Of a stretch of 47,842 nucleotides of DNA, positions 1 to 47,842 are shown piece after piece. Both the position numbers and the translations under genes were made by a program. How positions within the stretch are numbered: the first letter of the stretch is position 1; each line of letters starts with the position of its first letter. Origin of the DNA: Spirobacillus cienkowskii. Lineage in GTDB: Bacteria; Bdellovibrionota_B; Oligoflexia; Silvanigrellales; Silvanigrellaceae. Below the pieces are notes generated by a model. That model ran no database searches. It was not told the DNA's origin and was given only the letters and a program-made list of their open reading frames with translations. The stretch is taken from the NCBI GenBank assembly GCA_003339605.1, contig QOVW01000068.1, forward strand, positions 1 to 47,842. The letters run 5' to 3'.

Positions 1-82
1 TATAAACCCTCCCGCCTTTACAGTAAGGAGAAGATGACATAAAGTAACTGAATTATAAAATGAATGAGGAGCCTAATTCAGA

Positions 83-1033
83 TTGAGGACACGCCCTATT
101 GAGCTGACTATAATCTGTGCATTAATTTTTGTCTTTTTATCAGTTATCTCCTCTTTATTTTCTGCTTCGATTACCGTTCCGTTAGCAAAACTCGCGGCGT
201 CTCTTCTCAATTCTTCAAATGAAATGGAGCAAAAATCAATTAACCTCACAAAAATGAGTGAAGATGTTGGAAGCTCCTCTAAGGCACAAGCAGATTCTAT
301 TCAAGAAACTGCTGCGGCAATTTCCGAAGTGACAAGCATGATTGCAAGAACGTCTAAACTCACTGAGCAATCCGATCAATTGGCACACGTTATTGCCGAA
401 GGAACCGAAAGCGGCGGGCAAGCAGTAAAAAGAATGGTCTCGTCAATGGAAGCCATTCAGGAATCAAGCCAACGGCTTTCTGATATTGAAACCATTATTA
501 AACAAATCGAAAGCAAAACAATGGTTATCAATGAAATTGTGTCAAAAACAGAATTGCTTTCATTGAATGCCTCAATTGAAGCGGCACGAGCTGGAGAATA
601 TGGCAAAGGCTTTGCAGTGGTTGCAGAAGAAGTTGGAAACCTTGCAAACACGAGCGGTAAATCTTCTAACGAGATTAGAGAACTCCTAGAAAAAAGTCGC
701 GTGAGCGTTCAAGATGTGATTCAGCTTACAGTACAAAGGGTTGCGGAAGGTCAAGAAAAAACCAAAACTGTTGCAACAACCTTTGAAAAAATCACAGTTG
801 ATGTCAACAACATCAATACCCAAATGCAACAAATTACTGAAGCCACAAAAGAACAAGAAATTGGCGTAAAACAAATTGCATCAGCAATGGCGAAAATTGA
901 CACATCTGCAATAAATAACTTATCAAATGCAGAAAAATCTGTTAAAGCTGCCTCTGAGGTTTTAGAAATTAGTAAAGTACTTAAAGATATTTCTAAACAA
1001 ACCGAAAATATAATCTTTGGTGAGTCAAATTAA
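83..1033 (+). CDS. Short methyl-accepting chemotaxis protein, sensory domain absent
   Basis: The 316-residue product has one membrane helix at about residues 8-28, then the residues that usually open a HAMP domain (ITVPL, 30-34), then a long coiled-coil signalling domain. The highly conserved hairpin tip is at about 150-190 ([26 protein letters not shown]), which in this family contacts CheA and CheW. There is no periplasmic ligand domain and no first membrane helix, so it looks like the C-terminal two thirds of a normal MCP. The start is a TTG with GAGGA 12 bases upstream. An in-frame TAA at 74-76 blocks further extension. A separate AAGGAG at 25-30 precedes an ATG at 34 that stops after two codons. 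This could be a genuine short transducer or a receptor whose 5' part was lost. The MCP identity is firm; intactness is not. Confidence 0.8.
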
Positions 1034-1082
1034 GATTTTTTAAATTTAAATAAGTCTTTTTAAGGAATTTGATGAGGAAATT

Positions 1083-2063
1083 ATGCCTTCAAATCATTGT
1101 CAAGACATTATAAAAATTTTTTCTGAGTATTCCTTAAAACCAGAATTTAAACACGAACGACAAATAGCCAGAGAACTTTTTTCAATTTCAACAGGAAAAG
1201 TGAATGACGATGATCCGTTTTTTGAACAACGCATGTCATCGTTTCAAGAGTTTTTTATTTTTGAATATCGACTCTCTGAAGGATTTTCTGGTGCAACTGT
1301 TTTTGAAACTTTTCTTTACAATGGTCAAACCTGCTACTCACTTCAAGATATTGGAAAATTTGAACAATTTAGAAACTTTCGACATTCTTTGTTTCAGGTT
1401 GAAGCACATAAAAACGATTGCTTAATTGTGAAAGACTTAATCGCAAACCGTATTGATACAGTTTATCCATTACCGGAATACTCTTTTGCAGGATTTGATA
1501 TCAAACAAATTTTTGATGGACGATTAATTAATTATGAAGGAAAAAATTATTTTACAAAAACTTTTATTTTGCATTCCAAACTTGTGCGGCATATTATCGA
1601 AAAAAATATTCACGAATTTTTAAGAGGCAATAACTTTTGCCAAGCGGAAAATAAAATAGACTGGAGAGATGAATTAGGCAGAAGGAATAGCTTGCTTTCA
1701 TCAGTAACAAATAAAAAATTAGAAATTCAAAATGCTGGGAGAAAAAGATCTATAGAACTTTTAAATGTCACTAAAAAACTAGCAGAAATGCCTAGAGTCA
1801 TCAGCTCGCGAAATTTAATTATGTCGTTAGGAATGCAATTAGAAGCTTCGCCGTTTGTCCCTGAAACACCTTTTTATGACTTACTCCCCCTACTTCATGG
1901 ACTCGCCTATTGCGAAATTAGAAGTTATCGCTATAAACACATTGATCCAATTAAAGTCTATGAAATGGGTACCGATAGATTTTTGGACATTCCTGGTATA
2001 CCTAAAGTTACAAAACAATACGAAGAATCTGATATAGAAAACTTTAATATTAAGCCTGCTTAA
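1083..2063 (+). CDS. Hypothetical cytoplasmic protein
   Basis: I do not recognise this 326-residue protein. It starts at ATG 1083 about 50 bases after the MCP stop, with an AAGGAA-like site upstream (1062-1067) and GAGGAA just before the start, and may be cotranscribed with it. There is no signal peptide or membrane helix. The sequence is mixed alpha/beta and rich in Phe, Tyr and charged residues. A basic helical stretch lies near residues 195-240, and a region containing FYDLLPLLHGLAYCEIRSY lies near 265-285. Its last 14 bases overlap the convergent metallophosphoesterase gene. No catalytic motif is visible. A role linked to the adjacent MCP is only a neighbourhood guess. Confidence 0.6.
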   Translation: MPSNHCQDIIKIFSEYSLKPEFKHERQIARELFSISTGKVNDDDPFFEQRMSSFQEFFIFEYRLSEGFSGATVFETFLYNGQTCYSLQDIGKFEQFRNFRHSLFQVEAHKNDCLIVKDLIANRIDTVYPLPEYSFAGFDIKQIFDGRLINYEGKNYFTKTFILHSKLVRHIIEKNIHEFLRGNNFCQAENKIDWRDELGRRNSLLSSVTNKKLEIQNAGRKRSIELLNVTKKLAEMPRVISSRNLIMSLGMQLEASPFVPETPFYDLLPLLHGLAYCEIRSYRYKHIDPIKVYEMGTDRFLDIPGIPKVTKQYEESDIENFNIKPA

Positions 2064-3237
2064 AATAAATATGAGTGATTTCAGACTCTGCACCAAGTCG
2101 CGCAGGTGGCCCCCAATAACCCGTCCCACGACTGACATAAACCTGCATATTTTCATATTGTGTTAAACCTGGTTTAAAATATTGAATCAAATTTACAAGC
2201 CAAGTGCCAGGCCACATTTGTCCTCCATGCGTATGCCCAGAAATCTGCAAATCAAAATAATTTAATTTTGCAGCCTCAAAAGCGCTATTTGGCTGATGCG
2301 CAAGTAAAATTTTAAGATCAGCCATTGCTGGGACTCCTTCAATTGATTTTTTGTAATCGGTTTTGTGTTCAGGATAAAAACGCTCTGCCTGCAAATCGGT
2401 TAATCCAGCAATAACAATGTGCGCTCTGCCAACTTTAATTGTTTTATTCGCGTTTCCAAGATACATTGCACCAATAGATTGCATATAAGCTATCCATCCT
2501 GGTCCATCCCAATAATATTCATGGTTGCCGGTAACATAATAAACACCATATTTTGCTTTTAACTGCGCTAATGGAGCAGTTTCCTTTTGCAATTGATGCA
2601 CAAAACCGTCCACAAGATCACCAGTAATCACTATGAGATCTGGATTGAGCGCATTGACCGCAGCAACAACATTTTGAACATATTCTAGCCCTATTGTTTG
2701 CCCAATGTGAAAATCAGTAAGTTGCACAATATTAAAATTTCTTAAATCTTGATGTAAATTACCTATAGGAATAAAGATTTTCTTTACATTTGGGATCTTT
2801 CTTGCATTATAAAAAGAAATTCCCGATAAAATAAATACACTTCCCAATGAAATAAAATGCAGAAAATTTCTTTTTTTATAATCAACTTCAGTTTTTAATT
2901 TTATAACATTAAATTTAATCAGCAAAGTATTCAGTATTTTTTTTATTAAAAATATAAAATCTGTTATAAAAAAACAAGTTAAAGAAAAAAGCCAAACACC
3001 TAACAAACAATAGCCTATCCATTGAAAAATAATAAAGTATTCTGGTATTGAGCGATATGTATTTCGATAAAAAAATGAGCCCCAGAAAGAAAAATTTATC
3101 AGTAAAAAAAACAATAATAATAGCAAATAAATTAATTTTTTCTTCTTATTATTAAATATTATTAATAAAAATCTTGAGATATAAAAATATGAAAAAACAA
3201 ACAATGCAATAATTACAATGACCCTAAAAAAATCCAT
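2050..3237 (-). CDS. Membrane-anchored calcineurin-like metallophosphoesterase (YaeI/YkuE type)
   Basis: The N-terminal third has about four hydrophobic segments (near residues 4-28, 36-55, 66-98 and 127-143). A metallophosphoesterase domain follows. Its metal-binding motifs appear in the expected order: D175xH177 in QLTDFHIG, GD207 in VITGDLVDG, GNH239E, a His in LLAHQP near 315, and GHTHGG near 335. This is the order of the calcineurin-like phosphoesterases of the YaeI/YkuE group. Some members act on lipid-linked phosphates such as UDP-diacylglucosamine, but the substrate here cannot be told from sequence. The active domain follows the last membrane segment; its side of the membrane is not certain. 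The gene converges on its neighbour with a 14-base overlap. Confidence 0.88.
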   Translation of the reverse strand: MDFFRVIVIIALFVFSYFYISRFLLIIFNNKKKKLIYLLLLLFFLLINFSFWGSFFYRNTYRSIPEYFIIFQWIGYCLLGVWLFSLTCFFITDFIFLIKKILNTLLIKFNVIKLKTEVDYKKRNFLHFISLGSVFILSGISFYNARKIPNVKKIFIPIGNLHQDLRNFNIVQLTDFHIGQTIGLEYVQNVVAAVNALNPDLIVITGDLVDGFVHQLQKETAPLAQLKAKYGVYYVTGNHEYYWDGPGWIAYMQSIGAMYLGNANKTIKVGRAHIVIAGLTDLQAERFYPEHKTDYKKSIEGVPAMADLKILLAHQPNSAFEAAKLNYFDLQISGHTHGGQMWPGTWLVNLIQYFKPGLTQYENMQVYVSRGTGYWGPPARLGAESEITHIYFKQA

Positions 3238-3300
3238 AAATTAAAAAACCCTCTTTTACCAAATAGGACAATATCAAAATATTATTTAATTAAAATAATA

Positions 3301-3609
3301 TTATTCAAGCCAAACATTAACCTCTCTATTTTGCTCAACTAAAGTAAAAATTTCTCTTGGGAATAACTTTTCTTGACGAGCAATTTCTTTTTGAATTTGT
3401 TCAATAGGAATCCCCTCAAGCCTAATTTTTTCAAGTACATCATCTGGAATCAAATCGACAAGCCATCGTGCACTATGAGCTGGTAATGCTGTATCTACTG
3501 CCAACTGGTTATTTTTTAATACAGTCACTCGAAGTTGAGATGCTTCATGACCCTTTGTTGCAAAACGGCTGAGCAGGCTTTTTGTCCAAGTGTATGGACA
3601 CTTTGTCAT
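3301..3609 (-). CDS. Small YvlB SHOCT-like / DUF4097-associated domain protein
   Basis: I chose the ATG at 3609 because AAAGGAG sits five bases before it. A more upstream in-frame ATG at 3660 has no ribosome site. The resulting 102-residue protein has the pattern LRVTVL near residue 27, then a segment of the form lPxxxxxWLVDLIPxxxxExIxxEGI, and ends in a short beta strand (REVNVWLE). That pattern resembles the small C-terminal domain found in YvlB/DUF4097 proteins and some anti-sigma regulators. It has no signal peptide or membrane segment. The function is unknown. The family assignment is by eye and moderate only. Confidence 0.55.
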   Translation of the reverse strand: MTKCPYTWTKSLLSRFATKGHEASQLRVTVLKNNQLAVDTALPAHSARWLVDLIPDDVLEKIRLEGIPIEQIQKEIARQEKLFPREIFTLVEQNREVNVWLE

Positions 3610-3880
3610 AAGAGCTCCTTTCGCTGAAACATGACTCAAAATTTCTTTTAATTTTAACATATTACTAAAAAATACGCATGCAACTCACGACTCAATTCAA
3701 AACAGACATAAATTTAAAGCCTCACCTTAATCATAAAAATTATAGCATAAGTTATTAATTTTATAAATAATTTTAAAAAATATTTTAATAATCAAAAATA
3801 AATATACTCATTTTTTATTATTAAAAATCGATAAAATAAATATGGTCATTTAAAAATTTCCAAGATTTGGAGCAATTTAT

Positions 3881-5383
3881 TTGGAAAATAATGAAGAAAA
3901 AAAATCAAGTAATATTGTTTTTTACGGAACATTTTTTATAGATAATAATGAAATTGCTGTGGATGCGAATTATATTCAAGAAGTCGTTCATTTTCCTAAA
4001 AAATTTATAAAACTTCCTTTATCACCCAAATACTTGATTGGAGTCTTTAATCTGAGAGGCTCAATTATATCAATAGTTAATTTGTCAGAATTATTAAAAT
4101 TTAATGAAGAACAAAAAGAAAAAAATCAAAAAATTGCAATTATTAATAAAAATAACGAAAAAGTAGGCATCACAATCGATGATACCGGTGAAATTATAAG
4201 ACTCAGAAACAAAGATAAAGAAGTTTTTAATTATCCGGATAAGTCACAAATTAAACTCATTAATGCTGCAATAAAACTGAATGATGGAGAAAGAATAATA
4301 CAAGTACTTGATCCTTTTGATTTATTCAATCAAGAAAATATTCCAAAAGTAAAAAAAGATTCCAATACCGATCAACTTAATGAAAATCAAGTAAAAATTA
4401 AAAATATCTCAATAAAAAAATGTATTTCATTTCTATTAGGTCATGCTAAGCTGGCATTTGATATTACAAAAATTGATGAAGTTGTTAAAGTTATGGAAAT
4501 TGAAAAAACAAAATTCGTTTCTAAACAGTGTATAGGAATAATTACTCTCAGAGATAAAAAAATTCCAATTATTGACTTTGCTAAATATTTGAATATAAAT
4601 GACAAAAAAGAAGAAAAATCAAATGAAAATACAATTTTAATATTAAAAAAGGATGAAAATAAGTTTGGCTTACTAATTGACAATTTAGAAAGTATTATTT
4701 CTTATAATGAAGAAAATTTAAAACAAATTTCAGAGTTTATAATAAAAGATAAAAACTTTTATAAGGGCTGTTTGGTTAGAGAAGATCAAGATGATGTTTT
4801 AATTTTAGAACAAGATAAACTATTTATAAAAGAGGAAGTTTCTGAAATAACAGAAGGATATTCAAAATTATACAATCACAACGAAAGTGATAATGAAAAA
4901 AGGAGAGTAAGAAAAATAAATCTTTATATCACATTTAAAATTAGTAACTTATTTGCAATAAATCTTAAAAATATCACAGAAATAATTAACAAACCAAAAC
5001 AATATATTACACCTCCTGGATCACATGAATTTATAAAAGGAATGGTAAACATAAGAGGAGAAATGGTCGCTATAATCGATACCAATAAATATTACCAGAT
5101 AGATAAAACATCTAATACAGAAGATGAAAAAATACTCATTATTCATCTTAATGAAAAAAAAGTTGGATTAATAATAGATAATCCAGAAAGTATTTTGCAT
5201 ATTGATGAAAATGACAAAACTTTATTACCAAACTATATTATTAAAAACTCTCATAATAATTTTCATGAAGATGTTAAAGAAATAATTGGAGTTTCTAAAG
5301 AAACCGATGATTCTATTATTGTCCTAGATGTAGAAAGAATGATCAATAGACTTATTTCCAAAAAAATAATTGAAAATAAATAG
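3881..5383 (+). CDS. Chemotaxis coupling protein with three CheW domains
   Basis: This 500-residue protein is three CheW-like domains in a row, at about residues 12-150, 174-315 and 348-492. Each has the CheW core: a hydrophobic first strand, a V-x-x-V/I segment and the loop before the second barrel (IGVFNLRGSIISIVNL in domain 1, IGIITLRDKKIPIIDF in domain 2, KGMVNIRGEMVAIIDT in domain 3). CheW domains couple MCPs to CheA. The start is TTG 3881 with GGAG eight bases upstream; the nearby ATG at 3891 is in another frame. The gene is very AT-rich and codes many Lys, Asn and Ile residues. No CheA or CheY domain is present. It stops four bases before the convergent binding-protein gene. Confidence 0.85.
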   Translation: MENNEEKKSSNIVFYGTFFIDNNEIAVDANYIQEVVHFPKKFIKLPLSPKYLIGVFNLRGSIISIVNLSELLKFNEEQKEKNQKIAIINKNNEKVGITIDDTGEIIRLRNKDKEVFNYPDKSQIKLINAAIKLNDGERIIQVLDPFDLFNQENIPKVKKDSNTDQLNENQVKIKNISIKKCISFLLGHAKLAFDITKIDEVVKVMEIEKTKFVSKQCIGIITLRDKKIPIIDFAKYLNINDKKEEKSNENTILILKKDENKFGLLIDNLESIISYNEENLKQISEFIIKDKNFYKGCLVREDQDDVLILEQDKLFIKEEVSEITEGYSKLYNHNESDNEKRRVRKINLYITFKISNLFAINLKNITEIINKPKQYITPPGSHEFIKGMVNIRGEMVAIIDTNKYYQIDKTSNTEDEKILIIHLNEKKVGLIIDNPESILHIDENDKTLLPNYIIKNSHNNFHEDVKEIIGVSKETDDSIIVLDVERMINRLISKKIIENK

Positions 5384-5387
5384 TTTT

Positions 5388-6380
5388 TTATTTTTTATAA
5401 AAATCGTTTAAAATATTTTCAATTCTTTTAGACAAGGGTAATTCATCATCATATAAAATCCAATTTTTAACATCTTGACCATCATATTTTACAATATTTG
5501 TTAATAAATAGTTTTCATTATTTATTAAACTATTTTTATTTTTGTATAAAAATTTTATAAAATTTTGGGCAAGAACTTCTTTCGCAGTATCAGAAACAAT
5601 ACCAATACCTAATCGATCATAATATGTTATATCATTTGGTACAACAAATTTTAAATCAAGTACTACTTTTTTAATCTTTAAGTAATCCGAACGAAATACT
5701 GTTGCTGCTTCAATTTTATTGCCTAAAAATGCCAATTCAAGAGGATAATCAATATTCGCACTTTGTAACTTTAATTTTTGTAACCATTTCATGGTTGGCT
5801 CAGGTATAAACCAAGATGAAGCCGATAATTCTTTTCCAGTTGCTAGTAGCGCAATAAGTAGTTGTTGTTTAGGGATATTAGAAACGTAAACCCTTTGACG
5901 CCAAAAAGGTATTTTATCGGGAGATATTAACCAATTCCATGATGGTTGCTCCACCTTTAGAGGGAATTTCTTTTTATTAAAAACAATTCCCATCGGATCA
6001 ACCAATAACGTAAGATAGGAACGTCCATCAACATTTAAACGAGAACGCATTTGCAATGGAAGGCTTGGGTTATTACCACTTAACGAAACAATTTCATCAT
6101 TTAATGAACGTAATAATCTTGATAAAAACAATCTCTGAAGAACCCTTTCATCGGCTATCACAACATCATAGCTTCTAAGTCCCGCTCGCAATCTGGATTC
6201 AAATTCAAATCGGCTACCAACAAATTCAACTCGTATATGGGTTTTTGTTTGTTCTTCAAATTGCGAAATAATTTTAGGCGACAAAATTCCTATTGGCGCT
6301 AACAAATTTAAGATAGGTTTAAATTCTGCTGCTCTACTCGTTTGCGTCAATAAGAAAAAAATCAAAACAAAATAGTACAA
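5388..6380 (-). CDS. Periplasmic PotD-like solute-binding protein
   Basis: A signal peptide (FVLIFFLLTQTSRA, cleavage near AEF) leads into a type-II periplasmic binding protein of the spermidine/putrescine family. Family-like pieces are LRAGLRSYDVVIADERVLQRL, a DPMGIVFNKKKF strand before the hinge, and a final W-containing helix. No ABC permease or ATPase is next to it, so its ligand and partner are unknown; a stand-alone sensor role is possible. The start is uncertain. TTG 6380 is the only standard codon available, but it gives an N-terminus without the usual lysines. The frame stays open up to 6443, where a Lys-containing extension would make a better signal peptide, but no usual start codon exists there. 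Confidence 0.72.
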   Translation of the reverse strand: MYYFVLIFFLLTQTSRAAEFKPILNLLAPIGILSPKIISQFEEQTKTHIRVEFVGSRFEFESRLRAGLRSYDVVIADERVLQRLFLSRLLRSLNDEIVSLSGNNPSLPLQMRSRLNVDGRSYLTLLVDPMGIVFNKKKFPLKVEQPSWNWLISPDKIPFWRQRVYVSNIPKQQLLIALLATGKELSASSWFIPEPTMKWLQKLKLQSANIDYPLELAFLGNKIEAATVFRSDYLKIKKVVLDLKFVVPNDITYYDRLGIGIVSDTAKEVLAQNFIKFLYKNKNSLINNENYLLTNIVKYDGQDVKNWILYDDELPLSKRIENILNDFYKK

Positions 6381-6529
6381 TTTATTAACCCCGAGTTTAA
6401 TTGATGTTTTTAGTATGGCATAAAAAAATAAAGTTGCAAATATTTAATACTATGCTCAGATTTTTTGCCTTCAATTATGACTGATTTCAATTAAAAGTTT
6501 TTTTATGAATTGCAGAGTCATTAAATTAT

Positions 6530-6547
6530 TTTGAACGTTTGTTCAAA
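6530..6547. promoter_or_regulatory. Inverted repeat GAAC-N4-GTTC (LexA-box-like)
   Basis: TTTGAAC, four spacer bases GTTT, then GTTCAAA form a perfect seven-base inverted repeat. GAAC-N4-GTTC is the core of the Bacillus-type LexA operator. The LexA site used by this lineage is not known from the window, so the regulator is unproven. It lies between the divergent binding-protein and rpsA genes. Confidence 0.35.
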
Positions 6548-6621
6548 ACTCCCTGAATCCAAAAGTAAATACAATTACAACTATACAAAGTAATACGAAT
6601 ATGCTAAGGTCTCACGGACTT

Positions 6622-6639
6622 ATGCACGAATTCGTGTAT
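6622..6639. promoter_or_regulatory. Palindrome in the rpsA leader
   Basis: The core CACGAATTCGTG is a perfect 12-base palindrome, extended on each side by one wobble and two Watson-Crick pairs. It lies about 100 bases before the S1 start codon and is followed by an AT-rich tract. It could be an operator, or an RNA element for S1 autoregulation, which is known for rpsA in other bacteria. The choice cannot be made from sequence. Confidence 0.35.
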
Positions 6640-6738
6640 TTTATTTAACATTGCTAATTTATTAGCTTTTCCCACAAAACCCCACAAAAAACACAAATGG
6701 GACACGTGGCTCTTTATTGAGAAAGGTATTTCCCCAAT

Positions 6739-8502
6739 ATGGCAAGTCTTCATTCTGATATTTCAAAGAAAAAAATCAATTACAATTCCCTAGAATGGCT
6801 TGACGAAGATGTCGACTTTTTATCTCAAGAAGACATTCCTGATGGTTTTGCTGCTCTTTTTAAAGCACAAGAAGAGTCACAAAATGTGATTAAAGAAGGT
6901 CAAGTTGTCAAAGGGCGCATTATTGAAATTAAAGATGATAGCGTTGTCATTGATATTGGCCACAAATCTGCGGGCGAAATTCCTAAAAATGAATTTACAA
7001 CTGAAAATGGTGTATTTTCGCTTAAGGTTAATGATGTTGTTGACGTCTTTGTTGACGTTTTTGAAGACGATGAAGGCGAACTTGTTCTTTCAAAAGACAA
7101 AGCAGACATGCTTAAGGCTTGGGATCGTATTTCCGAAGCATTTGAAAAAGACGAACTTGTTGAAGGTAAAATTGTTGGCCGCGTAAAAGGCGGTTTGTCA
7201 GTTGATATTGGTGTAAAAGCATTTTTGCCAGGTTCACAAGTTGACCTCAGACCTGTTCGCAACCTTGAAAAACTTCTTGGTCAAGTTCTTCATTTTAAAA
7301 TTATCAAATTTAACAAAAAACGTGGAAACATTGTATTATCTCGCCGCGTTTTACTTGAGCAAGACCGTGAGCGCATGCGCAGTGAAACCTTAAAAGGACT
7401 TCAAGTTGGCTCATCGATGGTTGGTATTGTTAAAAATATTACAGACTACGGTGCGTTTATTGATCTTGGCGGTATTGATGGATTGCTTCACATTACAGAC
7501 ATGTCATGGGGGCGCTTAAACAGTCCTTCAGAAGTTCTTAATGTTGGTGACGAAATTAACGTTAAAGTTCTTAGTTTTGACCCATCTAGCAACCGCGTTT
7601 CCCTTGGTCTTAAACAACTTCAAAACGACCCATGGGTTTCTGTTGCAGAAAAATATGCTTCTGCACAACGCCTACGCGGTAAAGTTGTTAGCCTCACAGA
7701 CTACGGCGCATTTGTAGAGCTTGAACCAGGTGTTGAAGGACTTATCCATGTTACAGAAATGACTTGGAATCGCCGCATCAAACACCCAAGCAAAATTGTC
7801 AATATCGGAGACGAAGTCGACGTTGTTGTTCTTGCTGTTGATCTCGAAAACCACCGTATTTCTCTTGGCATGAAGCAAACTGAACCGAATCCTTGGGAAA
7901 TTGTGACTCAAAAATACCAAGTGAACGATGTTATTCGTGGCAAAATCCGCAATATTACAGACTTTGGAATTTTTGTTGGCATTGAAGAAGGTGTTGATGG
8001 CCTTATCCATGTTTCAGATATTAGCTACACAGAGCGTATTAAACATCCTCAAGACCTTTTCAAAAAAGGTGACGAAGTTGAAGCAAAAGTGTTGCAAATT
8101 GACGTTGAAAACATGCGGTTTTCATTAGGAATTAAACAACTTGGCGAAGATCCTTATGAAGTTGCTGCAAAAAAACTTCTTCCAGGAACTAAAGGCAAGG
8201 GCAAAGTCACTCGCATGGCTGAATTTGGCGCATTTGTTGAAATTGCACCAGGAGTTGAAGGCTTGGTTCATACCAGTGAGCTTGAAAATCCAAATATCGC
8301 AATTGATGCAGACCTTGACTTTGTTGTACTTAGTGTAAACTATGCAGAACGTCGCTTTGAATTGTCTCAAAAAGCGGCCACTCGTGGTCTTGATGAGACA
8401 CACAACAAAGCAATTCAAGCTGCTTTAAATAACGAAGCATCGCCACAAAATAGCTTTGCCGAAGCATTTGCAAGAGCAAAAGCAACAAAAGATAGCAACT
8501 AA
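6739..8502 (+). CDS. rpsA: 30S ribosomal protein S1
   Basis: The 587-residue protein has six S1 RNA-binding domains, at about residues 53-120, 138-204, 223-293, 310-380, 397-467 and 484-550. Domains 3-5 carry the strongest consensus (TDYGAFIDLGGIDGLLH, TDYGAFVELEPGVEGLIH, TDFGIFVGIEEGVDGLIH, each followed by SLGxKQ). S1 brings mRNA to the 30S subunit during initiation. Length and domain number match the proteobacterial type (about 557 residues in E. coli). The ATG has a weak upstream AAAGG, which is common for S1. GC and codon use are higher than in the flanking hypothetical genes, as expected for a highly expressed gene. A strong terminator follows. Confidence 0.97.
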   Translation: MASLHSDISKKKINYNSLEWLDEDVDFLSQEDIPDGFAALFKAQEESQNVIKEGQVVKGRIIEIKDDSVVIDIGHKSAGEIPKNEFTTENGVFSLKVNDVVDVFVDVFEDDEGELVLSKDKADMLKAWDRISEAFEKDELVEGKIVGRVKGGLSVDIGVKAFLPGSQVDLRPVRNLEKLLGQVLHFKIIKFNKKRGNIVLSRRVLLEQDRERMRSETLKGLQVGSSMVGIVKNITDYGAFIDLGGIDGLLHITDMSWGRLNSPSEVLNVGDEINVKVLSFDPSSNRVSLGLKQLQNDPWVSVAEKYASAQRLRGKVVSLTDYGAFVELEPGVEGLIHVTEMTWNRRIKHPSKIVNIGDEVDVVVLAVDLENHRISLGMKQTEPNPWEIVTQKYQVNDVIRGKIRNITDFGIFVGIEEGVDGLIHVSDISYTERIKHPQDLFKKGDEVEAKVLQIDVENMRFSLGIKQLGEDPYEVAAKKLLPGTKGKGKVTRMAEFGAFVEIAPGVEGLVHTSELENPNIAIDADLDFVVLSVNYAERRFELSQKAATRGLDETHNKAIQAALNNEASPQNSFAEAFARAKATKDSN

Positions 8503-8532
8503 GCTTTCTTAATTTTTGAACTAAAAAAATTG

Positions 8533-8580
8533 GACTCTTGGAACACTGTGGTATTGTGACACAGTCCCAGGAGTTTTTTA
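8533..8580 (+). terminator. Rho-independent terminator of rpsA
   Basis: A long two-part hairpin has an outer stem of 8533-8541 with 8567-8575 (nine pairs including two G-T) and an inner stem ACTGTG/CACAGT of 8545-8550 with 8560-8565. A TTTTTT run follows at 8574-8579. It lies 30 bases after the S1 stop and ends shortly before sppA, so the two genes are probably separate transcripts with limited read-through. Confidence 0.85.
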
Positions 8581-8605
8581 TTGCAAATTTTTATGAAAGG
8601 TTATT

Positions 8606-9640
8606 ATGAGCTCAAAATTTGATGAAAACCAAACACCTTCTTCAGGCCGTTTTCGTACAATAATCAATTTCTTAAAAACAGTATTTGCTACAATTGGTGC
8701 TATTTCTGTAACACTATTTATTTTATTTATACTCACAATAGGCTTTGCTTTATACTCTTTTTCATCAGGAATAAAATCAATTTCCTCTTTTAACAAAACA
8801 CTTTCAAAAACGGGGCATTCTTTTGTTGTTCCAACTACAAATTCACATTACATTGCTGGTATTCAATTAAATGGCGAAATCAATACAACGTTGTCTTCAA
8901 TAATAATTGAAAAACTAGAAACAGCAAAAAATGATAAAAATGCAATTGGTATTTTATTAGAAGTCAATAGCCCTGGCGGCTCTGTTGTGGCAAGCCAAGA
9001 AATATATGACACAATCAAAAGCATCAATACTCAAAAACCTGTTGTGGCATATGTCAGAGATATGGCAGCAAGTGGTGCTTATTACTCAAGCGCTTCGTCG
9101 GCAAAAATCATTGCAAATAGAGGAAGCTTGATTGGCAGTATTGGGGTTATCATGAATGGGTTTGAAGCAGACAAATTACTTCAATTTTTAAAAATCAATC
9201 CCGTAGTCATTAAAACTGGCTCTCTTAAAGATACCGGATCCCCCGCCCGCCCTATGACAGAAAAAGATAAGCAATATTTACAAGAACTTATTGAAGAAAC
9301 GCGAATTCAGTTTGTAGATGATATTAAATCTGCTCGCAAAACAACAGACAGTGCCATGAAATATATGTCTGATGGGCGCGTTATTCTTGCGCCACAAGCG
9401 TTAAATTTAAAACTGATTGATGCCATAGGAACAAAAAGTCAAGCAGCCACTGAAGTTGCAACACTCGCAAAGCAAAGCATAACTCCTCAAGTGATATATT
9501 ACGATGATTTACAAAGTTTTTCTGATTTTCTTTCTCTCAAAATGGCAAATCAACTCTCGATTTTAACAAAAGAAGTTTTGAGCGAACGGTACTCGATTTC
9601 AAAGCAACAATCGTTAAAAATACCAACTGCAGAATATTAA
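8606..9640 (+). CDS. sppA: Signal peptide peptidase SppA (short form)
   Basis: One membrane helix at residues 25-52 anchors a peptidase S49 domain. The catalytic dyad is visible: nucleophile Ser156 in RDMAASGAYY, and general base Lys208 in KTGSLKDTGSP. Other family marks are LLEVNSPGGSV at 117-127 and GSLIGSIGVI at 173-182. At 344 residues it is the short single-domain form found in many bacteria, which degrades signal-peptide remnants in the membrane. It has a weak AAAGG site before ATG 8606. It is convergent with the YggT gene, with one base between stop codons. Confidence 0.93.
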   Translation: MSSKFDENQTPSSGRFRTIINFLKTVFATIGAISVTLFILFILTIGFALYSFSSGIKSISSFNKTLSKTGHSFVVPTTNSHYIAGIQLNGEINTTLSSIIIEKLETAKNDKNAIGILLEVNSPGGSVVASQEIYDTIKSINTQKPVVAYVRDMAASGAYYSSASSAKIIANRGSLIGSIGVIMNGFEADKLLQFLKINPVVIKTGSLKDTGSPARPMTEKDKQYLQELIEETRIQFVDDIKSARKTTDSAMKYMSDGRVILAPQALNLKLIDAIGTKSQAATEVATLAKQSITPQVIYYDDLQSFSDFLSLKMANQLSILTKEVLSERYSISKQQSLKIPTAEY

Positions 9641-9641
9641 A

Positions 9642-9941
9642 TTAAACATAAAAACCAAGATGCGCTGCAATCGTTTGAATCGCAATCATTAAACTTCCTA
9701 TCGACAAAATTAGAACAACAGGTGACAGATCATAATACCCCTGTTGACTTCTCACTAAAAGTCGTGGAAATTTTCGTGTTATATAACGACACGGAGGAAG
9801 AGTGATTGCATTTAAAAAACCGACAATAGGATTTAGCGGATTTGCTCCCACCAAACTTAAAACCCCAGAAATAATTAGAGTTAACATATAGAAATATAAA
9901 AGATAATATGCAATTTTAAAAAAAATTTCAATGAGTATCAT
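9642..9941 (-). CDS. YggT family membrane protein
   Basis: This 99-residue protein has an N-terminal hydrophobic helix with the segment LLYFYMLTLIISGVLSLVG, a loop ending NPIVGFLNAITLPPCRYI, and a second hydrophobic helix after DLSPVVLILSIG. That is the single-repeat YggT/YlmG pattern (NP-x-x-x-x-x-x-x-x-T-x-P, then D-x-SP). These proteins are linked to cell division, shape or osmotic functions; the exact role is unknown. The ATG has a strong GGGGAG site seven bases upstream. Confidence 0.85.
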   Translation of the reverse strand: MILIEIFFKIAYYLLYFYMLTLIISGVLSLVGANPLNPIVGFLNAITLPPCRYITRKFPRLLVRSQQGYYDLSPVVLILSIGSLMIAIQTIAAHLGFYV

Positions 9942-10105
9942 AACTCTCCCCTGGAGAAAAATCTAACAGAATATAAACAAAAGTATTCTAATAAATAATT
10001 GGCAAACATTAAAGCAAAAATTATACAGTCAAATTCAATAAATATAGATTTTTACTTTAGCACCGAAAAGCTTAACGTCAGTTTCTATTTAAAAGGTATA
10101 AGCCA

Positions 10106-11110
10106 GTGAAAAACGCAAATATAGTGCTACCTCCAAAAACTATCGTCGTGCAAGAAGGGGACGAAACAAAAGGAATTTATGTTATCCAAGAAGGAAAGGT
10201 AGAACTATTTAAAATTATAGAGGGGTTTGAAATTTCTTTAGGAGAAATTTCAAAGGGTCAAATCATTGGCTTAAGCTCTTTAATTAACAGAGAAAGACAC
10301 ATTGTGACTGCCAGAACTGTGGTTCAAACAGTCACACTTTTTTATCCTGTAGAAACAATTATACCTTTTTTTAATGAAGTAAATCCCATTGTGAGCATTT
10401 TTATTAAGTCGGCTTCAGAAAGAGTGAAGTACTTTTCACAGCAACTGATCGAAACAAAAAAGAACGAAAAAAAACTTATTAAAACGACTGGTTCACCACA
10501 TCAACATGCTTCGCAACTTGCATACCTTCTAGCTGGATTTATCCGTCAAGGCACGATTGAACATGACGACAACAAAATTTATCCTTTAAAATCTTTTTTA
10601 ATCAATGCAGAATTAATTCTAAATAAGAAGTTTGATTATTTAGAAAAAATGTTTAACTTATTTTCATCTGGTGGGTTAATTAAGATCGTATTTGATAAAA
10701 AATATGGGAATATTATTTTAAAACCAAACCCCCAATTAATAGAAGACTTTGCTGTTTACTCTGCTTCAATCGCCAAAAAAGGGATTGGAGGATTTATTCC
10801 AATTAAAAGTCACAAATGGATAAGTGGTCTCATTCGCATAAATAGGCGTTATAAAGAAAGCGAAGGCGTATTTTTAAAACAAACTTTTCCTGGACTGATT
10901 GGTAAAGAGCTTGGTCGCAACGATGGCGAAGAAATAATGATTCAACTGCTCTCTTTAAAACTTGTTCATGAAAAAGGAATCGATCAGCAAAACATGAAAA
11001 TTATCCTCAATGCCTCACAACTGCAAAAAAGAGTAATTTTCGAAAGTATTTCTCGAGGCGTTAATGACATTGACAAAATAACGACCCCAGAAAAAAAGAC
11101 CACCGAATAA
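10106..11110 (+). CDS. cNMP-binding-fold regulator, paralog A of CheV cassette
   Basis: Residues 8-105 form a CAP/cyclic-nucleotide-binding fold (VVQEGDETKGIYVIQEGKVEL, then the GQIIGLSSL and TARTVVQ segments). About 220 unrecognised residues follow. There is no CRP-type helix-turn-helix. The phosphate-binding cassette is degenerate: the usual GE before the arginine is replaced by GLSS, so ligand binding is doubtful. The C-terminal part is shared with the gene at 12183, including HxHxxQLAxLL at 132-142, LNKxFxYLEK, WxSxLxRI, GRxDGE and VFESI. The start is GTG 10106 with AAAAGG ten bases upstream. The gene lies just before cheV. The function is unknown; a sensory input to chemotaxis-like signalling is inferred from context. 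Confidence 0.75.
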   Translation: MKNANIVLPPKTIVVQEGDETKGIYVIQEGKVELFKIIEGFEISLGEISKGQIIGLSSLINRERHIVTARTVVQTVTLFYPVETIIPFFNEVNPIVSIFIKSASERVKYFSQQLIETKKNEKKLIKTTGSPHQHASQLAYLLAGFIRQGTIEHDDNKIYPLKSFLINAELILNKKFDYLEKMFNLFSSGGLIKIVFDKKYGNIILKPNPQLIEDFAVYSASIAKKGIGGFIPIKSHKWISGLIRINRRYKESEGVFLKQTFPGLIGKELGRNDGEEIMIQLLSLKLVHEKGIDQQNMKIILNASQLQKRVIFESISRGVNDIDKITTPEKKTTE

Positions 11111-11147
11111 TTTGCCCAACTCTAGAAATAAATTGAAGTTCCGATAC

Positions 11148-11170
11148 AAGCTATTAGCCAAATAGCTTTT
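11148..11170 (+). terminator. Weak hairpin with T tract between paralog A and cheV
   Basis: AAGCTAT and ATAGCTT form a seven-pair stem around a seven-base loop, with TTTT at its 3' end. It sits about 40 bases after paralog A and ends just before the cheV ribosome site (GGGAG). It could be a weak terminator or an attenuator that separates expression of the two genes. The stem is AT-rich, so termination would be inefficient. Confidence 0.4.
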
Positions 11171-11181
11171 AGGGAGTCAAC

Positions 11182-12186
11182 GTGGTTAATATCGGCAGAC
11201 CTATGTTTCAAGTAGGTAGCAACATCTTTGAGCTTATTGAATTTACAGTAACAAAGACCAACGCATCGCCGTCTTTTGACCGTAAAACACCTATTCTTTA
11301 TGGCGTTAATGTTGCCAAAGTGAGAGAAGTGATCCGTTTGCCAACAATTGTCCCTTGTTTAACAAGTACCCCCGAAGTTTTAGGTGTTTTTAACCTGAGA
11401 GGCGCTCCCATCCCCGCAATCCACCTTGCAAAAGCCTTAGGCTATAATGAAGAAGTTGTGACACCTTCAAGTCAAGTCATTGTGACAGAGTTTTCGAGTC
11501 GCAAAGCAGGTTTTGTTGTTGCAGGAACTCGGCGTATCCGTAGAGTCAGTTGGGACAAAGTCTTGCCACCAACAAGCGATGCATTCAATACAATCACAGG
11601 AATGATGCTTATTGAAAATCAAGATTTTATTTTTATCTTAGACTTTGAAAGAATTCTTTTAGATATAGAAGCGAGAAGCGGTGGCCAAGGAACCTCTTCG
11701 TTTGCGATAGAAAGTTCAATGCCTTTACCAAATTCCTTAAATGGTACTGCGCCAGCTGTTGGAGCTCCAATAAACTCAAAAAGACCTCTGATTATGGTTG
11801 TCGACGATTCACCAACTGCAAGAAGAGCAATATGCGAATTGTTACGGAGTATGCAGCTTGATATTATTGAATACACAAACGCCGAAACAGCATGGCGCGA
11901 ACTGAGTACCTGTGAAGACGGGTCTGATTTGAGCAAAGTGCAGCTGATTGTAAGCGATGTAGAAATGCCCAAACTCGATGGATATTCATTTGTCAAACGC
12001 ATTCGTGGCCACGAAAAACTCAAAAAAATGCCTGTTATTTTACACTCTAGTCTTACGGGTGATGTCAATCGCGATAGAGCAAAACAAGCAGGCGCAGACG
12101 CCTATGTTGGCAAGCTCAATCGGAAAGAAATTATTGAAGCACTGAAAGCAGCCTTACCACCTACCTGGAATGGAGCGTCATCATGA
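11182..12186 (+). CDS. cheV: Chemotaxis protein CheV (CheW-REC fusion)
   Basis: Residues 35-165 are a CheW domain (EVLGVFNLRGAPIPAIHLAK at about 65-84). After a linker, residues 202-325 are a response-regulator receiver domain. The acidic pair D208/D209, phospho-acceptor D259 (VSDVEMP), the Ser289/Ser290 position and K311 are all present, so it should be phosphorylated. CheV couples receptors to CheA and helps adaptation. The start is GTG 11182 with GGGAG upstream. Its stop overlaps the next start as ATGA, so the downstream cNMP-fold gene is translationally coupled. No CheA is in the window. Confidence 0.92.
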   Translation: MVNIGRPMFQVGSNIFELIEFTVTKTNASPSFDRKTPILYGVNVAKVREVIRLPTIVPCLTSTPEVLGVFNLRGAPIPAIHLAKALGYNEEVVTPSSQVIVTEFSSRKAGFVVAGTRRIRRVSWDKVLPPTSDAFNTITGMMLIENQDFIFILDFERILLDIEARSGGQGTSSFAIESSMPLPNSLNGTAPAVGAPINSKRPLIMVVDDSPTARRAICELLRSMQLDIIEYTNAETAWRELSTCEDGSDLSKVQLIVSDVEMPKLDGYSFVKRIRGHEKLKKMPVILHSSLTGDVNRDRAKQAGADAYVGKLNRKEIIEALKAALPPTWNGASS

Positions 12187-13148
12187 CGGCTCCAGACACT
12201 CTAACCTTCGCCCCAGAACAGGTTATTTTTAATGAGGGCGATAAATCTGATGGCATTTATCTGGTTCAAGAAGGTGAAATAGAAGTGTATCGTGTTCGTG
12301 AAAATATGCCTATTATATTAGGAAAACTGGTGGCTGGTGAAGTCCTTGGGACGTTAACAATTTTTTCTAATGAAACTCGTAAAGCATCTGCCCGTGCTCT
12401 CAAACAGACAACATTAGTTTTTTACCAAAACTCTGGAATGAGTGAATCTTTTAAAAATTTGCCAGGCTGGTGCCAAGCTGTCATTAAAGATGCACTAAGA
12501 CGTTTAAACCACGTGAATAATTTGCTGACCGAAACAAAGATCCATGAAAAAAACTTATTGCGAAGCATTGGCACATCGCATCATCACTCTGCACAATTGG
12601 CTTTTTTGCTATCGAGCTATGTAAAAAAAAATAGCCTAAAAAATGATGTCAATGTATCAATTTATCCTACATCAGATTTTTTAATTTATGCAGAAAAAAT
12701 TTTGAATAAAGATTTTAATTATTTAGAAAAAATATACAAATCTTTTATAGAATATGGGCTCGTTAAAGAGGTTGATGACAAAAAATTTGGAACAATTCTG
12801 GTAAATCCTAATGAATCTATGATTCATGATTTTGCCGTTTTTTCTATTGATGTGGTAAAAAAAGGACTTAATTTTTTTACTCCAAAAAAATTTCATCCTT
12901 GGATGAGCGCGCTCACGCGTATTAGTCGTAAAAATAATAATTTAGAAAAATTTAAGAGAGCGGATCTCGCATTGTTGTTGCAAACAGAAGTTGGACGTCA
13001 AGATGGAGAATCATTACTCACACAAATGCTCGATCATAAAATTATTGCTGAACAAAATGGCGAAATTACTTTTTCTGTCCTAAAACTTCATAAAGCCGTT
13101 GTATTTGAAAGCTTAGTACGAAGTATTAAAGATATAAAACCAGCTTAA
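12183..13148 (+). CDS. cNMP-binding-fold regulator, paralog B of CheV cassette
   Basis: This protein has the same architecture as the one at 10106. A cNMP-like barrel covers residues 8-100 (FNEGDKSDGIYLVQEGEIEVY), followed by the same C-terminal domain of about 200 residues with SHHHSAQLAFLL, ILNKDFNYLEK, HPWMSALTRISR, EVGRQDGE and VFESLVRSIKD. The Glu expected in the nucleotide phosphate cassette is again missing (VLGTLTIFSN). The ATG overlaps the cheV stop by four bases, which is strong evidence for one functional unit. No DNA-binding helix-turn-helix is obvious. The gene is convergent with pstB, leaving ten bases between them. Its function is unknown. Confidence 0.75.
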   Translation: MTAPDTLTFAPEQVIFNEGDKSDGIYLVQEGEIEVYRVRENMPIILGKLVAGEVLGTLTIFSNETRKASARALKQTTLVFYQNSGMSESFKNLPGWCQAVIKDALRRLNHVNNLLTETKIHEKNLLRSIGTSHHHSAQLAFLLSSYVKKNSLKNDVNVSIYPTSDFLIYAEKILNKDFNYLEKIYKSFIEYGLVKEVDDKKFGTILVNPNESMIHDFAVFSIDVVKKGLNFFTPKKFHPWMSALTRISRKNNNLEKFKRADLALLLQTEVGRQDGESLLTQMLDHKIIAEQNGEITFSVLKLHKAVVFESLVRSIKDIKPA

Positions 13149-13158
13149 AATTTTATTC

Positions 13159-14019
13159 TTAACCAAACTTGCCATGAACATAATCAAGAGATTGTTTGTC
13201 TTTAGGGTTTGAGAAAAAGGTTTTTGTATCACTCGCTTCAATAATCTCACCCTGACTCATAAATACCGTATCGTCACTCGCACGCATCGCCTGTTGCATG
13301 TTGTGGGTGACCATCACAATGGTAAAATCTTTTTTGAGTTCAAAAAGCAACTGTTCAATTTTTTGCGTAGAAATTGGATCAAGAGCAGAACATGGCTCAT
13401 CGAGCAAAAGAATTTCTGGCTTAACTGCAATCGTGCGCGCAATACAGAGTCTTTGTTGTTGCCCACCAGAAAGTCCAAGTCCCGAATGATGAAGATGATC
13501 TTTGACTTCGTCCCACAATGCCGCAGCACGCAAAGCCCATTCAACGCGTTGTTGCAAATCTTTTTTACTCAAACGTTCGTGCATTTTGACTGCAAAAGAA
13601 ATATTTTCAAAAATAGACATAGGGAATGGCGTTGGTTTTTGAAATACCATACCAACTTTTGTCCGCAATTCATTGAGATCAACACTCGAATCAAGAATAT
13701 TTTTTCCTTGAATCAGAATATTTCCATAAGCTTTTTGTTCTGGATATAAGCTATAAATTCGATTAATTGTACGTAAAAGAGTGGATTTACCAGAGCCCGA
13801 TGGTCCTATCAATGCCGTGATTTTATTTTTTCGAAATGAAATATTAATATTTTTTAAGCGGTGCTTGTTGCCATAATAAAAGTTGAGATCTTCAATAGAA
13901 ATATGCGCACCCTCGCGAAGCACAACAAGATTATCTAAGTTGCTAGAAGAATCTGCAGCAGCATTTGCTGCCTTACCAGAATGTTTTGAGCATTGAAAAA
14001 TATTTGAAAAAAAGCTCAT
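13159..14019 (-). CDS. pstB: Phosphate ABC transporter ATP-binding protein PstB
   Basis: This is an ABC ATPase with Walker A GPSGSGKS at 72-79, Q-loop Q126 (VFQKPTPFP, typical of PstB), signature LSGGQQQR at 183-190, Walker B ILLLDEP around D207/E208, and switch His in MVTHN. It powers high-affinity phosphate uptake with PstS, PstC and PstA. An N-terminal extension of about 35 residues with an Ala/Ser-rich stretch precedes the usual start of the domain. Its ATG overlaps the pstA stop by four bases. No phoU follows; a convergent gene ends ten bases away. Confidence 0.96.
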
Positions 14020-14864
14020 GAGCGTTTTCCCCCAGCTTTAGAAAAAGAACGTGTTAAAATATTTAAAAATAATACAACAACAGTAATGAGCAACGCTCCA
14101 CCCCAAGCTAAATCTTGCCAATTATGGTAGGGACTCATCGCAAATTGATAAATTGTGACAGGTAAATTTGCGATAGGCTGACTGAGATTTGTACTCCAAA
14201 ACTGATTATTTAACGAAGTAAAGAGTAAAGGCGCTGTTTCTCCAGAAATACGCGCAATAGCAAGCAACACTCCTGTTAACATTCCCTGCCTTGAAGCACG
14301 CCAGGCAACATGGACAACAACGCGCCATTTGGGTAAACCCAATGCAATTGCAGCTTCTCGTAACTCATTGGGCACAAGATTTAACATGTCTTCAGCACTG
14401 CGCGTAATAATTGGACATGCAATCATTGCAAGCGAAATTGCACCTGCTAAAGCAGAATAATTCCCCATAGGATGCACGACAACGGTATATATAAACAAAC
14501 CAACAATTATAGAAGGAGCGCTCAGCCAAACGTCATTCACAAAACGAATAACAGATGCAATTTTACGGCCTCTTGCATACTCCGATAAAAATGTTGCTGC
14601 TAAAATACCCATTGGAGTGGCAACAATCACTGCCGCAACAGTAATAATAAAACTACCAAAAATTGCGTTTCTTAAACCTCCTCCAAGAGAATCTGGGGAC
14701 GGCGTGTCTTCAAGAAAAAAATCAACACTTATTGCAGGAAAACCATGAACAATAAGTGCATAAAAAATAGAACTTAAAATTGTGATTCCAAATAAAACAG
14801 ACGTTATACACAATAATGAAAAAGTTTTATTTGATAATTTTCTAACAAATTGCTTTCTTTTCAT
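14016..14864 (-). CDS. pstA: Phosphate ABC transporter permease PstA
   Basis: The 282-residue permease has six predicted membrane helices. It also has the EAA loop that contacts PstB ([22 protein letters not shown]). Other PstA marks are [13 protein letters not shown] near residue 60 and [12 protein letters not shown] near 205. It pairs with PstC to form the phosphate channel. ATG 14864 overlaps the pstC stop region, and its own stop overlaps pstB, as expected in a tight operon. Confidence 0.95.
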
Positions 14865-15784
14865 TATTTAGCTCCCGCCTTTTTTCTATCAATCCGAAGT
14901 AAAAATAATCGTGCGAAAGCCAGTATTAAAAAAGAAAGAACAAATAAAATCATTCCTAATTCTAATAAAGAAGCAGGATATAAAACTCCTGTTGCTTCGT
15001 TAAACTCATTGGCAATGGATGCCGAAATTGTTGTACCAGGCATAAAAAGAGACGTTGTTAGGAATTTAGAATTGCCAATCACAAAAGTAACAGCCATGGT
15101 TTCGCCAAGAGCTCTACCCAAGCCAAGCATAATACTACCAATCATCCCTTTGCGGACATAAGGAACAATAACCTTTCTCACAACTTCAAAGCGTGTTGCG
15201 CCCACTCCGTATGCAGCTTCTTTCAAAACAGCTGGAACAGAGCGAAACATGTCAATCAGAGTAGAAGAAATATAAGGAATAATCATAATTGCTAATATTA
15301 GACCTGCTGTAAAAATACCAATCCCTAATGGTGGACCACCAAAAAGATTATCGAGTATAGGAATACCCTGAACTGCATCAGAAATATAAGGTTGCACATA
15401 ATTTGATAAAAAAGGAGCGAGCACGAGCAATCCCCACATTCCATAAATAATGCTAGGAATTCCTGCCATCAGATCGATTAGAGTTCTTACAGTTTTGGAA
15501 ATTTTACCTTGCGACATTTCTGAAATAAACACAGCAATACCAAGGCTTAAAGGCACTCCTAACACCATCGCAATCAATGATGTCATCAATGTTCCGCACA
15601 CGGCACTCAAGGCTCCAAAATGACCTTGTACCGGATCCCATGCATCACTTGTTAAAAAGTGAAATCCAAATGCTTGAATTGAAGGATAACTTGCCACACA
15701 AAGTGAAAATAACACACAAATAAGCAACAAGAATGCAAACCAAGCAAAAAACCTTGTCAGATTTGAAAAAAGTAAGTCTCCCAA
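14864..15784 (-). CDS. pstC: Phosphate ABC transporter permease PstC
   Basis: This inner-membrane permease has six or seven helices and the PstC pattern: AFGFHFLTSDAWDP near residue 40, GIPSIIYGMWGL in the middle, EAAYGVGATRFEVVRKVI as the EAA loop, and GRALGETMAV. I chose TTG 15784 because AGGAG lies six bases before it, which gives 306 residues. The frame stays open to a TTG at 15835, but that start would overlap the pstS coding end and has no ribosome site. Confidence 0.93.
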   Translation of the reverse strand: MGDLLFSNLTRFFAWFAFLLLICVLFSLCVASYPSIQAFGFHFLTSDAWDPVQGHFGALSAVCGTLMTSLIAMVLGVPLSLGIAVFISEMSQGKISKTVRTLIDLMAGIPSIIYGMWGLLVLAPFLSNYVQPYISDAVQGIPILDNLFGGPPLGIGIFTAGLILAIMIIPYISSTLIDMFRSVPAVLKEAAYGVGATRFEVVRKVIVPYVRKGMIGSIMLGLGRALGETMAVTFVIGNSKFLTTSLFMPGTTISASIANEFNEATGVLYPASLLELGMILFVLSFLILAFARLFLLRIDRKKAGAK

Positions 15785-15822
15785 AACGGCACTCCTAAAA
15801 ACTTGAAAACAGAAATTACAGA

Positions 15823-16932
15823 CTATAAATCCCAAAGGGAACTTTTATCTTTTAAAGATTTTATTTCTTTTGACCAGTTTTTTTCGATGAGTTTTACAGT
15901 TTTTTCAGGAATTGGAATATAATCTAAAGACTCAGCTGTCTCTGCACCCTTTGTAAAAGCATAATGAAAAAATTTTAAGACATCTTTTCCAATACTTGCA
16001 TTTTCTTGTTGTTTTGCAATTAAAATAAACGTAGCCGCTGTAATTGGCCACGACGCAGCACCATTTTGATTTGCAAGCAAAACACCCATTCCAGAAGTTT
16101 TTTCCCATTCCGCATTGAGCGCTGCTGCTTGAAAAGAATGACGAAACGCCTGACTGACTTTCTTATCATCAGCAAATTCACTTTCTGTAAGATGTGGAAC
16201 CAGCTTTCCTTCTGCATTAAACATTCTTGTCCAAGCCATTTTATTTTGCAGTGCATAGGCATATTCTACATAACCAATTGCTCCGGGCGCACGTTTTACC
16301 ATGTTTGTGACGCCTTCATTACCTTTACCTCCAACTCCCATAATTGAGCTAGACCAAGAGATCGCGGTACCCGATCCTGATTTCCAAATGCTTGGAGCTG
16401 ATTTTTCTAGAAAATAGGTAAAATTATAAGTAGTCCCGGAAGCATCTGAACGATAAACCACTATAATTCCCTTGTTTGGAAGAGTCACATGAGGATTGAG
16501 TTCAGCAATGCGCTTGTCATTCCAGTTTTTGATCTGGCCGCTATAAATTTCTGCTAAGGTTTGTGCATTTAAAATAAGCTGACCTTGAGAAACACCTTGA
16601 ATATTGGTAATAATAACAATACCGCCAATCACGGCTGGAAACTGCGTTAATCCTTTTGTTTCAAGATCTTCAGAATTTAATGGCATGTCTGTTGCACCAA
16701 AATCAACTATCTTACCTTGGATTTGTTTAATCCCAGCCCCTGAGCCTGTAGATTGGTAATTGATCTTAACACCAGTCTCATTCTTGTATTGAGAAGCCCA
16801 CTTATAAAGAACAGGGGCAATAAAACTAGAGCCAGCACCAGTAATAAGGTTAGAAGCCTTTGCCACAAAACTTATAAATACACAGCTCAGTATTGCTAAA
16901 ACGCAAACCAGCCGGCCAAGGCTAAAACGCAT
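15823..16932 (-). CDS. pstS: Periplasmic phosphate-binding protein PstS
   Basis: A signal peptide (LVCVLAILSCVFISFVAKA) precedes the phosphate-binding domain. It opens with LITGAGSSFIAPVLYKWA and has INYQSTGSGAGIKQI, VDFGATDMPL, VVYRSDASGTTYNFTYFL and GSGTAISW, the loops that bind phosphate in this family. ATG 16932 has AAGGAG eight bases upstream, so I prefer it to a TTG ten codons earlier. It is the first gene of pstSCAB. Upstream repeats look like a Pho box. Confidence 0.95.
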   Translation of the reverse strand: MRFSLGRLVCVLAILSCVFISFVAKASNLITGAGSSFIAPVLYKWASQYKNETGVKINYQSTGSGAGIKQIQGKIVDFGATDMPLNSEDLETKGLTQFPAVIGGIVIITNIQGVSQGQLILNAQTLAEIYSGQIKNWNDKRIAELNPHVTLPNKGIIVVYRSDASGTTYNFTYFLEKSAPSIWKSGSGTAISWSSSIMGVGGKGNEGVTNMVKRAPGAIGYVEYAYALQNKMAWTRMFNAEGKLVPHLTESEFADDKKVSQAFRHSFQAAALNAEWEKTSGMGVLLANQNGAASWPITAATFILIAKQQENASIGKDVLKFFHYAFTKGAETAESLDYIPIPEKTVKLIEKNWSKEIKSLKDKSSLWDL

Positions 16933-17094
16933 AAAAACTGCTCCTTTAACTTTATACAACAAAAACGCAACATCGATTTAGGCCATCCCGTTACGTGCAT
17001 AAAGCGTTAATTCATTTATATCTAAATTTGTAGGAGATTATTGTTAAAATAATTTGGCAATTGAACTGGTCTATCGAAAAAACGCCATCAAATA

Positions 17095-17123
17095 GACACA
17101 AATTTGTCACAACTTCATCGCAG
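17095..17123 (-). promoter_or_regulatory. Possible Pho-box array upstream of pstS
   Basis: Read on the minus strand, seven-base units CTGCGAT, TTGTGAC and TTGTGTC follow one another with four-base AT-containing spacers (GAAG, AAAT), giving an 11-base period. That is the layout of PhoB sites (CTGTCAT repeated every 11 bases), with an imperfect consensus match. It lies about 160 bases before the pstS start, in the right direction. The same DNA contains the palindrome ACAAATTTGT, so a different regulator is possible. Confidence 0.4.
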
Positions 17124-17217
17124 TTGATTGCTTTGCTTCAATTGTCAAACAAAAGTAATTTGCTATAGTTCACAATTGTCAAGAAATTTATCATTTTCTT
17201 TAAAAAGGAGCATAAAT

Positions 17218-17886
17218 TTGGAACATAAAAACGCACTTTGCACCTGGACGGGCGGCCATGAGTCAAGCTTAACCCTTTTGCATGCGCTAAAAAATTATAC
17301 AGTCAAATGCTTAGTCACTCCAACCGTCGAATCAGATTTTAATACCTTTCATTTACAATTGTTACCTCCTTCAATTTTACGTGCTCAAGCAGATCTTATA
17401 AAGCAACCATTGCTCATTTTAAATACTTCGTATAACGAATACGAAAGTGCATTTAGCCAAGCTTTAAATAGTTTAAAAAAACATAAAATGAATACTCTGA
17501 TATTTTCTACAATTCGTCATAATTTAGCAAAACAATCACTAGAAAACTTGTGCCATAATTTAGGCATTAAAAGCTATTTTCCATTGTGGGAAAGATACGA
17601 AGAGGGATTGCTTTCTGAATTTTTAGAAATGGGATTTAAAGCAAAAATTATTGCCGTCAACGAAAAATTTTTAACCCGAGACTTTCTTGGAAAAGATTTA
17701 GACAAAGACGTTATTGAAGAGTTTCGTCAAAGAAAAATAGATCTATTTGGCGAAAATGGCGAATATCAAACACTGTTATATGAAGCGCCCTTTTTTTCAG
17801 AGCCACTGCAAATCAAAGAAGGTGACATTAATTTAAGAAATGGAAATTGGACGCTTGATGTCACTCTAAATTCTTCTTTAAATTAA
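17218..17886 (+). CDS. Dph6/DUF71-type adenine nucleotide alpha hydrolase-like protein
   Basis: I chose TTG 17218 because AAGGAG lies seven bases before it; that gives 222 residues. The fold is that of the diphthine-ammonia ligase / DUF71 ATP-pyrophosphatases. It has an N-terminal loop WTGGHESS at residues 9-16, a middle segment with WERYEEGLLSEFLEMGFKAKIIAV, and the highly conserved FGENGEYQTLLYEAPFF near 180-196. The usual loop is SGGKDS, so Lys and Asp are replaced by His and Glu. Bacteria make no diphthamide, and bacterial members of this family have unknown substrates. It is nine bases upstream of an NMT1-like binding protein and probably in one operon with it. Confidence 0.8.
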   Translation: MEHKNALCTWTGGHESSLTLLHALKNYTVKCLVTPTVESDFNTFHLQLLPPSILRAQADLIKQPLLILNTSYNEYESAFSQALNSLKKHKMNTLIFSTIRHNLAKQSLENLCHNLGIKSYFPLWERYEEGLLSEFLEMGFKAKIIAVNEKFLTRDFLGKDLDKDVIEEFRQRKIDLFGENGEYQTLLYEAPFFSEPLQIKEGDINLRNGNWTLDVTLNSSLN

Positions 17887-17895
17887 GGATTTATT

Positions 17896-18888
17896 ATGAC
17901 TCTTTTTTTCAATAAAATTTTTAAAATTAGCAGCATTTTATTTTGCTGTACCAGCAACTTTTGTTATGCAACAGAAAACGGCAATTCTAATCAAAAAAAA
18001 TCAGTTACCCTATTATTAGACTGGAAGCCGAATACCAATCATTTGGGTTTTTATGTTGCGCAAGCAAAAGGATTTTACAAAGAAGAAGGATTAGAACTTA
18101 ACATCATCAATCCAACACAATCATCCACAGTTGCATTGGTTGCAGTAGGCAAAGCAGATTTTGGAATTGGTTACGCAAACCAATTTATTTATGCTCAAAA
18201 TAAAAATATTCCGCTAGTTTCTGTTGCTGGAATTATTTATAAAGATACCTCCTGTTTTGTTTGGCGCAGTTCATTAGGTGTTAAAACAATTAAAGATTTA
18301 GAAGGAAAACGATACGGCGGCTGGGGAAGCCCAGAAGAACACGCCACACTAAAATATATTTTTGAAAAAAATAATGCGTCATTTGAGAAATTAAAAATGT
18401 TAACTATTGGCACATTTGATTTTCTGCCTGCTACATTAAAAACAGTAGATTTTACCTGGGAATACCCTGCTTGGAATATTCTTGCTGCACAATTAAAAAA
18501 AGTTTCAGTACAAACCTATTGCCCAGCAGAACACTTTCCTGAACTCAACAAACCTTCTCCTTTAATTTTTACAAGTAAGAATCTTATTAAACAGGATCCA
18601 AAACGTATTAAACAATTTATGAGGGCTACCGCAAAAGGATATCAATTTGCCATCCAAAACCCAACTGAAGCAGCTAAAATTTTTATAAAATCTGTTCCAG
18701 AAATGGATTCAGATCTGGTTTACGCATCAGCAAAAATGTTGTCTCCATTATTTCAAGCTCAAGGCAAAAAATGGGGTGAACAAAATGTAACAGAATTTGT
18801 TACTTATGCAAATTGGATGAAAAAATCAAAATTAATTCAAATAATCCCAGATTTTAATTCTTCTATTACAAATTCATTTTTGCCTTAA
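17896..18888 (+). CDS. NMT1/ThiY-like ABC substrate-binding protein
   Basis: A signal peptide (residues 1-25) leads into a type-II binding protein. The diagnostic opening LDWKPNTNHLGFYVAQAKG and KEEGLELNI is typical of the NMT1/ThiY/SsuA group, followed by a GGWGSPEEHATLKY loop. The closest family known to me, ThiY, carries thiamin pyrimidine precursors, but related proteins bind sulfonates, taurine and nitrate. No partner ABC permease or ATPase is nearby. ATG 17911-like alternatives exist, but 17896 has AAGGA upstream and gives a normal signal peptide. Ligand assignment is uncertain. Confidence 0.85.
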   Translation: MTLFFNKIFKISSILFCCTSNFCYATENGNSNQKKSVTLLLDWKPNTNHLGFYVAQAKGFYKEEGLELNIINPTQSSTVALVAVGKADFGIGYANQFIYAQNKNIPLVSVAGIIYKDTSCFVWRSSLGVKTIKDLEGKRYGGWGSPEEHATLKYIFEKNNASFEKLKMLTIGTFDFLPATLKTVDFTWEYPAWNILAAQLKKVSVQTYCPAEHFPELNKPSPLIFTSKNLIKQDPKRIKQFMRATAKGYQFAIQNPTEAAKIFIKSVPEMDSDLVYASAKMLSPLFQAQGKKWGEQNVTEFVTYANWMKKSKLIQIIPDFNSSITNSFLP

Positions 18889-19025
18889 AAAACATTATCT
18901 AATATACAAAAAAGCATTTTGAATTTTACTCCATACTTTTAGACAAAATTTTGACCTTATTTAATTACATAAAGAAACAAATAATAAATAATGAATAATA
19001 AAAATACCGTCAGCGAGGATAACTC

Positions 19026-19778
19026 ATGTTACGTTTAAAATGCATACGCTCTATTTGTATTTTAGCAAGTTTTTTATCTAATTTATTTTGTATTGCAAAA
19101 GCCTCAGAATATCAAATTTCATTAGGAATTAATCCTCCTTATACCATTAAGCTAGACAACAAAAATCCTGAAGGAATATTTTTAGAAATTATACATGAAG
19201 CATTAAACAATTCTAACATAAAATTAACTATTGATAATAAAGAAATTCCTTGGAAAAGAGCGCATGAAAATAAAGAAGAAAATAATTTACTTTTTTATCT
19301 ATCACGCACCCCAGCAAGAGAAAAAAATTATACTTGGATTGTTTCACTTTTTCGAGATGAACCTGTACTCACTAATCTCAATAATTCAATCGTCGTAAAA
19401 AAAACAGATGATTTAAAACAAATTAAAAAAATTGGAGCCTTAGCAGGTGGCGGTGGAGAGAGTTTTTTAAAATCCAATGGATTAGTAAAAAATTTCTATT
19501 CATGCAAAGACGAAACACAATGTTACAACCTGTTACTTGAAAATAAAATTGAAGCAGTGATCTCTCCACAAGTTAAAGCAAAATTTGTAGTTAAAAAACT
19601 AAAAATTGATCATTTGGTAAAAAGTAGTAAAGGTCTCTCTGCAGTTGAAGGTTGGCTTGCTTCAACTCTTAACATGTCCCAAAAAAATCAAGTCGAGCTT
19701 AAAAATGCAATTCAAAAATTTAAAAAAACAAGCCGTTATGAAAGTATTCTTAAAAAATATCAAGCCAATCGTCCATAA
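19026..19778 (+). CDS. Periplasmic family-3 substrate-binding protein
   Basis: This 250-residue protein has an N-terminal signal peptide (CILASFLSNLFCIAKA). The rest is like polar amino-acid-binding proteins: LGINPPYTIKLDNKNPEGIFLEII at the N-terminus, WKRAHENKEEN, and a long middle beta-alpha region with KKIGALAGGGGESFLKSNG. The ligand is unknown. No ABC membrane components are adjacent, so it is an orphan binding protein or sensor. ATG 19026 has a GAGGAT upstream. Confidence 0.8.
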   Translation: MLRLKCIRSICILASFLSNLFCIAKASEYQISLGINPPYTIKLDNKNPEGIFLEIIHEALNNSNIKLTIDNKEIPWKRAHENKEENNLLFYLSRTPAREKNYTWIVSLFRDEPVLTNLNNSIVVKKTDDLKQIKKIGALAGGGGESFLKSNGLVKNFYSCKDETQCYNLLLENKIEAVISPQVKAKFVVKKLKIDHLVKSSKGLSAVEGWLASTLNMSQKNQVELKNAIQKFKKTSRYESILKKYQANRP

Positions 19779-19867
19779 GACAAATAAAAACTAATAATAA
19801 AGCAATAGTTGTTAAGAAATTTAGAATAAGCTATGATATTTATTTTAGTTTTCATTTTTGACTTTTT

Positions 19868-20158
19868 TTATCTTAAAAACGCTGGAATTTCTAAATCGAG
19901 CTCAACAAAATTAACTGCCTTGTATTTGCATTCAAAATTATGCTCTCCTCTAACAATCACTTCGTATTCATCATGAGAATTTTTATGAATGGAGTGAATA
20001 TAATCTTTTTCTTGGCAATGGCATTCAACAAAAAGTTTTGCTGCACAATTGATATTTTTAGCAAAGACAATTTTATCTGGAGACCAGATATCTTTTTTTA
20101 ATATATCTTGTTTTAAAAACTGAAAGTAAAACCCTCTTTCCCTATCAGAGTCAAGCAT
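19868..20158 (-). CDS. Small hypothetical protein
   Basis: I do not recognise this 96-residue protein. It starts at ATG 20158 with AGGA nine bases upstream. It has no membrane segment or signal. It is charged and contains several Cys and His residues (LFVECHCQEKDYIHSIHKNSH at about 42-62, with the Cys spacing CxC) that could bind metal, but no known motif fits. It is isolated between the binding-protein gene and gltX and runs opposite to both. Confidence 0.55.
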   Translation of the reverse strand: MLDSDRERGFYFQFLKQDILKKDIWSPDKIVFAKNINCAAKLFVECHCQEKDYIHSIHKNSHDEYEVIVRGEHNFECKYKAVNFVELDLEIPAFLR

Positions 20159-20376
20159 TGTTTGTGAATCCTAAGTTTCAAAGAGTTTATAGCAAATACA
20201 AAAGCGCGCTCTTAACAGTAAATGTGACGATATTACGTTAACGAGATGAGTATACGAATCACATTGGTTTTTGCAACTTAGACAATAATAACTCTGATTG
20301 CCAAACGAATACGATATGAGGTAATGCCATAGATTGTGGGATAACAATCCCAAATGCAGATAAGGAGCACTTTTCC

Positions 20377-21834
20377 ATGACTTCAACCAACAATACCAGA
20401 GAAACTCGAGTCCGTATAGCGCCTAGCCCAACTGGAGATCCCCATATTGGCACCGCATACATAGCACTTTTTAACTATGTGTTTACAAAAAAGCAAAACG
20501 GAAAATTTATTATCAGAATTGAAGATACCGATCAAAAAAGATACCGTGCCGATAGTGAAGCAATGATCCTTGATGCACTAAAATGGGTTGGTATTGAATG
20601 GGATGAAGGTCCCGATATTGGCGGGCCATACGGACCTTATAAACAAAGTGAACGCAAACAAATTTATCATAAATATGCAGAAATGCTCATTCAAAAAGGC
20701 CATGCTTACCGTTGTTTTTGCACTTCTGAGAGACTTGATGTATTACGCAAAACGCAACAAGCACAAAAACTTCCTCCAGGCTACGACAGACTCTGTCGCG
20801 ATCTCCCACAAGAGGATGTTGCAAAAAAAATGCAAGAAGGACACACGCACGTTATTCGTATGAAAATGCCCACAACTGGCAAAACTGTTTTTAAAGACGC
20901 ATTACGTGGCAATATTGAGTTTGAAAATGATGGTATTGATGATCAAGTGTTATTAAAATCTGATGGATTTCCAACCTATCATTTGGCTGTCGTTGTCGAT
21001 GATCATTTGATGAAAATCACACATGTTATTCGAGGAGAAGAATGGATTTCTTCTACTCCCAAGCACGTGATGCTCTATGATATGTTTGGTTGGGAAAAAC
21101 CTGAATTTTGTCATTTGCCGCTCCTTCGCAATGCGGACAAATCAAAAATTTCTAAACGCAAAAATCCAACCTCAATTGGCTATTATCGCAGAAAAGGAAT
21201 TTTGCCCGCAGCTCTGCGTAATTTCTTAGCGCTCATGGGCTGGAATTTTGGCGATAACTGCGAAAAGTTTTCGACTCAAGAAATGATTGAAGGCTTTACT
21301 TGGGAACGAATGACCTTAGGAGGTCCTGTCTTTGATTTAAAAAAACTCGCTTGGTTAAATGGACAATATCTGCGTGCAGAATCGGATGAAAAATGGCTTA
21401 CTCATTTAAAAAATGTTGTTTTTTCTGACAATTATTTATTAAAAATTATTCCATTGGTTAAAGAACGCGTCGAAAAATTTGAAGATTTTATAGACAGTAC
21501 AGCGTTCTTTTTTCAGGGTGATTTAAATTATAGCAATGCCCCTCTGGTACCAAAGGGCAGAACAGCACCAGAAGTTGCCGGCTATCTGAATGACCTTGTG
21601 CTTAAGCTTGATATCTGCGAAAATTGGACTCATGAAGAAATTCATAATATTTTTAACCAATATCTTGCAGAAAAACAACTTAAACCGAAAGATGTCTTTA
21701 TGCCAATGCGTGTTGCAGTAACAGGTAGCAAGGAAACACCACCTCTTTTTGAATGCATCGAGGTATTGGGCAAGGATATTGTGCAAAGACGCGTGCGTTT
21801 AGCAATTGATTATCTTAAAACAATGAAAGACTAA
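20377..21834 (+). CDS. gltX: Glutamate--tRNA ligase
   Basis: This is a class I aminoacyl-tRNA synthetase of 485 residues. The HIGH motif is in IAPSPTGDPHIGT at residues 14-26, and the KMSKS variant KISKRK lies near residues 254-260, in LRNADKSKISKRK. A zinc-site-like YRCFCTSERL is present near 110. It charges tRNA-Glu, and in many bacteria also tRNA-Gln. AAGGAG lies eight bases before ATG 20377. The peptidase gene follows after seven bases. Confidence 0.97.
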   Translation: MTSTNNTRETRVRIAPSPTGDPHIGTAYIALFNYVFTKKQNGKFIIRIEDTDQKRYRADSEAMILDALKWVGIEWDEGPDIGGPYGPYKQSERKQIYHKYAEMLIQKGHAYRCFCTSERLDVLRKTQQAQKLPPGYDRLCRDLPQEDVAKKMQEGHTHVIRMKMPTTGKTVFKDALRGNIEFENDGIDDQVLLKSDGFPTYHLAVVVDDHLMKITHVIRGEEWISSTPKHVMLYDMFGWEKPEFCHLPLLRNADKSKISKRKNPTSIGYYRRKGILPAALRNFLALMGWNFGDNCEKFSTQEMIEGFTWERMTLGGPVFDLKKLAWLNGQYLRAESDEKWLTHLKNVVFSDNYLLKIIPLVKERVEKFEDFIDSTAFFFQGDLNYSNAPLVPKGRTAPEVAGYLNDLVLKLDICENWTHEEIHNIFNQYLAEKQLKPKDVFMPMRVAVTGSKETPPLFECIEVLGKDIVQRRVRLAIDYLKTMKD

Positions 21835-21841
21835 TTAGCGA

Positions 21842-24604
21842 ATGTACAATATTAAAAATCCAATTATTCACCGCTTTTTACCAAATGGGATGGAAGTGTA
21901 TTTACAACCATCAGATTTTGCCCCCATTGTTTCAATTCAAGTATTGGTAAAAGTTGGATCTATCGACGAAGAAGCAGAACCTTATAAAGAAAATGGTCTT
22001 GCCCATGTGCTAGAACATATGCTTTTTAAAGGAACAAAAAAGTTTCCAAATTCTGGGCAAATTGCATCAATCGTTGAGTTTGAAGGGGGTGATATTAACG
22101 CCTACACAACCTTTGATCACACCAATTACCACTTAACCGCTCCAGCCCCTTTTGCGCTAAAAGGCGCGGAAGTTTTACTTGACGTTGTACAAAATAGTTT
22201 GCTTGAACAAGAAGAGCTTAAAAAAGAATTAGAAGTTATAATCGAAGAAATAAAACGTAGTCGCGACAATCCCAATGCTGTTGTCTCGCATAATTTATTT
22301 TCTTTATTTTACAATGGAACACGAATGGCTTCGCCGGTGATTGGATATCAAGATATTGTCCAAAATTTCACAAGAGAACAAGTCTATTCATTTTATAAAA
22401 AGTGGTACTTGCCAAATAATATGATTTTTGTGGCGACCGGTGATTTTAACTCCCAAACAATGTACGACCATTTAGTAGAACTATCTAAAGAATTTACACC
22501 GCATTCTGTGCCAAAGCGTTTTCGAGCACCTCTTCCTGAGACAACGTTGCAAACACCCACTGCTAAAATTGAGCGCGGCGCATGGCAAGAAGCGCGCCTG
22601 CAAATTGCGACCCCAGCACCCGTTCTTGAAGAACATGACATGCCATTATGGGATGTCTTTGCTTCAATTTTAGGAGAATCTGACACATCTCGCTTAACAC
22701 GTATTTTAAGAGACGAGCTGCAGCTGGTCACAAGCATTGACTGCTCCTGCTACACACCCAAATATCCTTGTGGCTTACTTGGAATTGGTTTTTTTGCGCG
22801 CGCTCACAATACACTTTCAGCAATTAAAATCATTGCACAAGAAATTAGAAGAATTGCAGAAGTGCCACCAACGCGTGACGAGCTCAATCGCGTGTTAAAC
22901 ACTCTTAAGGCACAACGCATTTATTCCAGAGAAAGCATGGATGGTATTGCACGCTCAGCAGGTATGAGTCTACAAACATCTCTCAAAATGGAATTTGAAA
23001 ACATGTATATGAGCTCAGTGTCTCAAGTGACTCCTGAACATGTTCAAAACATCGCAAAAAAGGTTCTCTCCCAACTTGAGTCAGGGCAATTTCAAATTTC
23101 TTTAGCAATTGCAAAAGATGCATTGCCAGATATTTCAGAAGCAATATTAATAGAAACATTGTTTGATGCAATTAAAATGGCACAACATAGTGAAGTGCCA
23201 AAAGACCACCAAATTCAGAAAAGAAGCACAACAAACACTGCCGAAGAAAACTGGCTATCGTCCTACACGCATCACGTTTCTCACTCCAACAATGCAGTAA
23301 AACAAATTAAAATAGAGCTCCCATTGGGCAAGGTTCTAAAAATAAACTTTAGAAAATCATCGCGACTCCCTATAGTCAGCGGTATGCTGCTTCTTAAAGG
23401 CGGTTATGTAAGAGAACCAAAAGAAAAAAATGGAGTCAGTGGCCTCATGGCGAGCATGCTGACAAGAGGAACACAAAGACAAACCTACCGAAAATTTATT
23501 GAAGAATTAGAAGACAACGCTTCAAGTATTAGTGCTTTTTCGTCACGAGATCTTTTTGGCATGCGTTTTGATTCAATTAGTGAAAATAGTTTAAGAACAG
23601 CGCAAATGCTCTTGGATTGCTTTTTTAGACCAGAATTTTCGCAAAGCGAATGGCAAAGAACCCACAAAGAAACTTTAGAAGTATTGATTGCGCAAAAAGA
23701 TAGCCCTACTGCACGTCTTGCCCGCATTTCTCAACCCTTATTATTTCCAAATCACTCTTATTCATTTATTGGAATTGGCAACGAACAGTCTTTAAATAAT
23801 ATTCAAAAGAATGATGCACTGGATATTTGGAAACAGTTATTTACGGCAACGGAATTTGTTTTTTCTATTGCAGGAGATTTTGATCTTAAATCATTTGTTC
23901 ACTTAATAGAGTCTGAGTTTAAAACATTTTTTCTTTCTGACTATCAAGAAAAAACTTTGACTCAACCAACCGCTCCTCTTTTTCCTAAATTCAATGATCC
24001 CCAAGTTGGTTTTGATGAAATTGAACGCGAACAAGCCCATATCACTGTTTCATTTCGCTCATTTAGTATTTCTGATCACAGAAGAACAGCGCTTGAGTTA
24101 GCAGCAAATATTTTAGCGGGTCAAGGTGGTCGACTATTTTTAGATTTACGCGATAAACGATCTTTAGCTTATTCTGTAAGTGCTTCGCAATCACCTAATG
24201 TATTAGCTGGAGTTTTTACGGCATACATTGCCACCACATACCATAAAGCTCAAGAAGCCATTGAAGGACTTAAATTTCATATCGAAAAACTAGCGCAAGA
24301 GCCGCCTTCAATTGAAGAATTAAAACGAGCGCAGCATTCGGTGCTAGGCTCCCAAAGTATCGAATCTCAACATCATAATTACCAAGCGTCACAGCTTGCC
24401 ATGAGTGATGTATATGGACTCGATTTTGATAATTTTTTAAGATTTTCTGAGCGGGTGAACGCTGTTACAGCAGAACAAGTCAGTGAAGTTTTACAAAGTC
24501 TATTAATTGAAAATATCCCTATTATTTCAGTGGTTGGCCCTAAAGGCACTTGGATCCCTGATAAACATGATCCTATGTTAAAATGGAACTTGAAAAACAT
24601 ATGA
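21842..24604 (+). CDS. M16 family zinc peptidase, two-domain
   Basis: The protein has 920 residues with two M16 halves. The N-terminal half carries the inverted zinc motif H55-x-x-E58-H59 (GLAHVLEHMLFKG) and the third ligand E135, exactly 76 residues after H59, so it is catalytically competent. The C-terminal half, from about residue 490, keeps the fold (RGTQRQTYRKFIEELEDNAS) but has lost the zinc motif, as in two-domain members such as PqqL and the FusC relatives. No signal peptide is visible. The gene overlaps the next start by four bases (ATGA), so the broken kinase was in its operon. Confidence 0.92.
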   Translation: MYNIKNPIIHRFLPNGMEVYLQPSDFAPIVSIQVLVKVGSIDEEAEPYKENGLAHVLEHMLFKGTKKFPNSGQIASIVEFEGGDINAYTTFDHTNYHLTAPAPFALKGAEVLLDVVQNSLLEQEELKKELEVIIEEIKRSRDNPNAVVSHNLFSLFYNGTRMASPVIGYQDIVQNFTREQVYSFYKKWYLPNNMIFVATGDFNSQTMYDHLVELSKEFTPHSVPKRFRAPLPETTLQTPTAKIERGAWQEARLQIATPAPVLEEHDMPLWDVFASILGESDTSRLTRILRDELQLVTSIDCSCYTPKYPCGLLGIGFFARAHNTLSAIKIIAQEIRRIAEVPPTRDELNRVLNTLKAQRIYSRESMDGIARSAGMSLQTSLKMEFENMYMSSVSQVTPEHVQNIAKKVLSQLESGQFQISLAIAKDALPDISEAILIETLFDAIKMAQHSEVPKDHQIQKRSTTNTAEENWLSSYTHHVSHSNNAVKQIKIELPLGKVLKINFRKSSRLPIVSGMLLLKGGYVREPKEKNGVSGLMASMLTRGTQRQTYRKFIEELEDNASSISAFSSRDLFGMRFDSISENSLRTAQMLLDCFFRPEFSQSEWQRTHKETLEVLIAQKDSPTARLARISQPLLFPNHSYSFIGIGNEQSLNNIQKNDALDIWKQLFTATEFVFSIAGDFDLKSFVHLIESEFKTFFLSDYQEKTLTQPTAPLFPKFNDPQVGFDEIEREQAHITVSFRSFSISDHRRTALELAANILAGQGGRLFLDLRDKRSLAYSVSASQSPNVLAGVFTAYIATTYHKAQEAIEGLKFHIEKLAQEPPSIEELKRAQHSVLGSQSIESQHHNYQASQLAMSDVYGLDFDNFLRFSERVNAVTAEQVSEVLQSLLIENIPIISVVGPKGTWIPDKHDPMLKWNLKNI

Positions 24605-25939
24605 AAGACTCATTTTTTTTCAACAACTCTAAAGATATACTTATTTTACTTGATAAAAGTGGTAAAATTTTAATTTCTAATAGTGCTGCAAAAAAATATT
24701 CCTTATATGAAGACAAAGAAATCTTTCCGCAACTGGTTCCAACTGAAGCTGCGCAATTGGCAGCAACTTTTGATCAATTGATGAAAGATTCCATACAAAA
24801 AACTGTTCTGCTTGAATTGACAGGATTTCCAGTTATCACCTCACGGACCACGCTGGAAAATCACCTATCTTCAAGCAGAACAAGCTTTTGCTTTTTGTTG
24901 TGAAGAACTCACAGAATTTTCTGCAGAAGATTTTTTACTCCATACTGGTCTCATGAAAACTGTTTTTGATCATGATCCAGACTTAATTTCTATAATCAAT
25001 AGAGTTGGAAATTTTGTTTTTGTAAATCTTGCCGTTTACCAGTTTGCAGGTCTTTCTAATCCACCATTACTTATCGAAAAAATCAATTCATCAATTGAAA
25101 ATAAAGAATTGTGGCTCCCCGGTTATGAAAATATTCAAAAATTTAGAGAAAAAGAAAATATAAATATTGAAGCCACGACAGATTCTATGGGCAATCCTGT
25201 ATGGTTTGAAAATAATTATATACCATTAAACTTAAAATATGGTGAAAATATGACTTTAGTCATATCCAAAAATATCACGCCCTGGAAAAAATTTGAAAAA
25301 AATTTAATTGATGCACAAAATAACCTTTATTTTAAACATCGTTTTTTATTTTTAGATAGTATGATGATAAACAAGTTCGAAAAACATTTTAATAATTTGT
25401 CCGCTGAAGAACAAAATTTTGCGACAAAAATTAAAAAAGTAAAACACTACTTAACCGAAAAATACAAAACAGAATGCTTCACGAGTTTTAATCTCAAAAG
25501 CATTTTTTCTTTTATTTTAAGCTCATTGAATGACCCGTTAAACTCTTATGAGATTCAAGTACAAGAAAATTTTGAAAATATTGAAAACGTTGAAATTCAA
25601 TGTTTTCAATATGACTTAATTCAAGCTTTTTTAAATATTTTTTATAATGCAATTAATGCTATTATTTTAAGTCAAAAAGTCTCAGAAAGAATGATTAAAA
25701 TACAAACAGACATCCAAAATGGCGGTGTAAATATTTTAATTATAAATAACGGCAGTGTTGTAAAACCAGAAATTCAGGATAAAATTTTTGAACCTTTTAT
25801 TACAAGTTTGCCTTCTGGACATGGTACTGGTTTAGGTTTAAGCATTGCAAAAGATATCATTGAAAACCACAATGGAACAATCAGTTTTACTAGTGACGCC
25901 GATTGGACGACATTTTCTATAACTTTACCTTTGCAATGA
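24601..25939 (+). pseudogene. Sensor histidine kinase broken by a frameshift
   Basis: An ATG at 24601, overlapping the peptidase stop, begins a PAS-like segment that ends at a stop in 24901-24903. A second reading frame (open from 24821, ATG 24953 to 25939) continues the same protein: WKITYLQAEQAFAFCCEELTEF, a second PAS-like part (FDHDPDLISIINRVGNFVFVNLAVYQFAG), then an ATPase domain. The ATPase has N-box FLNIFYNAINAI and G-box SGHGTGLGLSIAKDIIENHNG. The two halves join if one base is removed around 24840-24855, so a single-base insertion seems to separate them. A standard HisKA phospho-acceptor motif is hard to see. No homopolymer slip site is obvious. It may be a real pseudogene, a sequencing error, or two expressed pieces. 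Confidence 0.82.
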
Positions 25940-27533
25940 CACAACTCGTTGTCCCTCCAACCCCTAAACTAATTTTACCACAAATTAATCCCTCTTCTGA
26001 AACAGAGATATCTTGAAAATTATTAAGTAACAAATTTCTTTTCAATGAAAGAATTTTAGGATTGACTTTTTTAGGATCAATACCAGAAGGTAACAAACGG
26101 TAGGTATTAGAATTTAAGGATTGAATTCCTAAAAGTTGCGCGGTGAGCTCCCAACCTCCCGATACCGCCATTCCATGCCCAAAAATTCCTTTTCGTGCAG
26201 AAATGTAAGCAGATTGCGGCACATAATCTTCGATTAGGGTAAATTCATTCCAATCGCCTGGAGTTCCAGTGGCATGCATATCCCATAATTGTATTTGTGA
26301 AGAAACAACCTGTGCATTGGCAAAAGCTCTCTCAATAGCAAGCTTTGGACCGTTTTTAGAAGGTGTAATAATATGCTCTGCATCACTGCTGGTTCCTGCC
26401 CCTAAAATTTCTACCCCAAGCGGCTTTACGCCGAGAGGAGACATGGCATCTTCTGCCGCAATAATCCACGTACAAGCACCTCCAGACACATGAGTACCTC
26501 GCAGATCACAAAAAGGAATACTAGGAGAATCGCCCAATACCGCAAGACGTCCATTATAAAATGCAGAGATCACTTCATCGGATGGCACTGCATCCGATGC
26601 TCCAACAATTGCCGCATCAATTTTACCCGATCGGATATCATACAATGCCTGCTCAACCAGGGTACCAAAAGACGCACATGCACCAGCAAACCCATTGGCA
26701 ACTCCATGCAAATTTAACAACATCGAGACCTGAGATGCCGGCACGCTTTGTGTATTCCAGAGTAAATTAGGAGAGGCCGCTTCCCATGGAGGTGTTGGGC
26801 ATTGATATTTTTCAAAGAGATTTCTTTTCGCTTTTGTTTTCCAACGAATTAACGATAATTTTGCCGTTTCTATATCTTCGCCTTGAACAATATGACTTTC
26901 AATTTCTTTTAATTCGTTTAATAAATTTTTTAACTCTATAGACTTTTCTGCCCAATATGCATTCCATACTTGCAACGCTTCATAGCGTTCAAAAGAATCT
27001 GACAAAAAAGAATTTGGATTTTTTGGAACATCGTGCAATTCAATTTTATTATTAAGATACTCTTGGTACAATTGATTTCTTGCAGGATCTGCCCAAAACG
27101 CATTCCATTTAAAAAATACTGCATCAGTTTGGCGCGAAAGTTGGCAAATCATAGGAATATCACCTAAACCATGGGCATAATGAATTGCTAAATTAGGATC
27201 TAAAATTTGTAATGCTTTTTCTAAACCAGGATTGGTTTCGAGTGCATCAATTAAACTTCCTATGGCAAACTTAACCACCTCGCCACTCTTTTCATTCAGT
27301 AATGAAAATCTTTTGGGCTCATGTCGATTGTCCAACCATGTTTTATATTGAGAAAAATCAAACGTTGGAACACCCACCAAAAACAAGTCAGAAAAAGATT
27401 TTTTTAACGTTAATGAGCATTTGCTTTCTGAAAGCAACGATAAAAACTCTTTTAAATTTGCAGCACCTGGAGCGACTACGGATGCTCCATATAGATAAAC
27501 TCGTCTTGTTTGCATTGTTGTCCTACAGGCCAT
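25917..27533 (-). CDS. Beta-ketoacyl-synthase-like protein with a ~120-residue insertion
   Basis: The thiolase-fold ketosynthase triad is present: Cys286 in FAGACASFG, His420 in DMHATGTPGDWNE and His453 in GHGMAVSGGWEL. KS-like pieces run through GKIDAAIVGASDA and HVSGGACTWI. Cys lies near residue 163 in FabF; here an extra stretch at about 135-255, rich in Trp and in charged helix-forming residues, moves it to 286. The KS starts at about residue 12 with RRVYLYGASVVAPG. ATG 27533 with GAGGAC eight bases upstream is preferred; ATG 27515 with AGGA is also possible. No ACP or acyltransferase is adjacent. The substrate is unknown, perhaps an unusual fatty acid or polyketide. The 3' end overlaps the kinase gene end by 23 bases. 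Confidence 0.8.
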   Translation of the reverse strand: MACRTTMQTRRVYLYGASVVAPGAANLKEFLSLLSESKCSLTLKKSFSDLFLVGVPTFDFSQYKTWLDNRHEPKRFSLLNEKSGEVVKFAIGSLIDALETNPGLEKALQILDPNLAIHYAHGLGDIPMICQLSRQTDAVFFKWNAFWADPARNQLYQEYLNNKIELHDVPKNPNSFLSDSFERYEALQVWNAYWAEKSIELKNLLNELKEIESHIVQGEDIETAKLSLIRWKTKAKRNLFEKYQCPTPPWEAASPNLLWNTQSVPASQVSMLLNLHGVANGFAGACASFGTLVEQALYDIRSGKIDAAIVGASDAVPSDEVISAFYNGRLAVLGDSPSIPFCDLRGTHVSGGACTWIIAAEDAMSPLGVKPLGVEILGAGTSSDAEHIITPSKNGPKLAIERAFANAQVVSSQIQLWDMHATGTPGDWNEFTLIEDYVPQSAYISARKGIFGHGMAVSGGWELTAQLLGIQSLNSNTYRLLPSGIDPKKVNPKILSLKRNLLLNNFQDISVSEEGLICGKISLGVGGTTSCVIAKVKL

Positions 27534-27619
27534 CTTACACGTCCTCAATTTGAAGAAATATATTTTATAACGTTGTTCACACTAACAGAAAAATGGAGGC
27601 TTAAAAAATTTAATGACAA

Positions 27620-28795
27620 TTAGTTTCTATTTTTTTTGAGGCTATCGTTTAACACAATCAAATCAGAGACTGCCTTTGAAGCACCGTACCACTTTTCAGC
27701 AATGATTTTGTACTCATCACCCTCTTTACGGAGATATAAGAACTTCCTGCCAAAATCAACCTTATCTGGAGAGGTATATTTTTGAAAAAATTCTACAAGT
27801 AATTGATTTTGAAATGACAATATTTTAGGTTCGCTGACTTGTACTTTAATATCACCTTGGCGAATTTTGGATAAGTTCATTTTCATATTTAACCAACCAT
27901 TTTTGCTTTTTCCTAGAGAGCGAAAATGTTCAGAATAATAGCTCAAATACACTTTAAATTCAGATTTTTCCCAACTTTGTCTCCATGATTCAACCATATC
28001 TATGACTTTTTCTTTTTCTTGCTGAACAGACTCGTAACTCACCATCTGCATTTCTGAAACAATCACAACAGGTGTTTTAAATTCCGTGACATATTTTGTG
28101 ATATCGAGCACATCTTCGTTTCGCAAGGCAACACACCCTTCTGTATCAAAAGGACGCTGCATTCTTTCGTTACTATCTACACCATGAATCCAAATACCAG
28201 ATCCTGTTTTGCGTTGTCTTTTGTCAAAAATATTAGGATAATCAAGCACAAAAGCTCTTGGACCGTACTTGCGCGCTGCATTACCCCAAAGTTGCATTAA
28301 CGTAGAGCCTTCTTTGCGGCCGACAATAAAATAAATGCCTTCAGGAGTGCGGTTATCACCGCGAAACTTTTTATCCCCTGGTTCTTTACCGGTTAAGGCA
28401 TGATAACGTTTTACAAGAGAATATGTTCCACTCGGCGTCACCTTAAAAACGCTCAGCCTGTGAAGATTTTTTTCGACAACCATTGCATAAGTGGGTTCAT
28501 AGGACGTCAAGCTAATAAAAGCGGAAGGAATATTTTGTATTGAGTTTGATTGTGATTGCGTGTCTATCGCCTTAGGAACTGTGATAGCAAGGCCGCTATT
28601 GAACGTTTTTTGGAATAGCGGGCTTTTATGCACATCAGACGAATTTTGGCTTATAATATGTTCATTTTTTTGTAAAAGTAAATTTTCTTTTGGTTTGCCA
28701 AGAGAAACTTGGTTAGAAATCAATAAAATAGCAAAAAATATATTTAACTTTTTAATATCATTAAGTTTAAAAAAATTGCTATTCACCTTACGCAA
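27620..28795 (-). CDS. L,D-transpeptidase (YkuD) with C-terminal NTF2/Cds6-like domain
   Basis: A signal peptide or anchor (residues 16-35) is followed by a YkuD domain at about 90-250. Its catalytic motif reads IWIHGVD, then TEGCVALRNED, which is the H-G ... S/T-x-G-C pattern with Cys as nucleophile. From about residue 270 a cystatin/NTF2-like segment (SWRQSWEKSEFKVYLSYYSE ... KIIAEKWYG) is present, as found in DpaA/Cds6-type transpeptidases. Such enzymes cross-link or detach peptidoglycan-linked lipoproteins. It lies next to the PfkB kinase gene, with a 24-base gap. Confidence 0.87.
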   Translation of the reverse strand: MRKVNSNFFKLNDIKKLNIFFAILLISNQVSLGKPKENLLLQKNEHIISQNSSDVHKSPLFQKTFNSGLAITVPKAIDTQSQSNSIQNIPSAFISLTSYEPTYAMVVEKNLHRLSVFKVTPSGTYSLVKRYHALTGKEPGDKKFRGDNRTPEGIYFIVGRKEGSTLMQLWGNAARKYGPRAFVLDYPNIFDKRQRKTGSGIWIHGVDSNERMQRPFDTEGCVALRNEDVLDITKYVTEFKTPVVIVSEMQMVSYESVQQEKEKVIDMVESWRQSWEKSEFKVYLSYYSEHFRSLGKSKNGWLNMKMNLSKIRQGDIKVQVSEPKILSFQNQLLVEFFQKYTSPDKVDFGRKFLYLRKEGDEYKIIAEKWYGASKAVSDLIVLNDSLKKNRN

Positions 28796-28819
28796 TCTCC
28801 ATGAACCAAAGAGACAACA

Positions 28820-29839
28820 TTATTTCATAATAGCCGCAATCTGCTCACGTATATTTGAGGAAAGTCGAACCCCCATATAAGACACTGTATCTGCTGCTAA
28901 AAGGGTTGCGATTTGACCAGATTGTTCAAGGTTTAAACCTCGACACAAGCCAAACATAAAACCTCCGGCAAACATATCGCCTGCACCCGTAGTATCGGCA
29001 ACTTCAACTTTTTTTGCAGGGATAAATATAACCTTTCCATCATAGGCAATGTATGCGCCCTTTTCACCATCTTTAACAACAGAAATTTGAATAAATTTAG
29101 CTAGTTCTAAAGCTGCCGCCTCAGGAGATTTCTCTAAAAGAATATTTGCTTCTTCTGCATTTAAAAAAACCAAATGCGTTTTTTCGAGTAGTGACATGAT
29201 TCGAGCTCGCCCATGTCTTTTGATCACAAACGGATCTGCAACATCAAACGCTACCTTTACATCATTCAGCAATGCATGATCAATGGCTGCACTCAGAGCA
29301 TCAATTTGATTTTGACTATCAAGCATATAACCTGTAGAAAAAAAGATCTTTGATTTTGCAATGTCATCAAAAGGAACATAACTCGGTTTGTATAAAAGAC
29401 ACGCCCCTAAATTGGTATTTAGGGTCCGTTCACCATCTGGAGTCACAACAACAAGACACGTACCTGTATGAACGCCGTCAACAATTGATAGCCTGTTTTC
29501 AATACTGAGTTCATCTAATCTTTTTGCAAAAGCGCGCCCATACGCATCATCGCCAACAGTGCTGCTGTAGCTCGTTTTGGCACCTAAAATTGCCATCCCC
29601 CTCAGGGCATTCGATGCACTGCCCCCAAGCTCAACTTCTGGTTTAACACTACCCAAGTTTTGCAAAACATTTTTTTGCGTTGCTTCATCGACTAACTGCA
29701 TCACACCTTTGTTCATTCCAAAAGTTTTTAGGTCTGAATCATTCGCGCGAACAAGAAGATCGATAAGGGCATTTTCGATGGAAACGACATCAAAAGCATG
29801 ACGGAATTGTTCCGTAGAAAAAAAAGAATTTTGAATCAT
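28820..29839 (-). CDS. PfkB-family kinase, adenosine-kinase-like
   Basis: ATG 29839 has GAGG ten bases upstream. An upstream TTG only one base from that site is unlikely to be used. The 339-residue protein has the PfkB glycine-rich N-terminal signature (VELGGSASNALRGMAILGA), a VGDDAYG loop, and the C-terminal signature VADTTGAGDMFAGGFM, whose Asp is the catalytic base. The overall layout fits the adenosine-kinase / ribokinase-like subgroup of bacterial PfkB proteins. It phosphorylates a sugar or nucleoside; the exact substrate is not fixed by sequence. Confidence 0.88.
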   Translation of the reverse strand: MIQNSFFSTEQFRHAFDVVSIENALIDLLVRANDSDLKTFGMNKGVMQLVDEATQKNVLQNLGSVKPEVELGGSASNALRGMAILGAKTSYSSTVGDDAYGRAFAKRLDELSIENRLSIVDGVHTGTCLVVVTPDGERTLNTNLGACLLYKPSYVPFDDIAKSKIFFSTGYMLDSQNQIDALSAAIDHALLNDVKVAFDVADPFVIKRHGRARIMSLLEKTHLVFLNAEEANILLEKSPEAAALELAKFIQISVVKDGEKGAYIAYDGKVIFIPAKKVEVADTTGAGDMFAGGFMFGLCRGLNLEQSGQIATLLAADTVSYMGVRLSSNIREQIAAIMK

Positions 29840-29911
29840 CTTAAACAAACCTCAACTGTTACCTCGTCAAATCAACATTTATGACGCAAGGGTTCTGTCA
29901 TATGTAAATCA

Positions 29912-30907
29912 CTATTGCGTTGTAAAGGGTCCTAGCAATTTAAAATCGATACCGCCAAGCAAATCTCTTACCACAACAAAACCACCAACAGAGCTACCCG
30001 CTGATGATTTTGGATTCCAATTGGTGTTATTTGCAGTATCAAGTTTTAGTTCTCCCGAACTCACATACCATTGCAGCCGCACTTTATAGTTAAACAATGT
30101 ATTATTCGGATCTCTACCTGAAGGAACAGTAGGAAACGTTAAATTTGCAGTAATGTTTGTTTCCTCATTTGCTGGAATTGTAGCAGAACTTGCTGGTGCA
30201 ACAGAAGAAATTTGAATAGGATTATTTGTGATAGCAAGTCCACTTTTAATTTGCGCAATTTTAGACGCTGATACCCATGTGGTGAGTGGTGCCGTTGCCC
30301 ACCATCCATCCGAAGAATCTGGCAAAAAATAAAACGAATAAAAACCATTATCAGACGAAACAGCAGAACTTGCTGTATAATTCAATTGAAAACCAGGTAC
30401 ATCCTTAGCCAAATTTAAATAAGAATTTAAATTTGTTGTACTTAAATGTGCACAATTTACAACATAATCAAATACAGTGAGACGAAATGGAGCTGACTGA
30501 ATTGTAACACTTGGAGTGGATGCTGGTGACAAAAAATTTGCTAACGTTACCGCTGAGCCTTGACCAGGCGACACCCCTCGTGCACCTCCTCCACCACTTA
30601 AATAATTATTGCCAATTGGAAATCCTTTTATACTGTTTAACGTGACAGTTGGTGTTTCTGCGGTAGGAGAAACAACAAGCAAATAAAAATGAGTTGTTGC
30701 ACAACCAGTTCTCAATGGGAATTGTTGTGTTGACGTATTGGTTAAAGTATTTCCACCAGAAATAAGAGTACTATCTTGAAACACACCAGCAACAACACGC
30801 ACTTTATTAATGACATAATATTCATTATTGCCATCATTGCATCCAACAAAAAATAAACAGAAAAATAGTTGCAAATTCACTATAATTTTTTTTCTATGAC
30901 AAAACAT
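29912..30907 (-). CDS. Lipoprotein of unknown function, linked to TonB receptor
   Basis: ATG 30907 has an AGGG site about six bases upstream; the longer frame reaches a TTG at 30943. The N-terminus is MFCHRKKIIVNLQLFFCLFFVGC, ending in a lipoprotein-like LFFVGC with Cys at about 23. The remaining 310 residues are rich in Ser, Thr, Asn and Gly, as in beta-rich exported proteins, with a glycine cluster (SGGGGARG) near 105. No domain is recognised. The gene starts 14 bases after the TonB receptor stop, so it is probably its surface or periplasmic partner. Confidence 0.68.
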   Translation of the reverse strand: MFCHRKKIIVNLQLFFCLFFVGCNDGNNEYYVINKVRVVAGVFQDSTLISGGNTLTNTSTQQFPLRTGCATTHFYLLVVSPTAETPTVTLNSIKGFPIGNNYLSGGGGARGVSPGQGSAVTLANFLSPASTPSVTIQSAPFRLTVFDYVVNCAHLSTTNLNSYLNLAKDVPGFQLNYTASSAVSSDNGFYSFYFLPDSSDGWWATAPLTTWVSASKIAQIKSGLAITNNPIQISSVAPASSATIPANEETNITANLTFPTVPSGRDPNNTLFNYKVRLQWYVSSGELKLDTANNTNWNPKSSAGSSVGGFVVVRDLLGGIDFKLLGPFTTQ

Positions 30908-30920
30908 AAAGCACCCTAAA

Positions 30921-33260
30921 TTAAAATTTTGCAATAATTCCAATTGTTGGAATTATTGGCAGTGACGTTATTTCTATTTTTTTTGAGTAATCTTGATTAT
31001 ACGTTACAAAAGATACATTTTTTCTATTAAAAACATTTAAAATATCTAAGTAGGTTGTTAAGGTCCAATCTGGATACAAAAAATCATACTCAGTTCTAAA
31101 ATCAACTTGCATAATAAATGGGTTTCTTGCATCATTTTTATTAATACCATAAACATTGCCATCGGGTTGTGGTGTATATTTACCCGTATTTTGATTAAAA
31201 ATTCCAGAATTTATTGAAGTATATGGAGCTCCTGTTAAAAATTGAAACTTTGCGCCAGCTTTCCAATTTCCAGTAATTTTTTGGCCATAAACAATATTTA
31301 GAGAATGCGTTCTATCGTATTCTGAATAACGCCAAATGCCAGTTAGTGGATCTTTAATTTCTGCGGTACTGATTCCATAACTCAACCAACCAAACCAAAA
31401 ATCAGAAGGTTTTTTCTTAACAAAAATCTCAAGCCCCTTAGCGCGAGAACTGATAGAATTTTCAAATTTATTATTTGGATTTTCTACTGCCATACCAACT
31501 AAAGACTGGCTTGTTTTACTCCACAGTTGAATATCGGCCGAAAAGTTTTCTAAAAAACTGACTTCATATCCAACCACAAGTTGTGCGCTTCTTTCTAAGC
31601 TTAATTTGGGATTGCCATAAGATGAACTGCTATATTGTACTGCAGGCATTTGACTGTAATATCCAGCAGCAAATTTTAAAATATGATCTTCTATCAGTTC
31701 GTACCGAATGCCAATTCTTGGATCAATACCTATTTGATTTGAATTAGTTCCTATTAAAACATTAACTCCAGGATTTACAGTCAAGCTTTTAATTGGCGAA
31801 TATGTAACATCAAAAAATAGATCGCCATATAATTGTGATAGTATTAAATATTGATAAACTCGAGGAGCCAATTCTGGATCAAAAAACACGGTGGGATCAC
31901 CGCTTGGAAATTGCACAACATTTAGGCCTACCGTATTGTAGGTGTATTTTGGGCGAACTCCCACGCCAAATGATAATTTTTCATCTATTTTTTTATCAAC
32001 AATTAAGCCAATACCAAACAAATGGCATTTGATATCTAATGTGTTTCCTAAAATATCTTGTTGAAATAAAAAATACCGCTGTTGAAAAACAAATTTTACC
32101 ACAACATCGTTACTTAAATTTAAATTATAACGCACGCCAGAAACTTGCAAATAGCTATAAAAAGAAAATTTATTTTTACCATCTGCGGTTGTGCTGTCAC
32201 CAAGGCTTGCCGACAAAGACGCTCTATCTGCTGCACCAACCAGATAACCCTGCCAAGTCCCTAATGCATGATTGCCATTGAGTACCAACTGATAGTCCGT
32301 TGCTTGCGGAATTGTCACAAAGCTTGAAGACCCTGCGATTTTTTGAATAAGTGGTTTGTATAATTCTAGATATGTTCTTCTAAATCCAAGTCGGTAGCCT
32401 ATGGCATTATCATTTGAGTTTTGTTGCGTTACATTTTCGGCCTGAGTTTGTGTGGTATCTGTTTTAGGAGCATCAAGGCGCCCTTCCATGTAAATTCCTG
32501 TTTGAACAAGACCTAAATCATATTCACCTGACAACCGTTCTGGGGTTGTATTCTGACTTTTTAATTGAATCACCCCTCCAATAGTATCTGCATATCTTGA
32601 ACTAAAACTTCCTGGAAAAAAGTCCATAGCTTCAATCATTTTTGGAGGAATAATTGTTTCTGCACCTCCAAAATGAAAAATAAAGGGAAAGACCAAATCA
32701 TCATAAAAAAAGGAGTTGTCTCCAGGCAAACCACCTCTAACCACCAGATCAGCACTTCCTACATTTGCAGGAAGAACAGAGGGCAATGTTTGCAGTACCC
32801 GTACAGGATCCCGCCCCGCTCCTGGAGTTTGGGTAAATTCTTCTTGTTGAAATGTATTTTGGGAAATTTCATTTTTTTGCTTGGCTCGAATGACTCCAAA
32901 TCCCCCATAAACGGGAGCTGGTTCTAATTGAAACGGAGAAGATGATAAAAGCTTTCCATTTTTAATTTCAATTGTTAAATCTTGAAAATTGTCGGCACGA
33001 ATTAAAATTCCAGAAGACGATTTGTCAATATAAAACTCAAACGAACCATCTTTGTTTGTGCGAATAAATGAATTACGATTGCTTTGATCAATAATCAACG
33101 CGTCGGCAATAGGATTTTTTGATCCCAATTGTTTAACAATTCCTTCAATACAAATTTTATTTAAATCTTGAGATTTAACACATGCATTCGCATGGGAAAA
33201 ACAAAACACAATTTGCACAAAAAATAAGCAAATTATCGTTGATAATCGATTTTTAAACAT
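30921..33260 (-). CDS. TonB-dependent outer-membrane receptor
   Basis: A signal peptide (LSTIICLFFVQIVFCFSHANA) is followed by a carboxypeptidase-regulatory-like beta domain at about 35-105 (GIVKQLGSKNPIADALIIDQ). A plug domain comes next at about 125-235 (AGRDPVRVLQTLPSVLPANV, VVRGGLPGDNSFFYDD, SRYADTIGGVIQL), and then a long beta-barrel to a final aromatic Phe. Length 779 fits the family. These receptors import siderophores, vitamins or glycans with TonB; a tonB-like gene is at 46568. ATG 33260 has AGGT upstream. No ligand can be assigned. Confidence 0.92.
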   Translation of the reverse strand: MFKNRLSTIICLFFVQIVFCFSHANACVKSQDLNKICIEGIVKQLGSKNPIADALIIDQSNRNSFIRTNKDGSFEFYIDKSSSGILIRADNFQDLTIEIKNGKLLSSSPFQLEPAPVYGGFGVIRAKQKNEISQNTFQQEEFTQTPGAGRDPVRVLQTLPSVLPANVGSADLVVRGGLPGDNSFFYDDLVFPFIFHFGGAETIIPPKMIEAMDFFPGSFSSRYADTIGGVIQLKSQNTTPERLSGEYDLGLVQTGIYMEGRLDAPKTDTTQTQAENVTQQNSNDNAIGYRLGFRRTYLELYKPLIQKIAGSSSFVTIPQATDYQLVLNGNHALGTWQGYLVGAADRASLSASLGDSTTADGKNKFSFYSYLQVSGVRYNLNLSNDVVVKFVFQQRYFLFQQDILGNTLDIKCHLFGIGLIVDKKIDEKLSFGVGVRPKYTYNTVGLNVVQFPSGDPTVFFDPELAPRVYQYLILSQLYGDLFFDVTYSPIKSLTVNPGVNVLIGTNSNQIGIDPRIGIRYELIEDHILKFAAGYYSQMPAVQYSSSSYGNPKLSLERSAQLVVGYEVSFLENFSADIQLWSKTSQSLVGMAVENPNNKFENSISSRAKGLEIFVKKKPSDFWFGWLSYGISTAEIKDPLTGIWRYSEYDRTHSLNIVYGQKITGNWKAGAKFQFLTGAPYTSINSGIFNQNTGKYTPQPDGNVYGINKNDARNPFIMQVDFRTEYDFLYPDWTLTTYLDILNVFNRKNVSFVTYNQDYSKKIEITSLPIIPTIGIIAKF

Positions 33261-33425
33261 AAAATTGTACCTAAAATAAAAAATTAATAACAAAAAATTT
33301 TACGGCCAATGATCATGCAACGATAAAAGATAGCATAAAATTGAGAAAAATAAAAATTTGCCAACTCGATAATTAACAATTATTATTTCTTGTTTGAAAG
33401 AAGATTTGATAGATAAGGAAACACT

Positions 33426-35078
33426 GTGTTCAAAAAGTACGTTCAAAAAAATATTTTTACAAAAATTAAGTTTAATAGCCAATTTAATTGGAAACAAAGT
33501 TGGGTATGGATAATTTTAATTGCGACTTGTTTACTAAGACTATTTTGGTCTGCCAATTTTCCAATCGGTAATGATGAAGCGTATTACTGGGACTGGTCAA
33601 GGCAGTTACAATTAAGTTATGTTGACGCCCCACCTTTTGTTGCTTGGATCGCATTTCTAGGAGGACTTCTTTTTTCTGGAGAAATTGGGGTACGTTTATT
33701 TATTCCTATTTTTTATTTTTTTACAACTATATTTTTAATTTTATGTGCTCGAGAAATTGAAATTATAAAAAATCGACAATTAACTAATGAAACTGTTATT
33801 TCTATTTTTATACTCAGCCAACTTATTCCTATATTTAGCCTTGAAGGAATGATGTTAATTCCAGATGGTCCGTTATTATTTGGAATTTCTGGAGCATTAT
33901 TTTATTTATTAAAAGCAAACCGAAAAGCTTTACATAAAAATTCTTCCTTAGCAATAAAAGACGGTTTATTATTGGGAATTTTTCTTGGTCTTGCAGGTCT
34001 CTCAAAATATCATGCATTACCAATTTCTATTGGTTTTTTTATAGCGACATTGGTTTTTCGCGGCATTAGTGCAAGCATTAAAGACTATAAATTTTGGTTT
34101 GTCGCAATTTTTGTTTCTATTGTAATTTCCAGTCCTGTTTTTGTTTGGAATTATAATAACAATTATGCCTCATTTCGCTTTCAGTCGCAACATGGGTTTT
34201 CTGATTTTAATTTTAGTTTTTATACAATTTTTAAATTTTTTCTCGGTATTTCACTTTACTTAATGCCTTGGTTTTTTATATCTTTACTCTATTTTTCATT
34301 TAAAGAACTCAAAAAAAACAAATACTATAACTCTCCTGCAATTTTTTCGATAATCCCGTTTTATTTTTTATTTTTAATAATTTTAATATCTTCAATGGGT
34401 AAACAAACGCTTGCTCACTGGGTTATGCCTGGATTTTTACTTTTAATCCCTGCATTTGCTATTAATTGGAAGCCTTTACAATCAAAATATAAATCAATTT
34501 GGAAAAAATTATTTTACTTATCATTTGCAATTTCAATTATAATTCCAACTTTATTGAGTTTTAATTTTATTAATAATTTTATAATAAGAAATTATGCATA
34601 CATTAATGGAAATTCTGATACTCTTTTTCAGTTTTATATATGGAAAGACTTAGAAATTTTTATGCAAGATCAACAAAATATTCTGCTTTCCTTAAATGAA
34701 TATAAACAAAATGAATTAGTTTCAAAAAAATGTGACAATGATTATGAAATTGCCTCACTCAAGTGGTTTTGGACAGCACAAATGGCATTTCATTTTAAAC
34801 ATCAACCAAAAATTTATAATTTTGATTTCGATAACAGCTCATTTTATACTTGGCGTGATAAACTATATGAGCTGGCTGAGTGCAAAATTATTATTGTAGG
34901 TAGTCAAGATCATTTTCAGGCAAATGAAATATTTAAAATTATGAATGTTGAAGAAATAAAAAAATTTACTCTCTCTCCTTATACAGGAAAAAACATCGTT
35001 TTTATTAAAGGAAGTTTAAAAGAAGAAGGGGTTCTTAGAAAAATTTATGAAAACACTCTAATAAATATCAGATATTAA
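33426..35078 (+). CDS. GT39-type polyprenyl-phosphate glycosyltransferase
   Basis: This 550-residue multi-spanning protein has about ten membrane helices. The first periplasmic loop after helix 1 has GNDEAYYWDWSRQ and YVDAPPFVAW, the Asp-Glu catalytic loop of the PMT/ArnT glycosyltransferase family. A conserved hydrophobic stretch QTLAHWVMPGFL lies near 315. These enzymes move sugars from lipid carriers to protein or lipid. The start is GTG 33426 with AAGGA about six bases upstream. It is divergent from the TonB receptor gene. Confidence 0.85.
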   Translation: MFKKYVQKNIFTKIKFNSQFNWKQSWVWIILIATCLLRLFWSANFPIGNDEAYYWDWSRQLQLSYVDAPPFVAWIAFLGGLLFSGEIGVRLFIPIFYFFTTIFLILCAREIEIIKNRQLTNETVISIFILSQLIPIFSLEGMMLIPDGPLLFGISGALFYLLKANRKALHKNSSLAIKDGLLLGIFLGLAGLSKYHALPISIGFFIATLVFRGISASIKDYKFWFVAIFVSIVISSPVFVWNYNNNYASFRFQSQHGFSDFNFSFYTIFKFFLGISLYLMPWFFISLLYFSFKELKKNKYYNSPAIFSIIPFYFLFLIILISSMGKQTLAHWVMPGFLLLIPAFAINWKPLQSKYKSIWKKLFYLSFAISIIIPTLLSFNFINNFIIRNYAYINGNSDTLFQFYIWKDLEIFMQDQQNILLSLNEYKQNELVSKKCDNDYEIASLKWFWTAQMAFHFKHQPKIYNFDFDNSSFYTWRDKLYELAECKIIIVGSQDHFQANEIFKIMNVEEIKKFTLSPYTGKNIVFIKGSLKEEGVLRKIYENTLINIRY

Positions 35079-35190
35079 ACAAATTGATCGGACATAAAAA
35101 AGATGACAATCAAGCCTTGTTAGTTTTAACATTCTATTTTAAAACAGCATTTGTTTGTTGCTTGCTAGCTTCAATTCAAAGGAGAATCAC

Positions 35191-35448
35191 TTGAAAAAAG
35201 TTAAAATTTACACAACAACAGTTTGTCCATACTGTAACTCTGCAAAAAATCTTTTTAAAAATTTAAACATTGAATACGAAGAAATCAATCTTGATAACAA
35301 TTCTGAACTCAGAGCGAAACTTTCGCAAGAAAATAACGGTTGGCGAACTGTACCCATGGTATTTATTGGCGATAAATTTATTGGTGGTTTTGATGATACA
35401 AACAAATTACACAGAGAGGGAAAACTTTTAAGCTTAATTAATTCTTAA
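35191..35448 (+). CDS. grxC: Glutaredoxin (GrxC type)
   Basis: TTG 35191 has AAAGGAG upstream, giving 85 residues. The sequence is a single glutaredoxin fold with active site CPYC at residues 12-15 and the glutathione-binding TVP (GWRTVPMVFIGDKFIGGFDD). It reduces disulfides with glutathione. The next gene starts nine bases after its stop, so they probably form one operon. Confidence 0.93.
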   Translation: MKKVKIYTTTVCPYCNSAKNLFKNLNIEYEEINLDNNSELRAKLSQENNGWRTVPMVFIGDKFIGGFDDTNKLHREGKLLSLINS

Positions 35449-35456
35449 TTAAATTT

Positions 35457-36200
35457 ATGTTCCTAAATAACACATTTTTTAAAAAAAGTTTTAAAATGGC
35501 AAAAAAAATCTTTATTCTTTTAGTGATCTCATTAAATTGCTCTGCCTGCGTTATTGGGTTTAGTAATTTTCAAAATCACATCCCAGAAGAGTATGCAAAA
35601 GTATACGTGCCAGCAGCAATTGATAATTCAATTTATTCTGGCAATTCTAGCAGATTATCTCAAGCAATCCGTAAAGAACTTTCTTTAAGAACAGATTTAC
35701 AGTTAACAGATATCAATCATGCTCAATGGGCACTTTTTATCAAAATAACAGATCGCTTGCAAAACATTATTGCTGTAGATGACTGCAAAAATCCCTCTGC
35801 CGCATCGATTGCAAACGGTGCCTATCTATGCTCTAAAATTCATCCAGAACTGACGAATCAAGCAAATGTCCCTTATTCACTCAATCAACCAAACATTTCT
35901 CCTGCAAAAGAGGAATTATCACTTATTGCTGAAATTAAAGCCATAGACCTCAATACTGGAAATGTAATTTGGGCTAAGGAATACAGTTCAAAAAATATTC
36001 AACCAATTTCTTTTCATGAAATTGGAGATACAGACGGCAAAACAGTAAAATACATGCAATGGACTCCTGATCTTCATATTCTGCGATATCAAGAAGCTGT
36101 TGATAATGCCGTCATGTCTTTTGCAAATACAGTAGCAAGCGACGTGCTAAAAACAATTTTTGCTTCAATGCCGAAGCGCGGTTCCAAAAGCACCAATTGA
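35457..36200 (+). CDS. LptE-like outer-membrane lipoprotein
   Basis: The N-terminus is a lipoprotein-like signal, ending at the weak lipobox CSAC. The body has strand-helix-strand features of the LPS-assembly lipoprotein LptE: an early strand with AKVYVPAAIDNSIY, then SRLSQAIRKELSLRTDLQLTD, then a WALFIKITDRLQNI strand. LptE plugs LptD in the outer membrane. ATG 35457 is nine bases from the glutaredoxin stop; an inner ATG at 35496 is possible and would shorten the signal peptide by 13 residues. No lptD is in the window, so the match is moderate. Confidence 0.6.
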   Translation: MFLNNTFFKKSFKMAKKIFILLVISLNCSACVIGFSNFQNHIPEEYAKVYVPAAIDNSIYSGNSSRLSQAIRKELSLRTDLQLTDINHAQWALFIKITDRLQNIIAVDDCKNPSAASIANGAYLCSKIHPELTNQANVPYSLNQPNISPAKEELSLIAEIKAIDLNTGNVIWAKEYSSKNIQPISFHEIGDTDGKTVKYMQWTPDLHILRYQEAVDNAVMSFANTVASDVLKTIFASMPKRGSKSTN

Positions 36201-36296
36201 TAAAATAGGTGACGAGAGATTGAAAAAAATAAACACAAAATGTAGTTTTGTGGCGTTTTCATGTGAAGATTAACAACTCTTAAGTGGAGAGTCTCT

Positions 36297-38384
36297 ATGT
36301 TGTCAAATTTTGTTTCAAAACATAAAAAAGAGTTAGAAAATATTGCGCTTGCAGTAAGGCTACTGAGCATGGATGCCGTTTTGAAAGCGAAATCTGGTCA
36401 TATTGGCTTACCACTTGGGGGTGCTGAAATGGGCACCCTTCTTTATTTTGCAGTGATGCGCCATGATCCTCAGAACCCTCAATGGCTCAATCGCGATCGA
36501 TTTGTGTTGTCTGCAGGCCACGGAAGCATGCTCCAATATTCTTTATTGCATCTTTCAGGGTATAAACTTCCTATAGAAGAAATTATTCAATTTCGCCAAA
36601 TAGGCAGCCTTACCCCAGGGCATCCCGAATTTGGGCATACACCAGGTATCGAATGCACCACAGGCCCCTTAGGCCAAGGCATTTCTCATGCAGTGGGTAT
36701 GGCGCTTGCTGAAAGAATGCTCGCAGCCCGCTTTAATAGTCAACATCATCAACTGATTGAGCATAATACTTTTGTCATTGCAGGCGATGGATGCTTGATG
36801 GAGGGTGTGAGCAGCGAAGCATCAAGCTTTGCTGGGCATTTAAAACTCAATAAACTGATTACCCTTTATGATGCGAATAACATTACTATTGATGGAACAA
36901 TTGACATCTCATTTTCTGAAAATGTTGCACAACGCTATGAAGCTTACGGCTGGAATGTTCTCTATGCAAATGGCAACAACTTTGACTCCCTCTCTCAAGC
37001 AATGGAAACGGCTTTAACAAACGCTAATCGTCCTCAAGGTGAAACAGGACCAACGCTTATTATTTGCAAAACAATACCAGGCAAAGGCTCTCCAAAGTGG
37101 GAAGGGAAACCAAAAATTCACGGCAATCCCATGAGTGAAGACGATGTCAAAGAAGCAAAACAACATTTAGGAATTTCAAATTTAGAACCTTTTTTTGTTC
37201 CTGATTACTGCCTCGTTTCTGCAAAAAAAATGATGGAACTTCTCTCAGAACATGTTTTAGATTGGAAAAAATCGTTTGAAAAAATTATGCAACAATGGGA
37301 AATAGAAACCCCTGAAAAACTAAAACTCTGGAACTTGCATTTTTATTCGAATAAAGCAATAAACAGCAAAATTAATGATGATACTTGGCAATCAGCGCTC
37401 ACTAAAATGGCAACCCGTGTTGCAAGTGGCAAAGCTCTGTGTGCGTTAGCAGCCACAGATCCAACATTAGTGGGAGGATCTGCAGATCTTGCAGGTAGCA
37501 ATGCAACAACTTTACCCAATACTTCGTTTATAACGGCAACAGATTTTTCTGGCAGAAATATTCATTTTGGTGTGCGTGAGCATGGCATGGCAGCAATTTG
37601 CAACGGCATTACCTTGCATGGAGGACTGCGTGCATACTGTGCTACAATGGTCGTTTTTTCTGATTACATGCGCCCAGCAATCCGTTTAGCAGCTTTAATG
37701 CAAATCCCAACTTTATTTATATTAACTCACGATAGCTATGCGGTTGGAGAAGACGGCCCTACCCATCAACCCATCGAACACGCAGCATCACTGAGAGCAA
37801 TCCCTAACCTAAACGTTATTCGACCAGCTGATGCCATAGAAACATTTGCTGCATGGGAATTTGCGGTTTCAAGCACGTCACAACCAACTGCACTTTTATT
37901 AACACGTCAAGACCTCAATAATTTAGACGAATTGATTGATTCGCCACGTACGTTAAGAGCAATCAATGAAGGACTCGTAAACGGTGGATACATCGTTAAA
38001 GATTTCAATAACACAGCTCACGCACAAAAAATCATTCTTGTCGCTTCGGGAAGCGAAGTCGGACTCGCTCTCCAAACAGCATCACTGTTAGAAAAGCAAC
38101 CAAATGAAAAACCTATTTCTATTCGCGTGATCAGTGCGCCAATTCCGCAAAGACTGCCTGAAAATCCAATTTGGTTAAACAAATTTCTACCAAAAGAGAT
38201 TCCAGTCATTGCAATTGAAGCAGGCTCTCACATGGGATGGGGAGAAATTGTTGGCAGGGACGGAAAGATTTTTGGTTTAAAGAATTTTGGAGAATCGGCA
38301 CCAGCCCAGAAATTGGCACAACATTTTGGTTTTACGCCCGAAAAAATGTCAGAAAATATTTTAAATTTTTTACAAATCAGGTAG
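36297..38384 (+). CDS. tkt: Transketolase
   Basis: At 695 residues it is near the usual length. TPP and active-site motifs are present: SAGHGSMLQYSLLHLSGY at about 65-82, GPLGQGISHAVGMALAE near 125, the GDG motif in VIAGDGCLMEGVSSEA with an acidic DAN (LYDANNITIDG), EHGMAAICNGI in the middle, and a C-terminal domain. It transfers two-carbon units in the pentose phosphate pathway. ATG 36297 has GGAGAG ten bases before it. Confidence 0.96.
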   Translation: MLSNFVSKHKKELENIALAVRLLSMDAVLKAKSGHIGLPLGGAEMGTLLYFAVMRHDPQNPQWLNRDRFVLSAGHGSMLQYSLLHLSGYKLPIEEIIQFRQIGSLTPGHPEFGHTPGIECTTGPLGQGISHAVGMALAERMLAARFNSQHHQLIEHNTFVIAGDGCLMEGVSSEASSFAGHLKLNKLITLYDANNITIDGTIDISFSENVAQRYEAYGWNVLYANGNNFDSLSQAMETALTNANRPQGETGPTLIICKTIPGKGSPKWEGKPKIHGNPMSEDDVKEAKQHLGISNLEPFFVPDYCLVSAKKMMELLSEHVLDWKKSFEKIMQQWEIETPEKLKLWNLHFYSNKAINSKINDDTWQSALTKMATRVASGKALCALAATDPTLVGGSADLAGSNATTLPNTSFITATDFSGRNIHFGVREHGMAAICNGITLHGGLRAYCATMVVFSDYMRPAIRLAALMQIPTLFILTHDSYAVGEDGPTHQPIEHAASLRAIPNLNVIRPADAIETFAAWEFAVSSTSQPTALLLTRQDLNNLDELIDSPRTLRAINEGLVNGGYIVKDFNNTAHAQKIILVASGSEVGLALQTASLLEKQPNEKPISIRVISAPIPQRLPENPIWLNKFLPKEIPVIAIEAGSHMGWGEIVGRDGKIFGLKNFGESAPAQKLAQHFGFTPEKMSENILNFLQIR

Positions 38385-38396
38385 CTTTTCTAATCT

Positions 38397-38942
38397 ATGA
38401 AAGAAAAATTATACAATTCATTAGAAAAAATTAACAAGACAAATGCTAATATAATATATGCATTCCTATTATTTTGTATTTTTACATTTAAAATTTTACA
38501 TTACAATCAACAAAATTTTGATTTCTGGATTGAAACTATTGGAACAATATTACAACTTGCACTGCCTTTTTATGTGGTTGTTCCTTTATTATGGAAAAAA
38601 GATTTTCTTGGCACGAAACAAATGCTAAAATTTTTAATTGCTGTATTAATTATCATATGGTCACTCAAACTTGGTTTGAGTGACTTACTTGGCTTTAATA
38701 CAACACGTCCACGAGGAGGAGACATGAGCTTTCCAAGTGGGCATACAGCAGGTGCATTCTTGGGAAGCGTGTTTTTAACCATTCGGTATGGCTGGAAATA
38801 TGCTTTAGTGGTATTGCCTTTGGCTTTTTACGTTGCTTTTTCAAGAATTTTTTCAAAAGCTCATTGGCCGGCTGATGTTGTTGCATCAATTGTAATTTGC
38901 ACAATCTTAGGTTTAATGATTGTAAGACCATTCAAAAAATAG
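38397..38942 (+). CDS. PAP2-family membrane phosphatase
   Basis: Five or so membrane helices surround the acid phosphatase motifs: a first RP (TTRPRGGD), then SFPSGHTAGAF with its catalytic His, then SRIFSKAHWPADV, the S-R-x-x-x-x-x-H-W-x-x-D pattern. PAP2 enzymes cleave lipid phosphates such as undecaprenyl-diphosphate or phosphatidate. It follows transketolase by 12 bases. Substrate is unknown. Confidence 0.88.
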   Translation: MKEKLYNSLEKINKTNANIIYAFLLFCIFTFKILHYNQQNFDFWIETIGTILQLALPFYVVVPLLWKKDFLGTKQMLKFLIAVLIIIWSLKLGLSDLLGFNTTRPRGGDMSFPSGHTAGAFLGSVFLTIRYGWKYALVVLPLAFYVAFSRIFSKAHWPADVVASIVICTILGLMIVRPFKK

Positions 38943-38977
38943 TCTTTTTATACTAAATTATATATCAGGGAACAAGG

Positions 38978-39745
38978 ATGTTACCTAGCAGCTTATCCGA
39001 GATAAATAGCGATTGGTTTTATTATTTTAAAATAATAATATTTTTTATTGTTTTTACTTGCTTAATTCTTTTATTTCATTCTTTATTTAAAAAATTTTTA
39101 GTTAAAACAAGAATAATAAATTTTTGCTTTTTAATATTTTTTATGATAGCTTATTTTTTTCAAAATCAAGGCTTATATAAATTTACTAGTTTTATTTTTT
39201 ATACTGTATTAATAATTTTATTTCAATTTATTATAACAAAATTCTTCGCATTTATTAAAAATTCTATACAAAAATTTAAACTTATTTTATTTAAGACACC
39301 AAAACCTAAATTCAATAAATTTGGAACACCGCATATTTTAACTTCTTTTGGATTAAAAGTAAGAAGTAAAAGTGAAGTTTTTATTGCAGAAAAATTATAT
39401 GAACAAAAAATTACTTTTTTTTACGAAAAACCACTAACCGCCGATGGTAAAACATATTATCCTGATTTTACAATTTATCATGGGAAAAAAACTTACTACT
39501 GGGAACATTTTGGACTATTGAGTGATAAAACCTATTATCAAAAAACTGAAATCAAATTAAAATGGTATAAAAAAAACTTTCCAAACAAACTTGTTTGGAC
39601 TAAAGAAAGTCCGCAATTATTACTTGAAATTGAAAAAGAACTAGAAAAAATTACGAAAACTAAGCCGCAGAATCGGTATCGTCGCTTTCTAAGCCGGCAG
39701 CCCCATGGGAAAAAGGAACATGAATCTCAAACTCGCCATATTTAA
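38978..39745 (+). CDS. Membrane protein with a PD-(D/E)XK-like nuclease domain
   Basis: Three hydrophobic segments lie at about 17-35, 46-63 and 71-92. The soluble part has RSKSEVFIAEKLYE (129-142, E133), FYEKPLTADG, TYYPDFTIYHGKK (PD at 162-163) and YYWEHFGLL (E176). These positions match the E ... PD ... E-x-H/K layout of the PD-(D/E)XK restriction-nuclease fold. Such a domain joined to a membrane anchor is uncommon. DNA cleavage is inferred, not shown. The last 86 bases overlap the convergent acidic-repeat gene, so the final 28 residues may be read-through. No methylase or helicase is next to it. Confidence 0.6.
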   Translation: MLPSSLSEINSDWFYYFKIIIFFIVFTCLILLFHSLFKKFLVKTRIINFCFLIFFMIAYFFQNQGLYKFTSFIFYTVLIILFQFIITKFFAFIKNSIQKFKLILFKTPKPKFNKFGTPHILTSFGLKVRSKSEVFIAEKLYEQKITFFYEKPLTADGKTYYPDFTIYHGKKTYYWEHFGLLSDKTYYQKTEIKLKWYKKNFPNKLVWTKESPQLLLEIEKELEKITKTKPQNRYRRFLSRQPHGKKEHESQTRHI

Positions 39746-41285
39746 CTTGTAATTTTCCATCAATATTTTCTATTAAAAAAGTTTCATCTTCTATTTGCAT
39801 TTCTATAATTTTACCTGGTTCTATTGTTTTAAATGGAATCGTAAAATCGGAACCATCTGATAATGTAACTGAAAAATAATTTCCTTTAACTTGGATTGAA
39901 GTTTTTTTATTGCTTGTTGGAATGTGAGACGGATCAGCATCCTCATCAAGTCCTATTGGAGCAACCTCATCTCCTGAATTGTCTGATACAGCAGATGCAC
40001 CACCTTTTCCTGTGGGATCATCATCTCCCATTCCATGATCAACTGGCTGCGGGTCGCTTGATTCGGAGGATGAATGAGCGCCCTCTGCAGTATCATCAAC
40101 AATCTCAAGATCTTTAATTTCTGCCGAGGAGTTTTCTGTCTCAGCACTCACAGCCCCTTCTTCGACCGCTATTTCTTTATCGCTCATGGCTTCGTTTCCT
40201 CCTGAAGCATCATCTATCGCTATTTCGTCTTCGGCAGAAACAGGACTTGCATCAGTAGATTCTTCAGCAGAAGCGCTATCAGACTCTAAAATAGCTGCTT
40301 CAGAAGATGCCTCGGACACAAGTGGCTCAGAATTTGAAACATCTAAAGGAGTTTCTTCATCAGGAGTGTCTTCTGTAGGTACTGCTTCTGCGGCTAATGG
40401 CTCTTCTGGAGCAACTTCTAACGACTCATCCACGCCCTCTGCTGCTGGAGCAGCATCTCCAACGACTGGCTCTTCTGGGGCAACTTCTAACGACTCATCC
40501 ACGCCTTCTGCTGCTGGGGCAGCATCTCCAACGACTGGCTCTTCTGGCGCAACCTCTAACGATTCTTCCATGCCTTCTGCTGCTGGTGCGGCGTCTTCTG
40601 TTGCAGCAGGAACTGCTTGGGCACTCGTGATCTGATTTTTTTCTAAAACCTCTTTAAAAGTTTGCAAGCCAATTCGAGAAACAACATCTGATAAATTTTC
40701 AGCACCCTGCTTATTTTGTGAGTATGTTTCTAACACCAATGAAATAGCTGTCCCAATATTGCTTCTGGGAATACCTTCTATCACCGATTCGGCAAGTTTC
40801 GGTTCCCCAGAAGTGCGGCCTCCAATACTCATATTATAACCTTGGGAATCGCCAACAATATGAATATCATCAGTCGCCGATGCCACACATGCGACAGCAC
40901 AGCCATTCATTCCAATATTTAAAGCAGTAAAAGAATCTTTAAATTTTTCGTTTAAAAAAGGTGAAATATCAATAGCATCACCAAGTGCATCCTGCTCGCA
41001 TTTGGAGCACAATTCACCAAGACATGCCTTAGGTGATAGAATCGAATGATTACGATAATGTTTTAATAATATTCCTGATTTGGCTAGTTTTGCGTGAAGT
41101 TCTAAAAGTTTCTCTTTTGGCACCATAAAACCAATGCGTTGATCTTCGGTGACTTTCAAAAAAACCGACACATCATCAGCAACATCACAAATAAGTCTCA
41201 ACTGACTCCCATTGTAAATACCACCGGCGGCTTCGGCAAGAACAAACAAATATCCATTTTTTAACTCAAACTGCCCAACAGCCAA
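39660..41285 (-). CDS. Sulfite/nitrite-reductase-like domain fused to acidic repeat region
   Basis: TTG 41285 has GGAGG seven bases upstream. Residues 1-185 look like the ferredoxin-type half of nitrite/sulfite reductases: a parachute-like N-terminal part, CLGELCSKC near 88-96 and MNGCAVACVAS near 126-136. The last has a CxxxC as in siroheme-Fe-S proteins; the first has non-standard Cys spacing (canonical is CxxxxxC). From about 220 to 440 the protein is acidic and low-complexity, with three 23-residue repeats (AAPAAEGVDESLEVAPEEP). A C-terminal beta-rich part follows from about 455. Function and cofactor are not certain; it may be a scaffold rather than an enzyme. Confidence 0.6.
   Translation of the reverse strand: MAVGQFELKNGYLFVLAEAAGGIYNGSQLRLICDVADDVSVFLKVTEDQRIGFMVPKEKLLELHAKLAKSGILLKHYRNHSILSPKACLGELCSKCEQDALGDAIDISPFLNEKFKDSFTALNIGMNGCAVACVASATDDIHIVGDSQGYNMSIGGRTSGEPKLAESVIEGIPRSNIGTAISLVLETYSQNKQGAENLSDVVSRIGLQTFKEVLEKNQITSAQAVPAATEDAAPAAEGMEESLEVAPEEPVVGDAAPAAEGVDESLEVAPEEPVVGDAAPAAEGVDESLEVAPEEPLAAEAVPTEDTPDEETPLDVSNSEPLVSEASSEAAILESDSASAEESTDASPVSAEDEIAIDDASGGNEAMSDKEIAVEEGAVSAETENSSAEIKDLEIVDDTAEGAHSSSESSDPQPVDHGMGDDDPTGKGGASAVSDNSGDEVAPIGLDEDADPSHIPTSNKKTSIQVKGNYFSVTLSDGSDFTIPFKTIEPGKIIEMQIEDETFLIENIDGKLQVKYGEFEIHVPFSHGAAGLESDDTDSAA
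40399..40605 (-). repeat. Three tandem 69-bp repeats in acidic region
   Basis: Units start at 40399, 40468 and 40537 (each begins GGCTCTTCTGG), a period of exactly 69 bases or 23 codons. The middle unit is nearly identical to the first, and the third has more changes. They encode an acidic Ala/Glu/Pro segment of the reading frame on the minus strand. Repeat number may vary between strains. Confidence 0.85.
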
Positions 41286-41349
41286 TGATATTCCTCCGCA
41301 TATCAGTTATATCTATGGTATCGTTTAGATTAATGGGAACTTGAGCGAC

Positions 41350-41376
41350 CATATGTGATGTTGATAGACACATATG
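41350..41376. promoter_or_regulatory. Inverted repeat in the khpA promoter region
   Basis: CATATGTG at 41350-41357 and CACATATG at 41369-41376 are perfect eight-base arms separated by 11 bases, between two divergently oriented genes (the acidic-repeat protein and khpA). A smaller GCCC-ATA-GGGC hairpin follows at 41391-41401. This could be an operator for a dimeric regulator or an RNA stem in the khpA leader. No regulator is identified. Confidence 0.4.
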
Positions 41377-41480
41377 ACTTGGTTGCTAAAGCCCATAGGG
41401 CATGACATCCAATAAAATCAAATAGATATATTTGAGTCTCTTTTGCCTCGGTATTTTAAATTAACAAGGAGTTTCTTTTT

Positions 41481-41738
41481 ATGTCCTCTCCCTCTGCCTC
41501 TTCCATGCGAGAATTGATTGAATTTGTTGCAAAATCTCTTGTTGATAATTCGGATAAAGTTGAAATCAATGAAATTAATGGAACCCAAACAAATGTGATA
41601 GAATTGCGTGTCGCCAAAGAAGATGTCGGTAAAATTATAGGAAAAAGTGGCAGAACTGCAGATGCAATTCGCACGATTTTAAATTGCGGCGCAGCAAAAC
41701 AAAATAAAAGATATATTCTTCATATAATTGATGAATAA
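41481..41738 (+). CDS. khpA: KH-domain RNA-binding protein KhpA
   Basis: The 85-residue protein is one KH domain. The RNA-binding GxxG loop is in VGKIIGKSGRTADAIRTIL at about 53-71. This short YlqC/KhpA protein binds RNA and in some bacteria forms a dimer with KhpB to control cell division and elongation. It is usually beside rpsP/rimM/trmD; here it stands alone. ATG 41481 has AAGGAG about nine bases upstream. It runs divergently from the acidic-repeat gene. Confidence 0.93.
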   Translation: MSSPSASSMRELIEFVAKSLVDNSDKVEINEINGTQTNVIELRVAKEDVGKIIGKSGRTADAIRTILNCGAAKQNKRYILHIIDE

Positions 41739-41851
41739 TATTATTTTTTATTAAATTCTAATAATTTAAAAATTTTTTTTTTAATCAAGATAAAATCATA
41801 TCCGATAAAATTACAATCTAGTAAACCCTGTCTGATTAAAAGAAGTCGAAC

Positions 41852-43042
41852 GTGAAAAGTCGTATAGGTTTAAAATTTATAGCATTGTATTTATTTGTTA
41901 TAATTTTTATCACAGAATCCTGTTCTCCTAATAAAATTAAATTTACAAAAATTACAATTAATCAACCAAACCATTTAAATTCATCATTAAACAACAAATC
42001 TAGCTATCTATCTATTAGGCCAATTCAAATTCCAGTCTCTATGAAAAATAATAGTGGTTTTTTATTAAATACAGAACTTAAATCTGGTACAAATAGTCTT
42101 TCATTACCAATTGGAACAATTTCTATAAAAATAGGTTTTTTAGCTATGGGTTATACAACTACAACACCTTCAAATTGTTCTAATACAAATTCTAATAATG
42201 ACTCTGAAAATGAAACAGAAAATGTTTTGTATACTGAATTTGAAACAGAATTGACAATAGATGAAAATACAACATCCATACCAATTAATTTTCCAAATCC
42301 TTTTAATATTGTTACTTTTGATAAATTTGGCTTTAAAATTAAAAATATTTTAGGAAATCCTGCAGCAGGAGCGACTATTTATTATATTGATCCTATAAGC
42401 GGAATAAAGCTCAGCGATCCTTGCACACAAACACCATTTTCAGATACAGCCGATAGCGAAGGTCGCGTTGCAATAGACATACCAATTTATTCTAGTTCTT
42501 CGCAATTTCTCTTTGAAATTGTTTCAACAGATGGCACAAAACGAATATTTCAACCAACCTTCACCAAAGGATCAACAGTTGCAAAATTTTACAACTTATT
42601 TATGGTTGACGGCAGTTATTCTCCAATGAATGAAGCGACAGATAGTTTTTTAAACAACCAACAAACTATTGCATATCGAAGAGATGTTTTGTTACGAAAT
42701 CCACGGTTTCCCGATATTGCAAATTACAGCATTCAAGCGCCAAATTCTACTACAGGAATGTTTAGTCTTTATCCATCTTCAATCACAAATAATTCAAACG
42801 AACTGATTAACAAAAGAAAATTTAAATTTCAATGTGAAATCAAATTAAGTTCAGGGACAATCATTTATCAAATGCAAAGTTGTAAAAATTTTTACTCAAA
42901 TTTTTTTACTGAACCAGTACAACTTTCGCAAGGACAAAGTTATACAATATCGGCCTATATTAACGATGAAGAAGGATTTCTAGCTTCGGATAAATCTGCA
43001 ACGACCCCTGCAACCGTGTCTTTCACTTATAATTTACCATAA
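41852..43042 (+). CDS. Hypothetical exported lipoprotein
   Basis: GTG 41852 begins a hydrophobic segment (LKFIALYLFVIIFITESC) whose last Cys at about 25 makes it a likely lipoprotein, though the lipobox (TESC) is atypical. The rest, 370 residues, is rich in Asn, Ser and Thr, with strands characteristic of exported beta-rich domains and with GNPAAGATIYYIDPISG (carboxypeptidase-regulatory-like) near 168. I do not recognise the whole. It looks like an outer-membrane or surface lipoprotein, resembling in style the one at 29912. Confidence 0.58.
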   Translation: MKSRIGLKFIALYLFVIIFITESCSPNKIKFTKITINQPNHLNSSLNNKSSYLSIRPIQIPVSMKNNSGFLLNTELKSGTNSLSLPIGTISIKIGFLAMGYTTTTPSNCSNTNSNNDSENETENVLYTEFETELTIDENTTSIPINFPNPFNIVTFDKFGFKIKNILGNPAAGATIYYIDPISGIKLSDPCTQTPFSDTADSEGRVAIDIPIYSSSSQFLFEIVSTDGTKRIFQPTFTKGSTVAKFYNLFMVDGSYSPMNEATDSFLNNQQTIAYRRDVLLRNPRFPDIANYSIQAPNSTTGMFSLYPSSITNNSNELINKRKFKFQCEIKLSSGTIIYQMQSCKNFYSNFFTEPVQLSQGQSYTISAYINDEEGFLASDKSATTPATVSFTYNLP

Positions 43043-43138
43043 TGAAATTTTATTTTTAAATTTAAAAAAAATATGTTATCAAAAAAATATTAAAATTATT
43101 TTGCAGTGGACACTTTCACGGATGATAAAGGACACAAC

Positions 43139-43903
43139 ATGACAGAGTTAAATCATGAGTTAATTAGAAGCATTGAAGCACAGGGAAATAGTGATTACGA
43201 AATATATTTACAAACCAAACAACTTCTCTCTCTACAAACATCATATGAACAACTTTGCAATCCTGATGAATTGCAATTTCAAATAGTACATCAAAGCGAA
43301 GAGTTGCTGTTTAAATTATTAAATCATACTTTACTTGAAATTCATAAAAATCTTCTCGAACAAAACGTAAATAAAATATTATCTCTTTTTCAGCGTGCTC
43401 ATTTAGCTCAATCTAATATATTATCAATTATAGAACTCCTTCACACCATGTCGCCTAAAGCTTACCAAGAAATCAGATTAAAGTTGGGTAATGGTAGTGG
43501 ACAAGATTCACCAGGTTTTAATATTTTCTTAAAAATTGCACCAATTTTATGGAAAACTTTTAAAAAAATTTATTTAGAAAATTCTGATGAAAAAATTGAA
43601 AAAATTTACAATTCAAACTTCAATCACTGTGATACTTACTTAATTGCTGAAGCTTTTTTAGAACTTGACGACAAATACAACAAATTTCTTTATTTTCATA
43701 TAAAACTTATTGGAAGAAGCATTGGCTTAAATGCATACTCTTTAAAGGGTAACATTGTTTCGGCATTAAATAACAGAATTTCTCGCTCTCTTTTTCCAGA
43801 ACTTCTTGAAATTCGATCTCAAATGACGGCTCTATGGGGCAATACATATGGTGTCAAAAGAAACAGTATTACGCCAGAGCAAAAAGTAGATGCTGTTTTA
43901 TAA
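43139..43903 (+). CDS. Divergent tryptophan 2,3-dioxygenase family protein
   Basis: ATG 43139 has AAAGGA upstream and is preferred over GTG 43106. The 254-residue protein has the TDO signature LQFQIVHQSEELLFKLL near 45-61, and helical parts continuing to IGRSIGL. In TDO the heme- and substrate-binding part carries GTGGSSG, followed by FPELWxxR; here it reads LNAYSLKGNIVSALNN then LFPELLEIRSQM, so the GTGGSSG loop is lost and a Trp is changed. TDO starts the kynurenine pathway; no kynureninase genes are nearby. A changed substrate is likely. It is convergent with glpK. Confidence 0.7.
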   Translation: MTELNHELIRSIEAQGNSDYEIYLQTKQLLSLQTSYEQLCNPDELQFQIVHQSEELLFKLLNHTLLEIHKNLLEQNVNKILSLFQRAHLAQSNILSIIELLHTMSPKAYQEIRLKLGNGSGQDSPGFNIFLKIAPILWKTFKKIYLENSDEKIEKIYNSNFNHCDTYLIAEAFLELDDKYNKFLYFHIKLIGRSIGLNAYSLKGNIVSALNNRISRSLFPELLEIRSQMTALWGNTYGVKRNSITPEQKVDAVL

Positions 43904-43913
43904 TCGTTAATAG

Positions 43914-45419
43914 TTACTTATAAAAATTATTCACACACTCTACCGCTTGAAGCCATCGACACAAATTTGCATTGGCAATGGCTTCGGGCATGATTGGGCA
44001 AAACTCTTTACCGATTTCCGCTTTAGTAAAAGAAACGTCTTCATTTAAAATTCCAATACTCGCAGCTCTTGCGGCGCCCAATGATGTTGATTCAATATTT
44101 GCTGGTCTTACAAGAATTGTTTGTAAAATATCAGATTGTAGCTGCATTAAAAAATCATTTTGCGATGCACCACCATCAACACCAACACGCGTAATTTTAT
44201 GTTCACTGACTTGCTCCATAAGCCTGAGTAGCTGCACATTTTGCATGACAATACTTTCTAAAACAGCACGAATAATTTGAGATTGTTGTGAACCCCGCGT
44301 CAATCCAAACAACACACCTTTTGCATTTGGATTCCAAAAAGGCGCTCCTAGCCCTGCTAATGATGGCACAAATAGCACATCTTCATCTCTTGGATAGCCT
44401 ATTGCAAGTTCTGCACTTTCTGCAGAATTCTTAATCCAACCAAAATTATCTCGTAAAAACTGAACTGCGGCACCCGCAATAAAAGCAGAACCTTCTAGCG
44501 CAAAAATTCTTTTTACTTTTGTGCTATAGGCAACGGTTGTAATTAAACCATTATCGGCTTCAACAATTTTTTCACCAGTATTCATCAACAAGAATGCGCC
44601 TGTGCCAAACGTAATTTTTGCTTCACCCAATTGCACACAATTTTGCCCAAATAATGCAGACTGCTGATCGCCTAAATTGCCAGTAATTGGAATGCCATCT
44701 GGCAAATAATGCACATTTTTTGTTGCGCCTAAGTAACCAATGCTTGGTTGTATTTTAGGCAAAGCTTGAAGAGGAATAGAAAATAACTCTAAAAGTTCAT
44801 CATCATATTGACCAGTGTGTAAGTTGTATAACATTGTACGGCTTGCATTTGTATGATCAGTAAAAAAGGATACGCCGTCTGTTAACTTCCAAATAATGTA
44901 ACAATCTATTGTTCCCAATGCAAGATCACCCGTTAATAACCATTGCTTTATTTTTGGATAATGTTCGAGCATCCAGTGCATTTTGGAAGCACTAAAATAG
45001 GGATCACAGACCAATCCTGTTTTGCTTAAAATTTTTTTTCTAATATTTTCGTTTCGCTTTAATGCGTCGCAAAACTCTGCGGTTCTTCTATCTTGCCAAA
45101 CAATCGCATTCCCTGCAATTTCGCCGGTTTTTTTATTCCATGCTAAACATGTTTCGCGTTGATTTGTAATACCAATAGCAGCTATTTTATTAACTAAAAA
45201 TTCATGGTTTTGTAAAACTGCGAGATCAAGACAATTTTTAATTGACTTTAATGTCGTTTCCCAAATATCGTTTGGATTATGCTCAACTAATCCTGGTTTC
45301 GGATAAATTTGGGGAAACTCAATTTTGTTATTTCCATACATGCTAAAATTATTCATACTAAATAAAGAAGATTGTATTCCTGTTGTTCCTTCGTCAATAG
45401 AAAGGATAAAATCTGTCAT
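43914..45419 (-). CDS. glpK: Glycerol kinase
   Basis: The 501-residue protein matches FGGY kinases. The N-terminal phosphate loop is DEGTTGIQSS, with NQRETCLAW and VWQDRRTAE in the first domain, GNLGDQQSALFGQ in the middle and GVDGGASQNDFLMQLQSDIL in the second domain, the last being the family signature. It forms glycerol 3-phosphate. I chose ATG 45419 with AAGGAG nine bases before it; ATG 45425 leaves only three bases. No glpF or glpD is next to it. Confidence 0.96.
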   Translation of the reverse strand: MTDFILSIDEGTTGIQSSLFSMNNFSMYGNNKIEFPQIYPKPGLVEHNPNDIWETTLKSIKNCLDLAVLQNHEFLVNKIAAIGITNQRETCLAWNKKTGEIAGNAIVWQDRRTAEFCDALKRNENIRKKILSKTGLVCDPYFSASKMHWMLEHYPKIKQWLLTGDLALGTIDCYIIWKLTDGVSFFTDHTNASRTMLYNLHTGQYDDELLELFSIPLQALPKIQPSIGYLGATKNVHYLPDGIPITGNLGDQQSALFGQNCVQLGEAKITFGTGAFLLMNTGEKIVEADNGLITTVAYSTKVKRIFALEGSAFIAGAAVQFLRDNFGWIKNSAESAELAIGYPRDEDVLFVPSLAGLGAPFWNPNAKGVLFGLTRGSQQSQIIRAVLESIVMQNVQLLRLMEQVSEHKITRVGVDGGASQNDFLMQLQSDILQTILVRPANIESTSLGAARAASIGILNEDVSFTKAEIGKEFCPIMPEAIANANLCRWLQAVECVNNFYK

Positions 45420-45476
45420 AATCATTAACTCCTTTTTTAAAAATATAATACTATTCTTTGTCAGGAGGATACTAAT

Positions 45477-46607
45477 GTGAGATCAAAGACACAACAAATT
45501 GTTCCAAAAAAATTTCAAGATTATTTTTATTCATTACCAACTATTGAGCAAGCTGGATTTTTTTTATGGCCATCACTCGCTAGTGATGACATTAGTATAA
45601 AAGAAAAAGAATTATTTAAAATCATCAAGCCATCAGGATGCATTCTGTTTAAAAGAAATTTTCAGACCCTTTCTAAATCTAGGCAACTCATTACAAATTT
45701 AAAAAAATATATTGCAAAAAAAAAATCAAATTATCGCATGCCATTTATAGTTTCTATTGATGAAGAAGGAGGAAGAGTTTCTCGCTTACCGTTACCTTTT
45801 CCTAGAGGAAAACCAGCACTTGAATTTGCAGATAATGATGATTTAATAGGACTTGAAGGACAACTTTTACACCAAATTTTTATTGCAAAAAGTCTTGGAG
45901 TTAATTGTATTCTTAGTCCTGTCGCAGATATCCTGTCAGAACCAAATAATCCTGTAATTGGAGATCGATGCTTTGGTAGAGATGCGCAAACAGTAACTAA
46001 GTTTGCAAGTTTTGCAAATCATGTTTTAATGCAAGAAAATATTTTTTCTTGTGCAAAGCATTTTCCAGGACACGGTAACACCAAAACAGATTCCCACAAA
46101 GAACTCAGTGTGAGTGATGTTAGCTTAGAACAATTGAAACAACGAGAGTGGATACCATTTCAAAAACTCATTCAAGACAATATTCCTTTTATTATAAGCG
46201 CGCACGTTATTGTTCCAAGTTTAGACCCAAAAAATCCTGCTACATTAAGCAAAACTATTTTAACAAAATATCTTAGAAATGATTTAAATTTTAAAGGCAT
46301 AATTTTAAGTGATGACTTGCGAATGAATGCAATCGCTGAGCATTATAATTTAAAAAGAAAAATTGAATCATCTATTACTGAAAGCTCTGACATTTCAAGT
46401 CATGAAGAGGATAACTTTTTAAAATTGGCTTCAATAGATGCTCTTTTGGCTGGATGTGATATTTTATTAAGTTGCCAAAGTATCACTCGAGAAGCAAAAA
46501 TTGCATATGCTATTGCTGAAAAAATGGAAAATGATAAAATTTTCCATAAATTGATGTTGGAGAAAGCGTGGAATATTTTTTTGAATTTAACAAAAAAACA
46601 AAACTAG
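45477..46607 (+). CDS. nagZ: Beta-N-acetylhexosaminidase NagZ (GH3)
   Basis: The 376-residue enzyme has the GH3 pattern with IDEEGGRVSRL (94-104), the substrate-binding KHFPGHG (194-200) followed by TDSH with the catalytic His (207), and ILSDDLRMNAI with nucleophile Asp279. NagZ removes GlcNAc from muropeptides in peptidoglycan recycling. A 20-residue acidic insertion after residue 290 is unusual. The start is GTG 45477 with GGAGG upstream; the overlapping ATG 45475 stops at once. It overlaps tonB by 40 bases. Confidence 0.9.
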   Translation: MRSKTQQIVPKKFQDYFYSLPTIEQAGFFLWPSLASDDISIKEKELFKIIKPSGCILFKRNFQTLSKSRQLITNLKKYIAKKKSNYRMPFIVSIDEEGGRVSRLPLPFPRGKPALEFADNDDLIGLEGQLLHQIFIAKSLGVNCILSPVADILSEPNNPVIGDRCFGRDAQTVTKFASFANHVLMQENIFSCAKHFPGHGNTKTDSHKELSVSDVSLEQLKQREWIPFQKLIQDNIPFIISAHVIVPSLDPKNPATLSKTILTKYLRNDLNFKGIILSDDLRMNAIAEHYNLKRKIESSITESSDISSHEEDNFLKLASIDALLAGCDILLSCQSITREAKIAYAIAEKMENDKIFHKLMLEKAWNIFLNLTKKQN

Positions 46608-47185
46608 AAAATATTGCATTTTTTCTATTGATTAGTTTTTTTTTACATTCATGTATTTATTTTGCAGTGGTTTTTATGCATGTCCCTGAACCCGAAACAA
46701 TTTCTATTTCTCTTACAAATAATAACTTACAAATTGTTAACAATAAGCCACAGTCAAAACCAAAACAACAAAAACCCAATACTCCAAAAGTTCAAAAACA
46801 AATTGCTGTAGATCAAAAAAAACCACTACCGCAACCTGTTACAAACAACCCACAACACAATCCAACAGAGCAAACAACACAAAACGATCAGAATGAAGCC
46901 TACGCGAACGAAACTGTTGCCGATAAGTCGGCGGCATGCACATTACCAGAAATCAATTTAACCGATGATGCCACTCAAGCAGGAGTGACAAGTGGTATTG
47001 TTACGATTGATGTGTCTATTGATGGAGATGGCAAGGTCACAAAAGCAAAGTTGGTGCGAGGAACAGGTTATAATGTTGATAATGTCGCATTAAAAGTAGC
47101 ATTAACCTTAAAATGCAAACCTGCAATAAAAGAAAAATCCAGTTTAGCTGTGATTAAAAGAATCAATTGGAAGATAATCCCTTAA
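46568..47185 (+). CDS. TonB-family energy transducer
   Basis: A single membrane helix at about 14-37 follows the N-terminus. A Pro/Lys/Gln-rich spacer lies at about 55-105. The last 85 residues are a TonB C-terminal domain (GIVTIDVSIDGDGKVTKAKLVRGTG, then DNVALKVALTLKCKPA). It links membrane energy to outer-membrane receptors; a matching receptor is at 30921. No exbB or exbD is nearby. GTG 46568 with GGAG upstream lies within the nagZ coding end, showing translational coupling. A group II intron relic begins two bases after its stop. Confidence 0.88.
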   Translation: MEYFFEFNKKTKLENIAFFLLISFFLHSCIYFAVVFMHVPEPETISISLTNNNLQIVNNKPQSKPKQQKPNTPKVQKQIAVDQKKPLPQPVTNNPQHNPTEQTTQNDQNEAYANETVADKSAACTLPEINLTDDATQAGVTSGIVTIDVSIDGDGKVTKAKLVRGTGYNVDNVALKVALTLKCKPAIKEKSSLAVIKRINWKIIP

Positions 47186-47186
47186 T

Positions 47187-47243
47187 TGAGTAGGTAGAAA
47201 CACAGCGTTGCCGCTGTGTAACCCCATTAGAACCGTACGTGCC
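47187..47243 (-). mobile_element. 3' end of a group II intron (fragment)
   Basis: On the minus strand, GCACGTACGGTTCT matches the 3' half of group II intron domain V, then after a short GGGG linker a stem with a GCAA loop (CACAGCG/CGCTGTG at 47201-47218) fits domain VI, and CTACCTACTC fits the intron end. The 5' half of domain V and the intron reverse transcriptase are missing. It lies two bases after the tonB stop. The hairpin could also serve as a terminator there. Confidence 0.7.
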
Positions 47244-47259
47244 CAATTAAGTGTAGTAG

Positions 47260-47709
47260 ATGGTATATTATCTGACAATCTCCCTGTTTAAAAAGACTCC
47301 CAAAAATGAAACTGTCTGTCAGGGTAGTGTTCTAAAAACTGTTTATCAATCTTCAAGCCAAGATACTGCTCTGCAAAATTTATATTTATTGGACGAAAAA
47401 TGGGGCAAAAAATACCCGCTTGCAATAAAACCTTGGTTAACAAACTGGGATAATTTAAGCTGTTATTTTAAGTTTTCACCAGATATTAGAAGGCTGATAT
47501 ATACAACAAATCCTATTGAAGGCTTTCATAGACAAGTTAGAAAATATACCAAAACCAAAGGGGCATTTACTTCAGAAATGGCATTGCTAAAACTTGTTTA
47601 TTGCGCTATTCAAAATATTAAGGAAAAATGGACAATGTGCCTCAGAAATTGGGCTATGACATTGTCTCAATTAGATATCTATTTTCCTGGAAGATTAAAA
47701 CTTACTTAA
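47260..47709 (+). pseudogene. C-terminal fragment of IS256-family transposase
   Basis: From about residue 24 the frame matches the Mutator/IS256 transposase end: LKTVYQSSSQDTALQNL, KYPLAIKPWLTNWDNLS, then RRLIYTTNPIEGFHRQVRKY, and finally KGAFTSEMALLKLVY and the final W. The last catalytic Glu of the DDE set would be in NPIEGF. The first 23 residues do not match the family, and the DD part is missing, so the fragment cannot be active. No ribosome site is visible at 47260. Confidence 0.85.
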
Positions 47710-47744
47710 TTTTACCTTGACACAGTTTAAAGAGCACTCTCCAA
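47326..47744 (+). mobile_element. Truncated IS256-family element, 3' part
   Basis: The sequence from about 47326 holds the last third of an IS256-type transposase gene and, after its stop, an end sequence at 47721-47744. Read inward it contains TTTAAACTGTGTC, typical of IS256 terminal repeats. The 5' end is gone. It adjoins the group II intron relic on its left. Confidence 0.75.
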
Positions 47745-47842
47745 CAGACGGCTAAGTTCTTCCAGCTTAGCATTTAATTGAATATTATCTAATGCCTGTA
47801 TTTTATTAATAATATCTGTTTCACTATTAATAATATCTGTTT
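47727..47842 (-). CDS. Partial CDS with heptad repeats, 3' end in IS
   Basis: This frame on the minus strand runs off the window edge and is open for 38 codons. It begins with two copies of a seven-residue unit, TDIINSE TDIINKI, made by a 21-base direct repeat (17 identical bases at 47805-47821 and 47826-47842), then LDNIQLNAKLEELSRLLESAL and a stop. This looks like a coiled-coil end of a longer protein. The final residues and the TAA stop at 47727-47729 lie inside the IS256 end, so the native end of the protein may have been replaced by IS sequence. I cannot name the gene. Confidence 0.5.
   Translation of the reverse strand, partial: TDIINSETDIINKIQALDNIQLNAKLEELSRLLESAL

What the first reader, a model, noticed from the sequence alone, without database searches (positions are those of the whole stretch)
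10106..13148. cNMP-fold / CheV / cNMP-fold cassette
Two paralogous proteins with an identical, unusual layout flank a CheV gene, and the second overlaps cheV by ATGA. Each has a cNMP-like barrel with its phosphate-cassette Glu missing and the same unknown C-terminal domain of about 200 residues, with conserved HxHxxQLAxLL, LNKxFxYLEK and GRxDGE motifs. I know of no described system with this set. Inference: a paired input module that feeds CheV in a chemosensory pathway, where the barrel may sense something other than cAMP.
Basis: partly seen in the sequence, partly recalled or inferred. Interest (0 to 1): 0.8.

Follow-up and report, generated by a model that had tools for sequence, protein, structure and literature searches.

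The report
CheV-coupled CRP-like tandem-winged-helix regulators
Two duplicated regulator genes that flank a chemotaxis gene encode relatives of a solved Bdellovibrio protein, each with a cyclic-nucleotide-type barrel and two winged-helix domains, so the proteins are a known kind; what is new is that one of them has stayed joined to the chemotaxis gene cheV throughout one bacterial family.

Summary
In detail: A (10106-11110), cheV (11182-12186) and B (12183-13148, ATGA overlap) are real. A and B are 37% identical paralogues and both lack the phosphate-cassette Glu. The "unknown" C-terminal domain is two tandem winged-helix domains (AlphaFold pLDDT 90-92). Folded alone, its only strong PDB match is Bd2879 of Bdellovibrio (9SFA), a putative cyclic-nucleotide-binding transcription factor in which the same cassette residues are replaced. 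So A and B are new members of a described architecture.

The cheV-B pair occurs in all 5 genera sampled of the host's family (probably Silvanigrellaceae); 9 of 10 inspected junctions keep a 4-base overlap. A is a tandem duplicate of B found only in the host's genus; it has also lost the phosphate-binding Arg. Elsewhere in the class such proteins are not beside cheV. There cheV sits between a REC-PilZ gene and a CAAX-protease gene.

FliA-like promoters precede A and cheV. Best reading: a CRP-like regulator made with CheV in the motile phase, acting on DNA, its barrel tuned away from classical cAMP binding. Direct binding to CheV is the most novel live alternative. New variant of a known kind; interest about 0.45.

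The parts
10043..10068 (+). FliA/sigma28-like promoter in front of A: TATAG-N15-CCGAAA
   Evidence: Conserved in 5/5 genus genomes (CCGAAAA invariant); pattern scan; coordinates
10106..11110 (+). A: CNB barrel + C-helix + two predicted winged-helix domains, 334 aa (GTG start); genus-specific tandem duplicate of B; cassette Glu->Leu56 and Arg->His65
11121..11146 (+). FliA/sigma28-like promoter in front of cheV: TCTAG-N15-CCGATA, -10 box 41 bases before the start codon
   Evidence: 5/5 genus genomes and two other genera at nearly the same distance; compare Bdellovibrio FliA consensus TTAAG-N16-CCGATA (PMC3627812)
11182..12186 (+). cheV: CheW domain + REC domain with the acidic pair D208/D209, phospho-acceptor D259 and K311 present
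12183..13148 (+). B: CNB barrel (res 5-91) + C-helix (95-129) + wHTH1 (132-227) + wHTH2 (235-316); cassette Glu->Thr57, Arg66 kept; 4-base overlap with cheV
9642..9941 (-). YggT-family gene, divergent; conserved neighbour of the locus in most of the family, probably not part of the module

Best explanation
B is a CRP-like dimeric regulator of the Bd2879 type: an N-terminal cyclic-nucleotide-type barrel, a long dimer helix and two tandem winged-helix domains. In the family's ancestor it became translationally coupled to a CheW-REC CheV; in the host's genus it was duplicated to give A upstream. A FliA-like promoter before cheV, and another before A, make these proteins in the motile phase. Most likely B and A act on DNA as regulators of motility- or chemotaxis-phase genes, with the barrel sensing a ligand other than classically bound cAMP, or in A possibly no nucleotide at all. 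Shown: gene layout, overlap, family-wide conservation, predicted fold, cassette changes, duplication. Inferred: dimerisation, DNA binding, ligand, FliA control, target genes.
For: Fold: AF2 of B, pLDDT 90.3, barrel + long helix + two wHTH; C-terminal half alone pLDDT 91.6, and its only PDB matches below E 0.001 are the two chains of 9SFA/Bd2879 (1.0e-5 and 5.8e-5; next best 0.03). The full-length family profile matches 9SFA end to end (6-321 vs 4-333, E 4.4e-18). The Bd2879 paper describes NBD + HTH1 + HTH2, a putative transcription factor, with D54/Q55 and T65/S66 replacing the ribose- and phosphate-binding residues (PMC12750041). Conservation: cheV-B in every genus sampled of the family, 4-base overlap at 9 of 10 junctions. 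Homologues elsewhere in the class sit beside unrelated genes, as expected for regulators. Promoters. Tree: A + B of the genus form one clade, 100/99, and A and B each form their own clade. Chemotaxis exists in the host: 14 CheW-domain and 20 MCP matches.
Against: No DNA-binding evidence; the winged-helix domains are only mildly basic (HTH1 net 0 to +3, HTH2 +1 to +5 in A and B of the genus) and wHTH folds can be protein-interaction modules. By sequence alone the C-terminal half reaches 9SFA only at E 0.86, or a MarR protein at 0.11, and the TM-score to 9SFA is modest (0.53). A 4-base overlap with cheV fits physical partners or strict stoichiometry at least as well as a regulator and its neighbour. 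The promoter motif was noticed in these sequences first, so its statistics are partly post hoc, and no flagellin gene examined carries it at the scanned distance.
Confidence: 0.55

Rival explanations
1. B (and A) are direct protein partners of CheV: the tandem winged-helix part is a protein-interaction module and the barrel gates CheV's coupling of receptors to CheA.
For: Translational overlap kept across the family; fixed stoichiometry is typical of interacting partners; winged-helix domains only mildly basic; the whole locus and all CheW/MCP genes are absent together from the reduced genome G055; across the rest of the class cheV is also paired with another signal-type protein, REC-PilZ.
Against: Homologues in the other families of the class are not beside cheV and one lies in a genome with no CheW or MCP match (G024/L048), so the C-terminal half did not evolve as a CheV-binding domain; G055 is only 72% complete.
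Confidence: 0.25
2. cheV and B are merely co-transcribed: an operon formed by rearrangement in the family's ancestor and kept by drift or shared promoter use, with no functional link.
For: cheV is solitary here, away from the cheA-cheV-cheB type cluster on another contig; one linkage event suffices to explain the family pattern.
Against: The pair and its overlap persist while flanking genes change between genera, and B was then duplicated to the other side of cheV and kept.
Confidence: 0.15
3. Classical cAMP receptors: A and B bind cAMP in the ordinary way despite the Glu change.
For: Host and nearly all relatives have class III nucleotide cyclase homologues; B keeps the cassette Arg.
Against: Glu is replaced in every member aligned; A has lost the Arg as well; in Bd2879 the equivalent residues are also replaced.
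Confidence: 0.05

Closest known systems
Bd2879 of Bdellovibrio bacteriovorus (PDB 9SFA, CASP16 T1298; PMC12750041)
   Same: Same order of domains: NBD barrel, C-helix, HTH1, HTH2; ribose-binding Glu position replaced; co-linear profile match over the full length and best structural match of the C-terminal half.
   Different: No disordered zinc-finger tail in A/B; B keeps the cassette Arg that Bd2879 lacks; low sequence identity (about 12-16% in the structural alignments); whether Bd2879 is linked to a cheV is not known here.
Bd1971 (PDB 6HQ2-6HQ7), cAMP-gated EAL phosphodiesterase
   Same: Among the closest solved NBDs by sequence (E about 5e-21).
   Different: EAL output domain instead of two winged-helix domains; canonical cassette with Glu and Arg-Ser; binds cAMP.
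CRP/FNR family transcription factors
   Same: Barrel, long dimer helix, winged-helix output.
   Different: One winged-helix domain in CRP, two here; cassette Glu missing; no Pfam CRP-type HTH match in the C-terminal half.
REC-PilZ / cheV / CAAX-protease cassette of other Oligoflexia families (found here)
   Same: Homologous solitary CheV next to a signal-type protein.
   Different: Partner is REC-PilZ upstream and a CAAX (Rce1-like) protease downstream; no CNB protein.

Membership tests
Bd2879-type CNB-tandem-wHTH regulators | N-terminal CNB barrel and long C-helix | tested here: met
   Pfam PF00027 in both; model of B
Bd2879-type CNB-tandem-wHTH regulators | Two tandem winged-helix domains after the C-helix | tested here: met
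   AF2 of B full length and C-terminal half; Foldseek hits below 0.001 are the 9SFA chains only. A inferred from 37% identity over its whole length; its own model was not run
Bd2879-type CNB-tandem-wHTH regulators | Sequence homology of the C-terminal half to Bd2879 on its own | tested here: inconclusive
   Profile A4 reaches 9SFA at E 0.86, co-linear; without the C-helix no match to 9SFA
Bd2879-type CNB-tandem-wHTH regulators | DNA binding | not testable with these tools
   Only putative for Bd2879 itself too
Canonical cAMP-binding CNB domains | Cassette Glu that binds the ribose 2'-OH | tested here: not met
   L56 in A, T57 in B; replaced in all 24 aligned members
Canonical cAMP-binding CNB domains | Cassette Arg that binds the phosphate | tested here: inconclusive
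   Met in B (R66), not met in A (H65), conserved as His in 5/5 genus A proteins
CRP/FNR family | Single CRP-type HTH (Pfam HTH_Crp) | tested here: not met
   No HTH_Crp match in A, B or any of 24 members
CheV | CheW domain followed by REC domain with phosphorylation residues | tested here: met
   PF01584 1.4e-25, PF00072 1.3e-17; D208/D209, D259, K311
Chemosensory input module | Physical or functional coupling to CheV/CheA | not testable with these tools
   Only gene linkage and overlap tested

The most novel reading that the evidence does not exclude
B and A are nucleotide- or ligand-gated, DNA-binding partners of CheV, so that the state of the chemosensory array (through CheV's CheW and REC domains) and a second messenger are read together and passed directly to transcription; A, with both cassette residues lost, has become a ligand-free partner subunit.
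Probability: 0.17. Interest if true: 0.75.

Novelty: new variant of a known kind. Interest (0 to 1): 0.45.

Why it matters
It gives the Bd2879 architecture, so far a single structure without a known function, a conserved genomic partner and therefore a testable pathway: chemotaxis through CheV. It also shows that a solitary CheV in Oligoflexia is kept next to signalling proteins of different kinds (REC-PilZ in other families, CNB-tandem-wHTH in this one), which suggests CheV as a place where internal signals meet the chemotaxis pathway.

Tried and rejected
Unknown-domain reading: rejected after AF2 and Foldseek. Pfam, NCBIfam and per-member Pfam scans of the C-terminal half gave nothing credible. 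Plasmids: no match. Tested whether the genes beside cheV in other families are degenerate relatives of A/B: no, they are REC-PilZ and a CAAX protease. Tested whether a third copy exists in the genome: three other CNB proteins found; the C-terminal profile gave no support in the reading frames checked, but for two of those loci the longest frame picked was not the CNB gene, and the B query itself matched only the barrel of the C38 protein. Literature for CheV with cyclic-nucleotide regulators or for the genes around Bd2879: nothing relevant.

Full report
What is there. Three genes on the + strand: A 10106-11110, cheV 11182-12186, B 12183-13148, B overlapping cheV by ATGA. A and B are paralogues, 37% identical over 318 residues. 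Pfam and NCBIfam recognise only a CNB barrel in A and B, and CheW + REC in cheV. The REC domain has its acidic pair, acceptor Asp and Lys.

Host. The genome is 2,736,227 bases in 126 contigs, matching the published 2.74 Mb draft of Candidatus Spirobacillus cienkowskii, a Daphnia pathogen (PMC6284087); a same-species 2.8 Mb single-contig genome fits the 2.81 Mb complete genome (PMC12321486). This identification is an inference from size and relatives. That paper reports flagellar and E. coli-type chemotaxis genes; here 14 CheW-domain and 20 MCP matches were found.

The C-terminal region. AlphaFold2 on B with 24 aligned sequences gives pLDDT 90.3: barrel 5-91, long helix 95-129, then two winged-helix units, 132-227 and 235-316. 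The C-terminal half alone gives 91.6. Foldseek of the whole model puts Bd2879/9SFA first (2.4e-16); of the C-terminal half alone, the two 9SFA chains (1.0e-5, 5.8e-5) are the only matches below 0.001, the next being 0.03. The full-length family profile matches 9SFA from 6-321 to 4-333, E 4.4e-18, but most of that score comes from the barrel: the C-terminal profile alone gives E 0.86, and without the C-helix only a MarR protein at 0.11. The structure paper describes Bd2879 as a putative transcription factor with an NBD, HTH1 and HTH2, and with D54/Q55 and T65/S66 in place of the ribose- and phosphate-binding residues of Bd1971 (PMC12750041). So the architecture is known; its function is not established.

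The cassette. In all 24 aligned members the canonical Glu is replaced: Thr in all 11 B-type proteins of the family, Leu/Ile/Met in A, Val/Ser/Leu in the other families. The phosphate Arg is kept except in A, where it is His in 5/5 genus members. The missing Glu is therefore an old trait of the group, and the Arg loss is specific to A.

Distribution. Among 58 genomes of the phylum, all genus members with B also have A about 1.1 kb upstream of it; G055 (1.5 Mb, 72% complete) has neither, and no CheW or MCP match. In the four other genera of the family, cheV-B is present without A; in G050 (L042) the contig ends just past B, so cheV was not seen there, though its genus is represented by G048 and G049. 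Of ten junctions inspected nine keep the 4-base overlap (ATGA or GTGA). A tree places the genus A and B proteins in one clade (100/99), each its own subclade, so A is a tandem duplicate made in the genus; A has diverged less between species than B has. In other families of the class, CNB-tandem-wHTH proteins lie beside unrelated genes, for example SDR and KAS III genes, and also in G024, which has no CheW or MCP match.

cheV elsewhere. Of 14 cheV loci examined in other families, all 14 have a REC-PilZ-type gene upstream and 12 have a CAAX protease (Rce1-like) gene downstream. Pfam was run on a subset of these; the others rest on alignment. The solitary cheV of the window is closer to these (37-47%) than to the second CheV in its own genome, next to CheB (33%).

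Expression. A TNNAG-N15-CCGA(A/T)A motif lies before A (10043) and cheV (11121), like the Bdellovibrio FliA consensus TTAAG-N16-CCGATA (PMC3627812). CCGAAAA and CCGATA are invariant in five genus genomes; CCGATA sits 36-41 bases before the likely cheV start in the genus and in two other genera. Similar motifs precede four MCP genes or their neighbours. In the window spacing 15 gives 5 hits against 0, 1, 0 and 1 for spacings 13, 14, 16 and 17, but two of the five are the sites that suggested the motif; of 32 gene starts checked, 4 have CCGAWA at that distance. This is suggestive, not proof.

How it works. I favour DNA-binding regulators made with CheV in the motile phase (0.55); direct CheV partners 0.25; mere co-transcription 0.15; ordinary cAMP receptors 0.05. 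Translational overlap argues for a tight link to CheV; the homologues' variety of neighbours and the CRP-like layout argue for DNA output.

Limits. No DNA-binding, ligand or interaction test is possible here. Bdellovibrionia could not be searched, so I cannot say whether Bd2879 is near a cheV. A's structure was not modelled on its own. Gene calls in other genomes are from a simple ORF script, so start codons are approximate. Host and taxon names are inferred.

Noticed in passing
window 3881-5383 (+): A 500-aa protein with three CheW domains, upstream of the finding.
   Followed up: partly
L067:4-1887 (-), G000 contig 42: A CNB barrel fused in frame to what reads as an aspartase/fumarase-type enzyme, 628 aa open frame; the enzyme name is from reading the sequence, not from a family search.
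   Followed up: no
L098-L111: Conserved REC-PilZ / cheV / CAAX-protease cassette in other Oligoflexia families; REC-PilZ is also present in genomes without CheW or MCP matches (G006, G023, G024, G025).
   Followed up: partly
window 10028-10032: A GTCAA block conserved in 5/5 genus genomes upstream of the A promoter; a possible regulator site.
   Followed up: no
L044, L046, L052: CNB-tandem-wHTH homologues repeatedly next to SDR and KAS III (FabH-like) genes, a possible local regulon.
   Followed up: partly
L112:5412-6488 (-): A second CheV (358 aa) next to CheB in the same genome.
   Followed up: partly
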